64,000 nt of DNA from Gilvimarinus agarilyticus (GTDB lineage Bacteria > Pseudomonadota > Gammaproteobacteria > Pseudomonadales > Cellvibrionaceae). Both the position numbers and the translations under genes were made by a program. Shown piece by piece: positions 1-64,000 of the stretch. The first letter of the stretch is position 1. Each line of letters begins with the position of its first letter. The notes under the pieces were generated by a model, which was not told where the DNA came from, did no database searches, and was given only the letters and a program-made list of their open reading frames with translations. The DNA lies in assembly GCF_000832015.1 (NCBI RefSeq), contig NZ_JXCJ01000001.1, positions 1,355,864-1,419,863 of the forward strand. Reading direction: 5' to 3'.

Positions 1-1
1 G

Positions 2-745
2 CATCAACGCTTTGGCGCGGATGCGCGCTTTGCTATTGAGCACACCAGTTTTGCCGAGCTCACCCGCCTGGTGGGCGAGCGCGACATGGCCGGCAAAGTG
101 GACGGCATTTTGTTGGATCTGGGCGTATCTTCGCCTCAGCTGGATGAGCCCGAGCGCGGTTTCAGCTTTTTAAACGATGGCCCGCTCGATATGCGGATGG
201 ACCAAACCCGCGGCATAAGTGCGGCCGATTGGGTCAATACCGTTGCTGAAGGCGAGCTTGCCCGAGTGATGAAAGAGTACGGTGAAGAGCGCTTTGCCAA
301 GCGCATGGCCAATGCTGTGGTGCGCGAGCGCGAGCAGTCGCCCATTACGCGTACCGGGCGTTTGGCGCATATTTTAAAAGAGGCCAACCCCGCGTGGGAG
401 AAAGGTAAGCATCCGGCCACTCGCGCGTTTCAGGGTATCCGTATTCACATTAATAACGAGCTTGGTGATTTGGAGAGCGTGCTGGATCAGGCGCTCGAGA
501 TGTTGGCCGTTGGTGGGCGTTTGGTGGTGATTAGTTTTCACTCGCTGGAAGATCGTTTAGTGAAGCGATTTATTCGCCGCCATGAAAAGGGCGACCCAGT
601 GCCGCGTGGCGTGCCCTTGATGGAGTCGCAATTAAACCGGCGTTTGCGCAGCCGCTCTAAAGCCGTTAAGGCGGGTGGCGATGAGTTGGGACGCAATGTG
701 CGCGCTCGCAGCGCGGTCATGCGCGTTGCCGAAAAGCTTGCGTAA
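2..745 (+). CDS. rsmH: 16S rRNA (cytosine-1402-N4)-methyltransferase RsmH (5' truncated by window edge)
   Basis: Methylates N4 of C1402 in the 30S P site, using S-adenosylmethionine. The gene enters from the left edge: the frame is open from base 2, so the N-terminal SAM-binding part is outside, and the GTG at 71 and ATG at 86 are internal codons rather than starts. The 247 visible residues carry the family blocks [29 protein letters not shown] and ISFHSLEDR and match the C-terminal part of E. coli RsmH to the end. The stop is followed 5 bp later by ftsL, the canonical beginning of the division and cell wall (dcw) cluster. Identification is firm; only the 5' boundary is unknown. Confidence 0.97.
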
Positions 746-750
746 TCACT

Positions 751-1053
751 GTGAGTTACGGGCGGTTAGGTGGCGTAAGTGCGGGGCGCTGGGCATTGGT
801 GGTGGGCCTATGGCTTGTCAATATCGTCTCGGCGCTGGCGGTCGTCGCGGTCACTCAAGAGGTGCGGCGCGATACCAACGAGCTAGAAGCGTTGCGGCGC
901 GAGTCGGCTGATCTGGAAGTTCAATGGGGTCAGTACTTATTAGAGCAAAGTACCTGGGCCTCTTATACCCGGGTGGAAAAACAAGCGAGCGAGCAGTTGG
1001 GTATGAAAGTCCCGGATGCGAGCCAAATAATTTTAATCGAGAAGGAGCACTAA
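751..1053 (+). CDS. ftsL: Cell division protein FtsL
   Basis: Small bitopic divisome protein that with FtsB and FtsQ links early ring proteins to the septal synthase FtsWI. The 100-residue product has a short cytoplasmic N-terminus, one hydrophobic segment at about residues 14-36 and a charged heptad-like periplasmic stretch from about 37 to 65 (coiled coil with FtsB). The start is a GTG 5 bp after the rsmH stop; no ATG is available. The stop abuts the ftsI start. FtsL is poorly conserved, so the call rests on size, topology and position between rsmH and ftsI, which is invariant in this cluster. Confidence 0.9.
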   Translation: MSYGRLGGVSAGRWALVVGLWLVNIVSALAVVAVTQEVRRDTNELEALRRESADLEVQWGQYLLEQSTWASYTRVEKQASEQLGMKVPDASQIILIEKEH

Positions 1054-2802
1054 GTGCGGCAACTCACGCTAAAGTCCTGGCGTTTTTACAGTGTGGTACT
1101 GGCTATGCTAGTGCTTGCTGTTGCGTTGCTTGGGCGAATTGCGTCTTTGCAAGTGTTGCCCGATGCCGACCGCGGCTTTGAGTTTTTGCAGGGGCAGGGC
1201 AATGCCCGCACTTTGCGCAGTGAGCCAATCAGCGCCTATCGCGGTGTTATCACCGACCGCAATGGTGAGCCGCTGGCGGTAAGTACCCCGGTTGAATCTA
1301 TTTGGGCTAACCCGCAAGTGCTATTGCAAAAGCCACAACACTGGGCCGCGTTATCGCAAAAGCTGGGCTGGAGTCAGGCCGAGCTCGAGTCGCGCTTAGC
1401 GCGTTTTGCTAATAAAGAATTTATGTACCTGGAGCGCCACTTGCCGCCCCAAGAGGCCAATGCCATTTTAGCGTTGGGAGTGGATGGCGTTTACGCTCAG
1501 CGCGAATACCGCCGCTATTACCCCGCGGGCGAAGTGGCGGCACAGTTGGTGGGCATTACCGATGTGGATGATCGTGGTCAGGAGGGAATGGAGCTCGCCT
1601 ACGATGCCTGGCTCACTGGCGAAAGCGGCGCCAAGCAGGTGATCAAAGATCTGCGCGGGCGTACCGTTAAAGATTTGGGCCTAACCAAGGCCGCCCGTAG
1701 TGGGCGGCCTTTGGCGTTAAGCATCGATTTGCGTTTGCAGCATCTTGCCCATCGCGAGCTGAAAAAAGCGGTGCAGGAGTTTGGTGCAAAAGCGGGCTCG
1801 GTGGTGGTGTTGGATGTGCACACCGGAGAGATTCTGGCGATGGTGAATCAGCCCTCTTACAACCCGAACGATCGCAACAGTATTAAAACCGCCAGTTTAC
1901 GCAATCGCGCTTTGACTGATGTTTTTGAGCCGGGCTCGACCATGAAGCCGCTGGCCATGGTTGCTGCATTAGAAACCGGTAAATTTCAGCCCTACAACGT
2001 AATTGATACCACGCCCGGCTATGTGCAGGTGGGGCGCAAGGCGCTTTATGACCCAATCGATTACGGCAAATTGGACTTAAGCCGAATTATCGCTAAGTCG
2101 AGCCAAGTGGGCATGACCAAGTTGGCGTTAAAGATGGACCCTGACACTGTGCGCAATATGTATTACCGCCTAGGGCTGGGCCAGGGCACGGGTACAGGGT
2201 TTCCGGGCGAGGCCGTGGGCGTTTTGCCGTCCTATAGCAAATGGCGACCGATTCAGCAGGCAACCTACGCTTTTGGCTATGGCTTAAACCTTACCATGGT
2301 ACAGCTTGCGCAGGCTTATGGCGTGCTCGCTAGCGGAGGTATAAAGCATCCCGTTTCGCTGCTGCGCAAAGAGGGGGAGGAGATTCCCGGTGAGCACGTC
2401 GTGGACGCGCAGTACACGCAGCAAGTGATGAAAATGCTACGCAAAGTGGTCGCCAAAGGTGGCACTGGCACGCTGGCTAATGTCGACTCTTACAGTGTGG
2501 CGGGTAAGACGGGTACAGCGCATAAAGCGGATGCTGGCGGTTACGCCGATAACCGTTATGTTGGGTCGTTTGTCGGGGTGGCGCCGGCGGAGGATCCGGC
2601 CATTGTGGTGGCGGTCATGATCGACGAGCCGCGTGATGATAAATACCACGGTGGCCAGGTGGCTGCCCCTCTGTTTTCCAGTATTACCGGCGGGGCGTTG
2701 CGATTACTACAGGAGCCACCTGAGAATAAAGGCGCCCGCGTGAGTGTCAGAAAACTAGAGCCAGCGCCGGCATTGGCCCAGCATGGAGGGACGTTGTTGT
2801 GA
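1054..2802 (+). CDS. ftsI: Septal peptidoglycan transpeptidase FtsI (PBP3)
   Basis: Class B penicillin-binding protein that cross-links septal peptidoglycan in complex with FtsW. The 582 residues show a membrane anchor at about 12-30, a pedestal domain, and a transpeptidase domain with the acylated serine in STMK (S295-K298) and KTGT at 485-488. The middle motif, normally SxN (SSN in E. coli and Pseudomonas), reads S349-S350-Q351 here. Start is GTG directly after the ftsL stop; the 3' end overlaps the murE start by 4 bp, indicating translational coupling. Length is normal for the family (E. coli 588). Confidence 0.97.
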   Translation: MRQLTLKSWRFYSVVLAMLVLAVALLGRIASLQVLPDADRGFEFLQGQGNARTLRSEPISAYRGVITDRNGEPLAVSTPVESIWANPQVLLQKPQHWAALSQKLGWSQAELESRLARFANKEFMYLERHLPPQEANAILALGVDGVYAQREYRRYYPAGEVAAQLVGITDVDDRGQEGMELAYDAWLTGESGAKQVIKDLRGRTVKDLGLTKAARSGRPLALSIDLRLQHLAHRELKKAVQEFGAKAGSVVVLDVHTGEILAMVNQPSYNPNDRNSIKTASLRNRALTDVFEPGSTMKPLAMVAALETGKFQPYNVIDTTPGYVQVGRKALYDPIDYGKLDLSRIIAKSSQVGMTKLALKMDPDTVRNMYYRLGLGQGTGTGFPGEAVGVLPSYSKWRPIQQATYAFGYGLNLTMVQLAQAYGVLASGGIKHPVSLLRKEGEEIPGEHVVDAQYTQQVMKMLRKVVAKGGTGTLANVDSYSVAGKTGTAHKADAGGYADNRYVGSFVGVAPAEDPAIVVAVMIDEPRDDKYHGGQVAAPLFSSITGGALRLLQEPPENKGARVSVRKLEPAPALAQHGGTLL

Positions 2803-4331
2803 TCACCGCCCGAGCCAATGAGCGCGCTATGACGCTGGCGCAGTTATTAGATGACGACTCTTTGCGTGAGCTGGACTCGGTGCGGTGGTCGGTGCTGCAA
2901 TCCGATAGCCGCCGCATTATGCCTGGACATATCTTTGTGGCGCTGCAGGGCGCGACGGTGGATGGCCGTGATTATATTAATGACGCGATAAATCGCGGCG
3001 CTAGCGCGGTATTTATCGAGGCCGATGGCAAGAACAACACGTTGGAGTATCGCGGTGCGGTGCCGCTTATTGCGGTTGCTGGGTTGTCCGGTAAATTGAG
3101 CGAGATTGCCGGTCGCGCCTATGCTGACCCAAGCGCCGAGCTCAATATAATTGGCGTGACGGGCACCAACGGAAAAACGACCTGCAGCTTGCTTATTGCG
3201 CAATTGCTCGAGGCGCTCGGTGAGCGCTCGGCGGTGGTGGGCACTTTGGGTTATGGCCGGGTGGGTGAGCCGCTGCAGGGCACCGGTTTTACCACGCCCG
3301 ACGCGATATCGAGCCAGGCGTTGTTACGTGATTTAGCCGAGCAGCGTATTAAAGCCGTGGCCATGGAGGTGTCATCTCACGCGCTGGCCCAGGGGCGAGT
3401 TAAAGCTGTGCGGATGTCAACGGCAGTATTTACCAATTTATCCCACGATCATTTGGATTTTCACGGCGACTTAAAAGCCTACGGTAAAGCCAAGGCGCGT
3501 TTGTTAAAAGCGCGTGATTTACAGTGCGCGGTGGTTAACCGCGATGACAGCTGGTGTAAATCACTATTGAAAAAAGCCGAGGCCTTGAGCCAAGTGTTGA
3601 GCTACTCACTGAGCTCAAAAAAGGCCGATCTCTATTTCGACGGGCTGGAGTACTCCGCCCAAGGTATCACCGGTACGATTCACACGCCTGTGGGTAGTGC
3701 GCCGCTAAGTGCATCGCTAATTGGTGATTTTAACGCGAGCAATATTTTAGCCGCTGTTGCCGTGGCGATAGCGCAAGGTTATCCGCTGGATAGCATTATG
3801 GCCGCTGTGCCGCAGTTGCAGTCGGCTCCGGGGCGGATGGAGCAGGTAACTGTGCGCGCCGATCAAGGCGTACAGGTGGTGGTTGATTATGCCCACACGC
3901 CTGATGCGTTGGAAAAAACTCTGCGTGCACTGCGCCGTCACACTGAGGGTAGCTTGTGGTGTGTGTTTGGTTGTGGTGGCGATCGTGATCGTGAAAAACG
4001 CCCGGCCATGGGGCGGGTGGCCGAGAAATCAGCCGATTACACCATAGTGACAAACGATAACCCTCGCGGTGAAGATCCAGCGAGTATCGCCAGTGAAATT
4101 GTTCGCGGCATGCACTACCCAGAGCGGTGCCTGGTGATTGCCGAACGCGATAAAGCCATCGACTTGGCCGTACAGCAAGCCCGTGCGGGCGATACCGTGC
4201 TATTGGCGGGTAAAGGGCATGAAGCCGTGCAAATATTCTCCCAGCGTCAGTTGCCCTTTAGTGATTTGCAGCAGGCGCGCACGGCCCTAGTGCGCCGGCT
4301 GGAGAAGATTGCAGCGGAGGGGCAAGCATGA
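2799..4331 (+). CDS. murE: UDP-MurNAc-tripeptide synthetase MurE (meso-DAP adding)
   Basis: Cytoplasmic Mur ligase that adds the third residue of the stem peptide to UDP-MurNAc-L-Ala-D-Glu with ATP. The ATP loop GTNGKT lies at residues 122-127, the carbamylated-lysine region around K230, and the substrate-selecting motif DNPR at 420-423; DNPR is characteristic of enzymes using meso-diaminopimelate rather than lysine. The GTG at 2799 is chosen because GGAGGG at 2785-2790 sits 8 bp before it and the overlap with the ftsI stop allows coupling; the alternative ATG at 2829 has no good ribosome site. Ends in a 4-bp overlap with murF. Confidence 0.97.
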   Translation: MITARANERAMTLAQLLDDDSLRELDSVRWSVLQSDSRRIMPGHIFVALQGATVDGRDYINDAINRGASAVFIEADGKNNTLEYRGAVPLIAVAGLSGKLSEIAGRAYADPSAELNIIGVTGTNGKTTCSLLIAQLLEALGERSAVVGTLGYGRVGEPLQGTGFTTPDAISSQALLRDLAEQRIKAVAMEVSSHALAQGRVKAVRMSTAVFTNLSHDHLDFHGDLKAYGKAKARLLKARDLQCAVVNRDDSWCKSLLKKAEALSQVLSYSLSSKKADLYFDGLEYSAQGITGTIHTPVGSAPLSASLIGDFNASNILAAVAVAIAQGYPLDSIMAAVPQLQSAPGRMEQVTVRADQGVQVVVDYAHTPDALEKTLRALRRHTEGSLWCVFGCGGDRDREKRPAMGRVAEKSADYTIVTNDNPRGEDPASIASEIVRGMHYPERCLVIAERDKAIDLAVQQARAGDTVLLAGKGHEAVQIFSQRQLPFSDLQQARTALVRRLEKIAAEGQA

Positions 4332-5704
4332 TTGGCACTATGTCGATTGCCCAGTTGCAGCGCGATTTTGCATCGCATTTGACCGCGGTGGCGACTGGCG
4401 CCTCGATGGAGTTTACTCGGGTGTGTACCGACTCGAGAGCGATTCAGGCGGGCGATTTATTTGTCGCTTTACGTGGTCCGCGTTTTGACGGGCACCAATA
4501 TTTATCCGACGTTCAGGCTGGCGGCGCCGTGGCGGCCCTGGTTGATACGCTGGATCCAAGTTGTACGCTGCCACAGTTGCAGGTCGATGATACGGTTCTG
4601 GGGCTTGGTGAGATCGCCCGGTTAAACCGCGAGCGATTTGCGGGGCCGGTGGTTGCCATTACCGGTTCGAGCGGCAAAACCTCGGTACGCTCCATGGTTG
4701 ACGGTATTTTGCGTTGCGAGGGGGATGTAATGTCCACCCAGGGCAACTTGAACAATCACATTGGTGTACCACTGACGCTGTTGCGCCTGGATGGTCATGA
4801 AAAACATGCCGTGATAGAGATGGGGGCCAGCGCCATTGGTGAAATCGCTTACCTGTGTGAGTTGGCTCGCCCGGACGTGGCATTGGTGAATAACGTCATG
4901 CCGGCGCACCTGGAAGGTTTTGGTTCAATTGAAGGTGTAGCCGACGCGAAGGGCGAAATTTATCAAGGGGTGGCCAACGACGGTACCTGTGTTATCAATA
5001 TTGATGATCGGTTTGCGCCTCAGTGGCTGGCCCAGCTGCAGAACCGTTCACATCTTTGTTTTGCCCTGGATAACCCCGCCGCTGATTGTTACGCCAGTGA
5101 TATTCAACAAGCCGGTTTGACGACCCAGTTCACGTTAAATCTATGTGGTGAAGCGTTATCGATTAGCTTGCCTGCCATAGGCTTGCACAGTGTGCGCAAC
5201 GCGTTGGCGGCCGCCTGCTGTGCTAGGGCGGTAGGGGCGAGCAATACCTCAATCAGCACGGGGCTCAATAATTTCTCGCCAGTATCCGGACGCATGAATA
5301 TCAGTGTCGGGCGCGGTGGAGTTCGTGTTATTGACGACAGCTACAACGCTAACCCAGGCTCGGTGCGAGCCGCTATTGATGTCCTGGCGCAAATGCCCGG
5401 CAACACTATTTTAGTGATTGGCGATATGGGCGAGTTGGGTGAGGAGGCTTATCTGATGCACGCCGAGATAGGCGATTATGCCTCGGAGAAAAAACTTCAG
5501 TCGGTATTTAGCTGCGGCACCTTAGCCCAGGCGGTAAGCGATAACTTTACTGGTACAGGTCGGCATTTTGATACGCACGATGAGTTGCTTGCGCACCTCA
5601 ATCAAGTCGCCGTCGACAGAGATTGCACATTGTTAATTAAAGGCTCGCGTAGTGCCCGAATGGACGTCGTGGTTCGGGCTCTGACTGACGAGGAGAAACA
5701 ATAA
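4328..5704 (+). CDS. murF: UDP-MurNAc-tripeptide:D-Ala-D-Ala ligase MurF
   Basis: Adds the D-alanyl-D-alanine dipeptide to UDP-MurNAc-tripeptide with ATP, completing the cytoplasmic pentapeptide precursor. The 458-residue protein has the three-domain Mur ligase layout with ATP loop GSSGKT at 113-118, an NNHIGVPLT block after it and a DSYNANP motif in the C-terminal part. The ATG overlaps the murE stop in an ATGA arrangement, and the stop touches the ATG of mraY with no gap, so translation is probably coupled along murE-murF-mraY. Confidence 0.97.
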   Translation: MIGTMSIAQLQRDFASHLTAVATGASMEFTRVCTDSRAIQAGDLFVALRGPRFDGHQYLSDVQAGGAVAALVDTLDPSCTLPQLQVDDTVLGLGEIARLNRERFAGPVVAITGSSGKTSVRSMVDGILRCEGDVMSTQGNLNNHIGVPLTLLRLDGHEKHAVIEMGASAIGEIAYLCELARPDVALVNNVMPAHLEGFGSIEGVADAKGEIYQGVANDGTCVINIDDRFAPQWLAQLQNRSHLCFALDNPAADCYASDIQQAGLTTQFTLNLCGEALSISLPAIGLHSVRNALAAACCARAVGASNTSISTGLNNFSPVSGRMNISVGRGGVRVIDDSYNANPGSVRAAIDVLAQMPGNTILVIGDMGELGEEAYLMHAEIGDYASEKKLQSVFSCGTLAQAVSDNFTGTGRHFDTHDELLAHLNQVAVDRDCTLLIKGSRSARMDVVVRALTDEEKQ

Positions 5705-6787
5705 ATGTTGTTATGGCTGGCCGAGCAATTACAAGAATATTTTCGCGGCTTTTTTGTCTTCCAGTACTTAACCCTGCGCGCGATATTGGGCGTGATGACA
5801 GCACTGGGTATTTCCTTGCTGTTGGGGCCATGGATGATTCGCAAACTGAATCAGTTGCAAATCGGCCAGTCGGTTCGCGATGACGGGCCTCAATCACATT
5901 TAAGTAAATCCGGAACGCCCACTATGGGCGGAACCTTAATTTTGGCGGCCATATTTATCAGCAGTTTGCTGTGGTCAGACTTAAGCAACCGTTATGTATG
6001 GGTTGTATTGGTGGTAACGGCAATTTTTGGTGCGGTGGGCTGGGTTGATGACTACCGCAAAGTGGTGCAGAAGAATTCGCGTGGCTTGCCTGCGCGCTGG
6101 AAGTATTTTTGGCAGTCGGTCGGTGGTTTGGGGGCAGCGATTTACCTATACGCCACCGCAACCTTGCCGGCAGAGACCCAACTGTTTTTACCGTTTTTAA
6201 AAAGTTTTGCTTTAGAGCTGGGTATTTTTTACGTGGTGCTTAGCTATTTTGTGGTGGTGGGGGCGAGCAACGCCGTCAACTTAACCGATGGTCTGGACGG
6301 CTTGGCAATTATGCCCTCGGTAATGGTGGCCGGTGCGCTAGGGGTTATCGCCTACGTGACCGGCCACTACGAGTTTGCCCAGTATTTGCACATTGCTCAT
6401 GTTCCGGGCAGCGGCGAATTGGTGGTGTTTTGTGCGGCGTTGTGTGGGGCGGGGCTTGGCTTTTTATGGTTTAACACCTATCCCGCGCAAGTATTTATGG
6501 GCGATGTAGGTGCGCTTTCTCTGGGGGCGGCATTGGGGATTATCGCCGTTATTGTTCGCCATGAAGTGGTGTTCTTTATTATGGGCGGCGTCTTTGTAAT
6601 GGAGACCGTCTCAGTGATTTTGCAGGTTGGCTCTTACAAGTTAACCGGTCGCCGTATTTTTAGGATGGCGCCATTGCATCACCATTTTGAATTAAAAGGT
6701 TGGCCAGAGCCGCGCGTTATTGTGCGTTTTTGGATTATTACCGTCATGCTCGTGCTGTTTGGGCTGGCGACACTGAAACTGCGCTAA
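5705..6787 (+). CDS. mraY: Phospho-MurNAc-pentapeptide transferase MraY
   Basis: Integral membrane enzyme that moves phospho-MurNAc-pentapeptide onto undecaprenyl phosphate to form lipid I. The 360-residue protein has about ten hydrophobic segments, the Mg-binding aspartate pair D115-D116 in VDDYRK, the [11 protein letters not shown] block and the HHHFELKGW cytoplasmic loop typical of MraY. Length equals E. coli MraY (360). It begins immediately after the murF stop and is followed after 20 bp by murD. Confidence 0.98.
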
Positions 6788-6807
6788 GCGCATAGGGTAT
6801 TAACAAC

Positions 6808-8151
6808 GTGAGTAATTTGATCGCCTCAAGCAAAATGATCGCCGTAGTGGGCACCGGAGTATCCGGCTTGTCTGCGGCGCGTTTTTTGCGCGCGCAAAAA
6901 TTGCCCTTTGTATTATTTGATACCCGTGAGGCGCCTCCGGCGCAGGACGTCATTGTCGCTGAGTTTCCCGACGTGCACTGCCAGTTTGGTGTGTGGGATG
7001 AGTCGCTGTTGCAAAGTGCCGACGAGATTGTACTCAGCCCCGGCCTGCCTTTAAGCATGAGTGCGATTGCCGCCGCCCGGGCAGCTGGGGTACCGGTGAT
7101 TGGTGATGTGGAGTTGTTTGTACGCCATGCCAAGGCGCCGATTGTGGCTATTACCGGCTCTAACGGCAAAAGCACCGTGACCACTTTAGTGGGTGAAATG
7201 GCCACGGCAGCGGGCATTAAAGTGGCAGTGGGTGGCAACTTGGGTACGCCGGTGCTCGATCTGCTGAGCGATGATGTTGAGTTGTATGTACTCGAGCTTT
7301 CGAGTTTCCAGTTAGAAACCGTCACCAAGCTCGGTGCCACTGTCGCCTGTATTTTAAATATGAGTGCCGATCACCTCGATCGCTATAACGGTATGCCTGA
7401 ATATCACCGGGCGAAGCAGCGTATCTATTTTGGCGCTCGTCATGTGGTAGTTAACCGCACCGACCCATTAACGCAGCCGCCGCTGGCGGACGATGTGACG
7501 CGCAGCTCGTTTGCCGGTAGTGCCGACTTTAAAAACATGGGCGTACGCGAGCAAGAGGGCGACACCTGGCTGTGCGATGACCTTACCCCGGTTATCAAAG
7601 CGTCTGAGTTAAAGCTGCCCGGCCGGCATAACATCGACAATGCCTTGGCTGCGATGGCTATTGGTAAAGCGGCCGGTTTGCCTATGGCTTCTATGCTGCA
7701 AACGCTGACGAGCTTTAAGGGCCTGGAGCACCGTTGCCAGTGGGTGGCGGAAGTGGCTGACGTGATTTACTACAACGACTCTAAGGGGACTAATGTCGGG
7801 GCCACGTTGGCGGCGATCAACGGCCTGGCCAATAGTCACGGTAAGTTGGTCGTTATTTTGGGCGGTGTCGCCAAAGAGCAAACCTTTACGTCACTCTTGC
7901 CAGCGTTAAAAGCCCATGCTCGCGGCTGTGTATTAATAGGTGAGGCGGCGGATGAGCTCGCCGCTATGCTGCAAGGCGAGGTCGACTTCGAGCGCGCCGG
8001 CTCAATGCCCGAGGCGGTAAGCAAAGCGCAAGCGCAAGCGCATAGTGGCGACCGTGTGTTGCTCAGCCCGGCTTGCGCGAGCTTTGATATGTTTGACAAC
8101 TATCAAGCGCGCGGTGACGCCTTTTGCGCGGCGGTAGGAGGGTTGCAATGA
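6808..8151 (+). CDS. murD: UDP-MurNAc-L-alanine:D-glutamate ligase MurD
   Basis: Adds D-glutamate to UDP-MurNAc-L-Ala with ATP in the cytoplasm. The 447 residues show an N-terminal Rossmann-like UDP-binding part (VVGTGVSGLSAARFL), the ATP loop GSNGKS at 117-122, the MSADHLDRY block and the C-terminal LLSPACASFDMF motif diagnostic of MurD. The start is a GTG 20 bp after mraY; a further ATG is present at codon 10 but would clip the conserved beginning less naturally. The stop overlaps the ftsW ATG by 4 bp. Confidence 0.96.
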   Translation: MSNLIASSKMIAVVGTGVSGLSAARFLRAQKLPFVLFDTREAPPAQDVIVAEFPDVHCQFGVWDESLLQSADEIVLSPGLPLSMSAIAAARAAGVPVIGDVELFVRHAKAPIVAITGSNGKSTVTTLVGEMATAAGIKVAVGGNLGTPVLDLLSDDVELYVLELSSFQLETVTKLGATVACILNMSADHLDRYNGMPEYHRAKQRIYFGARHVVVNRTDPLTQPPLADDVTRSSFAGSADFKNMGVREQEGDTWLCDDLTPVIKASELKLPGRHNIDNALAAMAIGKAAGLPMASMLQTLTSFKGLEHRCQWVAEVADVIYYNDSKGTNVGATLAAINGLANSHGKLVVILGGVAKEQTFTSLLPALKAHARGCVLIGEAADELAAMLQGEVDFERAGSMPEAVSKAQAQAHSGDRVLLSPACASFDMFDNYQARGDAFCAAVGGLQ

Positions 8152-9353
8152 AGCAGTCCCCGCTTGCTATTTACTCGCGCACATCGGTAGATGGCACCAT
8201 GGTGTGTTTGTGGCTGGCGTTGTTGTCCATAGGTTTGATTATGGTGGCTTCGGCTTCGGTGGCATTTGCCAGCGCAACCTATGACGACAGTTGGTACTTC
8301 TTTAAACGTCATTTAATGTTTTTACTGATCAGTGCCGTGGGAGCCAGTGTAGTGTTACTGGTGCCAAGCGACACCTGGCGCCGTTTTAGTGTGCCGCTAT
8401 TAATAATTGCCATTGTATTGTTGGTGGCGGTGCTGCTGCCAGGTGTTGGTAAACGGGTGAATGGTGCGCAGCGCTGGATTAATTTTGGGCTGTTTGCCGT
8501 ACAAATATCCGAGATAGCAAAGTTTGCCGTACTTATGTTTTTCGCCAGCTATTTTGCTCAGCGTTACCCGCAGGGGCTAAGGGGCTGGCGAGAGTTTGGC
8601 AAGCTTATTTCGCTGCTGGCGCTGGTGTTGCTATTGCTGGTGTTAGAGCCGGACTTTGGCAGTACGGTGGTGATTGCGGCAACGGTTATCGCGGTGATGT
8701 TTATCGCTGGGCTTAAGTTGCGCTACTTTTTTCCGTTGGCAATTGGTGCGGCGGCGGTCATGGCGGCTATCGCGATTATGAGCCCCTACCGGCTCAAGCG
8801 GTTGGTGACTTTTATGGATCCCTGGGCCGATCAGTTTAACGCCGGTTATCAGCTGACCCAGTCTCTGATCGCGTTTGGCCGTGGCGAGTGGTTTGGTATG
8901 GGGCTTGGCAACAGTTTGCAAAAGTTGTTTTATCTGCCCGAAGCACATACGGATTTTATTTTTGCCATCTACGCCGAAGAGTTCGGCATGGTGGGTGGTG
9001 TGGTGCTGCTAGCATTATTTGCGGCGCTGATTCTGCGCATCTTAGCGGTGTTCCGCACGTGTATGAGCCGGGCTAATCACTTTTTAGCGTTTGCGGTATT
9101 CGGTGTGGCGGTGCTGTTTTCGCTGCAAGTGTTCATTAACGTTGGGGTGGCATCGGGGTTACTACCGACTAAAGGATTGACTTTGCCCTTTATCAGTTAC
9201 GGCGGCAGCAGTTTAATTGTCAGCTGCGCGCTGATGGCATTTGTGGTGCGGGCTGATATCGAGATGCGGGCAATCCCGGAGAAAAAAATATCGGTGACTA
9301 ACCCATCCCGTGTGCGCCATGCGGAGCAAAGCACAGCGGAGGTTAGCGCATGA
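8148..9353 (+). CDS. ftsW: Septal peptidoglycan glycosyltransferase FtsW
   Basis: SEDS-family polytopic protein that polymerises lipid II at the septum together with FtsI. The 401 residues contain about ten membrane segments and the SEDS signature towards the C-terminus (GLTLPFISYGGSS), plus the conserved LEPDFGS segment. An upstream in-frame TTG at 8124 exists, but the ATG at 8148 is preferred: it overlaps the murD stop in ATGA fashion and has AGGAGG just upstream. It overlaps murG by 4 bp. Confidence 0.97.
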   Translation: MKQSPLAIYSRTSVDGTMVCLWLALLSIGLIMVASASVAFASATYDDSWYFFKRHLMFLLISAVGASVVLLVPSDTWRRFSVPLLIIAIVLLVAVLLPGVGKRVNGAQRWINFGLFAVQISEIAKFAVLMFFASYFAQRYPQGLRGWREFGKLISLLALVLLLLVLEPDFGSTVVIAATVIAVMFIAGLKLRYFFPLAIGAAAVMAAIAIMSPYRLKRLVTFMDPWADQFNAGYQLTQSLIAFGRGEWFGMGLGNSLQKLFYLPEAHTDFIFAIYAEEFGMVGGVVLLALFAALILRILAVFRTCMSRANHFLAFAVFGVAVLFSLQVFINVGVASGLLPTKGLTLPFISYGGSSLIVSCALMAFVVRADIEMRAIPEKKISVTNPSRVRHAEQSTAEVSA

Positions 9354-10420
9354 GTCGGGTACTGATTATGGCAGGCGGTACGGGTGGACATGTATTTCCT
9401 GCACTGTCCGTAGCGCGACGCCTATCGGCCGATCAGGTATCGGTTAGTTGGCTCGGTACGCGCAAAGGCATTGAGGCGCGGGTCATCCCCGAGGCCGGCA
9501 TTGATATTGATTATATTCGTATCGAAGGTGTGCGTGGCCGTGGTGCATTGGGATTGTTAAAAGCCCCATTTTTAATTTTGGCGGCGCTATTTCAGGCCAT
9601 TGCCGTGTTGCGTCGACAAAAACCTGATGTGGTTGTGGGCTTTGGTGGCTTTGTGTCCGGCCCTGGCGGTTTGGCGGCTTGGCTGTTGCGTATTCCGCTG
9701 GTAATTCACGAGCAGAATGCCATTGCCGGTACCACCAATAAGATTTTAGCTCGCTTTGCGCGGGTGATTGCCTCGGGCTTTGCCGAGGTTTTGCCTAAAG
9801 CACGTTGGGTGGGTAACCCGGTGCGAGACGAAATTGTAAGCCTGCCGGTGCCCGCAGAGCGTTTTGCCGAGCGCGAGGCCGAGCCGTTACGGTTATTGGT
9901 GTTGGGCGGCAGTTTGGGAGCTCGGGCAATTAACGAGTTAATGCCAGCGGCATTGGCCGGTTGTGCTCCGGCGCTTACGTTTGATGTTTGGCATCAATGT
10001 GGTGCCCGTCATGAAGAAGCTACGGTGGCCGGTTATGTTGAGCATCAAATGAAGGCTCGGGTGGAGCCTTTTATTAAAGATATGGCTAGCGCCTATAGCT
10101 GGGCCGATGTGGTGGTGTGCCGCGCCGGCGCCCTGACTGTGGCCGAATTGGCAGCCGCCGGACTCGGCGCTTTGTACATTCCGCTGCCTAACGCCATTGA
10201 TGATCACCAGACACATAACGCGGCGGTGATGGCGAGTGCCGGCGCGGGTATCAGCGTTCCTCAGGCGCAGCTAAACGCCGAGAGCTTGGCGCGGTTGCTG
10301 AGCGAGCAATTGTCCGATCGCCAAGCGCTAGAGCAAATGGCTAACGCTGCCAGAAGTTTGCATAAAGACGATGCTGCCGGTGCGGTCGCTAAGCTCACCG
10401 AGGAGCTTATCAATGGATAA
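9350..10420 (+). CDS. murG: UDP-GlcNAc:lipid I GlcNAc transferase MurG
   Basis: Peripheral inner-membrane GT-B glycosyltransferase that converts lipid I into lipid II. The 356 residues begin with the first glycine-rich loop [11 protein letters not shown] at 9-19; the second loop GGSLGAR and the UDP-GlcNAc contact segment [15 protein letters not shown] follow in the C-terminal domain. Start overlaps the ftsW stop (ATGA). The murC ATG lies inside the last codons, so the whole murD-ftsW-murG-murC segment is tightly coupled. Confidence 0.97.
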
Positions 10421-11840
10421 AGTTATGAAGTACTACGAAGTGCCTGAAATGCGCCGCATTCGCCGCATTCATTTTATCGGCATTGGTGGCGCGGGTATGA
10501 GTGGCATCGCTGAGGTGCTCATCAACCAGGGTTACGAAATTTCTGGCTCGGATTTAAAAGAGTCCAGTGTGACTCAGCGCTTAGCGGGCTTAGGTGCAAC
10601 TATCTATTTTGGCCACAGCGCCGGTAATGTTGTGGGCGCGGATGTGGTGGTTAACTCTAGCGCCGTGGATGAGGCTAACCCAGAGATGATCGCCGCGCGG
10701 GATAACCGCATACCGGTGGTTCGTCGAGCCGAAATGCTAGGCGAACTGATGCGGTACCGCCACGGTATTGCTGTGGCCGGCACCCACGGTAAAACCACAA
10801 CTACGAGTTTATTGGCATCGGTGTTGGCGGCGGCCGACCGTCACCCCACGTTTATTATTGGCGGCTTGGTCAATAGTGCCGGCAGCAATGCGCAGCTGGG
10901 CGAAAGCCGGTATTTAGTGGCCGAGGCCGACGAAAGCGACGCGTCGTTTTTACACCTACAGCCGATGGTGGCGATTGTCACTAATATCGATGCCGACCAT
11001 ATGGACACCTACGACGGTGACTTTTCGAAGCTAAAGCAAACCTTTGTCGAGTTCCTTCACAACTTGCCCTTTTACGGGTTGGCGGTGCTGTGTGGCGATG
11101 ACCCGATCGTGCAGGAAATTTTACCCGATGTGGCACGCCCGGTGACGACTTACGGCCTGGATGATGGCTGCGATTTACGTGCGGTAAACATCCGCCAAGA
11201 CAAAATGTTTAGCGAGTTTGATGTGGTGAGTCGCTCGGACGAGTCGGTGTTGTCAGTGCGCTTAAATATCCCAGGCGTGCACAACATTTTAAACGCTCTA
11301 GCGGTTATTGCTGTCGCCCGGGACGAAGGGGTGAGCGACGAGGCGATAGTTGCCGGCCTTGGTAATTTTGCCGGTGTTGGGCGCCGGTTTCAGGTATACG
11401 GCGACTACCCGGTTGAAAATGGCAGCGCGATGTTGGTGGACGATTATGGGCATCACCCGCGTGAGGTGGGTGCAACGATTAAAGCAATTCGTGATGGTTG
11501 GCCCGAGCGACGCTTGGTGATGGTGTACCAGCCGCACCGCTATACGCGCACCCGCGATTTGTTTGAGGATTTTGTCGATGTTTTATCTGGCGTCGACGCT
11601 CTGGTGTTACTGGAGGTTTATAGCGCAGGTGAAGAGTCGATACCAGGCGCCGATGGCCGTCAGTTGTCGCGCAGTATCCGCAACCGTGGTCAGGTAGATC
11701 CCATTTTTGTTGAGGGTGTAGAGGGTGTGCCTGGGGTTATTAAAGATATAGCGCGCGCCGGAGATATTGTGATTACCCAGGGCGCGGGCAACGTGGGGGC
11801 ACTAGCGGTAGAACTCGCTAAGCGTCAACTCATTCAGTAG
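10413..11840 (+). CDS. murC: UDP-MurNAc:L-alanine ligase MurC
   Basis: First Mur ligase, adding L-alanine to UDP-MurNAc with ATP. The protein (475 aa) opens with the UDP-binding [17 protein letters not shown] block and has the ATP loop GTHGKT at residues 123-128. The ATG at 10413 overlaps the murG end by 8 bp and has GAGGAG 8 bp upstream; a second ATG at 10425 is possible. An in-frame TTG further upstream at 10371 is inside murG and rejected. Downstream gene ddl starts within or just after the stop. Confidence 0.97.
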
Positions 11841-11851
11841 TGGATGTATTA

Positions 11852-12784
11852 ATGAAAGAACAAAACAGCCAGTTAATCAAGCAGCTTGGGCGCGTCGGCG
11901 TATTGTTTGGCGGTCGTTCGGCCGAGCGCGAGATATCGCTGCGCAGCGGTGCGGCGGTAGTTGCCGCGCTGGCTGAGCTGGGTGTCGAGCATGTGGCTAT
12001 CGATATTGGCGAACACAGCATCGATCACTTGCAAAAAGCCGGTATTGATCGGGCGTTTATTGCGCTACATGGCCCCGGTGGCGAGGACGGCCGTATTCAG
12101 GCGGTGCTGGAGTATTTAGATATTCCCTACACCGGTAGCGATGTGCAGGCCTCGGCCATTGGCATGGATAAACTGCGCACCAAGCAGTTGTGGCGCGGTA
12201 TAGGTGTTAATACTCCGGACTTTGCAGTGCTCAACGAGCAATCAGATTGGGCCGATGTGTTACATACGTTGGGCGGCGACGTGATGGTTAAGCCCGCTCA
12301 CGAGGGGTCGAGCATCGGTATGGCTCGGGTGAGTAGTCCAGGCGCGCTAAAAAACGCTTACGTGGCAGCGGCTAAGTTTGATGCCGTGGTAATTGCCGAG
12401 CGATTGGTTACCGGCGCGGAATACACAGTGGCGATTTTGGGTGAGCGGGCATTGCCACCCATAAAGCTCGAAACAGACCATACCTTTTACGATTACGACG
12501 CTAAATATTTTGCCGACGATACCCGCTACTTGTGCCCTTGTGGCTTGGATGAGACGACCGAGCAGCAACTTCAGGCGCAAGCGTTACAAGCATTTCGCAG
12601 TATTGGTTGTCGTGGTTGGGGCCGGGTTGATGTGATGCGCGACAGTGCCGGGGTGTTTCAGATGCTTGAAGTGAATACCGTTCCCGGGATGACCGATCAC
12701 TCATTGGTGCCCATGGCCGCTAAGGCGACGGGGCTGGATTTTAATGCTTTGATACTGGCGATTTTGTCGGAGAGTTTAAGCTGA
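11852..12784 (+). CDS. ddlB: D-alanine--D-alanine ligase
   Basis: ATP-grasp enzyme joining two D-alanines for use by MurF. The 310 residues carry GGRSAEREISLRSG at the N-terminus, the HGPGGEDG block, VKPAHEGSSIGM in the ATP-grasp core and the C-terminal EVNTVPGMTDHSLVPMAA metal/substrate loop. The ATG at 11852 is used; a GTG at 11840, overlapping the murC stop, would add four residues and cannot be excluded because neither has a clear ribosome site. The position between murC and ftsQ corresponds to DdlB of E. coli and Pseudomonas. Confidence 0.95.
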   Translation: MKEQNSQLIKQLGRVGVLFGGRSAEREISLRSGAAVVAALAELGVEHVAIDIGEHSIDHLQKAGIDRAFIALHGPGGEDGRIQAVLEYLDIPYTGSDVQASAIGMDKLRTKQLWRGIGVNTPDFAVLNEQSDWADVLHTLGGDVMVKPAHEGSSIGMARVSSPGALKNAYVAAAKFDAVVIAERLVTGAEYTVAILGERALPPIKLETDHTFYDYDAKYFADDTRYLCPCGLDETTEQQLQAQALQAFRSIGCRGWGRVDVMRDSAGVFQMLEVNTVPGMTDHSLVPMAAKATGLDFNALILAILSESLS

Positions 12785-13602
12785 TGAGCAAACGAGCGGC
12801 GCGCGCCAAAGGCTACCGTCAGGCGACACCCAAAGGTGCCAGCCGCTCTTCCAGCTCGTCAGTGGTTGCTCGCCTGTTTGTGTTGGTGTCGCGGGTTTCG
12901 CTGGTGGTGTTTGTCGCTGGCATTGGCTTTGGTGTTTATCACTATGGTGGTGCCGCGGCCAAGCGGATTTTGCAGCACCCGGTCGACGAAGTGCGAGTCG
13001 AAGGCCCGTTTCACTTTGTCAGCCGTGAGGCCGCCACTGACTTAATTGGTGCGGCAATCGATAACGATTTTGTCGATTTGGATATTACTCAGCTAAAGCA
13101 AAAAATTGAGCGGCACAGTTGGATTGAACGCGCGGTGATTACCCGCAGCCTGCCCAGTGCATTGGTGGTAACACTAGTCGAGCAAGTGCCTATTGCACGT
13201 TGGGGTAACACAGGGTTTTTAAATCAGCGCGGTCAAGTTATTGCCACTCGCGAGACACAGCTGCTAAGCGATTTGCCCGAGCTGAGTGGCCGCGAAGAAC
13301 AGTCAGCAAGGATTATGCAGCAGTATCAGGATTTGTCTGGTTTGCTGCGCTCACGCAATTTAACCATCGTGCGGCTATGGGTTGATGAGCTCAGCACCTG
13401 GCGCATCACCTTAAATGGCGGCGTCGAGCTGGTGTTAGGCAAAGATGATTTGGCGGAAAAAATACAGCGCTTTTTGCTGGTGTATGACGAGCATCTAGTG
13501 CCGCAGTTTGACGCCGTAGTGCGAGTTGATTTGCGCTATACCAACGGCCTTGCGGTAGCTTGGTCGGATGAATATGAAGTGCTGGTGGAAGAGGCCAGTT
13601 AA
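12784..13602 (+). CDS. ftsQ: Cell division protein FtsQ
   Basis: Bitopic divisome protein that recruits FtsB/FtsL. The 272 residues have a basic, serine-rich cytoplasmic tail (1-28), one membrane segment at about 30-52, a POTRA domain (about 67-137, with VDEVRVEGPF at its start and the SLPSALVVTLVEQVPIARW strand) and a beta domain beyond. The ATG shares one base with the ddl stop. Family members vary greatly in sequence; context between ddl and ftsA makes the call secure. Confidence 0.95.
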   Translation: MSKRAARAKGYRQATPKGASRSSSSSVVARLFVLVSRVSLVVFVAGIGFGVYHYGGAAAKRILQHPVDEVRVEGPFHFVSREAATDLIGAAIDNDFVDLDITQLKQKIERHSWIERAVITRSLPSALVVTLVEQVPIARWGNTGFLNQRGQVIATRETQLLSDLPELSGREEQSARIMQQYQDLSGLLRSRNLTIVRLWVDELSTWRITLNGGVELVLGKDDLAEKIQRFLLVYDEHLVPQFDAVVRVDLRYTNGLAVAWSDEYEVLVEEAS

Positions 13603-13641
13603 CTCACACACTTTACGTATTGGGGAAAGAGGTCCATTTAA

Positions 13642-14877
13642 ATGGCGGGCTCAAACGACAACAAAATGATAGTGGGCTTGGATATCGGCACATCCAAAGT
13701 GGTAGCCATCGTCGGCGCCATTACCCCGGACGGGGATTTGGAAATCGTCGGTATCGGCTCGTGTCGCTCTAACGGGCTGAAAAAGGGTGTGGTGGTGAAT
13801 ATCGAATCCACCGTCCACTCCATTCAGCGTGCGGTAGAGGAGGCTGAGTTAATGGCTGGCTGCCAAATACACTCGGTTTACGCCGGTATTGCCGGCAGTC
13901 ACATCCGCAGTTTGAACTCCCATGGGATTGTCGCCATTAGGGATCGCGAGGTGTTCTCGCAGGATGTTGACCGTGTGATTGATGCCGCACAGGCGGTGGC
14001 GATTCCGGCCGATCAAAAAATTCTGCATATTTTGCCGCAAGAATTTTTAATCGACGACCAAGAGGGCGTAAAAGAGCCTTTGGGTATGTCGGGTGTGCGG
14101 CTTGAGGCAAAAGTGCACCTGGTGACCTGCGCGGTAAATGCCGCGCAAAATATTGAAAAGTGCATTAAGCGCTGCGGCTTAGAGGTTGAAGATGTCATTT
14201 TAGAGCAGCTCGCCTCGAGCTACTCGGTACTCACCGATGATGAACGCGATTTGGGTGTTTGTATTGTCGATATCGGTGGTGGTACCACAGATATCGCCAT
14301 TTTTACCGATGGCGCGATCCGTCATACGGGCGTTATCCCCATCGCCGGCGATCAGGTAACCAACGATATTGCCATGGCCTTGCGCACCCCAACGCAAAAT
14401 GCCGAAGAGATAAAAATTAAATACGCCTGCGCACTGGCAAAACTGACTGGCCCGGATGAAACCATCAAGGTACCAAGTGTTGGCGATCGCGCCGCCCGCA
14501 ACTTATCTCGCCAGGCGTTGGCCGAGGTGGTCGAGCCGCGCTATGACGAACTGTTTACCTTGGTGCTGGCCGAGCTACGCCGCAGTGGTTTTGAAGACAT
14601 GTTGCCCGGGGGCATTGTGTTAACCGGCGGCACCGCAAAAATGGAAGGCGTGGTCGAGTTGGCCGAGGAAATATTTCATATGCCGGTAAGGCTGGGTGCC
14701 CCGCAAAACATTACGGGGCTGTCCGATATTGTTAATAACCCGATTTACTCCACCGGTGTGGGGCTGTTGCAGTACGCCGTTAAGCAACATTTAGGTGAAA
14801 ATCACACAACACCGGCAACGGATAGCGAACCTACTTTTTTTAGCAAACTGAAAAGAATGTTTCAGGGCGAATTTTAA
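13642..14877 (+). CDS. ftsA: Cell division protein FtsA
   Basis: Actin-like ATP-binding protein that tethers FtsZ to the inner membrane. The 411 residues contain the phosphate-1 loop GLDIGTSKV near residue 13, the phosphate-2 loop DIGGGTTDIAIF, and LTGGTAKMEGV for the adenosine loop; the last residues (FFSKLKRMFQGEF) form the amphipathic membrane-targeting helix. A 39-bp gap with AAAGAGG before the ATG separates it from ftsQ. Followed by an AT-rich 58-bp gap before ftsZ. Confidence 0.97.
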   Translation: MAGSNDNKMIVGLDIGTSKVVAIVGAITPDGDLEIVGIGSCRSNGLKKGVVVNIESTVHSIQRAVEEAELMAGCQIHSVYAGIAGSHIRSLNSHGIVAIRDREVFSQDVDRVIDAAQAVAIPADQKILHILPQEFLIDDQEGVKEPLGMSGVRLEAKVHLVTCAVNAAQNIEKCIKRCGLEVEDVILEQLASSYSVLTDDERDLGVCIVDIGGGTTDIAIFTDGAIRHTGVIPIAGDQVTNDIAMALRTPTQNAEEIKIKYACALAKLTGPDETIKVPSVGDRAARNLSRQALAEVVEPRYDELFTLVLAELRRSGFEDMLPGGIVLTGGTAKMEGVVELAEEIFHMPVRLGAPQNITGLSDIVNNPIYSTGVGLLQYAVKQHLGENHTTPATDSEPTFFSKLKRMFQGEF

Positions 14878-14935
14878 TTTTTTAATTTTATTTTTTAACT
14901 TTTAAATTTTACTTTACGGAAGAGAGGATAAAGCC

Positions 14936-16090
14936 ATGTTCGAGCTCGTAGACAGCATGCCACAAAATGCAGTGATCAAAGTTATCGGTGTCGGCGGTGG
15001 TGGTGGCAACGCCGTAAAACACATGATTGAAAATAATGTCGAGGGTGTAGAGTTTATCTGTGCCAACACCGACGCTCAGGCACTTAAAGATGTCGATGCC
15101 CGCGTTGCTCTGCAGTTAGGCAACAGTATGACCAAGGGTCTGGGTGCGGGCGCTAACCCCGAGATCGGCCGCCACGCTGCGATGGAAGATCGCGAGCGTA
15201 TCGCCGAGGTGCTTGAGGGCGCCGATATGGTCTTTATTGCCGCGGGTATGGGCGGTGGTACCGGTACCGGTGCGGCACCTATTGTGGCCGAAGTGGCTCG
15301 CGACATGGATATATTGACGGTTGCGGTGGTCACCAAGCCGTTCCCGTTTGAGGGCCGTAAGCGTATGCAGGTAGCGGAAGCCGGCATTAAAGAGCTGCAG
15401 GAGCGTGTTGACTCTTTGATTACCATTCCCAACGAAAAACTGCTGTCGGTGCTGGGTAAGGCCACCAGCTTGCTGGATGCCTTTAAAGCGGCCAACAGTG
15501 TGTTGCAGGGAGCTGTACAGGGCATTGCCGATCTGATCATCCGCCCCGGTATGATCAACGTCGACTTTGCCGATGTGAAAACGGTTATGTCTGAAATGGG
15601 TATGGCGATGATGGGTACCGCCCACGCCACCGGTGATAACCGTGCCCGTGAAGCGGCCGAAGCGGCTATCCGCAGCCCGCTGCTGGAAGACGTTAACCTG
15701 CAGGGTGCGCGCGGCATTTTGGTGAACATTACCGCCGGTATGGATTTGTCGTTGGGTGAGTATGGCGAAGTGGGCGAGACCATTGCCGAGTTCTCTTCCG
15801 ATGATGCGACCATCGTTGTGGGTACCGTAATCGATCCAGAGCTGCAAGACGAGCTGCGCGTTACTGTGGTAGCTACTGGTCTGGGTATTGCCGAGCAAGC
15901 CGCCAAAGCGCCCACCAAAGTGGTGGTGGATAACACTCGTCGCGCCGATGGTCAGCTGGATTACTCCGCACTGGATCGCCCAACGGTTATGCGCAATGCC
16001 GGTGGCCAAGCCGCGGCCGCAGCGCCGGCGGTCGACAAGGATATGGAATATCTGGACATTCCAGCATTCTTGCGTCGCCAGGCCGATTAA
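14936..16090 (+). CDS. ftsZ: Cell division GTPase FtsZ
   Basis: Tubulin homologue that forms the Z ring at midcell. The 384 residues include the GTP-binding tubulin signature GGGTGTG at 106-112, NTDAQAL near 45, the T7 loop region [11 protein letters not shown], a short variable linker (about 320-370) and the C-terminal peptide [13 protein letters not shown] that binds FtsA and ZipA. A strong ribosome site GGAAGAGAGGA precedes the ATG. Large minus-strand open frames through this gene are shadows of its biased codon use. Confidence 0.98.
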
Positions 16091-16416
16091 ACCATTAAAC
16101 AGGTGTGCCCCGTACCGCGATAGTCGCGGTGTGCGGGGCGCTTAAGGCCGCACCAGCTTTGTGCGGCCACTTGTTAATGGCTGGTGAATCTGGGCATTTT
16201 TTGCTATAGTTCGCCGCTTTACGCAGCCATAAAAGATGGGCGATATCGCTGTGCGGTGGTTTTGTTGGGGCCTGACGTTTGTATTAGGGTCGAAACTGCT
16301 GTGAAAGTGACGGTTAATGTCGGAATCTTCGTCAATTAGTCGTGACTTTGCGCGATCGAGTATAACGCCTGCACGGGATGTTTGTTTACACCATCTATAT
16401 AGAGCCAAACCCAACA
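16091..16416. other. ftsZ-lpxC intergenic region with two hairpins and a possible promoter
   Basis: No gene is visible in these 326 bases. A bipartite hairpin spans 16107-16139 (GCCCCG/CGGGGC outer, CCGCGA/TCGCGG inner stem) and a second perfect 8-bp stem GGCCGCAC/GTGCGGCC spans 16146-16168. Neither is followed by a T-run, so they are RNA processing, stability or Rho-related candidates rather than textbook terminators. TATAGT at 16205-16210 could be a -10 box for lpxC, with only a weak -35 (TGGTGA at 16182). An in-frame GTG/ATG extension of lpxC into this region at 16378 is rejected on protein alignment. Confidence 0.5.
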
Positions 16417-17328
16417 ATGATCAGACAGCGTACCCTCAAAAATGCCATTCGCGCCACAGGTGTGGGTCTTCACACCGGGCAAAAAGTTTATCTTACTCTG
16501 TTACCTGCCCCCATCGACAGCGGTATTGTGTTTCGTCGCGTCGACCTTGACCCGGTGATTGAGATTGAGGCCAAGGCCGAGAATGTGGGCGATACCACGC
16601 TGTCGACCAGCCTGATAAAGGGTGATGTAAAAGTATCCACGGTAGAGCATCTGCTATCGGCCATGGCCGGGCTTGGTATCGACAATGCGATTGTCGAAGT
16701 GAGCGCGCCAGAGGTGCCCATTATGGACGGCAGCGCTGGTCCGTTTGTGTTTTTGATTCAATCAGCGGGCATCCAGGAGCAGGCGGCGGCGAAGAAGTTT
16801 ATTCGCATCAAGCGCCCGGTGACCGTACAAGACGGCGACAAAACCGCCAGCTTTATTCCGTTTGATGGCTTTAAAGTGTCTTTTTCGATCGAGTTTGATC
16901 ACCCGGTGTTTCAGGGGCGGGCCCTCGAGACCTCCGTCGATTTCTCTAGTACCTCGTTTGTAAAAGAGGTTAGCCGTGCGCGCACCTTTGGTTTTATGCA
17001 CGAGATTGAGTACTTGCGCTCAAAGGGTTTGGCCAAAGGCGGCAGCGTCGATAACGCCATCGTGGTCGATGAGTACCGTATCCTCAATGAGGATGGCCTG
17101 CGCTACGAAGACGAATTTGTTAAACACAAAGTGTTAGACGCCATTGGCGATTTGTACTTGCTGGGTAATAGCTTGATTGGTGAGTTTAAGGCTCATAAAT
17201 CGGGCCATGCGCTTAACAATAAGTCGTTGCGTCAGCTAATTGCGCAAAAAGACGCTTGGGAAGTGGTCACCTTTGATGACGAAAATGCAGCGCCTATTTC
17301 ATATATGAAACCGCTGCTCGCTGTATAG
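16417..17328 (+). CDS. lpxC: UDP-3-O-acyl-GlcNAc deacetylase LpxC
   Basis: Zinc amidase catalysing the committed step of lipid A synthesis. The 303 residues start [21 protein letters not shown], aligned with E. coli LpxC, and keep the zinc ligands H78 (in STVEHL), H237 and D241 (in HKVLDAIGD), as well as the SGHALNN block near the C-terminus. The ATG at 16417 is chosen over 16378 because the extra 13 residues have no counterpart in the family. LpxC levels are set by FtsH proteolysis of its C-terminal tail in E. coli; the tail here (MKPLLAV) is hydrophobic, which is compatible. The gene ends the dcw block and is followed by an intrinsic terminator. Confidence 0.97.
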
Positions 17329-17372
17329 CTCTCGACTGGTTATCGTTGCGACGATAATTGGCCGTAAAATGA

Positions 17373-17404
17373 GGCTCGCAGATTGTACTCTGCGGGCCTT
17401 TTTT
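17373..17404 (+). terminator. Rho-independent terminator after lpxC
   Basis: Stem GGCTCGCAGA (17373-17382) pairs with TCTGCGGGCC (17389-17398) around a 6-base loop with one G-T pair, followed directly by six T residues. It lies 45 bp after the lpxC stop and marks the end of the dcw-lpxC transcription block. The sequence that follows to 17593 is AT-richer and may hold the promoter of the next gene, but no clear -35/-10 pair is recognisable. Confidence 0.9.
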
Positions 17405-17593
17405 ATATAGTTGGCAAAATTAATCGCGCAAATAATCAAATCGAAATAAAATCACGGCGCGATATAACCATGGTATGTACGTAAAATGGCGTAAAATGTA
17501 GCGATATGCTTAGGGTTCTGGGTGTGTCAGTACTTACTTTTTGCTAGCCGTTTAATAAAAGACAAACAAAAGGTTACCCCTAAGCAAACCGAC

Positions 17594-18526
17594 ATGAAGA
17601 TTATTCTGGTCAGTAAACGCCACGGTCACGCGCGCAGCATTACGCTGGGCGGCTGGACGCGTGCGTTACTGTCGGTGTGCATTTTAGGATTGCCGGCGGT
17701 TGCAGGTGTTTTGGGTTACCACTTGCTGGTGGCGCAAAATAACAGCGACTTATTTACCGCTGAATCCCGTCGGGCCTGGGATACCGCGCTCGCCGAGCAG
17801 CAAAGTCAGGTTTTAGAGAGTCGCCAGCGGGCGCGCTCCGAAGTCGCTGCTCTGACCTTAAAAGTGGCCGAGCTGCAGGCGCGGCTGGTGCGGTTGGATG
17901 CTTTGGGCGAGCGTCTCACCAATATAGCCAAGTTAGACTCTGGTGAGTTTGATTTTAGCCAATTGCCCGCGTTAGGTGGCCCGGAGGAGGCCGAGTTAGG
18001 TGATGCCTATTCACCTCCTCGCTTTATTGATGCTATCGATGAGCTATCCCGGCAGATCGCCAATCGCGAGCAACAGCTAGAGACTCTGGATGCGCTACTG
18101 GTCAACCGGCGCCTTAAAGAAGATATTTTTGTGGCCGGCCGCCCGATCGAAAAAGGCTGGATGTCCTCGCGCTATGGGCGGCGTACTGATCCGTTTAGCG
18201 GTAAAGTGGCCTGGCATGGCGGAGTTGATTTTGCCGGCAAGGAAGGCGCCAATGTGATTGCGGTGGCCGCTGGTGTTGTTACCTGGTCGGCCGACCGGGA
18301 CGGCTACGGGCATTTGGTTGAGGTTAATCACGGTGGTGGCTTCTCGACCCGATATGCCCATAACAAAGAAAACAAAGTAAAAGTTGGCGACGTTGTTAAA
18401 AAGGGCCAGGTCATTGCGTTGATGGGCTCGACGGGTCGCTCGACGGGGCCTCATGTGCACTTTGAAGTGTACAAAAATGGCCGCTCTGTCGACCCTGCCT
18501 CGTACATACATCGCACCTTGCGATAA
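17594..18526 (+). CDS. M23-family metallopeptidase (LytM domain), membrane anchored
   Basis: Probable periplasmic peptidoglycan endopeptidase, or amidase activator if inactive. The 310 residues comprise a basic N-terminus, one membrane segment at about 24-47, a helical coiled-coil-like region (about 60-110 and 145-175) and a C-terminal LytM/M23 domain (about 185-305). The zinc site looks intact: H208 and D212 in HxxxD, H287 and H289 in HVHF, plus H256. The ATG at 17594 starts just before the basic segment; the in-frame GTG at 17522 adds an unlikely 24-residue leader. A peptidase of this type between lpxC and secA is a conserved arrangement in pseudomonads and relatives. Exact substrate is not known. 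Confidence 0.88.
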   Translation: MKIILVSKRHGHARSITLGGWTRALLSVCILGLPAVAGVLGYHLLVAQNNSDLFTAESRRAWDTALAEQQSQVLESRQRARSEVAALTLKVAELQARLVRLDALGERLTNIAKLDSGEFDFSQLPALGGPEEAELGDAYSPPRFIDAIDELSRQIANREQQLETLDALLVNRRLKEDIFVAGRPIEKGWMSSRYGRRTDPFSGKVAWHGGVDFAGKEGANVIAVAAGVVTWSADRDGYGHLVEVNHGGGFSTRYAHNKENKVKVGDVVKKGQVIALMGSTGRSTGPHVHFEVYKNGRSVDPASYIHRTLR

Positions 18527-18634
18527 CCCTCTTTCGGTTTTCATCTCTCTCTCTATTGTGCCTGAGCTTCAGGCTGTAGCGCGGTTGTCTTAGGGCAGCG
18601 GCGCAGACGTTTATTGATTTTATGGATTTATTGC

Positions 18635-21355
18635 ATGTTAGCTAAAGTGACTAAGTGGGTCTTGGGCTCCAAAAATGATCGCGTACTGAAACGTATGCGC
18701 AAAACCGTAGCGCGCATTAATGAGCTGGAAGAGCAAATGCAGGCCCTCTCCGACGCGGAGCTAAAAGCCAAAACTGCCGAGTTTCAGCAGCGTTTCGCCG
18801 ACGGTGAAAAAATCGACGCGATTCTGCCGGAGGCTTTTGCCGCCGTGCGAGAGGCCAGCCATCGCGTTTTGGGTATGCGCCACTTTGATGTGCAGTTAAT
18901 TGGTGGTATGACGCTGCACGAAGGTTGTATCGCTGAGATGCGCACCGGTGAAGGTAAAACCCTGATGGCCACTTTGCCAAGCTATCTGCGGGCGATTACC
19001 GGTAAAGGTGTGCATATTGTTACGGTCAACGATTATCTGGCGAGCCGCGATGCGGCCTGGATGCAGCCGCTGTATGAATTTATGGGGCTGAGCGTAGGTG
19101 TTATTCAGTCGGGCCAAATGACCGATGCCAAGCGCGAAGCCTACGGCGCCGACATTACCTACGGCACCAACAACGAGTTTGGCTTTGACTACCTGCGCGA
19201 CAACATGGCCATGCGCAAAGAAGACAAAGTCCAACGCGAGCTGCACTTTGCTGTGGTGGATGAGGTGGATTCGATTCTGATCGATGAGTCGCGCACACCG
19301 CTGATCATCTCGGGCCCCACGCAAAACAGCGCCGAGCTGTACCAGCGCATGAATAAACTCATCGGCAGTCTGACTCGTCAGCAAGAAGACGAAGAAGAGG
19401 GCGATTACTATGTGGATGAGAAAAGCCGTCAGGTTGAGCTGACCGAGCAGGGTCATCAGCATGTCGAGCAGCTATTGATTGACGCCGAGCTACTGCCAGA
19501 AACAGACAGCTTATACTCGGCCGCTAACCTGAGCTTACTGCACCACGTAAACTCGGCACTGCGTGCTCACGCATTGTTTCATCGCGATGTCGAATACATT
19601 GTGCAAAATAACGAAGTCGTGCTGATTGACGAGCACACGGGCCGTACCATGGCGGGCCGGCGTTTGTCCGAGGGTTTGCACCAGGCGATTGAGGCAAAAG
19701 AGGGCGTGCGGATTCAAAGCGAGAGTCAAACGCTGGCCTCGACCACCTTTCAAAACTACTTTCGCCTGTACCCAACCCTGTCGGGCATGACAGGTACCGC
19801 TGATACCGAAGCGTTTGAGTTTCGCGATATTTACAGCTTGGATGTGGTGGTTATCCCCACCAACCGTCCCACCCAACGCATCGATAAAAACGATTTGGTG
19901 TACTTATCGATCCCGGAAAAATTTGATGCGATTGTGCACGATATTGAAGAGTATCGTAAAAACAACGCGCCCATTTTGGTGGGTACCGCCTCGATTGAAA
20001 CCTCCGAGGAAATGTCTAAGCGCTTAAAGCAAGCCGGTATTCCGCACCAGGTGCTTAACGCTAAGTTCCACGAAAAAGAAGCCGAGATTATCGCTCAGGC
20101 CGGCCGCCCCGGTAACGTCACTATCGCCACCAACATGGCGGGTCGTGGTACCGATATTGTGTTGGGTGGCAGCTGGGAGGCCGAGGTGGCGGCGCTTGGC
20201 AACGCCTCTGAGGCACAAATAGAAAAAGCTAAAAACGAGTGGAAGGTGCGTCACCAGCAAGTCATTGAAGCCGGCGGCTTACACATTATCGGTACCGAGC
20301 GGCACGAGTCGCGTCGTATCGATAACCAGCTGCGTGGTCGTGCCGGTCGTCAGGGGGATCCGGGGGTTACCTGTTTTTACCTGTCGCTCGAAGACAACCT
20401 GATGCGTATTTTTGCCTCAGATCGCGTGCGTAATTTAATGCAAGCGCTGGGCATGGAAAAAGGCGAGGCGATTGAGCACCGCATGGTGAACAACGCCATC
20501 GAAAAAGCGCAGCGCAAAGTCGAAGGGCGCAACTTTGATATTCGTAAGCAACTGTTGGAATACGATGATGTGGCGAACGATCAGCGGCAAATTGTGTATC
20601 AGCAGCGCAACGAATTGTTAGAGGCACAAGACATTTCTGACACCGTTGCCAACGTGCGTGAAGATGTAGTGGGTGATTTGGTCAGTGCCCACGTACCGCC
20701 GCAATCCATTGAGGATCAGTGGGATATCCTAGGCTTAGAGAAACAATTAGAAGCGGACTTTGGTTTGCAGCTGCCGGTGCAGCAATGGCTGAACGAAGAC
20801 GACAACCTGCACGAAGAAACCCTGCGCGAGCGTATTCAGCAAGCAGTACAGCAAGCGTATAGCGAGAAGTGTGAGCGCATTGGTGAGGTCATGCGCGAGA
20901 TCGAGCGTCAGGTGATGCTGCAGGTGCTGGATAACTCGTGGAAAGAGCAGTTAGCCAGTATGGATCATTTGCGCCAGGGCATTAACCTGCGCTCTTACGC
21001 GCAGCGTAACCCTAAACAAGAGTACAAGCGCGAAGCCTTTTTCTTGTTCCAGGAAATGCTCGAGACCGTTAAGCGCGAGTCGATTAATATGCTCGCGCGG
21101 GTCGAGCCGGTTAGCCGCGAGCAAATGGAAGAAATGGAACGCCGCCGTATGGCGGAAGAGGCTCAGGCGCGTCAAAAAATGCAGCTCACTCACGATGAGG
21201 CCTCGGCCATGGGCACCGAGGGCGCTAAACGCCCCGAGGCCGGTCAGGCGGGCGCCGCACCCGTTACCCGCGAAGGCCGCAAAGTGGGCCGCAACGATCC
21301 GTGTCCCTGCGGCTCAGGGAAGAAATATAAACAGTGTCACGGTACGCTGACTTAA
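18635..21355 (+). CDS. secA: Preprotein translocase ATPase SecA
   Basis: Motor that drives unfolded preproteins through SecYEG. The 906 residues include Walker A GEGKT at 105-109, the DEVDS Walker B-like motif near 207-211, the [10 protein letters not shown] block in the second nucleotide domain, and the C-terminal zinc finger [14 protein letters not shown] for SecB binding. The ATG at 18635 fits the family start [12 protein letters not shown]; an in-frame start at 18614 adds 7 residues without support. No secM-like leader is seen upstream. argJ follows 13 bp downstream. Confidence 0.98.
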
Positions 21356-21368
21356 GAGAGTTCATAAC

Positions 21369-22589
21369 ATGGCTGTAGGTGAATATCTGTTTCCCTCTAT
21401 GCCGCCGGTGGCGGGTGTTGCCATTGCCGCCGCGGGCGCCGGTATTAAAAAGCCTGGGCGCGACGATGTACTGCTGTTTGCGTTGGCGCCCGGCAGTTCT
21501 GTGGCCGGGGTTTTTACGCAAAATGCGTTCTGCGCGGCGCCGGTTAAGGTGTGCCGCGCGCATCTTGCCGAGGCCGAGGCGCGTTATTTAATTATTAACT
21601 CGGGTAACGCCAACGCCTGCACCGGCGATTCGGGTTACCAAAACGCGTTAACCGTGTGCGCCAGCGTTGCGGCGCAAATGGGTGTCGCTCAGGCACAGGT
21701 GTTGCCGTTTTCTACCGGGGTTATCGGCGAGCCACTACCCGTCGCTAAAATTACCTCAGTAATACCCACGCTGTGTCAAAGCACTTGTGAAGATGCGTGG
21801 GAGCGCGCAGCACGCGCCATTATGACCACCGATACTAGGCCGAAAGGGGCAACCCGACAGCTGGTGCTGGACGGTCAGACGGTGACCGTGAATGGCGTTG
21901 CCAAGGGCGCGGGCATGATCAACCCCAATATGGCGACCATGTTGGGGTACATTGCTACCGATGCCGCCGTGGCGGCCGATGTGTTGCAAAAGTTGGTGCG
22001 CGAGTCGGCCGGGTTGTCGTTTAACCGAATCACGATTGATGGCGATACTTCGACCAACGATGCTTGCATGCTTATGGCATCCGGCCAGGCGGGTAACGCG
22101 GTTATTAGTGATACCAGCTCAGGCGATTATGCGCTGTTGCGCGCGGCGGTGATCGATGTGGCCACCGAGCTGGCACAGGCCATTGTCGCCGACGGTGAAG
22201 GCGCCACTAAGTTCGTTACCATCGATGTGACTGGCGGCGCCAATCACGATGAGTGCTTAAAAGTGGCCTACGCCGTAGCGCACTCGCCACTCATTAAAAC
22301 GGCGCTGTTTGCCAGTGACCCTAACTGGGGCCGTATCGTGGCTGCCATTGGCTATGCCGGCGTTACAGACCTGGACGACGAGGCCGTGACCGTGCATTTA
22401 AACGATGTGTTGATCGTCGAGCACGGCGGCCGCGCGGCCAGCTACACCGAAGAGCAGGGTCAGCAAGTGATGAATGGCGAGCGCATCACCATCGCTATTG
22501 ATTTGGGCCGTGGTGCGGCACAGGAAACCCTGTGGACTACCGACTTATCCTACGAGTATGTGCGTATAAACGCCGACTACCGCACCTAA
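21369..22589 (+). CDS. argJ: Bifunctional glutamate N-acetyltransferase / ornithine acetyltransferase ArgJ
   Basis: Transfers acetyl from N-acetylornithine to glutamate in the cyclic arginine pathway, and may also use acetyl-CoA. The 406 residues contain the self-cleavage region KGAGMINPNMATMLGY, where cleavage before the Thr of ATML yields alpha and beta chains; the INSGNANACTG oxyanion block lies upstream and DPNWGRI in the beta chain. Whether it is mono- or bifunctional cannot be told from sequence. It is placed 13 bp after secA and 1 bp before the Nudix gene. Confidence 0.96.
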   Translation: MAVGEYLFPSMPPVAGVAIAAAGAGIKKPGRDDVLLFALAPGSSVAGVFTQNAFCAAPVKVCRAHLAEAEARYLIINSGNANACTGDSGYQNALTVCASVAAQMGVAQAQVLPFSTGVIGEPLPVAKITSVIPTLCQSTCEDAWERAARAIMTTDTRPKGATRQLVLDGQTVTVNGVAKGAGMINPNMATMLGYIATDAAVAADVLQKLVRESAGLSFNRITIDGDTSTNDACMLMASGQAGNAVISDTSSGDYALLRAAVIDVATELAQAIVADGEGATKFVTIDVTGGANHDECLKVAYAVAHSPLIKTALFASDPNWGRIVAAIGYAGVTDLDDEAVTVHLNDVLIVEHGGRAASYTEEQGQQVMNGERITIAIDLGRGAAQETLWTTDLSYEYVRINADYRT

Positions 22590-22590
22590 T

Positions 22591-23553
22591 ATGAAGCAAG
22601 TGCATGTGGCCGTTGGTGTACTGACGGATTCAGACGCAAACATCTTAATCGCCAAGCGCCCACAAACCGCTCACCAGGGTGGTTTGTGGGAGTTTCCCGG
22701 CGGTAAGGTCGAGCCGGGCGAAACCGTCCAGCAGGCGCTTTCCCGTGAGCTCTATGAAGAGCTAGACGTGCACTGCAATAAGTTTCAGCCGGTGATTCAA
22801 ATTGCCCACGACTATGGCGATAAGCGCGTATTGCTCGATGTACACCGCGTACTAAACGTTAGCGGTACGCCCATTGGCAAAGAGGGGCAGCCAGTGCGCT
22901 GGGTAACGGCCGCCGAGCTTAATCAATACCCGTTCCCCGCTGCCAATTACCCTATCGTCAATGCCTTGCAGTTGCCTGAGCGAATGCTTATTACCGGGCC
23001 GTTTGACTCTGAGGCGGATTTTTTAGTGCGACTTGATAACGCGTTAACACAAGGGTTTCGCCTGATTCAGCTGCGCGCCCCACAGTTATCGCCAGACGGA
23101 TTAAAGCCGTTGGCACAAAAGGTTAAGGCACGTTGCGCCGAGTATGGCGCTAAGCTTGTAATCAATACGGACATTGCGCTTGCAGCGGAATGTGAGTCAG
23201 ACGGAGTACATTTAAACAGCGAGCGGTTGCACGAGTTGACGCAACGGCCCGCGAGTTTCTCGGGTTGTTTGGTGGGTGGCTCTTGTCATAATGCGCACGA
23301 TATCGCCCAGGCGAATCATTTAGGGCTCGACTATCTGGTGCTGTCGCCGGTGCAGGCGACCTCCTCACACCCCAATGTCAGTCCTATGGGATGGGATACA
23401 TTTGCCGAGCTTACCGCTCAGGCAAAGATGCCCGTATACGCATTGGGGGGTATGACCGAATGCGATATTAATAAGGCGCAGCTCGCCGGCGGGCAGGGCG
23501 TTGCCGCTATATCGGCGTGGTGGGGCGGTGAAAGTCTGACGTCGGACGGCTGA
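22591..23553 (+). CDS. Nudix hydrolase fused to a ThiE-like domain (MutT family)
   Basis: The N-terminal half (about 1-130) is a MutT-type Nudix domain: the Nudix box spans residues 38-60 with G38, E44 and R52-E53-L54-x-E56-E57, the usual late glycine being D59. This half probably hydrolyses oxidised nucleoside triphosphates such as 8-oxo-dGTP. The C-terminal half (about 132-315) has the thiamine-phosphate synthase fold signature (QLRAPQ at 160-165, DGVHL at 204-208, ALGGMT at 284-289) but lacks the Mg/diphosphate-binding residues of ThiE (N192-T193 for ND; NSER for GQED). Such Nudix-ThiE fusions downstream of argJ are known in pseudomonads. The ATG is 1 bp after the argJ stop. Confidence 0.9.
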   Translation: MKQVHVAVGVLTDSDANILIAKRPQTAHQGGLWEFPGGKVEPGETVQQALSRELYEELDVHCNKFQPVIQIAHDYGDKRVLLDVHRVLNVSGTPIGKEGQPVRWVTAAELNQYPFPAANYPIVNALQLPERMLITGPFDSEADFLVRLDNALTQGFRLIQLRAPQLSPDGLKPLAQKVKARCAEYGAKLVINTDIALAAECESDGVHLNSERLHELTQRPASFSGCLVGGSCHNAHDIAQANHLGLDYLVLSPVQATSSHPNVSPMGWDTFAELTAQAKMPVYALGGMTECDINKAQLAGGQGVAAISAWWGGESLTSDG

Positions 23554-23712
23554 TGTTGGAGCCAAGTTTATGGCTAGGCTCTTGTTAAATTGCTAAGGGA
23601 GTCGTCACTCTCTCGCCCTCATTGCCTGCCGAGATTCGCAATTCATCTGCAAAGCGCGCAAGCACCATTTATCTTCAGGCCTGCCGTTCGGCGTCAATCA
23701 TCCGATCTTCTT

Positions 23713-23898
23713 TTATTCAAACTCGTCATTCTTAGCCTGGGCATCCTCGCCCGGTATACGGTGACCCTCGCTCGCCCACTCCCCCAAGTCGATTAACTTG
23801 CAGCGCTCGGAGCAAAATGGGCGGTGCGGGTACTTGTCATTCCAGTACACAGTGGCTTGGCAGGTGGGGCAGTTGAGTTTAATCACATCATCATTCAT
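23713..23898 (-). CDS. yacG: DNA gyrase inhibitor YacG (zinc-binding)
   Basis: Small zinc protein that binds GyrB and inhibits gyrase in E. coli. The 61-residue product has the CxxC(x15)CxxxC zinc site at C10, C13, C29 and C33, followed by the [16 protein letters not shown] signature. The start is the ATG at 23898; the longer open frame running up to 24102 only reads through the repeat element upstream and is not coding. It is the last gene of the minus-strand pilBCD-coaE-yacG group, separated from coaE by a 205-bp repeat-containing gap. Confidence 0.93.
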
Positions 23899-23960
23899 GG
23901 CCGCGATTATCCCTTGAGTTGAGCGGTGCCGCAAGTTGGCAAAGTACGGCGCGCGGTAAA

Positions 23961-24080
23961 TCAAAGCCACTGGGCTCCCATTTTCATGGGAACGACGGTG
24001 AGATGCCGAGCCCAGCACACACTCTACTACACCGTCATCCTGGGCGTAGCGAAGCGGGGACCCGGGATCCAGGGTCTGAG
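23961..24080. repeat. REP-like composite element (reverse orientation copy)
   Basis: Two hairpins lie in the yacG-coaE gap. The first, at 23974-23993, is the reverse complement of the 20-mer GTTCCCATGAAAATGGGAGC, a stem of 8 bp closed by a GAAA tetraloop. The second, at 24037-24068, pairs ATCCTGGG with CCCGGGAT across a loop containing CTTCGCTACG in reverse. Both hairpins, their order and the flanking GACGG...ATGACG words match the tandem array at 36.1-36.4 kb, which identifies a dispersed intergenic repeat family of the genome. Confidence 0.8.
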
Positions 24081-24103
24081 AGCTTGAAATACCACGCGAC
24101 AAC

Positions 24104-24715
24104 CTAATCGAGCCTACTGCTCAAAGCCAAATAACGTTGATGCAACTTACCAACCTGCACCTCAAGGTCATCCAGGCTGCCATGATTGTGCAGTACATCC
24201 TGCGCGCGGGCCAATCGCTCGGTGCGGCTTAACTGGGTCGCCATAATCGCCTCGATTTGCGCCGGTGCAATATTGTCCCGCAGTGCGGCGCGGGCTACTT
24301 GTGACTCTGGCGGGCAGTCGATAACCAATATACGATCGGTGAGCTGGTGCTGGGTAGTCTCTAGCAGCAATGGCGATACAAACACCACATACGCCGACTG
24401 GGCATTAGTGAGTTGCTCTTTTAAGCGCTGATTGATAATGGGGTGCAGCAGCGCCTCCAGCCAGGCTTTTTGGCTGGGGTCGGCAAAAATAAGTTGCCGC
24501 AGTTGCGCTCGGTCAAGTGTGCCATCAGGCTGTATAATTGCGGGGCCAAAGTGTTGGGCGATATCGGCTAGGGCTTGGGTGTTAGGTTCGACGACTTCGC
24601 GGGCGACGACGTCGGCATCCACCACGCAAATCCCTAACCGCTCAAAGCAAGCCGACGCGGCACTTTTACCGCTTCCGATACCGCCGGTAAGGCCGATGGT
24701 TAAGCGGTGGGCCAT
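24104..24715 (-). CDS. coaE: Dephospho-CoA kinase CoaE
   Basis: Phosphorylates the 3' hydroxyl of the ribose in dephospho-CoA, last step of coenzyme A synthesis. The 203 residues carry the P-loop GGIGSGKS at 11-18 and the family blocks [12 protein letters not shown] and HPIINQRL. It lies downstream of pilD in the pilB-pilC-pilD-coaE order seen in pseudomonads; the 132-bp gap to pilD holds a heptamer repeat array that would form part of the message just before the coaE start. Confidence 0.96.
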
Positions 24716-24745
24716 GTGAACTCCAGCGAACGCGTTATCTTAGTT

Positions 24746-24810
24746 GGTGGACGGTGGACGGTGGACGGTGGACGGTGGACGGTGGACGGTGGACGGTGGA
24801 CGGTGGACGG
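24746..24810. repeat. Tandem array of nine GGTGGAC heptamers
   Basis: Nine perfect copies of the 7-bp unit GGTGGAC run head to tail from 24746 to 24808, followed by GG. The array lies between the pilD stop (24848) and the coaE start (24715); on the minus-strand message it reads as repeats of GTCCACC ending about 30 nt before the coaE ATG. Perfect identity of all copies points to recent slippage expansion, so copy number may vary between strains. No function is known. The open frame translating it on the plus strand gives a 7-residue period and is not regarded as a gene. Confidence 0.95.
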
Positions 24811-24847
24811 TACTGCATTAGTTCGTCACGATCCGTTCCCCGTTCCT

Positions 24848-25723
24848 TCACCCCACCATCGCCACTTGCAAATACTGCGCGACAATTTCATCGCCCCACA
24901 GCAGCGCAATCCAGCCGGCAATAGCTAAGTAGGGACCAAACGGAATGGGTATGTTTTTATCGCGGCCCATTATTAAAATCATGCCGATGCCAATAACCGC
25001 ACCCACCAGCGACGATAAAATAATAATCAGTGGCAGCATCTGCCAGCCCATCCAGGCGCCCAAGGCCGCGAGTAATTTAAAATCGCCGTAGCCCATTCCC
25101 TCTTTGCCGGTCAGCAGCTTAAACAGCCAAAATACCGACCAGAGTGATAAATAACCAAATACAGCGCCCCATAAAGCGCTGGGTAAATCGGTGACTAAGC
25201 CAAAGTAATTAACAATCAACCCCAGCCACACCAAGGGAAGGGTAATGTCATCGGGCAGTAACTGGGTGTCGATATCAATAACCGTTAATACCAGCAGCGC
25301 CCAAGTCAAAAACAGCAGCGCACCAGAGGTGGCGGTTACCCCAAACTTAATCACAATAGCCAGTGACAAAAGCGCTGTTATAGTTTCAATAATTGGGTAG
25401 CGGGGGGATATACGTACTTTGCAGTTCGCGCATTTACCCTTAAGCAGTAAATAGCTAATAACCGGTATATTCTGCCAGGGCTTAATAGCGGCTTTGCACT
25501 TGGGGCAGTGAGAGGCCGGAAAGGCCAAGCCGAGCTTTTCTGCTGGTGTGTCGTTTGGTTGCTCTAACAGCTCGCAGCACTGCTCACGCCAAGACGCCTC
25601 CATAATTTGGGGGAGGCGCAGGATGACTACGTTGAAGAAACTGCCGAGAGTTAAACCAAATAAAACGGCAACAATATACACAAACCAGCTGTACTCGCTG
25701 GCTATAAAAGAGGCTGTCGACAT
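24848..25723 (-). CDS. pilD: Type IV prepilin peptidase / N-methyltransferase PilD
   Basis: Inner-membrane aspartic protease that removes the short leader of prepilins and pseudopilins and methylates the new N-terminal phenylalanine. The 291 residues show about eight membrane segments, the cytoplasmic zinc tetrad C73, C76, C98, C101, and the catalytic aspartates in IDIDTQLLPDD (about 150-152) and G(Y)GD (D214). It is part of the pilB-pilC-pilD operon, 4 bp after pilC. Its substrates include the two pilins encoded nearby. Confidence 0.97.
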   Translation of the reverse strand: MSTASFIASEYSWFVYIVAVLFGLTLGSFFNVVILRLPQIMEASWREQCCELLEQPNDTPAEKLGLAFPASHCPKCKAAIKPWQNIPVISYLLLKGKCANCKVRISPRYPIIETITALLSLAIVIKFGVTATSGALLFLTWALLVLTVIDIDTQLLPDDITLPLVWLGLIVNYFGLVTDLPSALWGAVFGYLSLWSVFWLFKLLTGKEGMGYGDFKLLAALGAWMGWQMLPLIIILSSLVGAVIGIGMILIMGRDKNIPIPFGPYLAIAGWIALLWGDEIVAQYLQVAMVG

Positions 25724-25727
25724 CTAG

Positions 25728-26987
25728 CTAAATAACCTGACCGATTTGGAAAATAGGCAAGTACATGGCGATCATCAAGCCACCCACTAAAACGCCCAGT
25801 ACTGACATAATCATGGGTTCTAGCAACGACGATAAGCTGTCGACTTTGTTATCCACGGCCTCTTCATAATAAGCTGCTACTTTATCCAGCATCTCGTCCA
25901 ACGCACCCGACTCTTCACCAATGGCGGCCATCTGGATCAAAAGTGACGGGAATATCCCTTGGTTACGGATGGCGGTATTTAACTGGATACCGGTCGATAC
26001 GTCTTCTCTTACCCTAACAATGGCGTCGGCGTAAATACGGTTGCCTGCCGCACCGGCAACGGATGTTAGTGCATCGATAAGAGGAACACCTGCTGCGAAG
26101 GTGGTTGACAGTGTTCGGGCGAATCGGGCCATTACTGATAAATATAATATATCCCCAATAATAGGGAGTTTAAGCATGTATTTATCGACTGCATAAGCCA
26201 CTTTAGGGCTGCGTAGTTTAATCTCCTTGAAGACAAAAAATAGCACAATGGCGCCAAACAAAAATTGTATCCAATATGCCCTGGCAAGATCCGAGAGGTG
26301 TAATACAAATAGAGTGAAGGCGGGTAACTCAGCACCAAAGTTGCCAAAGGTTTCGGCAAACTGAGGTACTACCTTAATAAGCAAAATAGCGGTAACTACT
26401 ACAGCCACCAAAATTACGGCAATCGGGTAGGTTAAAGCCTTTTTAATTTTGGCCTTTAGCGCTTCGGTTTTTTCTTTATAGGTGGCAATCCGGTCAAGCA
26501 TGGTCTCAAGTGCACCGGCCTGTTCACCGGCATCGACTAAGTTACAAAACAAATCGTCAAAGTATCGAGGGTGTTTGCGCAGCGCTGGAGCAAAGCCAGT
26601 GCCGGAAGCGACCTCGTCGCGAATTTCATGCACCAGCTCTTTAACCGATGGGTTGTCCAAGCCGTCGGCAACAATATCAAATGCCTGAACCAGTGGTACA
26701 CCCGCTTTCATCATAGTGGCCATTTGCCGAGAGAATACCGCGATATCGCTAGGTTTAATTTTCTTCTTACTGCCGCCAAATAAGGGTTTCGGTTTTTTCT
26801 TAACCGATTTAACAAGTAGGCCTTGCTTTTGTAAGTGAGCACGAATTAATGCCGGGCTGGTACCGCTGGTCTCCCCCTGTACCGCCTTGCCTTTTTTGTC
26901 GGTAGCTTTATACACAAAGGTCGAAGAGGTGACGGCTTTGGTTGGCCTGCGTGTTTTTGCTTTTTGTTGCGCGGTTGCGGTCGCCAT
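25728..26987 (-). CDS. pilC: Type IV pilus inner-membrane platform protein PilC
   Basis: Polytopic platform that connects the PilB ATPase to the growing pilus. The 419 residues contain two T2SSF domains (roughly 80-205 and 285-410) with membrane segments near 180-205, 230-250 and 385-410, and a basic, low-complexity N-terminal extension (1-25). The repeated pattern F(S)RQMATMMKAGVPLVQAFD and ARFARTLSTTFAAGVPLIDAL is the internal duplication of the family. It starts 2 bp after the pilB stop in the direction of transcription. Confidence 0.97.
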   Translation of the reverse strand: MATATAQQKAKTRRPTKAVTSSTFVYKATDKKGKAVQGETSGTSPALIRAHLQKQGLLVKSVKKKPKPLFGGSKKKIKPSDIAVFSRQMATMMKAGVPLVQAFDIVADGLDNPSVKELVHEIRDEVASGTGFAPALRKHPRYFDDLFCNLVDAGEQAGALETMLDRIATYKEKTEALKAKIKKALTYPIAVILVAVVVTAILLIKVVPQFAETFGNFGAELPAFTLFVLHLSDLARAYWIQFLFGAIVLFFVFKEIKLRSPKVAYAVDKYMLKLPIIGDILYLSVMARFARTLSTTFAAGVPLIDALTSVAGAAGNRIYADAIVRVREDVSTGIQLNTAIRNQGIFPSLLIQMAAIGEESGALDEMLDKVAAYYEEAVDNKVDSLSSLLEPMIMSVLGVLVGGLMIAMYLPIFQIGQVI

Positions 26988-26989
26988 GG

Positions 26990-28699
26990 TTAATCCTTGG
27001 TCACTCGATTGGCTTCTTCCAAGCTGGTTAGGCCTTGAGCTGCTTTGCGCAGCGCAGAAACTCTTAAGTTATTAAAACCCGCCTCGTTAGCTGCTTTGGC
27101 TATTTGAAGTGAGTTTCCCCCCTCCATTATAAGGCTAGATATCGCTGATGTGATGCGAACTACTTCATAGACGCCCACACGGCCTTTATACCCTTTTAAG
27201 CAAGAGTCACACCCAACCGGGTGGAACAGCTCAAACTCCTCCCGTGGGATGCCGATATCGTCGAACCCCTCTTCGGTCAAAATCTCCGGTGGTATATCGG
27301 TTGCCGGTTTTTTGCACTTGGGGCACAGGCGGCGAGCCAAGCGCTGGGCAATAATTAAGCTAACGCTGGTGGCCACGTTAAACGCTGGCACCCCCATATT
27401 AAGCAAGCGGGTTAAGGTCTCGGGGGCGCTGTTGGTGTGCAGGGTAGAGAGTACCAAGTGGCCGGTTTGTGCCGCTTTAATGGCAATCTCGGCTGTTTCC
27501 AGGTCGCGAATCTCACCCACCATTACAATATCGGGGTCTTGGCGCAAAAATGAGCGCAACGCCTCGGCAAAGGTTAGGCCTACCTTGGTGTTCATTTGTA
27601 CCTGATTAATGCCTTCAAGGTTAATTTCCACCGGGTCTTCGGCGGTGGAGATATTGCGCTCCTCGGTATTAAGAATGTTTAAGCCTGTATACAGCGATAC
27701 GGTTTTACCGCTACCGGTGGGGCCCGTGACCAGAATCATTCCCTGTGGCTGCTCCAGTGCGTCCAGGTACATCTTCTTTTGGGCGTCTTCGTAGCCCAGC
27801 GCATCAATGCCCAATTTGGCGGAGCTTGGATCCAGAATCCGCAGTACGATCTTCTCGCCAAACAGCGTTGGTAGCGTGTTCACCCGAAAATCAATGGCCC
27901 GGGTTTTGGATATTTTCATTTTAATCCGGCCGTCCTGAGGTACCCGGCGCTCGGAAATGTCCATTTGCGACATCACTTTTAAGCGTGCAGCCAGTCGGGT
28001 GGCCAAGTTAATGGGCGGGCGCGACACCTCTTGCAATATGCCGTCGGTGCGCAGCCTAACCCTGTAGGCCTTCTCGTAGGGCTCGAAGTGAATATCAGAA
28101 GCGCCAATTTTAATCGCGTCCAGCAGTACTTTATTAATAAAGCGCACAATGGGCGCCTCGTCGGCTTCGCTGGTTTCGTCATCCTCTTTTACTGCGGCCC
28201 CTTCGGTGCTTAGCCCGTCTAAGTCTTCATCGTCCAGCCCACCCAAGGCATCGCCAATGCTCTCTTCATTGGCGTTGATGTAGGCCTCGATGGCAACGGT
28301 GAGTTTATCTGCCTCGACTAACACGGCCTCGGTGTTAATGCCGGTATTAAATTTAATCTCGTCTAGCGCGTGCAGGTTGGTGGGGTCGACCACGCCGACA
28401 AACAAACGGTTGCCACGACGCATTAAGGGCAGAGCGCGGTGCTTTTCAATCAGCTTGGCATCCACCAGTTTGCTGGGCATCGATTGCGGGTTAAGGGCCT
28501 TAAGGTCAAATACCGGGGTGCCAAACTCGTCGGCGGCGACCTGAGCCAGGGTTTTGGCATCTAGCACACCGCTCTGCACCAAATAGATAACAAACGGCAA
28601 TTTTTGTTTGTTTGCTTCGGCCAGCCCGCTCGCGGCTAGAGTTTCATCCAGCAAGCCATCGCTAACCAGTCGCTTTGCCAATCCGTTAAGTGCTGCCAT
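26990..28699 (-). CDS. pilB: Type IV pilus assembly ATPase PilB
   Basis: Hexameric cytoplasmic ATPase powering pilus extension. The 569 residues include an N-terminal MshEN-type region (about 5-140, a known c-di-GMP-binding fold in some homologues), the Asp box around 383-400, Walker A GPTGSGKT at 326-333, the His box TGHLVLSTLHTNSA, and a zinc tetracysteine at C459, C462, C497, C500. First gene of the minus-strand pilBCD operon, divergent from pilA. Confidence 0.97.
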   Translation of the reverse strand: MAALNGLAKRLVSDGLLDETLAASGLAEANKQKLPFVIYLVQSGVLDAKTLAQVAADEFGTPVFDLKALNPQSMPSKLVDAKLIEKHRALPLMRRGNRLFVGVVDPTNLHALDEIKFNTGINTEAVLVEADKLTVAIEAYINANEESIGDALGGLDDEDLDGLSTEGAAVKEDDETSEADEAPIVRFINKVLLDAIKIGASDIHFEPYEKAYRVRLRTDGILQEVSRPPINLATRLAARLKVMSQMDISERRVPQDGRIKMKISKTRAIDFRVNTLPTLFGEKIVLRILDPSSAKLGIDALGYEDAQKKMYLDALEQPQGMILVTGPTGSGKTVSLYTGLNILNTEERNISTAEDPVEINLEGINQVQMNTKVGLTFAEALRSFLRQDPDIVMVGEIRDLETAEIAIKAAQTGHLVLSTLHTNSAPETLTRLLNMGVPAFNVATSVSLIIAQRLARRLCPKCKKPATDIPPEILTEEGFDDIGIPREEFELFHPVGCDSCLKGYKGRVGVYEVVRITSAISSLIMEGGNSLQIAKAANEAGFNNLRVSALRKAAQGLTSLEEANRVTKD

Positions 28700-29032
28700 A
28701 GGCTTAAATGCTTTTGTTCGTGTAGTAGTTTAGGTTGCAAGCTTAATGCCTTATGTATAAAGGCTCTTATCAGCGTTTACTTTACGAACTGTTGGCCTTG
28801 TTGGCAATGTTTGTGTGGTGCGACTCATTTTTACGGCCCCAATGTGACGTTTTTGGTCAATGTTGGTCGTGGGGGGGCAGCGCTTAAGGTTTTTTTAAGC
28901 TCGGCGTGCGGTTGTTGAGGCGGCATGTCGCGATCATGATTGTTGGCCCACACTTTGCTCAGGGTAGTTTAGGCTCGTAAGGGCCCGGATAGATATCTAA
29001 CGATTATACTTTGAGCATTCTTGGAGGCTCTA
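28700..29032. other. pilB-pilA divergent promoter region
   Basis: No gene is visible in these 333 bases. The right part holds the sigma-54 promoter of pilA1 (28944-28959, listed separately). The stretch between about 28740 and 28940 is the expected place for binding of the PilR activator and for the leftward pilB promoter, but no site could be recognised with confidence. A G-run at 28871-28877 interrupts it. Confidence 0.5.
28944..28959 (+). promoter_or_regulatory. Sigma-54 (RpoN) -24/-12 promoter for pilA1
   Basis: TGGCCC at 28944-28949, five bases, then TTGCT at 28955-28959: this matches the consensus TGGCAC-N5-TTGCW with one mismatch and with the invariant GG and GC at exact spacing. Transcription would start about 28970, giving a leader of about 60 nt before the ATG at 29033. 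RpoN control of pilA through the PilS/PilR system is established in Pseudomonas aeruginosa, and rpoN is present in this window (52.6-54.2 kb). Confidence 0.8.
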
Positions 29033-29518
29033 ATGAAAAAAGTACAACAAGGTTTTACTCTGATCGAATTGATGATCGTGGTTGCGATTATCGGTATTCT
29101 GGCGGCGGTTGCACTGCCAGCTTACCAAGATTACACCATCCGCTCTCAGGTTACTGAAGGTATGAGCTTGGCATCTGCGGCTAAAACTGCTGTAGCCGAA
29201 ACTTATATCAACCGTGGTGTAGCGCCGGCAGATCGTACCGGGGCTGGCATGTCCGCAACCCCTACTGACACCAATGGCCAGTATGTTTCTCAGGTTGCGG
29301 TGGCAAATGGCGAAATTACTGTGACCTTTGGTGTTAATGTGAACGCCAATATCAATGGTAACACTTTGGTCCTGACTCCTTACGAGTCTGCTGACGGCTC
29401 TATCGCGTGGCAGTGTAATAGTGCCACCGCGGGCCCTGTTCCTGGTGGTGCAGCACTTTCTGGTCCTACTCTTGGCACGTTGCCAGCCCAGTACGCTCCT
29501 TCACAGTGCCGCACTTAA
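29033..29518 (+). CDS. pilA: Type IVa major pilin PilA (first copy)
   Basis: Main subunit of the type IV pilus fibre. The 161-residue prepilin has a 7-residue leader cut by PilD before FTLIEL, with the invariant glutamate at mature position 5, a hydrophobic helix to about residue 28, and a C-terminal disulfide pair (Cys in AWQC and in SQCRT). The ATG at 29033 follows TTGGAGG; an in-frame TTG at 29021 overlaps this ribosome site and is rejected. It sits behind a sigma-54 promoter and before a strong terminator, and so forms its own transcription unit. A close paralogue follows. Confidence 0.97.
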
Positions 29519-29553
29519 GATGCATTAAGTTCGGTTAGCTGAGGCTACTGACT

Positions 29554-29591
29554 AAAAGCCGCCTCTTGGGTAACCAGAGGCGGCTTTTTTT
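29554..29591 (+). terminator. Rho-independent terminator after pilA1
   Basis: A perfect 13-bp stem, AAAAGCCGCCTCT (29554-29566) with AGAGGCGGCTTTT (29576-29588), closes a 9-base loop and runs into seven T residues (29585-29591). It separates the two pilin genes transcriptionally, so pilA2 must rely on readthrough or on its own promoter. Confidence 0.95.
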
Positions 29592-29663
29592 ACGCTCGGG
29601 CTAGTTTCGTATTCGTTTGGGTTGTTGTGTCGATGAACGCTTTAGAAAATATTTGAGGCTACT

Positions 29664-30146
29664 ATGAAAAACAATGAAGGCTTCACTCTAATAGAGCTAA
29701 TGATTGTGGTGGCAATTATTGGCATTTTGGCATCGGTAGCGTTGCCAGCTTATAAAGATTACACCATTCGCTCTCAGGTTACGGAGGGGATGAGTTTGGC
29801 GTCGGCCGCTAAGTCGGCTATCGCCGAAACCTATATAAATCGTGCCGTGGTTCCGCTTGATAGGGCTGGGGCGGGCATGAGTGCGGCTGCCACCGATACC
29901 AGTGGCCAGTATGTGTTGTCCGTAGATGTGGTGGCTGGGGAAATTGTGGTGACCTTTGGTGTTAACGCAAACCCTGAGATCGTGAATAATACTTTGGTGT
30001 TAACGGCCTATGAGTCCGCCGACGGCTCACTTGCCTGGCAGTGTAGCAGCGCGTCCAGTGGGCCGCTGCCTAATGGAGTGGCGCTTGGCGGCCCAACCCA
30101 GGGAACATTGCCTTCACGCTACGCTCCGACGGAGTGTCGGGCCTAA
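29664..30146 (+). CDS. Type IVa pilin, second copy (PilA paralogue)
   Basis: The 160-residue prepilin has a 6-residue leader, MKNNEG, cut before FTLIEL. A gap-free hand alignment of the 154 mature residues with the first copy shows 37 differences (about 76 per cent identity); the first 50 residues and both C-terminal cysteines are almost unchanged and the differences cluster in the exposed C-terminal half. The ribosome site region TTTGAGGCTACTATGAAAAA resembles that of the first copy, so the duplication included the leader. It has no recognisable sigma-54 promoter in the 72 bp after the preceding terminator. It could be a minor or alternative pilin. Confidence 0.95.
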
Positions 30147-30332
30147 TTACAATAGTTGGCGGCTGGGGCAGGCGGGAGCTCGAGCTGGGCGCGTGCCTTT
30201 TATGAGGTTCGAATGCGGAGGAGCCGGGGCTAGGTGCTCAGCCTTGAGGTCCCGGCCCCGTGATTTCTTATGTGAAGAAGTTCCAGTGCTTCAGTTAAGT
30301 TCCTTCATCACGGCAGGCGTCCGAAGTCAGCC

Positions 30333-31193
30333 TTATCCGACCCGCATCGACAAATCCACCGCCCGGCAATGCTTGGTTAGTGCTCCCACAGATATCCGGC
30401 TGATATTTTTAAATAAGCTTTTCTGGGCGTTGATTTGCGCAATGTCTACCCCGCCCGATAGCTCTAGCTGTGCCGTAAAGGCTTTGCCTTCTAGGTGACG
30501 GTTTACATCTTCTAAACTCATCTCGTCTAGCATCACAATATCCGCGCCGCTGGCCAGGGCTTCATCTAGCTCGGCAAGGGTTTCTACTTCTACCTCTAGC
30601 GGTTTCTCGGCGGCGATCTCGCGGGCTTTGGTTACGGCGGCCTTGATGCTGCCGGCGGCGGCTATGTGATTTTCTTTTATCAAGAATGCGTCGTATAGGC
30701 CGATACGGTGGTTATGGCAGCCGCCACAAGCGACGGCGTATTTTTGTGCGCTGCGCAGGCCGGGTAGGGTTTTGCGGGTGTCGAGGATTTTTATGGGCAG
30801 ACCCGCTACCAGCTGGGCGTATTGTTGAGCGGTGGTGGCTACCCCCGAAAGCAGCTGCACAAAGTTAAGGGCGGTGCGCTCGCCGGTAAGCAGGCTGCGG
30901 GCTGGGCCGTCTAACTCAAATAGGGTGCTATTGGCGGTGGCGCGCTGACCGTCGGCAAAGTGCCAAGTGATGGTAACGTCTGGGTCTAGTTGACGAAACG
31001 TCTCTTCAACCCAGTCTTTACCACAAAAAGTGCAGTCCTCGCGGGTAATAATGCGGGCTTTGGCGTGTTGCTTTGCGGGAATTAATAGGGCGGTAATATC
31101 GCCACTGCCGATGTCTTCGTCCAGGGCGGCGGTTACATTTTTAATAAGGTCGCGGTGCAGGCCGGGGATTTGGTCGGCGTATTCGCTAAGCAT
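30333..31193 (-). CDS. nadC: Nicotinate-nucleotide pyrophosphorylase (quinolinate phosphoribosyltransferase) NadC
   Basis: Converts quinolinate and PRPP to nicotinate mononucleotide in de novo NAD synthesis. The 286 residues contain [10 protein letters not shown], the [16 protein letters not shown] block, [27 protein letters not shown] and the C-terminal LELSGGV, all family signatures. Its position next to pilA matches Pseudomonas. The 186-bp gap to pilA2 (convergent) has GC-rich inverted repeats but no gene that I recognise. Confidence 0.97.
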
Positions 31194-31507
31194 AGTAAAG
31201 CCCTGAGTGGTAAAGGGGCCTATTGTATGAGATTTGCGGCCGGTTGTTGAGTGGCTTGGTTGGCTGATGGCGGACCCGGATAGTGGCGCGATTTAGGCTT
31301 ATGTTGTAATGCGTGACACCACTTATAACCAAAAATACAGTTATTTTATGGTGGCGCAAGAAAAGTTATAGTTGGAGGCTGTTTTTAGCCTTAAATGTGA
31401 TAGATGCCGCAATACCGGCTTTTGTTATTGGGAGTTTGTGTTGTGCAGCATATACTTATAGATGTGAACAAGTCCTTATTTTGAGTTTCCCTTACCGGGT
31501 TATCACC
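31194..31507. other. nadC-DUF1631 divergent intergenic region
   Basis: These 314 bases separate two divergent genes, and the part from 31300 to 31500 is noticeably AT-rich. The DUF1631 frame stays open upstream to a GTG at 31313, which would add 65 residues with a hydrophobic stretch, but this has no ribosome site and no similarity that I know of. I see no certain promoter, RNA gene or repeat; the AT-rich stretch is the likely location of both promoters. Confidence 0.4.
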
Positions 31508-33928
31508 ATGTCCGAATCGTCTAACCACGAAAATGTTGTGTCGCTCAGGGCCGAGCGTGAGGTAAAAGCAACCCAGGGACGAGAACCCCAGGCTGTGCTG
31601 GCACGTATGCCGGCGGCTATGCACGCGCTGCGCGAAAAAGCGCGTCAGAGCCTGCAGGGCTTGTTGCGCAATTTATTTGATAAGGCCGACGATGCCTTAT
31701 TTGAGCTGGCGGACCAAGCCACCAATAATCACGAACAAAACCTCTACTTTGACTCGATGCGTCAGGTGCGTCTGCACCGCAAAGACACCGAGGCGGACTT
31801 CTTTTACCAGATTGATGTGGGCTTTGCCCGCATTATGGACGCGCAAGCGTTTCCTGAGCCGAATAGTGACGACGAGTCGACCAACCTCGATAACCTTGCC
31901 TTGGTGGCCAACGACGAGCTGGAAGAGATGGTTGCCAGCGAGACCATGGTTAACCGAGCCAACGAGCAATACTCTGAGCGTGTGCAGCACTTAACTCTGC
32001 GTATGGATCAGCTGGTACCGGTTAAGGTGTATCAAAAGAACAACCCTGTGGGTTGCGATGCAGTATGTACTGCCTTTGTGACTGCCTCTAGCGGTATCGA
32101 TATTGATGTAAAGGCGCGCCTGGTGTTGCTCAAACTGTTTGATCGCTTGGTGATGTGCCAGCTGGGCACATTATACGACGAGCTAAACCAGCATTTAATT
32201 GAGGCAAACATTTTACCCTCGCTGCGCGGTGGCGCGGTGGCGCGTAAGACCAAGTCCAGTGCCTCAAAATCGGCCGAGAGGCCGCAGCAGTCTAATACCC
32301 ACGAGGGCGATCAAGGGCAGGACGAAAACGCCGAAGAGCTTTTGGGTACTTTGCGCGAGCTGCTAAAGGCGCAAGGCGGATCGGCGGCCCAGTCACAGGC
32401 GGCGCCTGCCGGGCCAAGCCTGTCCTCGCAAGATTTACTGAGTATTTTAACCCTGGCGCAGCAGCGCTCGGCGCCTCAGGCGAGTGCTTCGCACACTCTA
32501 AGTGCGGACGACATTAAAACCCAAGTGGGCCACCTGCTGGCGCGCGGGGGCGCCGGTGAGCGGCAGATTAACGATATTGACGAGGACGTTATTAACCTCG
32601 TGAGTATGATGTTTGAGTTTATTTTGGAAGATCGCAGCCTGGCAGCCCCCATGAAGGCGCAATTGGCACGCTTGCAGATCCCTATGATTAAAGTGGCCGT
32701 GGCTGATAAATCGTTTTTTGGCAAAGGCGGCCACCCCGCGCGGCGCCTGCTGAACGAGATGGCAACGGCGGCTTTAGGTTGGCAAGATACCGGCGAAGAA
32801 AATCGCGGTAAAGATATGCTGTACCGCCAGATCGACCAAACCGTGGCGAAGGTACTAAGCGACTTCAGCAAAGATGTGGGCATCTTTGATAGCTTATTGC
32901 TGGAGTTTCGCGCCTTTCAGGAGAAAGAAAAGCGCCGCTCAAAGATTTTGGAGCAGCGTACCATTGATGCCGAAGACGGCAAGGCGAAGTCTCAGCGCGC
33001 CCGTGCCGACGTCGATGCCGCCCTGGAAGAGGTCACCGCGGGTGTTGCGTTGCCAACAGCTGCTGCCGAGTTACTGGCCAGTGCTTGGTCGAATGTACTG
33101 TTTATTACCTGTTTAAAGCAGGGGCCCGAGAGCGAGACGTTTGCTAAGCAATTGCAAACCGCGCGCGAGCTGGTGTGGAGCACCACGGCAGTGATGACCG
33201 GTGATAACCGCCAGCGGTTGCTTAAGTTGGTGCCGCGCCTGCTGGCTGAATTACGCAACGGCTTAGAGGATATTGCCTTTAACCCCTACCAAATGGGACA
33301 GCTGTTTAAGTCACTTGAAAAGCTGCATTTAGAGATCTTGCGTAGCAAGCCTAAAGCAGCCGCGCCAGAGGCCGCAGCACCGCCCGATAAGCCGGAATCA
33401 ACGCCGCCGCTTAGCCAGGAGCCTGAAGCGGTTACTCGAGCGAAACAGCCTGAGGTGCCGGCAGCTCCGGTAGTGGCCGAGCCGTCAGTACCCGATACGG
33501 TGGCCGTGGTTGAGACTTTAGAGCCCGATTACGGCAAAACGGCCGAAGAAAAACCTGAACCTGTCAGCCCGGCCGTGGCCAGTGCAGAGGTGGTTGAGCC
33601 TACAGTCGCCGACACAGCCAGCACGGATGATATTGATACCCAGCATCTCGCGCTGGTGTCTAACCTGACTCAGGGCAGCTGGTTTGAGATGGTCTCGGCC
33701 TCTGGTGAGGCATACCGTTGCCGCTTAGCGGCGATTATCAAGCCCACGGGCAAATACATTTTTGTCAATCGCACCGGTATGAAGGTCGCCGAGGAAGACC
33801 GTCCAAGCTTAGCCAAAGCCTTAAAAGAAGGGCGCATCCGGGTGCTGGATGACGGCATGCTGTTTGATCGCGCACTGGAATCGGTGATTGGCAGCCTGCG
33901 CCAGCCGCGAGGCAATAGCGGCCGCTAA
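31508..33928 (+). CDS. DUF1631 family protein of unknown function
   Basis: An 806-residue soluble, mostly helical protein of the DUF1631 family, found next to nadC/ampD in pseudomonads; some databases call it thymidine phosphorylase, which the sequence does not support. Visible parts: a conserved helical N-terminal half (about 25-600, with many short amphipathic stretches), a low-complexity region rich in Ala, Pro and Glu (about 615-710) and a compact C-terminal domain starting near LVSNLTQGSWFEM (about 715-800) that looks like a small beta barrel (possibly PilZ-like; inference). The ATG at 31508 fits the family start. Function unknown. Confidence 0.85.
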   Translation: MSESSNHENVVSLRAEREVKATQGREPQAVLARMPAAMHALREKARQSLQGLLRNLFDKADDALFELADQATNNHEQNLYFDSMRQVRLHRKDTEADFFYQIDVGFARIMDAQAFPEPNSDDESTNLDNLALVANDELEEMVASETMVNRANEQYSERVQHLTLRMDQLVPVKVYQKNNPVGCDAVCTAFVTASSGIDIDVKARLVLLKLFDRLVMCQLGTLYDELNQHLIEANILPSLRGGAVARKTKSSASKSAERPQQSNTHEGDQGQDENAEELLGTLRELLKAQGGSAAQSQAAPAGPSLSSQDLLSILTLAQQRSAPQASASHTLSADDIKTQVGHLLARGGAGERQINDIDEDVINLVSMMFEFILEDRSLAAPMKAQLARLQIPMIKVAVADKSFFGKGGHPARRLLNEMATAALGWQDTGEENRGKDMLYRQIDQTVAKVLSDFSKDVGIFDSLLLEFRAFQEKEKRRSKILEQRTIDAEDGKAKSQRARADVDAALEEVTAGVALPTAAAELLASAWSNVLFITCLKQGPESETFAKQLQTARELVWSTTAVMTGDNRQRLLKLVPRLLAELRNGLEDIAFNPYQMGQLFKSLEKLHLEILRSKPKAAAPEAAAPPDKPESTPPLSQEPEAVTRAKQPEVPAAPVVAEPSVPDTVAVVETLEPDYGKTAEEKPEPVSPAVASAEVVEPTVADTASTDDIDTQHLALVSNLTQGSWFEMVSASGEAYRCRLAAIIKPTGKYIFVNRTGMKVAEEDRPSLAKALKEGRIRVLDDGMLFDRALESVIGSLRQPRGNSGR

Positions 33929-33956
33929 TGTAAGTATTTGCGGTTAACGATACAAG

Positions 33957-33988
33957 CGACAACGGCAGGCTTAGCTCTGCCGTTGTCG
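33957..33988 (+). terminator. Hairpin between DUF1631 and ampD, possible terminator
   Basis: A perfect 12-bp stem CGACAACGGCAG (33957-33968) with CTGCCGTTGTCG (33977-33988) encloses an 8-base loop 28 bp after the DUF1631 stop. The following bases TATCTGTCTGG are only moderately T-rich, so termination may be partial or the structure may protect the message end. Confidence 0.55.
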
Positions 33989-34046
33989 TATCTGTCTGGC
34001 GCATTGATTATACTGGGGCAACTTAAGGGCCATCAGAGTTGTACCG

Positions 34047-34619
34047 TTGTTAAACACTCCACAGCACATTCATATTGATGATTCCGGCTGGATTAACCCG
34101 GCGCGGCACATTTGCTCACCCAATTTTGGGGCCCGGCCCGCGGGCGCTGAAGTCAGCCTGCTTGTGGTTCATAATATCAGCCTCCCTCCCGGTGAGTTTG
34201 GCAACGGCTATATTGAGCAGTTTTTTACCAACCAGCTCGACTTTGATGCCCACCCCTATTTTGCCTCTATTGCCCATTTGCAGGTGTCATCCCACGTGCT
34301 TATAAACCGTAGCGGCGAGCTGGTGCAGTTTGTCTCGCTGCTCGATCGTGCCTGGCACGCGGGCCGCTCGTGTTTTGCCGGCGTTACTGAGTGCAACGAC
34401 TACAGTATAGGGGTGGAGCTAGAGGGTACAGACACTGAGCCCTACACCGATGCACAGTATGGGGCGTTAGGGTGTTTAACGGATGCTTTGTTGGCGTATT
34501 TTCCAGCGATAACACCAGAGCGAATTACCGGTCATTGTGATATTGCGCCCGGGCGTAAAACAGACCCGGGCGAGGCGTTTGATTGGGATAAATACTATTC
34601 ACACATAACAGTGCGTTAA
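34047..34619 (+). CDS. ampD: 1,6-anhydro-N-acetylmuramyl-L-alanine amidase AmpD
   Basis: Cytoplasmic zinc amidase that removes the stem peptide from anhydro-muropeptides in wall recycling and so keeps the AmpR beta-lactamase regulator quiet. The 190 residues keep the zinc ligands H42 (in VVHNIS), H163 and D173 (GHCDIAPGRKTDPG), and the WHAG and IGVELEGTD blocks. No methionine codon exists anywhere in the frame upstream of the conserved part, so the start must be non-ATG; TTG at 34047 gives a length close to E. coli AmpD (183). It is followed by ampE after 12 bp. Confidence 0.94.
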   Translation: MLNTPQHIHIDDSGWINPARHICSPNFGARPAGAEVSLLVVHNISLPPGEFGNGYIEQFFTNQLDFDAHPYFASIAHLQVSSHVLINRSGELVQFVSLLDRAWHAGRSCFAGVTECNDYSIGVELEGTDTEPYTDAQYGALGCLTDALLAYFPAITPERITGHCDIAPGRKTDPGEAFDWDKYYSHITVR

Positions 34620-34631
34620 GGCGGAGCGGCC

Positions 34632-35540
34632 GTGACTTTTATAAGTTTAGTGATTGTGTTGTTACTGGTGCAGTGGTGGGGCTCGGGTAAACCCCTGCAT
34701 CGCGATCAATGGTTTTTTAATGGCTGGCAGAGGTTGCCGCACGCTAACGCGCGATTGGGGCGCGGCCCATGGTTGTGTGTGCTCGCGGTAGCGGTGCCGG
34801 TCGTGCTGCTGGCGGCGCTGGTTGTTTATATTGCGCTGTGCACCTCCGAGTTTTGGCTGCTGTTAATCAATATACCGGTGCTGCTGTATAGCTTGGGGCG
34901 CGGGGATTATGCCGGCGCGCTGCACACCTACACTGAGTCGGCCCACGCGGGTGACTCGGTTAAAGCGGCGAGTGTGCTCGACACGATGAACCTGGACCCG
35001 GATTTGCGCGGCAGCCGCAATAGCGATGACTGGACCGCGCTCAATCGTGAGGCGCTGCGGGTATTTACCTATCGCGGCTTCGAGCGAATGTTTGCGGTTA
35101 TTTTTTGGTTTATGGTGGCCGGTGCCCCCGGGGCTTTGGCGTACCGTTTAGCGGTGTTGCTGTGGGGGCATTTGCTGGACGTCAACGACTCCCGCGCTGG
35201 CCAGGTGGGGCGTGTTTTGATGATTATCGAGTGGCCTGCGGCGCGCTTACTGGGGCTAAGCTGGGCGCTGGTGGGGCACTTTGAGTGCTGCATGGTGCGC
35301 TGGCGCCATTTGTGGTTGTCGTCGCGGACACTAACGCCGGTGTTTTTGGTGTCGGTGTTAGTGGGCGCAATGGGTGAGGAGAGCGACTGGTCTAAAAGTG
35401 GCGATGCGCGGCGTTTTCAGCCGGCGGCGCGAATCGAGCCTAGCTATTCATTACATTTGGTTGAGTCGGCGGCAAGTATGTTTTCGCGTGCGCTTTTGCT
35501 GTGGGTGTTTGCCGTAGCGGTCGTCACTTTAATGCTTTAA
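34632..35540 (+). CDS. ampE: Inner-membrane protein AmpE (regulatory signalling modulator)
   Basis: Membrane protein of the CobD/CbiB-like AmpE family, always paired with ampD and implicated in beta-lactamase induction; its molecular role is not settled. The 302 residues have membrane segments at about 1-12, 45-80, 150-175, and 283-302, with the [23 protein letters not shown] block typical of the family. The start is GTG, preceded by GGCGGAG. ampD-ampE form one operon. Confidence 0.92.
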
Positions 35541-35551
35541 CAGGAGATAGT

Positions 35552-36034
35552 ATGCCTTCGTTTGATGTGGTTTCTGAGGTAGAAAAACACGATTTAACCA
35601 ATGCGGTTGATCAGGTAAGGCGGGTTATTGTAACGCGCTATGATTTTAAAGGCGTTGAGGCTGATTTTGAGCTAAAAGACTACGTGGTTACCATGAAGGC
35701 GGAAGCCGAGTTTCAGCTGCAGCAGATGCTCGATATGTTACAAAGTGCACTGCTTAAAAATAAAATCGATATCGCCTGTTTGGAGGTAAAGCCTGCACGG
35801 GCTAGCGGTAAAACAACGATACAAGATGTGGTGGTGCGCACCGGTGTCGAGACTGAGCTGGCGAAGAAAATCGTTAAAATGATTAAAGAACAAAAGCTAA
35901 AAGTACAGGCGCAAATCCAGGGCGATCAACTGCGGGTGACCGGTAAAAAGCGTGACGATTTGCAGGGTGTAATCGCGTTTTTAAAAAGCTCGGATATTGA
36001 GTTGCCGCTGCAGTTTACTAACTTTCGCGATTGA
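35552..36034 (+). CDS. yajQ: YajQ family nucleotide-binding protein
   Basis: Small cytoplasmic protein with two ferredoxin-like domains; homologues bind c-di-GMP (Xanthomonas) or tRNA/GTP. The 160 residues begin [15 protein letters not shown] and include RYDFKG near 35 and [14 protein letters not shown] near the end. The ATG at 35552 has CAGGAG 6 bp upstream; an earlier in-frame start at 35501 lies inside ampE and is rejected. Confidence 0.95.
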
Positions 36035-36496
36035 TGTTGGTGGGGGTGAGTGATGTGCAGCTCCTTCACTCCATCGCCGTCGTCGTTCCCATGAAAATGG
36101 GAGCCCAGTGTCTTTGGTTTATCTTACGCCGTAGCCCCCCGGGACGCTGGATCCCGGGTCTCCGCTTCGCCCGGGATGACGTTGTGGCGGATATGGTGTT
36201 GGGCTTCACGCCGCCCCCTCTCCTCGATCGTCGTTCCCATGAAAATGGGAACCCAGTGTCTTTGGTTTGTCTCACTCGGTAGCCCCCCCCCCGGGGACAC
36301 TGGATCCCGGGTCTCCGCTTCGCTGCGCCCGGGATGACGTTGTGGCGGATATGGTGTTGGGCTTCACGCTGCCCCCACTCCTCGACCGTCGTTCCCATGA
36401 AAATGGGAACCCAGTGTCTTTGGGGTTAGTTGATCACCTATAGGTAAGCAACTTACTCATTATCACGTAGAAATATTCTATTAGTTCAGAGCGGTG
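36035..36496. other. yajQ-cysZ intergenic region, mostly repeat
   Basis: This 462-bp gap between two convergent genes is filled from about 36079 to 36420 by the composite repeat listed separately. The last 75 bases (36421-36496) are AT-rich with no recognisable feature. No gene is supported: the short open frames on both strands are produced by the repeat itself. The hairpins may also serve as transcription or decay barriers for the convergent messages. Confidence 0.6.
36079..36420. repeat. Tandem REP/BIME-like composite repeat (about 150-bp unit)
   Basis: Two kinds of hairpin alternate. Type A, GTTCCCAT-GAAA-ATGGGAAC, occurs at 36085-36104 (one G-T variation), 36233-36252 and 36391-36410. 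Type B, ATCCCGGG ... CCCGGGAT, occurs at 36151-36177 (11-base loop) and 36304-36335 (16-base loop). The order is A-B-A-B-A, the A hairpins are 148 and 158 bp apart, and the linkers (CCCAGTGTCTTTGGTTT, ATGACGTTGTGGCGGATATG) are nearly identical between units. A rearranged copy in opposite orientation lies at 23961-24080. This is the form of bacterial interspersed mosaic elements moved by RAYT transposases; no such transposase is in the window. Confidence 0.88.
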
Positions 36497-37243
36497 TTAT
36501 TGAGCGAGGTTTTGGTGCCGGAGTGATTCGACCCAGTACACGGTGGCTCCGGCAACGGCGATGGGCATGGCGAATATGTTAACAATGGGTATCATGCTGG
36601 CGAGCATTACCATACCGCCAAATGGGTAGCTGGTGAGTGGCGCTTGGCCTAACAGGTAGCGCATGCGGTCGAAGGGAGTTTGGTGATTGTCGGCGGGGTA
36701 GTCGATATATTGCACGGCCATACACCAAGCTGACCAGAGCGCCCCCACCACGAGAACCACAAGATTTAATCCAGGTATAAACCAACTGACTAACACGAGT
36801 AATAAGACCAATAACCCGCGTGTAATAAAATACCAAAGCTTAACCAGCTCGCGACCAAGGGTGCGGGGGATTAGTTGCGCCCAGGTTTCTTCGGGCGGTG
36901 TTACGCCGGTGAGTTTTTGCTCGATTTTTTCGGCCAGAATGCCGTAAAAGGGGGCGGCAATTAAGTTGGTGATGACGTTAAAGCTGTAGCCGTACACAAA
37001 TAAAATGACACAGGCGAAAATAGCCCACAGTAGCCACGCCAGAAACTCTAGCCAGCCGGGTAGCCAACCCATTAAAAACGTTAAAAAATCGCTAAATAGG
37101 TGGATGAGTGCGACGGTGGCTAGTGTAAATACCACGATGTTAGCCAGCAGGGGCACGATGATAAATCGTTTTAACCCGGGGGAGACGAGAAGCCCCGCTC
37201 CTCGGGTTAAATAATCAACAGCATGGGCTGGGTTGCCTTTCAT
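36497..37243 (-). CDS. cysZ: Sulfate transporter CysZ (EI24 family)
   Basis: Inner-membrane protein allowing sulfate entry for cysteine synthesis. The 248 residues have hydrophobic segments at about 24-45, 55-85, 130-165 and 195-230, with the LTRGAGLLVSPGLKRFIIVPLLAN N-terminus characteristic of CysZ. It is the last gene of the minus-strand gatCAB group, 14 bp after the PA4642-family gene, though a functional link to translation is not evident. Confidence 0.93.
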   Translation of the reverse strand: MKGNPAHAVDYLTRGAGLLVSPGLKRFIIVPLLANIVVFTLATVALIHLFSDFLTFLMGWLPGWLEFLAWLLWAIFACVILFVYGYSFNVITNLIAAPFYGILAEKIEQKLTGVTPPEETWAQLIPRTLGRELVKLWYFITRGLLVLLLVLVSWFIPGLNLVVLVVGALWSAWCMAVQYIDYPADNHQTPFDRMRYLLGQAPLTSYPFGGMVMLASMIPIVNIFAMPIAVAGATVYWVESLRHQNLAQ

Positions 37244-37257
37244 GCGATGGCGTACCG

Positions 37258-37554
37258 TTATTTGGCTCCGGCCTGCTCTAGAGCAACAATGTAATCATCG
37301 GCAATGCGATGGGTTTTGATAGTCTGTAAAAAGGTTTTTCCGTCAGTGCCTGTGGCATTAAGGTCGTAACCGGCCTCTTGAAAAAACGTTAAAAAGGTGG
37401 CGAAGTTTTCTTCGCGCATGCCTCGGTAGGCTTTCTCCAGTAAGTGGAAGTCGCGACTGACGCCTTCGGGTGCAGGGTATTGTAAAAAGCTTTTGATGCG
37501 TTCGTTGTCAAAAACTTCGCCCAGTACTTTTTGTTTGTCTTTTTTCAGTGTCAT
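37258..37554 (-). CDS. PA4642 family small protein
   Basis: A 98-residue soluble protein of the family named after PA4642 of Pseudomonas aeruginosa, of unknown function. It is rich in charged residues, with a conserved [24 protein letters not shown] core and the [14 protein letters not shown] segment. Its ATG overlaps the gatB stop by 4 bp (ATGA), so it should be translated together with GatB. No membrane segment, signal peptide or metal motif is visible. Confidence 0.85.
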
Positions 37555-38999
37555 TGCTCGTTCAACTTTTTCAGTAAGATTTCATTAACCGCTTGCGGGT
37601 TGGCCTGGCCTTTACTGGCTTTCATGATCTGGCCGACAAAAAAGCCGAGCATTTTGGGGCGCTTGGCTTCGTCGGCATTCACGTAGTTTTGCACTTGCGC
37701 CTGATTGTTGGCGATCACCTCATCCACCATTTTCTCGAGTGCACCGGTGTCGCTAACCTGTTTCAGGCCGCGAGCTTCGATAATGGTATCGGCATTGCCC
37801 TCGGCGTTGCACATACCCTCAAACACTTGTTTGGCAATTTTACCCGAGATAGTGCCGTCCTTAATGCGACGGATGAGCCCGGCCAGTTGCTCGGCATTAA
37901 AGGGGCAATCTTTTAGGGCGGTATCGGTTTTGTTTAAGTAGCCTGCCAAATCGACCATTACCCAGTTGGCTGCCAGTTTAGGCTCGCCGGATTCGCGTGC
38001 CGTGGTTTCAAAAAAGTCGGCGGTGGCGCGATCGGTGGTTAATACACCGGCGTCGTAAGCCGATAGCTCGTACTCGCTGACAAACCGGTCGCGCTTGGCG
38101 TCGGGCAGCTCGGGTAGGGTGCTTTTGATGGCGGCGATGTAATCGTCGTCTAGCATCACTGGCAGTAAGTCGGGGCAGGGGAAGTAACGGTAGTCGTTGG
38201 CCACTTCTTTACTGCGCATCGAGCGGGTTTCGTTTTTGTCGGCGTCGTACAGGCGGGTTTCCTGAGCAATGCTGCCGCCATCTTCGATGATTTCGATTTG
38301 CCGTTCGGCCTCGACATTAATGGCTTTTTCGACGAACTTAAACGAGTTGATGTTTTTAATTTCGCAGCGGTTGCCGAGTTTTTCTTCACCTTTTAAGCGC
38401 ACGGAAACGTTGGCGTCGCAGCGCATTGAGCCCTGGGACATCTCGCCATCGGATATGCCGAGGTAGGTAATGATCGAGTGAATTTTTTTCAGGTAGGCCA
38501 CGGCCTCTTCGGCCGAGCGCATGTCGGGCTCTGAGACGATCTCAATCAGCGGTGTGCCGGCACGGTTGAGGTCGATACCGCTCATGCCTTGGTAGTCTTC
38601 GTGCAGAGATTTACCCGCATCTTCTTCGAGGTGGGCGTGGTGCAACCGTACCGAGCGGGTCTCGCCGTTGGCCAGTTCGATGTCGATGACCCCGGGGCCG
38701 ACGATGGGCTCTTCTAGCTGTGTGGTTTGGTAGCCTTTGGGTAAGTCGGGGTAAAAGTAGTTTTTGCGCTCAAAGACCGAGCGCTGGCCGATTTCGGAGT
38801 TCATCGCCAGGCCAAACATAACCGCGTAACGGAAGGCCTCTTCGTTGGCTACCGGCAAGGTGCCGGGCATGGCCAGATCGATCGCGCAGGCCTGGGTGTT
38901 GGCGTCGGCACCAAAAGCGGTACTGGCGCCGGAGAATATTTTTGACTGAGTGGCGAGCTGGACGTGAATCTCAAGCCCGATAACAATTTCCCATTCCAT
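37551..38999 (-). CDS. gatB: Asp-tRNA(Asn)/Glu-tRNA(Gln) amidotransferase subunit B
   Basis: tRNA-binding kinase subunit of the GatCAB complex, which amidates mischarged Glu-tRNA(Gln) and/or Asp-tRNA(Asn). The 482 residues begin [15 protein letters not shown], include the cradle-domain blocks [11 protein letters not shown] and HLEEDAGKS, and end with a YqeY-like helical tRNA-binding tail. The gene lies 12 bp after gatA in transcription order and overlaps the following small gene. Confidence 0.98.
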
Positions 39000-39011
39000 C
39001 GTGTCGTCCTC

Positions 39012-40466
39012 TTAGGCGGTTGCCGGTGCCAGCTGCTGGTGAAAATCGGTCGCGAGCTGAAATTGGTGCGCGACATTCAGGAGTTTGCCCTCGGCAAAAT
39101 AATTGCCGATTAGCTGTAGGCCAACGGGTTTGTCATCGACCATTCCGCAGGGGATTGATAGCCCGGGCAGACCGGCCAGGTTGGTGGCGATGGTGTAGAT
39201 GTCTTCGAGGTACATTGCAACCGGATCCTGGGTTTTAGCGCCAAACTCAAACGCCGGGGAGGGCGAGGTGGGCCCCAGGATGACGTCGACGTCTTTAAAG
39301 GCGTCGACAAAGTCTTGTTTGATCAAGCGGCGCACTTGCTGCGCTTTGTTGTAGTAAGCGTCGTAGTAGCCGGCCGACAGGGCGTAGGTGCCCACCAGAA
39401 TACGGCGTTTAACTTCGTCACCAAAGCCTTCGCTGCGCGAGCGTTTGTATAAATCAGCCAGGTCTTTTGGCTCGTCACAGCGGTGGCCGTAACGCACGCC
39501 GTCAAAGCGCGACAGGTTGGCCGAGCATTCGGCCGGCGCGATCACGTAGTAAGCCGGTACCGCGAGGTCGGTGTGCGGCAGACTGATTGAGCGCGTTTTA
39601 GCGCCCAGTGATTCGTAGGTTTTAATGGCGGCTTGCACGGCTTTGGCGGTGTCCGGGTGCAGGCCCTCGCCAAAGTACTCCTCGGGGATGCCGATGGTTA
39701 GCCCGGCCAGGGAATCGCCGAGGGTGGTTGTGTAGTCTTCCAGCGGCTGGTCGACACAAGTTGAATCTTTGGCGTCGAAGCTGGCCATGGTGTTTAGCAT
39801 TAAGGCTGCGTCTTCGGCGGTGCGGGTGAGGGTGCCGGCCTGATCGAGGCTTGAGGCAAAGGCAATCATGCCCCAGCGCGATACGCGACCGTAGGTGGGT
39901 TTTATACCAGTAAGGCCGCACAGCGCAGCGGGCTGGCGAATCGAGCCCCCGGTGTCGCTCGCGGTGGCGGCAGGCGCCAGTAGCGCGGCAACGGCCGCCG
40001 CAGAGCCACCTGAAGAGCCACCTGGTACGCAGTTGGTGTTCCAGGGGTTTTTAACTGGGCCATAGTAGCTGGTTTCGTTAGAGGAGCCCATGGCGAATTC
40101 GTCCATGTTGGTTTTGCCCAGCATCACCGCGCCGGCGCGCTGATAGTTTTCGACGATGGTGGCATCGTACGGGGCAATAAAGTTGTCCAGCATTTTAGAG
40201 GCGCAGCTGGTGCGTACGCCCTGAGTGCAAAAAATGTCTTTGTGGGCGATGGGGATGCCGCACAGTGGCGATGTGTCGCCGTTGGCTAAGCGCTCGTCGG
40301 CCGCTTTAGCTTGCGCCAGAGCAATCTCTGGAGTCACGGTAATGAAGCTGTTGTAGCGCGAATCGAGCTCGGCAATCCGATCCAGGTAGTGCTGGGTGAG
40401 CTCGACACTGGTTATCTCTTTACTGCGCAGCGCTTTGCCGAGCTGGGCAATGGTTTTGGTGTGCAT
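39012..40466 (-). CDS. gatA: Asp-tRNA(Asn)/Glu-tRNA(Gln) amidotransferase subunit A
   Basis: Amidase-signature subunit that releases ammonia from glutamine (or asparagine) and passes it to GatB. The 484 residues keep the Ser-cisSer-Lys triad with standard spacing: K76 (in IAHKD), S151 (in GGSSGGS) and S175 (in [10 protein letters not shown]). The second gene of the gatCAB operon, 81 bp after gatC. Confidence 0.98.
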
Positions 40467-40547
40467 GGATTTAGTATCCTTTGGAATAACTTACCGGTGG
40501 CGCGAGCAGGCTCGCACATGGGTTAGGGCGGTGTCACAAAGGTGCGG

Positions 40548-40835
40548 TTATTCTATGACCCGTGGTACCAAATAAAGGCCATCTTCGGTAGCCGGCGCCA
40601 TGGCCTGTAGGGTTTCGCGTTGGTTGGGCTCGGTCACTTCATCGCGGCGCAGGCGCTGCACGGCGTCCAGTGGGTGAGCCATAGGGCTAACGCCGCTGGT
40701 ATCAACCGCTTGCAGTTGATCGACCAGTGCGAGTACCTCAGAGATGCTTTGCGCCACGTTGGCGGCGGCTTCATCCGAGATATCGATGCGCGACAATTCG
40801 GCCAGCTTTTCGATGTCGCTTTTGTTTACTGCCAT
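40548..40835 (-). CDS. gatC: Asp-tRNA(Asn)/Glu-tRNA(Gln) amidotransferase subunit C
   Basis: Small belt-like subunit that wraps around GatA and stabilises GatCAB. The 95 residues show the helical N-terminus DIEKLAELSRIDIS, the central SPMAHP turn and the C-terminal LRRDEVTEPNQRETLQAMAP motif. ATG at 40835 is used; the earlier in-frame start at 40865 adds an arginine-rich stretch not found in the family. First gene of the minus-strand operon, divergent from mreB. Confidence 0.96.
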   Translation of the reverse strand: MAVNKSDIEKLAELSRIDISDEAAANVAQSISEVLALVDQLQAVDTSGVSPMAHPLDAVQRLRRDEVTEPNQRETLQAMAPATEDGLYLVPRVIE

Positions 40836-42308
<1,473 letters not shown>

Positions 42309-42327
42309 TTCCGCCCGGATATTGCTC

Positions 42328-42361
42328 GCGCGGCATTTAGGGGCCACCCTTTGAGCCGCGC
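42328..42361 (+). promoter_or_regulatory. Hairpin in the mreB-mreC gap
   Basis: GCGCGGC (42328-42334) pairs perfectly with GCCGCGC (42355-42361) around a 20-base loop, 20 bp after the mreB stop and about 36 bp before the mreC start. There is no T-run. It could lower readthrough or protect the mreB message 3' end, allowing more MreB than MreC; this is inference. Confidence 0.4.
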
Positions 42362-42396
42362 CTATCGACGAGTGCGTTGCGCCAGGAGATGCCACC

Positions 42397-43227
42397 ATTA
42401 AAACTTTGTTCACTAAAGGCCCTGCTGTCAGCTTTCGCTTTGCCTTTTTTGGCCTGATTGCTCTGGCGTTGGTGTTGATTAGCCTCTACACCGACTGGCT
42501 CGACCCGGTGCGACGTGAGCTCAGCACGTTGGCCAAGCCGTTTTATCAAATTACCGATGTACCCCGCCGTATCAGTGACTGGAGCGATGAAACCTTCGTC
42601 TCGCGCGGCGAGTTGGTGCAAGAGAAAGAGCGGCTTGCCTCCGAGCTGTTAATTCATCAGCGCAAACTACAGCAAATGGCCGCCCTGGCCGCCGAAAATG
42701 TCCGCCTGCGACAGTTGCTTAATGCCACCGAAATCCTCGAAGACGATGTTTTAGTGGCCGAGTTAATCGGTGTATCCCCTAACCCGCTCAGTCATACTCT
42801 GGTGCTTAACCGCGGTAGCGACGATGGCGTTTCGGTGGGGCAGCCGGTGCTGGACGCAAAAGGTCTGATGGGGCAAGTCATTGAGGTGGGGCCCGACAGT
42901 GCGCGGGTGTTGTTGCTTACTGACCCCTCCCACGCCCTGCCGGTGCAGGTTAATCGCAACGGTATACGTACCATTGCTGAAGGCACCGGCTCCCTGGATA
43001 GCCTGACGCTGCGCCATGTGTCGAACACCACGGATATTCGGGTAGGAGACTTGTTGGTCAGTTCGGGCTTGGGCCAACGTTTTCCGGCGGGCTATCCGGT
43101 TGCCGTGGTAGAGCACATTGAGCGAGACCCCGGCCAGCCTTTTGCGCAAATCACCGCACGGCCTATGGCTCAAATGGACCGCACACGCAACGTGTTGCTG
43201 GTGTTTGAAGCTCCTCAGGTTGATTAG
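42397..43227 (+). CDS. mreC: Rod-shape-determining protein MreC (probable ATT start)
   Basis: Bitopic elongasome protein whose periplasmic beta domains activate PBP2/RodA. The frame has no ATG or GTG near the expected start. ATT at 42397 is proposed: AGGAG at 42384-42388 lies 8 bp upstream, and the resulting N-terminus (M)KTLFTKGPAVSFRF matches the KxLFxKGP beginning usual for pseudomonad MreC. The first conventional alternative, TTG at 42406, is 17 bp from that ribosome site. The protein (276 aa) has a membrane segment at about 15-33, a coiled coil at about 65-100 and the MreC core with LVLNRGSDDGVSVGQPV. mreD follows after 6 bp. Confidence 0.92.
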   Translation: MKTLFTKGPAVSFRFAFFGLIALALVLISLYTDWLDPVRRELSTLAKPFYQITDVPRRISDWSDETFVSRGELVQEKERLASELLIHQRKLQQMAALAAENVRLRQLLNATEILEDDVLVAELIGVSPNPLSHTLVLNRGSDDGVSVGQPVLDAKGLMGQVIEVGPDSARVLLLTDPSHALPVQVNRNGIRTIAEGTGSLDSLTLRHVSNTTDIRVGDLLVSSGLGQRFPAGYPVAVVEHIERDPGQPFAQITARPMAQMDRTRNVLLVFEAPQVD

Positions 43228-43233
43228 CGCACT

Positions 43234-43731
43234 ATGCTGCCCGATCGCGCATCCGTTTATATTTTAGTCGTGCTAACTGTGTTTGTGGCGATGCTGCTGG
43301 ATGTTTATCCGCTGGCACTGGAGTATCGGATTTTTCGGCCGCAATTTACGCTGCTGGTGGTGATTTACTGGGTTTATATTCTACCCCAAAGCAGCAGTAT
43401 GGCGCTGTTGCTGCTACTGGGCTTATTGCAGGATGTGACGGTGGGCGCCCCGCTGGGGCAGCATCCGCTGATGCTAATAATGGTGGGGTATTTGTGCCTG
43501 CGCAGTTATCGCCGCGTGCGTCACTTTGCTCGCTGGCAGGAGTCGCTCTGGGTGCTGCTGCTAGTGGCAAGTGCTCAACTGTTAGCCTATTGGGTACAGG
43601 CGCTTCACGGGCGGCAAATGGACGGCTTTGAGTTTTTGCTGCCGGCGGTTGCCAGCGCCTGCTGCTGGCCACTGCTGGCGATGGTGTTTGACCGGCTGCG
43701 GCGTCATTACCGCATCGCCCGCCAGGTGTAG
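43234..43731 (+). CDS. mreD: Rod-shape-determining protein MreD
   Basis: Integral membrane partner of MreC in the elongasome. The 165 residues form about five hydrophobic segments (about 8-30, 38-60, 70-88, 98-120, 133-155) with the family motif RPQFTLLVVIYWV near residue 35 and LGLLQDVTVGAPLGQHPL in the middle. Starts 6 bp after mreC. Confidence 0.95.
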   Translation: MLPDRASVYILVVLTVFVAMLLDVYPLALEYRIFRPQFTLLVVIYWVYILPQSSSMALLLLLGLLQDVTVGAPLGQHPLMLIMVGYLCLRSYRRVRHFARWQESLWVLLLVASAQLLAYWVQALHGRQMDGFEFLLPAVASACCWPLLAMVFDRLRRHYRIARQV

Positions 43732-43747
43732 CTGAGCGAATATCACT

Positions 43748-44353
43748 ATGAGCCTTGCCTCCCCTCAATTGTTTCTCGCGTCCGGCTCGCCAAGGCGCGC
43801 CGAGCTGTTGCGTCAAATTGGCGTAGATTTTACCCGGGTGGTCATCGATGTGCCCGAGGTGCCCGCGCCTCAGGAGTCCCCTGAGGATTACGTTACTCGC
43901 CTGGCCGGCAGCAAAGCCGAGGCGGGCTGGCGTGCCCTGGAGTCAGCTAGTGGTAATCACGTGGTGCTCGGGGCCGATACTCTCGGCGTGCTCGATGGCC
44001 AGTTACTGGAGAAACCTAAGAGCCAGGTACACGCCGCCCAATTGTTGCGGGCGATGTCCGGTCGCAGTCACACGGTGATGACGGCCGTTGCTTTAACCAA
44101 CGGCACAGATACAGATGTCTCATTGGTACGCACCGAGGTGTGGTTTCGCGAGCTGAGCGACACAGAAATCGCCCAATACTGGCATACCGGCGAGCCCGCC
44201 GATAAAGCCGGCGGTTATGGCATTCAGGGGTTGGGGGCGGTGTTTGTGCGCGAAATTCGCGGTAGCTACTCTAATGTGGTGGGTTTGCCGCTAGAGACGA
44301 CAGCACCCCTGTTGACCAAGTACAATGTACCCTTTTGGCTTGTCCGGGAGTGA
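43748..44353 (+). CDS. maf: Maf family nucleoside triphosphate pyrophosphatase (YhdE type)
   Basis: Hydrolyses dTTP/UTP and modified nucleotides; linked to septum inhibition in Bacillus. The 201 residues open with LFLASGSPRRAELL (phosphate-binding SxSPRR) and include VLGADTLG (metal-binding Asp), EKPKSQVHAAQLLRAMSGRSH and DKAGGYGIQGLGAVFV, which are Maf signatures. The position after mreD and before rng is the conserved site of the YhdE branch. The ribosome site before the ATG is weak. Confidence 0.95.
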   Translation: MSLASPQLFLASGSPRRAELLRQIGVDFTRVVIDVPEVPAPQESPEDYVTRLAGSKAEAGWRALESASGNHVVLGADTLGVLDGQLLEKPKSQVHAAQLLRAMSGRSHTVMTAVALTNGTDTDVSLVRTEVWFRELSDTEIAQYWHTGEPADKAGGYGIQGLGAVFVREIRGSYSNVVGLPLETTAPLLTKYNVPFWLVRE

Positions 44354-44401
44354 GTGCACCGCGCTTTTTGCGAGTGAGTACTGGCGGATGACACGGGTGG
44401 G

Positions 44402-45880
44402 ATGCGCACAGTGAGTGAAGAAATTCTGATCAATGTATCTCCGGTGGAGACTCGGGTGGCGCTGGTCGATAACGGCGTACTGCAAGAGTTACACGTCGAG
44501 CGCAGTCACGGTCGCGGCTTTGTCGGAAATATCTACAAGGGCAAAGTGGTTAGAGTCTTACCGGGCATGCAGGCCGCGTTCGTCGACATTGGCCTGGAGC
44601 GTACCGGTTTTATCCACGCCCAAGAGCTGGTGCCCGAGCACGCCGAAGGTGAGCCGCGCCCATCAGAGCTGCCCGACATCCGCACTCTGGTGCGCGAGGG
44701 GCAGACGCTTCTGGTGCAAGTCAGTAAAGATCCTATCAGTACTAAAGGCGCCCGCCTTACCACGCACATCACACTGTCTTCACGTTATCTTGTTTATATG
44801 CCCAATAGTCCGCACATTGGAGTGTCGATACGCATTGACGACGACGCCGAGCGCAAGCGCTTGCGCGACGCGGTTGAGGCCAGTGTGCGCGAACAAAATA
44901 TCAGTGGCGGGTTTATTGTGCGCACTGTGGCTGAGGGCATCGCCGCCGACTCGGTGGTCGGGGATATCCCCTTTCTGCAAAAGCTCTGGCAAGATTTAAC
45001 TGACCGCCTGGGGGCCATCAAGGCGCCGGCGGTGATTTATGAAGATATGCCGTTGACCTTGCGTTCGCTGCGGGATTTAGCGCGCTTGCCCATCGAGAAA
45101 ATTCGCGTTGACTCTCGCCAAAGCTGGTCACAAATGCGTGAGTTTGCCAATGAGTATTGCCCGCAATTGATTAACATCATTGAGTGTTATCAAGGCGAGC
45201 GACCATTGCTCGATTTATACGGCGTTGAGGATGAAATTGCCCGGGCACTGGACCCGCGGGTGCCGCTTAAGTCAAACGGATACTTGATTGTTGAGCAAAC
45301 CGAGGCGATGACCACGGTGGACGTCAATACCGGCGCTTTTGTTGGGCGGCGCAACCTGGAAGAGACGATTTTTAAAACCAATATGGAGGCGGCCGGTGCG
45401 ATTGCCCGCCAGCTTCGGGTGCGCAACATTGGTGGCATTATCGTATTGGATTTTATCGATATGCAAGACCCCGAGCACCAGCGGCAAGTGCTGCGTACCT
45501 TAGAAAAAGCACTCGATCGCGATCACGCCAAAACGAATATTACCGGTGTGTCGGAGCTCGGTTTAGTCGAGATGACCCGCAAACGCACCCGCGAGTCTCT
45601 GGGGCAGTTACTATGTGAGAGCTGTCCGGTGTGCCAGGGGCGCGGTAAGGTAAAGTCAGCCGAGACCGTGTGCTACGAGGTGTTTCGTGAGATTTTGCGC
45701 GAGGCGCGTGCCTACGATAACGAGAAGTTTTTGGTGTTGGCCGCCTCGGTTGTGGTCGACCGTCTGCTCGACGAAGATGCCGCCTATGTGGCCGACCTCG
45801 AAGCGTTTATTGGCCGCACCATTGAGTTTCAGGTTGAGCCTTTGTTTACACAGGAGCAGTACGACATTGTCTTGGTGTGA
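44402..45880 (+). CDS. rng: Ribonuclease G
   Basis: Endoribonuclease of the RNase E/G family that matures the 16S rRNA 5' end and degrades mRNA. The 492 residues have an S1 domain (about 40-120, with GNIYKGKVVRVLPGMQAAFVDIG), a 5' sensor region, the catalytic DNase I-like core with VDVNTGAFVG and LDFIDM metal ligands, and the zinc-link motif CPVCQGRG. The ATG at 44402 is given; the GTG at 44411 gives MSEEILINVSP, which fits the usual family start better and may be the true one. Confidence 0.96.
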   Translation: MRTVSEEILINVSPVETRVALVDNGVLQELHVERSHGRGFVGNIYKGKVVRVLPGMQAAFVDIGLERTGFIHAQELVPEHAEGEPRPSELPDIRTLVREGQTLLVQVSKDPISTKGARLTTHITLSSRYLVYMPNSPHIGVSIRIDDDAERKRLRDAVEASVREQNISGGFIVRTVAEGIAADSVVGDIPFLQKLWQDLTDRLGAIKAPAVIYEDMPLTLRSLRDLARLPIEKIRVDSRQSWSQMREFANEYCPQLINIIECYQGERPLLDLYGVEDEIARALDPRVPLKSNGYLIVEQTEAMTTVDVNTGAFVGRRNLEETIFKTNMEAAGAIARQLRVRNIGGIIVLDFIDMQDPEHQRQVLRTLEKALDRDHAKTNITGVSELGLVEMTRKRTRESLGQLLCESCPVCQGRGKVKSAETVCYEVFREILREARAYDNEKFLVLAASVVVDRLLDEDAAYVADLEAFIGRTIEFQVEPLFTQEQYDIVLV

Positions 45881-45932
45881 GCGCGCTGTAGGCAACGGAT
45901 TGCGATTTTTGGTGTGGGGCGAGGTTTAACGG

Positions 45933-48900
45933 ATGCTTCGGGCGCTGGGTTACCTGCTGCGTAAACTTTGCCTGATTTTGGCGGTGCTGGTGATTGCCTT
46001 GGCTGTTTTGATTCAGGCCGGCCGCAGCTTTTCTTACTTGGTGGCCGATTACCGACAAGAGCTGGAAGCACTGCTGTCTGAGCAAACCCAGGGGCAGGTA
46101 AAACTGGCGCAGGTAAGCGCTGACTGGAGTGGCTTGCAGCCAGTGTTGGAGGTTACCGGCCTCGAGGTAGATACCGCGACCGGTGAGCGTTTACTGGCAA
46201 TGGATCGGGCGCGTTTACGCCTGGATATTATTGGCTCGGTACTCGCCTGGCGCCCGGTGTGGGGAAACGTCGAGTTAGCCGGTGGGGCGATGGCGCTGCG
46301 CCAAGACGACCAAGGCCACTGGCGCCTGCAAGGGGTTAGCAATGACGGTGTGCGCCCAAGCGGTAATCTGCACGACAAAATACTCGATATTTTATTGGCC
46401 TCCCGACGTATCGCCTTTAAAGAAACCCACCTCGATTTTTATTTTACCAGCGGCGAGCAAGTTCGCCTCGAGTCGCCCTCACTACTGCTAGAAAACAGTG
46501 GCGACTTTCACCGCCTGTTGTTGCAGCTGGATGTTGCCGAACAAGCCGGTGCTTTGTTCTTTTTAATGGAGGGGCGCGGCGACCCGAGAGACAAGCGCTT
46601 TAGCGCTGATGCTTACCTGCAGCTACGAAACTTTCCCGCTAATAACGTTATTGCCGCTGCACTCAAAAAAGCGGGGCTGGCACCCGAACAACTGTCGCCC
46701 GCTGGCAGTATTAGTGCGAGCTTATGGTTTGGTCGCAAAGCGGCCAATGCCAGTGTCAGCGTAGTGGGGGATGTTGAGCTGGCCGATGTGACGGCTGGGC
46801 TGCCCGACACGCCTACCTCGCTAACCCGTGTGCGGGCCGACGTTAGCGGGCAGTTTGCCAGCCTGGATCGCTGGCATGTGGCGCTACAGCAATCGCTTTG
46901 GGTGCTCGATGACGATACCCACCTGGAATTTGATTTTGTCGCCGGCAGGGCAGGGCCAGCAGAGCCCGTGAGCGCCCGGGCCTCTCGGTTAGATTTGGCA
47001 AAAGTAACGCGAGTATTGCAGCGCGGGCAACTGTTAACACCGTATCCGGCTCTGACCAAGTTGGTCGATAGTTTAGACGCCCGAGGTAAGCTGGAGGCTT
47101 TAGAGTTAACGGCTGTTCCCGGCTCATGGGCCGACTGGACGCTCTCGGCAGCGCTCGATACGGTAAGCGTTGGTAGCTGGAATCAGGTGCCCGCCTTTGA
47201 ACGTGTCTCCGGCTTTGTAACGGCCGGCGTTAAGGGTGGCTACGTACAGCTCGATTCGCGCGATGGTTTTAGTATGGCGTTTCCGGGGGTGTATGAGCGA
47301 GCGTTAATGTTTGATTCGGCTCGCGGCCGGGTAGCGTGGCACTTAAGGCCGGAGGATAACCGCATTTTTGTCAATAGCGGCCCGCTCGATGTCACTGACG
47401 GCGCCGAGCAAGCACAGGGATATTTTCATTTGGAGATACCCTGGCAGCGCAATAGCGGGCCAATTGATTTAACGGTATATGTTGCCGCGCAGCAGATGGC
47501 TGCGGGGCAGTATAAAAAATATTTACCGGCGGTGGTGCCCGAGGATGTAACCGAGTACCTAACTCGCGGTATCGGTGATAGCAACCCGGGCGTCGCCGAG
47601 CAGGCCGCTTTTATTTATCGCGGTGCTATCAATAGTCGCGCCCCCGCCGATCACAGTGTTTCGCTCAAGCTTGATATCGATAAGGGCTATTTTAATTACC
47701 ACCCGGATTGGCCGGCTGCGCGCAATTTACAGGGACGGCTGCTGCTGGATAACGCCGACCTTTACACTTCGCTTAAGCGCGGCCAGATATACAACAGCGA
47801 TGTGCAAAACGCGACTATTACACTGCGCGATAATCCGGTTGATGATGGCAAAGTCTTGGGTGTCAATGGTCGGTTAGATGGCATTGCCAGCGACGGTTTA
47901 CGTATTTTACGCCAGAGCGTGTTGCGCGATTACGTCGGCGACAATATGGATACTTGGTATCTGCACGGCGATTTAATCGCGGCGGTTGACTTGGCGATTC
48001 CGTTAAGCGCTGGCGCCGCCGGTAGTTATCACGATGTACAAATCGACATCGATGCCTCAAGTTTTGCACTGGATAACTACGACCTGGAGCTGGCTGATTT
48101 TAGCGGGCGAATTTTTTATAACAGCGACGACGGGCTTAGCTCCGAGAACCTGCAGGGCCAGCTGTTTGGTCGTGATGCTACGATTACGCTTGACACTGAG
48201 TATGAGGGGCCGCAAACGCGTACCGTGATTGATGTGGCCGCGGAGGCAAGTGTGAAACAGCTGGCCGAGTGGCGCTCGCAGCCGGCACTGTTGTTTGCCG
48301 AGGGGCAGGTGCCTTTTGATGTGCACGTTGCGTTGGATCATCGTTCGCGAGCCGGTGCGGACGCCGCTGAGCCGAATGAGTTTTTAGCCGATGGCGCAGC
48401 AGCGGAAGATGAACTGATTGCCGCTGTGGGGGTGACCGCCGACTTGACCCACACTAGCGTCAGCCTACCTCGGCCACTGAATAAGGCGACAGGTGTAGCC
48501 GGCGAATTAGTGGTGAATTATATTTTAGGTAAGCAGACGGCGCTGGCCGATGTGCATTATCTGGACGAGCTGCGGGCGACCTTACACATCGACCCCGAGG
48601 CGCAAAGCCTGCTTGGTGGCGCCATTGCTTTAGGTGGCGAGCCAGAATTGTTGCCGCAGCCGGCACTACATGTGAGCGGGCAAATCGATACGATTGATGT
48701 GAGCGCCTGGCAGGAGGTGTTAGCGCGACTGGAGACGTATCAGCGTGAGATGCCGGGAGCCTCCGGGGCGGTTACTGCGAACCTCGCCGATGAGCGAACA
48801 CCGCTGTCTTCCCTGAATGTGCCGCTGGCGGCTGACCTGCGTATCGCCGAGCAGTCACTTGGCGCTCTTGACCTAAAAGCGTTGCGCTTGCAGCTGCGTC

Positions 48901-49943
48901 AGCTACCGGATGCCTGGGACTTTGTCGTTACCAGCGATCGCTTAACGGGTGAATTAAACTGGCCACTGGATTCGCAGGCCCCGGCGGTACTGGCAATCAC
49001 ACAGCTGCAGTTGCCCCCGGTGGCAAAAAGTGAGCCTGAGGCAAGTGCTGCGGAGCTAAGCCCGGACTCCGCTGTAACCCTGACCCCTGAAACGTTGCAG
49101 CGGTTGCGCCGGGCAGAGGTGACGATAGAGCAATTGCAGTTGGGCGAGGCGCATTATGGCCGCTGGCAATTTAACCTGGAGCCGTTTAGCAATACCTTGG
49201 TGCTTACGGACCTTGAGGGCGAGGTGCGTGGTTTATCGGTTAAGGGCCGCGAAGGCGGTGGCGGGACGTTGCGCTGGCAACTTGCCCCAGAGGTAACCGA
49301 GTTGGAGGTTGCGGTATCGGCCCACGATATGGCCGATGTTATGGATCAATGGCAAGCCCCGCAAAGCATAGAAAGCGAGTCGGCTGAATATCAATTGGCG
49401 CTGAGCTGGCCCGGTGGCCCGGCAGCGTTCGAGTTGGCTAAGCTTGAAGGCGATGTGGCGGTAGATATTGGTTCCGGGCGCTTTGTTCGCGACTCGGCGA
49501 TCGCGGGCGAGGGGTTGCTGCGTTTGATGGGGTTATTTAACTTCGATTCGCTGGCACGTCGCCTGCGGTTAGACTTCTCGGATTTATACAAAAGCGGTTT
49601 AACCTTTGATGCCATTACCGGGTCGGTGCGTTTTGAGTCGGGGCAGATGGCGGTCGTCGAGCCGGTACTATTGCGCTCGCCCTCGAGCCGAATGCAGCTT
49701 ACCGGCACTGTTAACCTGTTGGATCAGACGCTTGATACGCGTTTGGTGGCCACCTTGCCCATGGGGGGTAATTTGACCGTGATTGCCGCGCTTGCCGCCG
49801 GTTTGCCCGCAGCTGCGGGGGTGTTTGTCATCAGTAAGTTATTTGAAGAGCAGATGAACAAAGTGACCAGTTTGACCTATCGTATTAGCGGAGGCTGGGA
49901 CAACCCGGTGACGGCGTTCGACCGGGCGTCGGAGGTGGAGTAA
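45933..49943 (+). CDS. yhdP: AsmA-like phospholipid transport protein YhdP (TIGR02099 family)
   Basis: Very large envelope-spanning protein of the AsmA/TamB group, which moves phospholipid from inner to outer membrane in E. coli together with TamB and YdbH. The 1336 residues have a single N-terminal membrane segment at about 7-29, a long beta-strand-rich periplasmic body and the C-terminal AsmA-like part containing SGLTFDAITGSVRFESGQM and a hydrophobic stretch near GGNLTVIAALAAGLPAAAGVFV. It follows rng as in other gammaproteobacteria. Length is slightly above E. coli YhdP (1266). Confidence 0.95.
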   Translation: MLRALGYLLRKLCLILAVLVIALAVLIQAGRSFSYLVADYRQELEALLSEQTQGQVKLAQVSADWSGLQPVLEVTGLEVDTATGERLLAMDRARLRLDIIGSVLAWRPVWGNVELAGGAMALRQDDQGHWRLQGVSNDGVRPSGNLHDKILDILLASRRIAFKETHLDFYFTSGEQVRLESPSLLLENSGDFHRLLLQLDVAEQAGALFFLMEGRGDPRDKRFSADAYLQLRNFPANNVIAAALKKAGLAPEQLSPAGSISASLWFGRKAANASVSVVGDVELADVTAGLPDTPTSLTRVRADVSGQFASLDRWHVALQQSLWVLDDDTHLEFDFVAGRAGPAEPVSARASRLDLAKVTRVLQRGQLLTPYPALTKLVDSLDARGKLEALELTAVPGSWADWTLSAALDTVSVGSWNQVPAFERVSGFVTAGVKGGYVQLDSRDGFSMAFPGVYERALMFDSARGRVAWHLRPEDNRIFVNSGPLDVTDGAEQAQGYFHLEIPWQRNSGPIDLTVYVAAQQMAAGQYKKYLPAVVPEDVTEYLTRGIGDSNPGVAEQAAFIYRGAINSRAPADHSVSLKLDIDKGYFNYHPDWPAARNLQGRLLLDNADLYTSLKRGQIYNSDVQNATITLRDNPVDDGKVLGVNGRLDGIASDGLRILRQSVLRDYVGDNMDTWYLHGDLIAAVDLAIPLSAGAAGSYHDVQIDIDASSFALDNYDLELADFSGRIFYNSDDGLSSENLQGQLFGRDATITLDTEYEGPQTRTVIDVAAEASVKQLAEWRSQPALLFAEGQVPFDVHVALDHRSRAGADAAEPNEFLADGAAAEDELIAAVGVTADLTHTSVSLPRPLNKATGVAGELVVNYILGKQTALADVHYLDELRATLHIDPEAQSLLGGAIALGGEPELLPQPALHVSGQIDTIDVSAWQEVLARLETYQREMPGASGAVTANLADERTPLSSLNVPLAADLRIAEQSLGALDLKALRLQLRQLPDAWDFVVTSDRLTGELNWPLDSQAPAVLAITQLQLPPVAKSEPEASAAELSPDSAVTLTPETLQRLRRAEVTIEQLQLGEAHYGRWQFNLEPFSNTLVLTDLEGEVRGLSVKGREGGGGTLRWQLAPEVTELEVAVSAHDMADVMDQWQAPQSIESESAEYQLALSWPGGPAAFELAKLEGDVAVDIGSGRFVRDSAIAGEGLLRLMGLFNFDSLARRLRLDFSDLYKSGLTFDAITGSVRFESGQMAVVEPVLLRSPSSRMQLTGTVNLLDQTLDTRLVATLPMGGNLTVIAALAAGLPAAAGVFVISKLFEEQMNKVTSLTYRISGGWDNPVTAFDRASEVE

Positions 49944-49982
49944 CAATATAAGTTTTAATTGGCTGTGGTTGCGGCTCGGGGA

Positions 49983-50504
49983 TTATTCGTGTTGCGCGAG
50001 CGTGTCGCGGATACAGCGAAACAGTTTGCGCGATTGCCCGGAGGCCTTTTCTTGTGGTTGCGATTTGCTCGCCTGACGAATGAGCTGACGCAAGTGTTGG
50101 ATGTCCACCTCGGGGTACTCGCTAATAAAACGATTGAGCGCGTCGTTACCGCCGGTTAAAAGTTCATCGCGCCAACGCTCGATCAGGTGTTGCCGCTGTA
50201 CGCTTAAGGCCCCCTGAGATTTTATGGCGCTCAATTGCGTCGTAAGCTGCTCGCTGTCGACTAACTGCATGAGCCGACCAATCCGCTGTAACTGACGGCG
50301 TCTCGCCTCGCGTTGGCGGATGCGCCCCATCTCGATTACCGCTTCACGCAATTCATCCGGTAGTTCCAGCGCGGCCAAGTGCGCTGCGCTTAATTCTGTG
50401 AGTTCTTGCCCGAGTGCCTGCAGCGCATGCATATCTCGCTTGCGCTGAGATTTGCTGGGGCCGTCGTAAAACTCTTCGGTGTCAGATTCAAAATCGGTTG
50501 TCAT
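49983..50504 (-). CDS. yjgA: Ribosome-associated protein YjgA/DarP (DUF615)
   Basis: Helical protein that associates with late 50S assembly intermediates. The 173 residues have the acidic N-terminus with SKSQRKRDMHALQALGQEL and the IQRIGRLMQLVD-type RQLQRIGRLM segment of the family. Here it lies on the minus strand, convergent to yhdP and 73 bp beyond ptsO; in Pseudomonas it sits between tldD and pmbA, which are absent from this place. Confidence 0.93.
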   Translation of the reverse strand: MTTDFESDTEEFYDGPSKSQRKRDMHALQALGQELTELSAAHLAALELPDELREAVIEMGRIRQREARRRQLQRIGRLMQLVDSEQLTTQLSAIKSQGALSVQRQHLIERWRDELLTGGNDALNRFISEYPEVDIQHLRQLIRQASKSQPQEKASGQSRKLFRCIRDTLAQHE

Positions 50505-50577
50505 GGTGTTACGGCTGGCTCGTATTGGGTGGGCGCGGGATTATAACAGCTTGTCGGACGAGGCGCAGTGCACAGGA

Positions 50578-50850
50578 TTATTCTTCCTGCTCGTCAAAGC
50601 CCGCCTCTATAAGTGTGCAGATGGCCTCGAGCGCCTCGTCCTCGCGAGGGCCATTGGCGCGAACACAAACCTCAGTGTCAATACCGGCGGCCAGCATCAT
50701 CAGAGCCATCATACTGGCTCCGTCGGCAGATTTATCGGCCACGATCAGCTCGACCTGACAGGGGTACTCTTTGGCCAGTGCTACCAGCTTTGCGGCGGAG
50801 CGGGCGTGTAGCCCTTTGCGATTGACGATCGTCACAAATTTCTCAGGCAT
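50578..50850 (-). CDS. ptsO: HPr-like phosphocarrier NPr of the nitrogen PTS
   Basis: Phosphocarrier passing phosphate from EI-Ntr to PtsN. The 90 residues have the phosphorylated histidine H15 in KGLHARSA and the serine S46 region SADGASMMALMMLA. The ATG abuts the rapZ stop directly. It belongs to the rpoN-hpf-ptsN-rapZ-ptsO unit conserved in gammaproteobacteria, which links nitrogen and carbon state to sigma-54 functions and potassium transport. Confidence 0.96.
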   Translation of the reverse strand: MPEKFVTIVNRKGLHARSAAKLVALAKEYPCQVELIVADKSADGASMMALMMLAAGIDTEVCVRANGPREDEALEAICTLIEAGFDEQEE

Positions 50851-51729
50851 TTAATGGCTCTCTTTTGTTGCGTGGCCAAGCTCGCGGTGCCTGACCTGAA
50901 CATTGTCCAGCTCCTGGGCAAAGTGAGCCTGCAACTTTTGGCACAGGTAAACCGAGCGGTGTTGGCCGCCGGTACAGCCTATGGCAATGGTGATATAGCT
51001 GCGGTTATTGGCTTGGTAGTGGGGCCACCAGCGCGTTAAATAATTTTTAATATCCTCCAGCATATCCTGCACCAAAGGCTGCTCATCCAAAAACGTCATC
51101 ACATCCTGTTCGAGCCCGGTTTGTGCTCGCAAGTTAGGGTCCCAGTGGGGGTTGGGTAAGCAGCGGGCATCAAACACCAGGTCGGCATTGTTTGGGGGGC
51201 CGTGTTTAAAGCCAAACGATTCAAACAGTACGGCCATACCGACGGCGTTGGGCTCGGCGACGCGCTCTTTAACCAGGTCGCGCAATTGGTGCACGTTAAG
51301 TGCGCTGGTGTCGACGACTAAGTCTGCGCTATCGCGCATAGGCAGCAGTAGTTGGTGTTCGGTTTGAATGGCTTCTGTGAGGTTGGTGTGCTTATCACTG
51401 AGCGGGTGCTTACGGCGCGTTTCACTAAAGCGCTGAATAATTTTTTCGGCCCCTGCGTCGAGAAAGATTACCGTAAACGGCAGGCGCGCTGCACGTAAAG
51501 GCTCGATGGCGCTGGGGAACATGGCGAGATCCTGCCAGGCATCGCGAATATCGATGCCGATGGCAAAGCTCTGGTTGGCCGCGTCTTTGTGCAGCTGGAT
51601 CTGATCGATCAACGTGGGTAATAAGCTTACCGGCAGGTTGTCGATGCAGTTATAGCCCGAGTCTTCCAGCGCGTTAAGCGCCGTACTTTTGCCCGAGCCG
51701 GATAATCCACTGACGATGACTAAGTGCAT
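50851..51729 (-). CDS. rapZ: RNase adapter protein RapZ
   Basis: Nucleotide- and RNA-binding adapter that in enterobacteria presents the sRNA GlmZ to RNase E and so adjusts GlcN6P synthase levels. The 292 residues have Walker A GLSGSGKS at 8-15, Walker B-like VIFLDAG, and the C-terminal CTGGQHRSVYL motif. glmY/glmZ may not exist in this lineage, so the precise role here is open. Placed between ptsN and ptsO. Confidence 0.96.
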   Translation of the reverse strand: MHLVIVSGLSGSGKSTALNALEDSGYNCIDNLPVSLLPTLIDQIQLHKDAANQSFAIGIDIRDAWQDLAMFPSAIEPLRAARLPFTVIFLDAGAEKIIQRFSETRRKHPLSDKHTNLTEAIQTEHQLLLPMRDSADLVVDTSALNVHQLRDLVKERVAEPNAVGMAVLFESFGFKHGPPNNADLVFDARCLPNPHWDPNLRAQTGLEQDVMTFLDEQPLVQDMLEDIKNYLTRWWPHYQANNRSYITIAIGCTGGQHRSVYLCQKLQAHFAQELDNVQVRHRELGHATKESH

Positions 51730-51741
51730 ACGGCTTACCGA

Positions 51742-52197
51742 TTAGTTGTCGTGAGCAATGGCAGCGGCGTACAGCGCCGCTGCTGAGTCTGCATCGCGCA
51801 GCGACTGGCGGTAGTCGCTCTCGTTAAGCGCGCCGGCGAGGGCTGCCAGTGTGTGTAAATGCTCGTCATTGGCTTGATCCGGGACGAGCATGGCAAACAG
51901 TACGTCTACCGGGTCGCCGTCAATCGCATCAAAGTCGATAGGGTCTTTTAGGGTGATAAGCGCCGCGATGGTGGCATCGCAGCCTGGCAACCGGCTGTGG
52001 GGAATGGCTATGCCGTGGCCGATCCCGGTGGAACCGAGTTTTTCCCGGGCAATTAAGCGGCGGAAGATGTCGTCCGCGTCCATGCCGGGGATGCTCTCGG
52101 CGATGGTGTTGGCGAGTATCTCCAGGGCGCGCTTTTTGCTGACGCCCTCGATGCGGCTTAATGTGCGTTCCGGCGATAAGATCTGTGCAATTTGCAT
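51742..52197 (-). CDS. ptsN: PTS IIA-like nitrogen regulatory protein PtsN
   Basis: Terminal phosphate acceptor of the nitrogen PTS; regulates potassium transport and sigma-54-linked processes through its phosphorylation state. The 151 residues contain the active histidine H67 in HGIAIPHSRLPG and the C-terminal EIIA-Ntr fold. It lies 13 bp after hpf and 12 bp before rapZ in transcription order. Confidence 0.96.
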   Translation of the reverse strand: MQIAQILSPERTLSRIEGVSKKRALEILANTIAESIPGMDADDIFRRLIAREKLGSTGIGHGIAIPHSRLPGCDATIAALITLKDPIDFDAIDGDPVDVLFAMLVPDQANDEHLHTLAALAGALNESDYRQSLRDADSAAALYAAAIAHDN

Positions 52198-52210
52198 AGT
52201 TATTGAGTCA

Positions 52211-52501
52211 CTAACGGTGGCTGCGAAGTTTTTCTTTGTGTTTTATAAGTTGTCGGTCGAGCTTGTCGGTCATGGCATCGATCGCGGCGTAGAGGTCTTC
52301 GGATTCGGCGTCGGCAAATAAATCTTTGCCGTTTACATGTATCTTAGCTTCGGCTTTTTGCGTCAGCTTTTCTACGGATACCGTCACGTTGATGCTGGTA
52401 ATTAGGTCGCTGTGATGGGTGAGCCGTTCCAGTTTAGATTCGATGTAATTATGAATCGCTTCAGTTACATCTACATGATGGCCGCTGATCGTTACTTGCA
52501 T
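52211..52501 (-). CDS. hpf: Ribosome hibernation promoting factor HPF (short form)
   Basis: Binds the 30S decoding area of idle ribosomes and promotes 100S dimers. The 96 residues form one beta-alpha-beta-beta-beta-alpha domain with MQVTISGHHVDVTEAI at the start and DLYAAIDAMTDKLDRQL in the last helix; there is no long C-terminal dimerisation domain, so it is the short gammaproteobacterial form. It is 124 bp downstream of rpoN, and that gap may carry its own promoter for stationary-phase expression. Confidence 0.96.
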   Translation of the reverse strand: MQVTISGHHVDVTEAIHNYIESKLERLTHHSDLITSINVTVSVEKLTQKAEAKIHVNGKDLFADAESEDLYAAIDAMTDKLDRQLIKHKEKLRSHR

Positions 52502-52625
52502 ACACTACTCCTCGTCTGGCTTACCTAAATAGGCGGCCCCCGCGCCTGTGACGGGCGCGAAGGTCTAGCTTGTGGCAGAACTTCAACATAGCAAGGATTG
52601 CCAGTTCTGTCACATGGGCCTCGCC

Positions 52626-54155
52626 TTAACCGAGCCCTTTGCGCTCGTTGGAAGGCGGAATATTGAGAGACTCGCGATACTTGGCAATGGTGCGGCGCGC
52701 AACCCGAATCCCTTGCTCCGATAGCATTTCGGTAATTTTACTATCACTTAAGGGTTTTTTGGGGTTCTCGGCCGCCACTAGCTTTTTAATAATAGCCCGA
52801 ATTGCGGTGGATGAGCACTCGCCGCCGGAGTCGGTACTAACGTGGCTGGAGAAAAAGTACTTGAGCTCGAATATGCCTTGCGGGGTGTGCATATACTTTT
52901 GGGTTGTCACCCGGGAGATGGTCGACTCGTGCATCTCGACCAGCTCGGCAATATCGTGCAGTACCAGAGGCTTCATGGCCTCGGCGCCATACTCCAGAAA
53001 GCCGCGTTGTTTTTCAACGATGCAGGTGGCGACTTTTAGCAGCGTCTCATTGCGGCTTTGCAGGCTCTTTAAAAACCAGCGGGCTTCCTGCAGGTTGTCT
53101 TTTAAAAAGGTGTTGTCGCGGCTTGAATCGGCGCGCTTAACCATGGAAGCGTAGCCCGAGTTAATGCGCAGCTTAGGCGCAATATCCGGGTTTAGCTCGA
53201 CCGTCCAGCGGCCCTCTTTTTTATCGACAAAGACATCGGGAACCACATATTCGGTTTCGCTGGTGCTGATGCTGTCGCCAGGATGCGGGTTTAGGGTTTT
53301 AATTAGTGCGACGGCCTGGGCCAGCTCGGGCTCTTTAAGCCGGGTTTTGCGCATGAGTTGGCGATAATCACGGCTGCCAAGCAGGGGCAGATACTGGCGC
53401 ACGATAAGCTGCGCGGCCTCGAGATACGGTGTGTTTTTGTCAAACTGTGCCAGCTGTACCAGTAGGCAGTCGACTAAGTCGATGCTGCAGGTGCCGCACG
53501 GGTCAAACTGCTGTAAGCGGTGCTGAACCGCCTGCACTTCGTCGAGCTCCAGGTCATCCCAGTTGGCGGTTAAGCCCTCGTAGATGTCCTCTATGGTACT
53601 GCTGAGCAGGCCGGAGGGTTCTACCGAGTCTATGATGGCAAGGGCGATGATCTCGTCCCGCTCGGACATTGGCGTTAGGTTGAGCTGCCACATCAGATGG
53701 TCGTACAGCGACTCCGTATTGCCGCGGCGGCTTTCAAAGTCGTTGTCATCGCCTTCATAGTTGCTGGAGGGCAGGGTGGAGGCAGAGCTCTCGTAAACGT
53801 CATCCCAGCTGGTATCAACCGGTAAGTCCTGTGGGATGGATTCGTTCCACTCGCCATCGGCCGTGGATTCGTCTGCCTCGGAAGCGGCATTGTTGCTCGG
53901 TGCATCGGCGTTGCTCAGCTCGTCCTGGCTGTTGTCGCGGCGTTCTTCTTTGCCGTCGGTGTCACTTTCCTTTTGGTCGCTACCGTTGGTGTCATCGAGG
54001 TTCTCCTCGACTTCGAGCATGGGGTTGGAGTCCAGCGCCTCTTGAATCTCTTGTTGCAGATCCAGCGTCGAAAGTTGTAGTAGGCGGATGGCCTGCTGCA
54101 ACTGCGGCGTCATGGTGAGCTGTTGACCCAACTTTAGCTGTAGGGACTGCTTCAT
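52626..54155 (-). CDS. rpoN: RNA polymerase sigma-54 factor RpoN
   Basis: Alternative sigma factor for -24/-12 promoters that need AAA+ activators. The 509 residues show the glutamine/leucine-rich region I ([21 protein letters not shown]), an acidic region II (about 50-140), the core-binding domain and the RpoN box [10 protein letters not shown] at about 486-495 that reads the -24 element. A matching promoter occurs before pilA1 in this window. The gene follows lptB after a 142-bp gap. Confidence 0.98.
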
Positions 54156-54297
54156 AGTATTAGCAATGGCACTCAGATTATGTGTGGTAACCGTGGAGTT
54201 TAGTCATCAACACTGACCCAAGCAAGGGTGTTAAGCAATCTTTGTGCCTGATGGGCAAAAAATAAAAAATGTCAAGGGCGACGGCGCCAGGGCGTCG

Positions 54298-55023
54298 TTA
54301 CAGCATGAAGTTGTCGCCAAGATAGACTTTACGCACTTTTTGGTTGGCCAGAATCTGCTCGGAGCTGCCTTCGGCGATGATGCTGCCCTCGCTGACGATG
54401 TAGGCTTTTTCGCAGATGCCCAGGGTTTCCCGGACGTTGTGGTCGGTAATAAGGATGCCGATACCGCGATCTTTAAGGTGGCGCACGATGTGCTGGATAT
54501 CGCTTACCGAGATAGGGTCGACCCCGGCAAAAGGCTCATCCAGCAAAATAAAGGCGGGATTAGTGGCCAGGGCCCGGGCGATCTCGACCCGGCGGCGTTC
54601 GCCACCAGACAGCGACATGCCCAGGTTGTCGCGAATGTGGGTAATGTGAAATTCGTGCAGTAGTTGCTCTAGTTGTTCGTTACGCTGCTTTTTGTTGAGG
54701 TCGCTGCGGGTTTCTAAGATGGCAAGAATGTTGTTTGCCACGGACAGTTTGCGAAACACCGACGCCTCTTGCGGTAGGTAGCCTATACCCGCCCGTGCCC
54801 GGCCGTGAATCGGCAAATGCGTAAGGTCGAGCCCGTCGAGCGTTACCCGGCCGTTGTCGGCTTTGACGAGCCCGGCAATCATGTAAAAGCAGGTGGTTTT
54901 ACCGGCGCCATTAGGGCCGAGCAAGCCAACGATTTCACCGCTGCTGACCGACATAGAGACATCGGCGACAACCTGACGGCGTTTATAACTTTTGGCGAGG
55001 TTTTGTGCAGTAAGAGTTGCCAT
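54298..55023 (-). CDS. lptB: LPS export ABC transporter ATPase LptB
   Basis: ATPase of the LptB2FG transporter that extracts LPS from the inner membrane. The 241 residues have Walker A GPNGAGKT at 36-43, the Q-loop in YLPQEASVF, the signature LSGGERRR and Walker [13 protein letters not shown]. It starts 2 bp after lptA and precedes rpoN, the standard arrangement. Confidence 0.98.
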
Positions 55024-55025
55024 AA

Positions 55026-55568
55026 TTATTGCGTACCAGCCCCTGCAGGAATCACCATTTTAATGCGCTCGCTAGAGGATTCGTCGCTCTGGGCGTTAAT
55101 CAGCTCCCGGGTTAAGTCGTAATGGATGCTGTGGCCCTGCATGATGGCGCCGTCTTGTTCAAGTTTGGCGCTGCTGTTAAGTGTCACGGTGCGCTCGTCG
55201 TGGTTGTAGCTGATCTCCCGGGCCTCGGCAAACACCTTGCCCTTGTTGGCTTGCGGCTGTTGCTGAAAGTGCGCCGGCGAGCCAGTAGCCTCGATTTTGG
55301 CTACCGAGTTGTCGCTTTTAAAGTGGATAACAATACGGTCCGCATCGATAATCAGCGAGCCCTGCTGCAAGCGCGCTGAACCCGTGTAAGTCACCAGGCC
55401 GTTTTTTTGGTCAAACAATTGTTTGTCGGCCTGCAGCTGAAAGTCCTGCTCGCGGTCGTCCGGTAGCGCCTGTGCGGAGGTGGCAATAGTCGCCGTCGCT
55501 ATGAGCGCGGCGACGTATTTAAGCAGCTCGCGCTTATTGAAGTGGCGCAAAAAGTAATTAGGGAGCAT
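55026..55568 (-). CDS. lptA: LPS periplasmic bridge protein LptA
   Basis: Soluble beta-jellyroll protein that oligomerises into the bridge carrying LPS to LptDE. The 180 residues have a signal peptide with a basic start, a hydrophobic core at about 17-30 and cleavage likely after AQA (about residue 34), followed by an OstA/LptA domain with [15 protein letters not shown]. The ATG overlaps the lptC end by 11 bp. Confidence 0.95.
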
Positions 55569-56130
55569 AGGTGGCTTTTACCTCGGATAACAATTCAATA
55601 CGTCCGTTGTTGAGCTCGGCATTGAGGCCTATTGCACGGGTGGTACCGCGCTCGCTACGCATGGTAACAGGTTTGTCGGTATGCGCGTATTGCTGGTCAG
55701 TGTCGATAGTGAGCTCATCGGTGGTCAGGGTGACCCAGCCGTATCTACCTTTTTCGTTCCAAACCTGAACATTATTTTGCAAGGTGATGGTGTTGTTTTG
55801 GCTGCGCCCTTCTTTGGCGGAGAGCTGCCACGGGGCGGTGTCGGGCGCGCCATAAATGGTGACGTGAGGGTGGTCTACTTCACTGTTGGCGATGGCGCCA
55901 TCACTGTACGAAACCGCCGAGCGGGCGACCATTTTATGCTCTAGGATGCCGGCGTTGCTGTAAGTGCGATCAACGACGCCCACCATGTACGATTGCGGGT
56001 AGCGCTTCTCGTTTGACTTGTCTGCTTCCGGTGCGAGCATCTCATGGGGTGAGTATTGCAACGCGCCATAAATCAAGGCGCAACACAGAGACATGAGCAG
56101 GATCCAGGATTTTGGTTGGCGGCGCCGCAC
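55558..56130 (-). CDS. lptC: LPS export protein LptC
   Basis: Bitopic inner-membrane protein handing LPS from LptB2FG to LptA. The 190-residue form begins at a GTG at 56130 (MRRRQPKSWILL), followed by a membrane anchor at about 8-25 and a periplasmic jellyroll domain. This start is preferred over the longest open frame, which begins with TTG at 56163 inside kdsC: AGAGGG at 56139-56144 stands about 8 bp before the GTG, which comes just after the kdsC stop. It overlaps lptA by 11 bp. Confidence 0.92.
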   Translation of the reverse strand: MRRRQPKSWILLMSLCCALIYGALQYSPHEMLAPEADKSNEKRYPQSYMVGVVDRTYSNAGILEHKMVARSAVSYSDGAIANSEVDHPHVTIYGAPDTAPWQLSAKEGRSQNNTITLQNNVQVWNEKGRYGWVTLTTDELTIDTDQQYAHTDKPVTMRSERGTTRAIGLNAELNNGRIELLSEVKATYAP

Positions 56131-56134
56131 GGCA

Positions 56135-56671
56135 CTAGCCCTCTGTTGTGATAAATGAAGCAAGCATATCAGCGTAGGTGCCTTGGGCTTGCATGATTAG
56201 GTCACAAGCGTCGCGTACCGCGCCTTCGCCGCCACGGTTGTGGCTGATCCAGTGGGCGCGCTCGGTAACCGCGCTGTGGCCATTGGGTACCGATAGCGCC
56301 AGGCCTACCCGGGTCATAATTGTCAGGTCGGGCCAGTCATCGCCCATGTGGGCGATTTCATCGGGGGCGATATTCATGCCTTCGATCATCTCGCCCAGTG
56401 CTTGCCATTTGTCTTCGCGGCCTTGGATGAGTAATTCAATACCTAGCTCTCGAGCGCGTCTGGCAACCAGGGCGCTGGTACGGCCGGTAATGATGCCTAC
56501 CTTAACGCCAGATTTTTGCAGCAACTTAAGCCCTTGTCCATCGAGTGTATTAAAGGCTTTTAGTTCATTGCCGGCGTTATCGAAGTACAGTTTGCAATCG
56601 GAAAGTACGCCGTCTACATCCAATAATAAGAGTTTGATGCGGCGTGCTCGTGCGAGAGTGTCTTCAGTCAT
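56135..56671 (-). CDS. kdsC: KDO 8-phosphate phosphatase KdsC
   Basis: HAD-family phosphatase that forms free KDO for LPS. The 178 residues have the nucleophile and acid/base aspartates D18 and D20 in LLDVDGVLSD, the GIITGRTS second motif and MGDDWPD for metal binding. The C-terminal cap-less layout is normal for this family. Between kdsD and lptC as in most gammaproteobacteria. Confidence 0.97.
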   Translation of the reverse strand: MTEDTLARARRIKLLLLDVDGVLSDCKLYFDNAGNELKAFNTLDGQGLKLLQKSGVKVGIITGRTSALVARRARELGIELLIQGREDKWQALGEMIEGMNIAPDEIAHMGDDWPDLTIMTRVGLALSVPNGHSAVTERAHWISHNRGGEGAVRDACDLIMQAQGTYADMLASFITTEG

Positions 56672-56709
56672 AAGTCTACAGCTGTATTGGGGTTAGCAAA
56701 GCGGCGCGA

Positions 56710-57681
56710 TTAAATCACACCGGCGCGTAATAAGTCATGCATATGCACAACACCGGTGGCAACGCCTTGTTCATCGGTTATCACCAGCGCGGTAATCTTG
56801 CGCGTCTCCATTAAATTAAGTGCCTCGGCCGCGAGCGTATCCGGGCCTATGGTGGTGGGCGTGGGGTGCATGATTTCGTGCATTTCGGCGGAGTGAATGT
56901 CCACGCCGCGATCGATGCTGCGGCGCAAGTCGCCGTCGGTAAAAATGCCGGCCAGGGTGCCGTCGTCATTGACGATGGTGGTCATGCCGAACCCTTTGGA
57001 GGTCATTTCAAGCAGCGCCCGCGCCAGGGTGTCTTTGGGTTTTACGGCGGGCAGGGCGTCGTCATCGTGCATGACGTCGCTAACCCGTAATAACAGCTTG
57101 CGTCCCAGTGAGCCGCCCGGGTGCGAAAACGCGAAATCCTCGGCGGTAAAGCCTCGGGCCTCAAGCAGCGCAATGGCAAGTGCATCACCCAATACCGTGG
57201 TAACGGTGGCGCTGGAGGTAGGGGCGAGCGCCAGCGGGCAGGCTTCGCGCTCCACCGCGATGCTTAAATGGACCTCGGCGGTTTGCGCTAGCACCGAGTT
57301 GGGCGCGCCGGTCATGCTGATCATCGGGACGCCCAGGCGCTTGATCAGTGGCAGTAATGCCAGCAGTTCGGGAGAGTTGCCCGAGTAAGAGATGGCAATG
57401 AGTAAGTCGTCTCGGGTCAGCATGCCTAAATCGCCATGGCTGGCTTCACCCGGATGCATAAAAAACGCTGGGGTACCGGTGCTGACGAGGGTGGCCGCTA
57501 TTTTTTTGCCCATATGGCCGGATTTGCCCATACCTGAAACGATCACGCGGCCGCTGCACTGTAAAATTTGCCGGCAGGCGAGCTCAAACTGCTCGTCGAT
57601 ATGATCGCGCAGTTCTGTTACCGCCTGCGCTTCTAATTCAATGGTGCGCAGCGCTGACTGAGTAAAGTCGAAGTCGGTCAT
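56710..57681 (-). CDS. kdsD: Arabinose 5-phosphate isomerase KdsD
   Basis: Interconverts ribulose 5-phosphate and arabinose 5-phosphate, the precursor of KDO. The 323 residues contain an SIS domain (about 40-175, with SGMGKSGHMGKKIAATLVSTGTPAF split across the first strand-helix, and ISYSGNSPE) and two CBS domains (about 205-265 and 275-323). It lies 38 bp upstream of kdsC in transcription order. Confidence 0.97.
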   Translation of the reverse strand: MTDFDFTQSALRTIELEAQAVTELRDHIDEQFELACRQILQCSGRVIVSGMGKSGHMGKKIAATLVSTGTPAFFMHPGEASHGDLGMLTRDDLLIAISYSGNSPELLALLPLIKRLGVPMISMTGAPNSVLAQTAEVHLSIAVEREACPLALAPTSSATVTTVLGDALAIALLEARGFTAEDFAFSHPGGSLGRKLLLRVSDVMHDDDALPAVKPKDTLARALLEMTSKGFGMTTIVNDDGTLAGIFTDGDLRRSIDRGVDIHSAEMHEIMHPTPTTIGPDTLAAEALNLMETRKITALVITDEQGVATGVVHMHDLLRAGVI

Positions 57682-57732
57682 GATCCCTTAGGCGTCTCAA
57701 AGCATTTTTTGAATGGGCGCTAGTATAGTGGA

Positions 57733-58695
57733 TTAACCCAGCAGTAGGGCGTAATAGCCCACATACAGCACAAGCAACAATACGCCCAGCGGTTTGCCCA
57801 GGGCCGCACCACCGCTATTGCGGCGCATGAGGTAACTTATGTAGAGGGCGAGAGCCAGCACCAACGTTAGGCCGCCCATGGCCATAAAATCGCGGTTAAA
57901 GACGGCCGGCTCCATATCGAGCGGTGCGACGATGCCGGGTATTGCCATCACGGCTAATAGGTTAAACAGGTTGGAGCCAATCACGTTGCCAATGGCGATG
58001 TCATAGTGGCCTTTTAAAGCGCTGACTACCGAGGCCGCCAGCTCTGGTAGGCTGGTGCCTACCGCCACTACCGTCAGGCCGATCACTAGTGGGCTGACGC
58101 CAAACGCCAGGGCTAATTCGCTGGCGCCTCGAACCAGCAAGTCGGAGCTGATGATAAGAATCACCAGGCCGATAACGAACCACGCAATCGAGGCAATCCG
58201 GCTCATGACTGGGATATCATCTTCTACCTCTTCGGGGTGATGGCGCTTACTCCAGATGATCAATCCCATGACGCAGGGTAGCAGGGCCAGCAGGATCCAG
58301 CCTTCGGCACTGGAGAGAGTGGCGTCACTCAGAAACCACCCGGCGAGGGCGGTGACCAGTAATAATATTGGCAGCTCGATTTTTAGCAGGTGGTTTTGCA
58401 CGGGCAGAGCGGCAATTAGCGCCGTGGCGCCCAGTACCAGCCCGATATTGGCCAGGTTGGAGCCTAGGGCGTTGCCGATAGCAAGGTCGCCGGCGCCTTT
58501 GAGTGCGGCATTTAGCGACACGACGACTTCCGGCGCCGAGGTACCGAAGGCGACGATGGTGAGACCAATGATCAGTTTTGATATGCCAAAGGTGCGCGCC
58601 ATGGCCGCGCTGCCGGCCACAAATTTATCGGCGCTCCAGATTAAGCCGACAAAGCCGACCAAAACTAATAGGGCGGGGATCCAAAGCTGGGTCAT
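57733..58695 (-). CDS. yrbG: Calcium/sodium antiporter (YrbG family)
   Basis: Inner-membrane exchanger of the CaCA family. The 320 residues hold ten membrane segments with the two inverted alpha repeats visible as AFGTSAPEVVVSLNAALKG and AVGTSLPELAASVVSALKG, each followed by IGNxxGSNLxN. The first gene of the minus-strand yrbG-kdsD-kdsC-lptCAB group, divergent from mlaC; in most relatives mlaF would stand next to it on the other strand. Confidence 0.95.
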   Translation of the reverse strand: MTQLWIPALLVLVGFVGLIWSADKFVAGSAAMARTFGISKLIIGLTIVAFGTSAPEVVVSLNAALKGAGDLAIGNALGSNLANIGLVLGATALIAALPVQNHLLKIELPILLLVTALAGWFLSDATLSSAEGWILLALLPCVMGLIIWSKRHHPEEVEDDIPVMSRIASIAWFVIGLVILIISSDLLVRGASELALAFGVSPLVIGLTVVAVGTSLPELAASVVSALKGHYDIAIGNVIGSNLFNLLAVMAIPGIVAPLDMEPAVFNRDFMAMGGLTLVLALALYISYLMRRNSGGAALGKPLGVLLLVLYVGYYALLLG

Positions 58696-58787
58696 AAAGT
58701 GGTCTCGGTAGAATGCTGACTGATTTTTTTACTAAGGGTTGGCACCATTTTACTGAGCGGTTGTCAGTAGGTGGGCGCGGGGCTAAA

Positions 58788-58796
58788 TGGTATAGT
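58788..58796 (+). promoter_or_regulatory. Possible extended -10 promoter for mlaC-ibaG-murA
   Basis: TGGTATAGT at 58788-58796 combines a TATAGT -10 hexamer with an upstream TG dinucleotide. No good -35 is found at 17 bp; TTGTCA lies 24 bp upstream, which is too far. It is the best candidate in the 274-bp gap between yrbG and mlaC. Confidence 0.35.
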
Positions 58797-58969
58797 GTTC
58801 CGCATCGCACAGCAATTAGATGCGGCCAGCTTATGGTTTGTTTAATGTGAATCCTAACGCTGGGTAATCCGGCGAGCTCTGTAGGACGTATCTTTGTTAT
58901 TAGTCAGGCTCGTACATGGCGTCGGCTAGGGAAGAGTTTGTGGTAATTTACTCGTTAAGGAATGGAAAG

Positions 58970-59584
58970 ATGACTCGATTTTCGTTACAAAAGCCGCTGC
59001 AGGTTGCTGTGGTGTTTTTTATGTTTATGTCACTGCTGGCTCGCGCCGAAAGCGCCGACCCTTACCAGGTAGTAGATGACGTAACCAATAAATTGATTAG
59101 TGCGGCGCAGGAGCATAATAAAGGCGGTGATAAGGCCACTTTTGATGCTCAGGTCATGGCGGCGCTGGAGCCTGTGGTGGCGTTTGATTACATCGCCCGT
59201 GTGGTGATGGGTAACTACTACGGTAAAGCGACCGACGAGCAAAAGCGTGCATTTGCCGATAAATTTCAGTCTGACCTGGTGAACACCTACGCCAAAGGTA
59301 TCGCGACCTACGCTGACAGTAATATTCAACTAACCCCCGCGTCTGAGCCGGCGGGCGATGCGCGTCGTGTCACCGTCGAGCAGCAAGTAAGCCACGAAGG
59401 CTCTACTCACAAGCTGTCCTATACCATGGGTAAAAACCGTGAGGATCAGTGGAAGCTGATCAACGTAGTTCTCAACGGTGTGAATCTCGGCCGCTCGTTC
59501 AGCAGTCAGTTTGAGCAGCTGGCCAACAAGTACAATGGCGATATCGATCGGGTTATCAGCCATTGGGACTCGTCAGAAGGCTAA
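58970..59584 (+). CDS. mlaC: Phospholipid-binding periplasmic protein MlaC, without the other mla genes
   Basis: Soluble carrier that moves phospholipids between outer-membrane MlaA and the inner-membrane MlaFEDB complex. The 204 residues have a signal peptide (about 1-26, cleavage near ARA-ES), the YQVVDDVTNKLISAA helix, FDYIARVVMGNYYGKATDEQKRAF in the body and WKLINVVLNGVNLG near the end. The ATG at 58970 with AAGGAA upstream is chosen over 58916, which would put residues before the signal. mlaF, mlaE and mlaD, normally just upstream, and mlaB, normally just downstream, are not here. Confidence 0.93.
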   Translation: MTRFSLQKPLQVAVVFFMFMSLLARAESADPYQVVDDVTNKLISAAQEHNKGGDKATFDAQVMAALEPVVAFDYIARVVMGNYYGKATDEQKRAFADKFQSDLVNTYAKGIATYADSNIQLTPASEPAGDARRVTVEQQVSHEGSTHKLSYTMGKNREDQWKLINVVLNGVNLGRSFSSQFEQLANKYNGDIDRVISHWDSSEG

Positions 59585-59716
59585 AGATCCCCTGTCAGTA
59601 GCGCTCGTGCGCCTTGGAGGTGCGCGGGGCGCTACAATCCGGTAATATTCCCGCCTTGAGATTCCAATTTGTTGGCCCGCTTTGCGCGACGGCCAACCCA
59701 GCCCTATGGGAGAGCT

Positions 59717-59959
59717 ATGCAAGCCCACGAGATTCAAGCACTTATAGAAAGCCACATCGCCGATAGTCAGGCACAGGTCACTATTGAAGGTAGTCATGTG
59801 CACCTGGTGGTCGTGAGCCCAGCTTTTGCCGGTGTTAGTCCTGTTAAAAAGCAGCAGATGGTGTATGCCGTGCTGACGGATCAAATCGCCAGCGGCGTGA
59901 TTCACGCCGTACATATGAAAACGCTAACTCCCGAAGAGTTTGCCCGCCAGTCCAGCTAA
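59717..59959 (+). CDS. ibaG: BolA family protein IbaG
   Basis: Small BolA-type protein that binds iron-sulfur clusters with monothiol glutaredoxin and responds to acid stress in E. coli. The 80 residues start MQAHEIQALIESH, with the AGVSPVKKQQMVYAVL helix and IHAVHMKTLTPEEF end. The ATG at 59717 follows GGGAGAG; the in-frame upstream start at 59669 is rejected. It precedes murA by 12 bp, the standard position. A GC-rich hairpin (59598-59635, arms GTAGCGC/GCGCTAC) lies between it and mlaC. Confidence 0.94.
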   Translation: MQAHEIQALIESHIADSQAQVTIEGSHVHLVVVSPAFAGVSPVKKQQMVYAVLTDQIASGVIHAVHMKTLTPEEFARQSS

Positions 59960-61234
<1,275 letters not shown>

Positions 61235-61242
61235 GTTAAATT

Positions 61243-61884
61243 ATGAGTGACATGATTACCATTGCCCTAACCAAGGGGCGGATTTTGGAGGAGACGTTGC
61301 CACTGTTGGCGGCGGCGGAGATTCTCCCGGAAGAAGATATCAATAAAAGCCGCAAGCTGGTATTTGCCACCAATCAGGCTGACGTTCAGTTACTGGTGTT
61401 GCGCGGCGCTGATGTGCCTACCTATGTGCAATTTGGCGCAGCCGATATGGGCATATCCGGTAAAGACACGCTGATGGAGAACGGCGCTGAAGGCTTGTAC
61501 GAGCCTTTGGATTTGCGTATTGCCCGCTGCCAGTTAATGACGGCGGCCATTAAAGGCGCTGCGACCAAGCCTGGCCGAATCCGCGTGGCAACCAAGTACG
61601 TAAATATCGCCAAGCAATACTATGCCGCGCAAGGACGTCAGAGCGATATTATTAAGTTGTATGGTGGCATGGAGCTCGCGCCGATAATGGGGCTGGCTGA
61701 CGAGATTGTGGATATCGTCGATACCGGTAATACCCTTAAGGCAAATGGGCTTGAGGCCCGTGAGTTTATTGCCGACATCAGCTCGAGGCTGATTGTGAAC
61801 AAGGCCTCCATGAAGATGAAGCACGTGCGTATTCAGGCCATTATCGACGGTATTGCCCAGGCGGTAAACGCTGGCAACGACTAA
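61243..61884 (+). CDS. hisG: ATP phosphoribosyltransferase, short form HisG
   Basis: First enzyme of histidine synthesis, joining ATP and PRPP. The 213 residues are the short form: catalytic core only, with ALTKGRI at the start, [13 protein letters not shown] and the PRPP loop [17 protein letters not shown]; the C-terminal histidine-binding domain of the long form is missing. Short HisG enzymes work with the HisS-like regulatory subunit HisZ, which is not in this window. hisD follows after 12 bp. Confidence 0.97.
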
Positions 61885-61896
61885 GCAGAGAGTACT

Positions 61897-63204
61897 ATGA
61901 CTGACAACTCCATGATCGCTCGTCTCGATGCGTCCGAGGCTGACTTCTCCGCCCAGCTCGATGAGTTGCTGGCCTGGGACTCGGTGTCTGACACTAAGGT
62001 GGCCGATATTGTGGCCGAGATTATCGCGGCGGTAAAACAGCGCGGTGACGCGGCTGTTATAGAGTACACCAATCGCTTTGACCGGCGCAGCGTCGCCGCG
62101 ATGGATGAGCTGGTGGTACCGGCCGAGCGCATCGCCACGGCGCTCGAGAGTATCTCACGAGCCCAGCGCGAGGCTCTGGAAACCGCAGCCCAGCGCGTGC
62201 GCAGCTATCACGAACATCAAAAGCAGGCCTCTTGGCGCTATACCGAGGCCGACGGCACGGTATTGGGGCAGCAGATTACCGCCATGCAGCGAGTAGGGCT
62301 GTACGTGCCGGGTGGCAAGGCGTCTTATCCTTCATCGGTGCTGATGAACGCTATCCCCGCTAAGGTGGCCGGCGTTGATGAGTTAACGATGGTCGTGCCC
62401 GCTCCCGACGGCGAGCTTAACGATATGGTGTTGGCGGCGGCGGCAATTGCCGGCGTCGATCGCGTTATTACCGTGGGTGGAGCGCAGGCGGTGGCGGCAC
62501 TTGCCTACGGCACTGAGACGATTGCCCGGGTGGATAAAATTGTCGGGCCGGGCAATATCTTTGTCGCGACCGCTAAGCGAGCGGTATTTGGTCAAGTGGC
62601 GATCGATATGATTGCCGGGCCCTCCGAAATTTTAGTGCTGTGCGATGGCGAAACCGATCCTGACTGGATTGCGATGGACCTGTTTAGTCAGGCTGAGCAC
62701 GACGAGCAGGCGCAATCGATCTTAATCTGCCCTGATCAGCAGTACCTCGATAAAGTGGCAGAGTCGATGTCGCGGCTGCTGCCAACGATGAGCCGAGAGG
62801 CTATTATTCGGCCGTCTCTGGCCAACCGTGGTGCGCTTATCAAAGTGGCCGATATGGACGAGGCGGTTGAGCTGTCGAACCGAATCGCTCCGGAGCATTT
62901 GGAGCTGTCGGTAGCTGATCCGGAGGCTTTGCTGCCCAGTATTCGCCATGCGGGTGCTATTTTTATGGGCCGTCATACCCCTGAGGCGCTGGGGGATTAC
63001 TGCGCTGGGCCCAATCACGTGTTACCCACGTCGGGCACCGCACGGTTTTCGTCGCCGCTTGGGGTGTACGACTTTCAAAAGCGCAGCTCGATTATTTTTT
63101 GCTCACCCGAAGGGGCGTCGGTGTTGGCCGAGACGGCCTCTGTCTTGGCGCGCAGCGAAGATTTAGAGGCGCACGCTATTTCTGCAGAATACCGCAAACG
63201 TTAA
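61897..63204 (+). CDS. hisD: Histidinol dehydrogenase HisD
   Basis: NAD- and zinc-dependent enzyme of the last two steps of histidine synthesis. The 435 residues include [18 protein letters not shown], the VDKIVGPGN block, GPSEILVL, the zinc-binding AEHDEQAQ and the catalytic [11 protein letters not shown]. hisC, which follows hisD in Pseudomonas, is not present; the next gene is convergent. A weak hairpin (CCACCGC/GCGGTGG, 63210-63235) lies in the gap. Confidence 0.97.
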
Positions 63205-63242
63205 GTTTGCCACCGCTGGGGTTGCCCGGCGGTGGTGAGCTA

Positions 63243-64000
63243 TTAAGTGCGGTTAACTTCCAGATTGTCGGGGCGCTCGCCCACAGTAACTTCTATTTCC
63301 AGTTCTTCGGGAAGCGAGCCGTTGGTGTGCGGGCGCAGTATTCGCACAGTGACTTTTGTGCCGGGAGATAAGTCGGCCACTTCTCGGAGCCCCTGTCGTT
63401 CGTTGCCGATGGGTTGGTCATTAATGTGGGTGATGACGTCGTTGGGGCGAATGCCGGCAATGTGAGCCGGGTTGTTGAGAAACACGTTGGTCACTCGCAG
63501 CCCGCTCACGTTTCTCAACCCTAATGCCGCAATGGCGGCCGGTGTTAAGCGTTCGGCGTCCAGCCCCAGCCAGCCGCGGACTACGCGCCCATACTTTATT
63601 ATGTCTTTGAGCGACTTCATCGCATCGTCGGCCGGTACGGCAAAGCCGATACCAACCGTGTCAAAAATAATCGCGGCGTTAATGCCCAGCAAGTTGCCGT
63701 GGTTATCGATCAGCGCGCCGCCCGAGTTACCTGGGTTGATCGCGGCGTCGGTTTGGATGTAATTCTCATAGCTACTGATGCCTAAGCCATAGCGGCTAAG
63801 TGCGCTGATGATCCCTTGAGTAACGGTTTGTCCCACACCAAAAGGGTTGCCGATGGCCAGCACCACATCGCCTACGCGCGCTTTGTTGGGATTGCCGATA
63901 GTAATGGGGGTCAGGTTATCCAGCTCAATTTTCAGTACGGCCAGGTCGCTGCCGGGGTCGTTGCCAATAATGGTGGCGCCGGCCCGGCGCCCGTCGTGCA
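63243..64000 (-). CDS. DegS/AlgW-type periplasmic serine protease (5' part outside window)
   Basis: HtrA-family protease that starts the envelope stress response by cutting the anti-sigma factor RseA/MucA when its PDZ domain binds misfolded porin tails. The frame stays open to the right edge, so the membrane anchor and catalytic histidine are beyond 64000. Visible: the catalytic aspartate in PGSDLAVLKI, the catalytic serine in NPGNSGGAL, and one C-terminal PDZ domain (GWLGLD ... VTVRIL). A single PDZ points to DegS/AlgW rather than DegP, which has two. The position convergent to hisD matches algW in Pseudomonas. Confidence 0.93.
   Translation of the reverse strand, partial: HDGRRAGATIIGNDPGSDLAVLKIELDNLTPITIGNPNKARVGDVVLAIGNPFGVGQTVTQGIISALSRYGLGISSYENYIQTDAAINPGNSGGALIDNHGNLLGINAAIIFDTVGIGFAVPADDAMKSLKDIIKYGRVVRGWLGLDAERLTPAAIAALGLRNVSGLRVTNVFLNNPAHIAGIRPNDVITHINDQPIGNERQGLREVADLSPGTKVTVRILRPHTNGSLPEELEIEVTVGERPDNLEVNRT

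Follow-up and report, generated by a model that had tools for sequence, protein, structure and literature searches.

Probable starts of mreC at AUU in Gilvimarinus agarilyticus and at AUU, AUC or AUA in most sampled Gammaproteobacteria

Described non-NTG starts and the mreC locus

AUU starts are described for very few genes: the available part of PMC9410913 counts only infC and pcnB in E. coli. Like mreC in this study, infC combines a non-NTG start, AUU or AUC, with a strong Shine-Dalgarno sequence, and its second codon is mostly Lys or Asn. infC encodes IF3 and can therefore autoregulate; MreC, a membrane scaffold, could be at most a downstream target of IF3. Moreover, mreC also uses AUA (24 of 201 genes starting with ATT, ATC or ATA), whereas infC is described with AUU and AUC. 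E. coli pcnB resembles mreC in having an AUU start and a product that is not an initiation factor (same part of PMC9410913). In the lineage studied here pcnB, also tried as a second positive control, differs from mreC: the sequence Met-Leu-Lys-Arg-Leu in 14 of 20 loci read (out of 38 genomes) points to an ATG start in those 14, among which is the locus of the window genome (L281). A third case is sigR of Streptomyces, which like mreC has a noncanonical start that is misannotated in genomes; according to the excerpt of PMC5472188 its GTC start is repressed by IF3 experimentally, and this helps to keep SigR below its operon partner RsrA. sigR differs from mreC in its start codon, in its phylum and in encoding a sigma factor, and repression of mreC by IF3 would be an analogy to it. 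Finally, enterobacterial mreC belongs to the same protein family, with E. coli MreC aligning gaplessly from residue 2 onwards, but the enterobacterial gene starts with ATG, and in Klebsiella and Proteus hardly any ribosome site, or none, is visible. Among the open-licence papers listed by our searches we saw none that reports a non-NTG start of mreC, though one may exist outside this set. A preprint reportedly deals with bacterial genes that prefer non-AUG starts.

The window, i.e. the whole stretch of 64,000 nucleotides of G. agarilyticus DNA that was analysed, holds mreC between mreB and mreD, in the order mreB, mreC, mreD (Table 1). Its MreC scores 191.5 bits against TIGR00219 (mreC), with a curated cut-off of 92.75, and among the MreC proteins found the closest, at 92% identity, comes from Gilvimarinus polysaccharolyticus. 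mreB lies directly upstream, and both genes presumably belong to the same operon. A preliminary description of this DNA had proposed that mreC starts at the ATT, and its coordinates for AGGAG, for the ATT at 8 nt and for a TTG at 17 nt are all correct. It was also right that the mreC frame has no ATG or GTG near its 5' end: the 14 codons that follow the upstream TGA contain no ATG, GTG or TTG, and the open frame counts 290 codons with this extension and 276 from the ATT.

Table 1. Features at the 5' end of mreC and its neighbours (window positions)
Feature	Position	Strand	Remarks
mreB	41274..42308	+	ATG start; control gene
In-frame TGA 5' of mreC	42352..42354	+	nearest upstream stop in the mreC frame
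AGGAG, Shine-Dalgarno core of mreC	42384..42388	+	window sequence; GGAG similarly placed in 8/8 genus genomes
Out-of-frame ATG adjoining AGGAG	42389..42391	+	0 nt from AGGAG; 22-codon frame ending at TGA
mreC coding sequence	42397..43227	+	276 aa from ATT, stop included; TIGR00219 match
ATT, putative mreC start codon	42397..42399	+	8 nt from AGGAG; would be read as fMet; based on cross-genome comparison
AAA (Lys), second codon of mreC	42400..42402	+	AAA/AAG in 179/201 ATT/ATC/ATA genomes
TTG, rejected standard start	42406..42408	+	17 nt from AGGAG; column not conserved
mreD	43234..43731	+	ATG start

The only ATG nearby lies, as also described before, in another frame, touches AGGAG and meets a stop after 22 codons. 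One could imagine that this ATG gives rise to a leader peptide of 22 codons or to a frameshift into mreC, given that it does adjoin the ribosome site; but a spacing of 0 nt from AGGAG, and the absence of this ATG from the 16 nt 5' of the ATT in the other seven genomes of the genus, leave this idea with almost no credit. Folding of 42309-42450 gave nothing unusual (z 0.33), a search of 41000-43800 against Rfam returned zero matches, and a promoter scan of 40900-42600 found no promoter-like site, where shuffled sequences average 1.2. A terminator scan of the same 40900-42600 region found one terminator-like site, within mreB, with an average of 2.5 in shuffles. This site, a hairpin with a T-rich tail at 42188-42204 inside the end of mreB, is no commoner than in shuffled sequence.

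Start codons of mreC across the class

Searches for mreC succeeded in 57 of 58 relatives, in 191 of 194 genomes from the order, in 171 of 185 from the class and in 101 of 120 from the phylum. We read the 5' end of the gene in 286 class genomes, all different, using 106 loci from the search results and 180 fetched stretches. A start was assigned in 273 of these, in 235 by rule and in 38 by hand, the latter as the nearest plausible codon; the 13 left without an assigned start are L227, L133, L134, L137, L154, L182, L193, L196, L207, L211, L212, L367 and L373. The first pass of the rule gave ATT, ATC or ATA in 197 of 238 starts; manual changes moved two loci (L167 and L187) to a nearby ATG, set one aside (L212) and added seven others. 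The rule admits only NTG and ATT, ATC or ATA, and hence the absence of other start codons does not follow from it alone; one GTT (L145) came to light by hand.

Read in this way, mreC starts with ATT, ATC or ATA in 201 of the 273 assigned genomes (286 examined). By rank these are 33 of 35 genomes within the family, 93 of 109 in the remainder of the order and 75 of 129 in the remainder of the class. The rule-assigned starts taken alone give 194 of 235 (33/35, 86/96 and 75/104, respectively). In the draw made evenly over the class the count is 75 of 119 assigned starts (129 read). The share found for the class may be too high, since genomes with poor N-terminal matches are under-sampled; matches for which there was no fetched stretch, including class-draw matches beginning beyond residue 19, were left out of the reading. 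The remaining assigned starts comprise 52 ATG, 16 GTG, 3 TTG and 1 GTT. A strict pattern, which demands an ATT, ATC or ATA start plus the N-terminal motif with an exact Gly-Pro and thus misses variants, is present, counted as raw matches, in 44 of 100 family genomes, two of them with a second match. The preliminary description had taken the ATT for a peculiarity of one gene. Its choice of start is strongly supported by the comparison, and the feature is found widely across the class, in the forms ATC and ATA as well.

Among the rule-assigned ATT, ATC and ATA starts 184 of 194 fall into the identical ungapped column and the others lie at most three codons off. The column of the window's ATT holds ATT or ATC in 20 of the 25 named loci; the genera are Gilvimarinus, Marinimicrobium, Exilibacterium, Microbulbifer and Zooshikella, together with two metagenome-assembled Gammaproteobacteria. 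Three further loci (L020, L022 and L024) have ATC one codon upstream, giving one extra residue, and two (L019 and L026) have ATG at the mreC start. ATG stands in the same column as the window's ATT in Klebsiella, Proteus and Aeromonas. The start triplets ATT, ATC and ATA occur in proportions of 0.46/0.42/0.12 versus 0.46/0.45/0.09 for ordinary Ile codons of the same genes. The third base thus matches background Ile usage and gives no sign of selection.

Two individual readings are recorded here for their own sake. In L145 (genome G408) the column reads GTT AAA CTC after cagggag, possibly a GTT start, with an ATC one codon upstream. In L137 (G395) the mreC frame shows a TAA stop followed by ATC TAC CGT AAA AAA GCC.

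The same comparison bears on the TTG three codons downstream, at which translation could begin if the ATT were only leader sequence. TTG is a standard bacterial start, and beginning there would drop just three residues and leave the hydrophobic stretch of the protein intact. However, an alignment of close relatives, suggested in the preliminary description, speaks for the ATT: all eight genomes of the genus (G000-G007) have ATT as the start triplet, preceded by a similarly placed GGAG, whereas the TTG column reads TTG, CTG, CTT, CTG, CTT, CTT, CTG and CTG, and in the 201 ATT, ATC and ATA genomes it contains ATG, GTG or TTG in only eight. The TTG is also far from AGGAG (17 nt), and a start at this codon would lose the conserved Lys of codon 2, which matches E. 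coli MreC. We therefore regard initiation at the TTG as very improbable.

Ribosome sites and the N-terminus of the protein

Several lines of evidence point to initiation at the ATT, ATC or ATA codon itself. We calculated Shine-Dalgarno energies as pairing with the 3' end of 16S upstream of the codon and called a site strong at -5 kcal/mol or better. The median energy is -7.2 kcal/mol at ATT, ATC and ATA starts, -2.95 in ATG genes and -2.2 at internal Ile codons. Strong sites precede 184 of 201 of these starts and, in the same genes, 321 of 2432 internal Ile codons; the site is weak in 17 of the 201 genes. ATG genes of mreC have a strong site in only 19 of 52 cases (p = 2e-13, with genomes that are related and not independent; p = 6e-10 for the same contrast in rule-assigned rows only), and GTG genes are intermediate (9 of 16). 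We also compared 35 edge-disjoint pairs, weakly supported branches included, in which an ATT, ATC or ATA gene is set against one with ATG, GTG or TTG: the former has the stronger site in about 26 and the weaker in about 7, and p has a median of 2e-4 and ranges from 1e-5 to 4e-3. When only ATG genes serve for comparison, the 27 pairs divide into about 21 stronger and about 6 weaker. Restriction to well-supported branches leaves 9 pairs, too few to bear out this association of the ribosome site.

Upstream of the codon there is little room for another start. In the stretches read, an in-frame stop is visible 5' of the codon in 198 of the 201 genes, and between stop and codon no ATG, GTG or TTG occurs in 173 of the 198; in the other 25 such a codon exists, in three of them as ATG. 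The stop lies at most 10 codons away in 122 of 201 genes and in one (L112) immediately 5' of the codon. Downstream, the first standard start comes at a median of 16 codons and has a median site energy of -1.7. It might still be argued that the ATT is an ordinary internal Ile codon and that the protein really begins nearer the 5' end, from a codon not recognised as a start or by another route, since the start codons occur in the proportions of internal Ile and the frame of the window is open for 14 codons 5' of the ATT. Such a start would have to contend with in-frame stops at varied and often short distances, with a ribosome site that is properly spaced for the ATT, ATC or ATA codon, and with the ATG found in that very column in Klebsiella, Proteus and Aeromonas. 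We consider it very improbable, a little more so than a start at the TTG.

The protein agrees with a start at the ATT. Residues 2-272 of the window's MreC align without gaps to residues 2-272 of 7eft_A, a chain of 367 residues, and the chain in PDB 7eft begins K-P-I-F-S-R-G-P-S, which is the N-terminus of E. coli MreC; the conserved Lys at codon 2 agrees with it. On the basis of both the cross-genome comparison and this alignment, translation of mreC very likely starts at AUU 42397, as had been proposed.

Pseudomonas aeruginosa provides an example of how such a start can be annotated. In the 1131-base record CP123788.1 (L213), the single record on which this finding rests, mreC reads taggagcggatc ATC AAA CCG with the ATC at 219, while the annotated start is a GTG at 267, i.e. 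48 nt or 16 codons downstream of the ATC. The five mutated residues of P. aeruginosa MreC given in the available part of PMC8137920 fit the GTG numbering, with five of five in agreement at an offset of 16, and none of the other offsets from 0 to 29 reached four of five. The same excerpt describes MreC constructs without the first 14 residues, which are regarded as cytoplasmic residues plus the membrane region. The most hydrophobic stretch of 19 residues comprises residues 10-28, both in P. aeruginosa MreC counted from the ATC and in the MreC of the window, and hence translation from residue 17 would remove part of it. The annotated P. aeruginosa MreC would thus miss 16 N-terminal residues, which comprise its cytoplasmic tail and the beginning of the hydrophobic stretch, and gene finders limited to ATG, GTG and TTG can repeat such a misannotation of mreC.

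IF3 and the output of MreC

Two control genes were read alongside mreC, infC as a positive and mreB as a negative control. For infC, which has a match in 38 genomes, 30 loci were read, and the best-placed start is ATT or ATC in 28 of them; site energies at these starts run from -5.5 to -9.5. The exceptions are one GTG (L260) and one TTG (L261), and a few of these 28 loci contain in addition an in-frame standard codon whose site is weaker. The infC of the window genome (L253, G000:C1:3323907-3324413, minus strand) reads ATC AAA after taggag, a layout like that of mreC. For mreB an ATG start was read in 97 of 104 loci, and the median energy of the site is -3.9. Of the seven remaining reads one went past the end of its stretch; of the last six, five have a Met within two residues and so look like misreadings by the script.

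From these observations a likely course of events can be outlined. The strong AGGAG site would place the ribosome at AUU 42397, where the initiator tRNA would read AUU as formyl-methionine, and the same start, as AUU, AUC or AUA, would be used by the majority of the sampled Gammaproteobacteria, so that mreC would join the genes with starts of the infC type. As these codons pair imperfectly with the initiator tRNA, IF3 should discriminate against them, and in combination with the strong ribosome site the output of MreC would be set by both, as at infC. With mreB starting at AUG just upstream, the likely effect would be that MreC is kept below MreB. We give a probability of roughly 0.8 to the reading that AUU 42397 is the start of mreC, with the strong site and a codon against which IF3 discriminates acting as a set-point for output. 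The position of the start, its conservation, its ribosome site and the absence of a usable standard start can be taken as established by sequence comparison. By analogy with the described systems we infer the discrimination by IF3 at mreC, the ratio of MreC to MreB and the purpose of the arrangement. That MreC is limited relative to MreB through a start of the infC or pcnB type, as the preliminary description suggested, is plausible.

The comparative data are explained equally well by active control and by a plain set-point composed of a strong site and a weak codon. It might be, then, that AUU, AUC or AUA is the true start but has no regulatory role, that the strong site merely offsets a poor codon, by drift or as a fixed low set-point, and that IF3 never varies enough to matter. 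In favour of this, the third base tracks background Ile usage, and parsimony on the tree requires 35 to 37 changes between ATT, ATC or ATA and standard starts; the weaker sites of ATG genes would be expected if only net output were selected. However, the start persists over 201 genomes although a single base change would restore ATG, the neighbouring mreB shows no such drift, and infC, with the same layout, is regulated through its start codon in E. coli (excerpt of PMC5472188). Weighing these points, we give the absence of regulation somewhat less than an even chance.

Alternatively, mreC might be a second gene beside infC that is gated by IF3 throughout the class. The amount of IF3 and its fidelity activity would then set the ratio of MreC to MreB by way of a start retained over much of the Gammaproteobacteria, and wall elongation and cell width would reflect the condition of the translation machinery; lineages such as the enterobacteria, with their ATG and weak site, would stand outside this circuit. 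We put this forward tentatively, as a possibility that falls short of even odds. The weights given to our main reading, to a start without regulation and to gating by IF3 overlap, as all of them accept the start codon; the use of IF3 for control is the sole divide between the last two.

In conclusion, an mreC start at AUU, AUC or AUA in most of the sampled genomes of the class would greatly lengthen the list of genes known to begin with AUU. A core gene of wall synthesis with such a start would offer a testable link from the fidelity of initiation to cell shape, and the rare start of mreC may tie the output of a wall-building protein to the control of ribosome accuracy.
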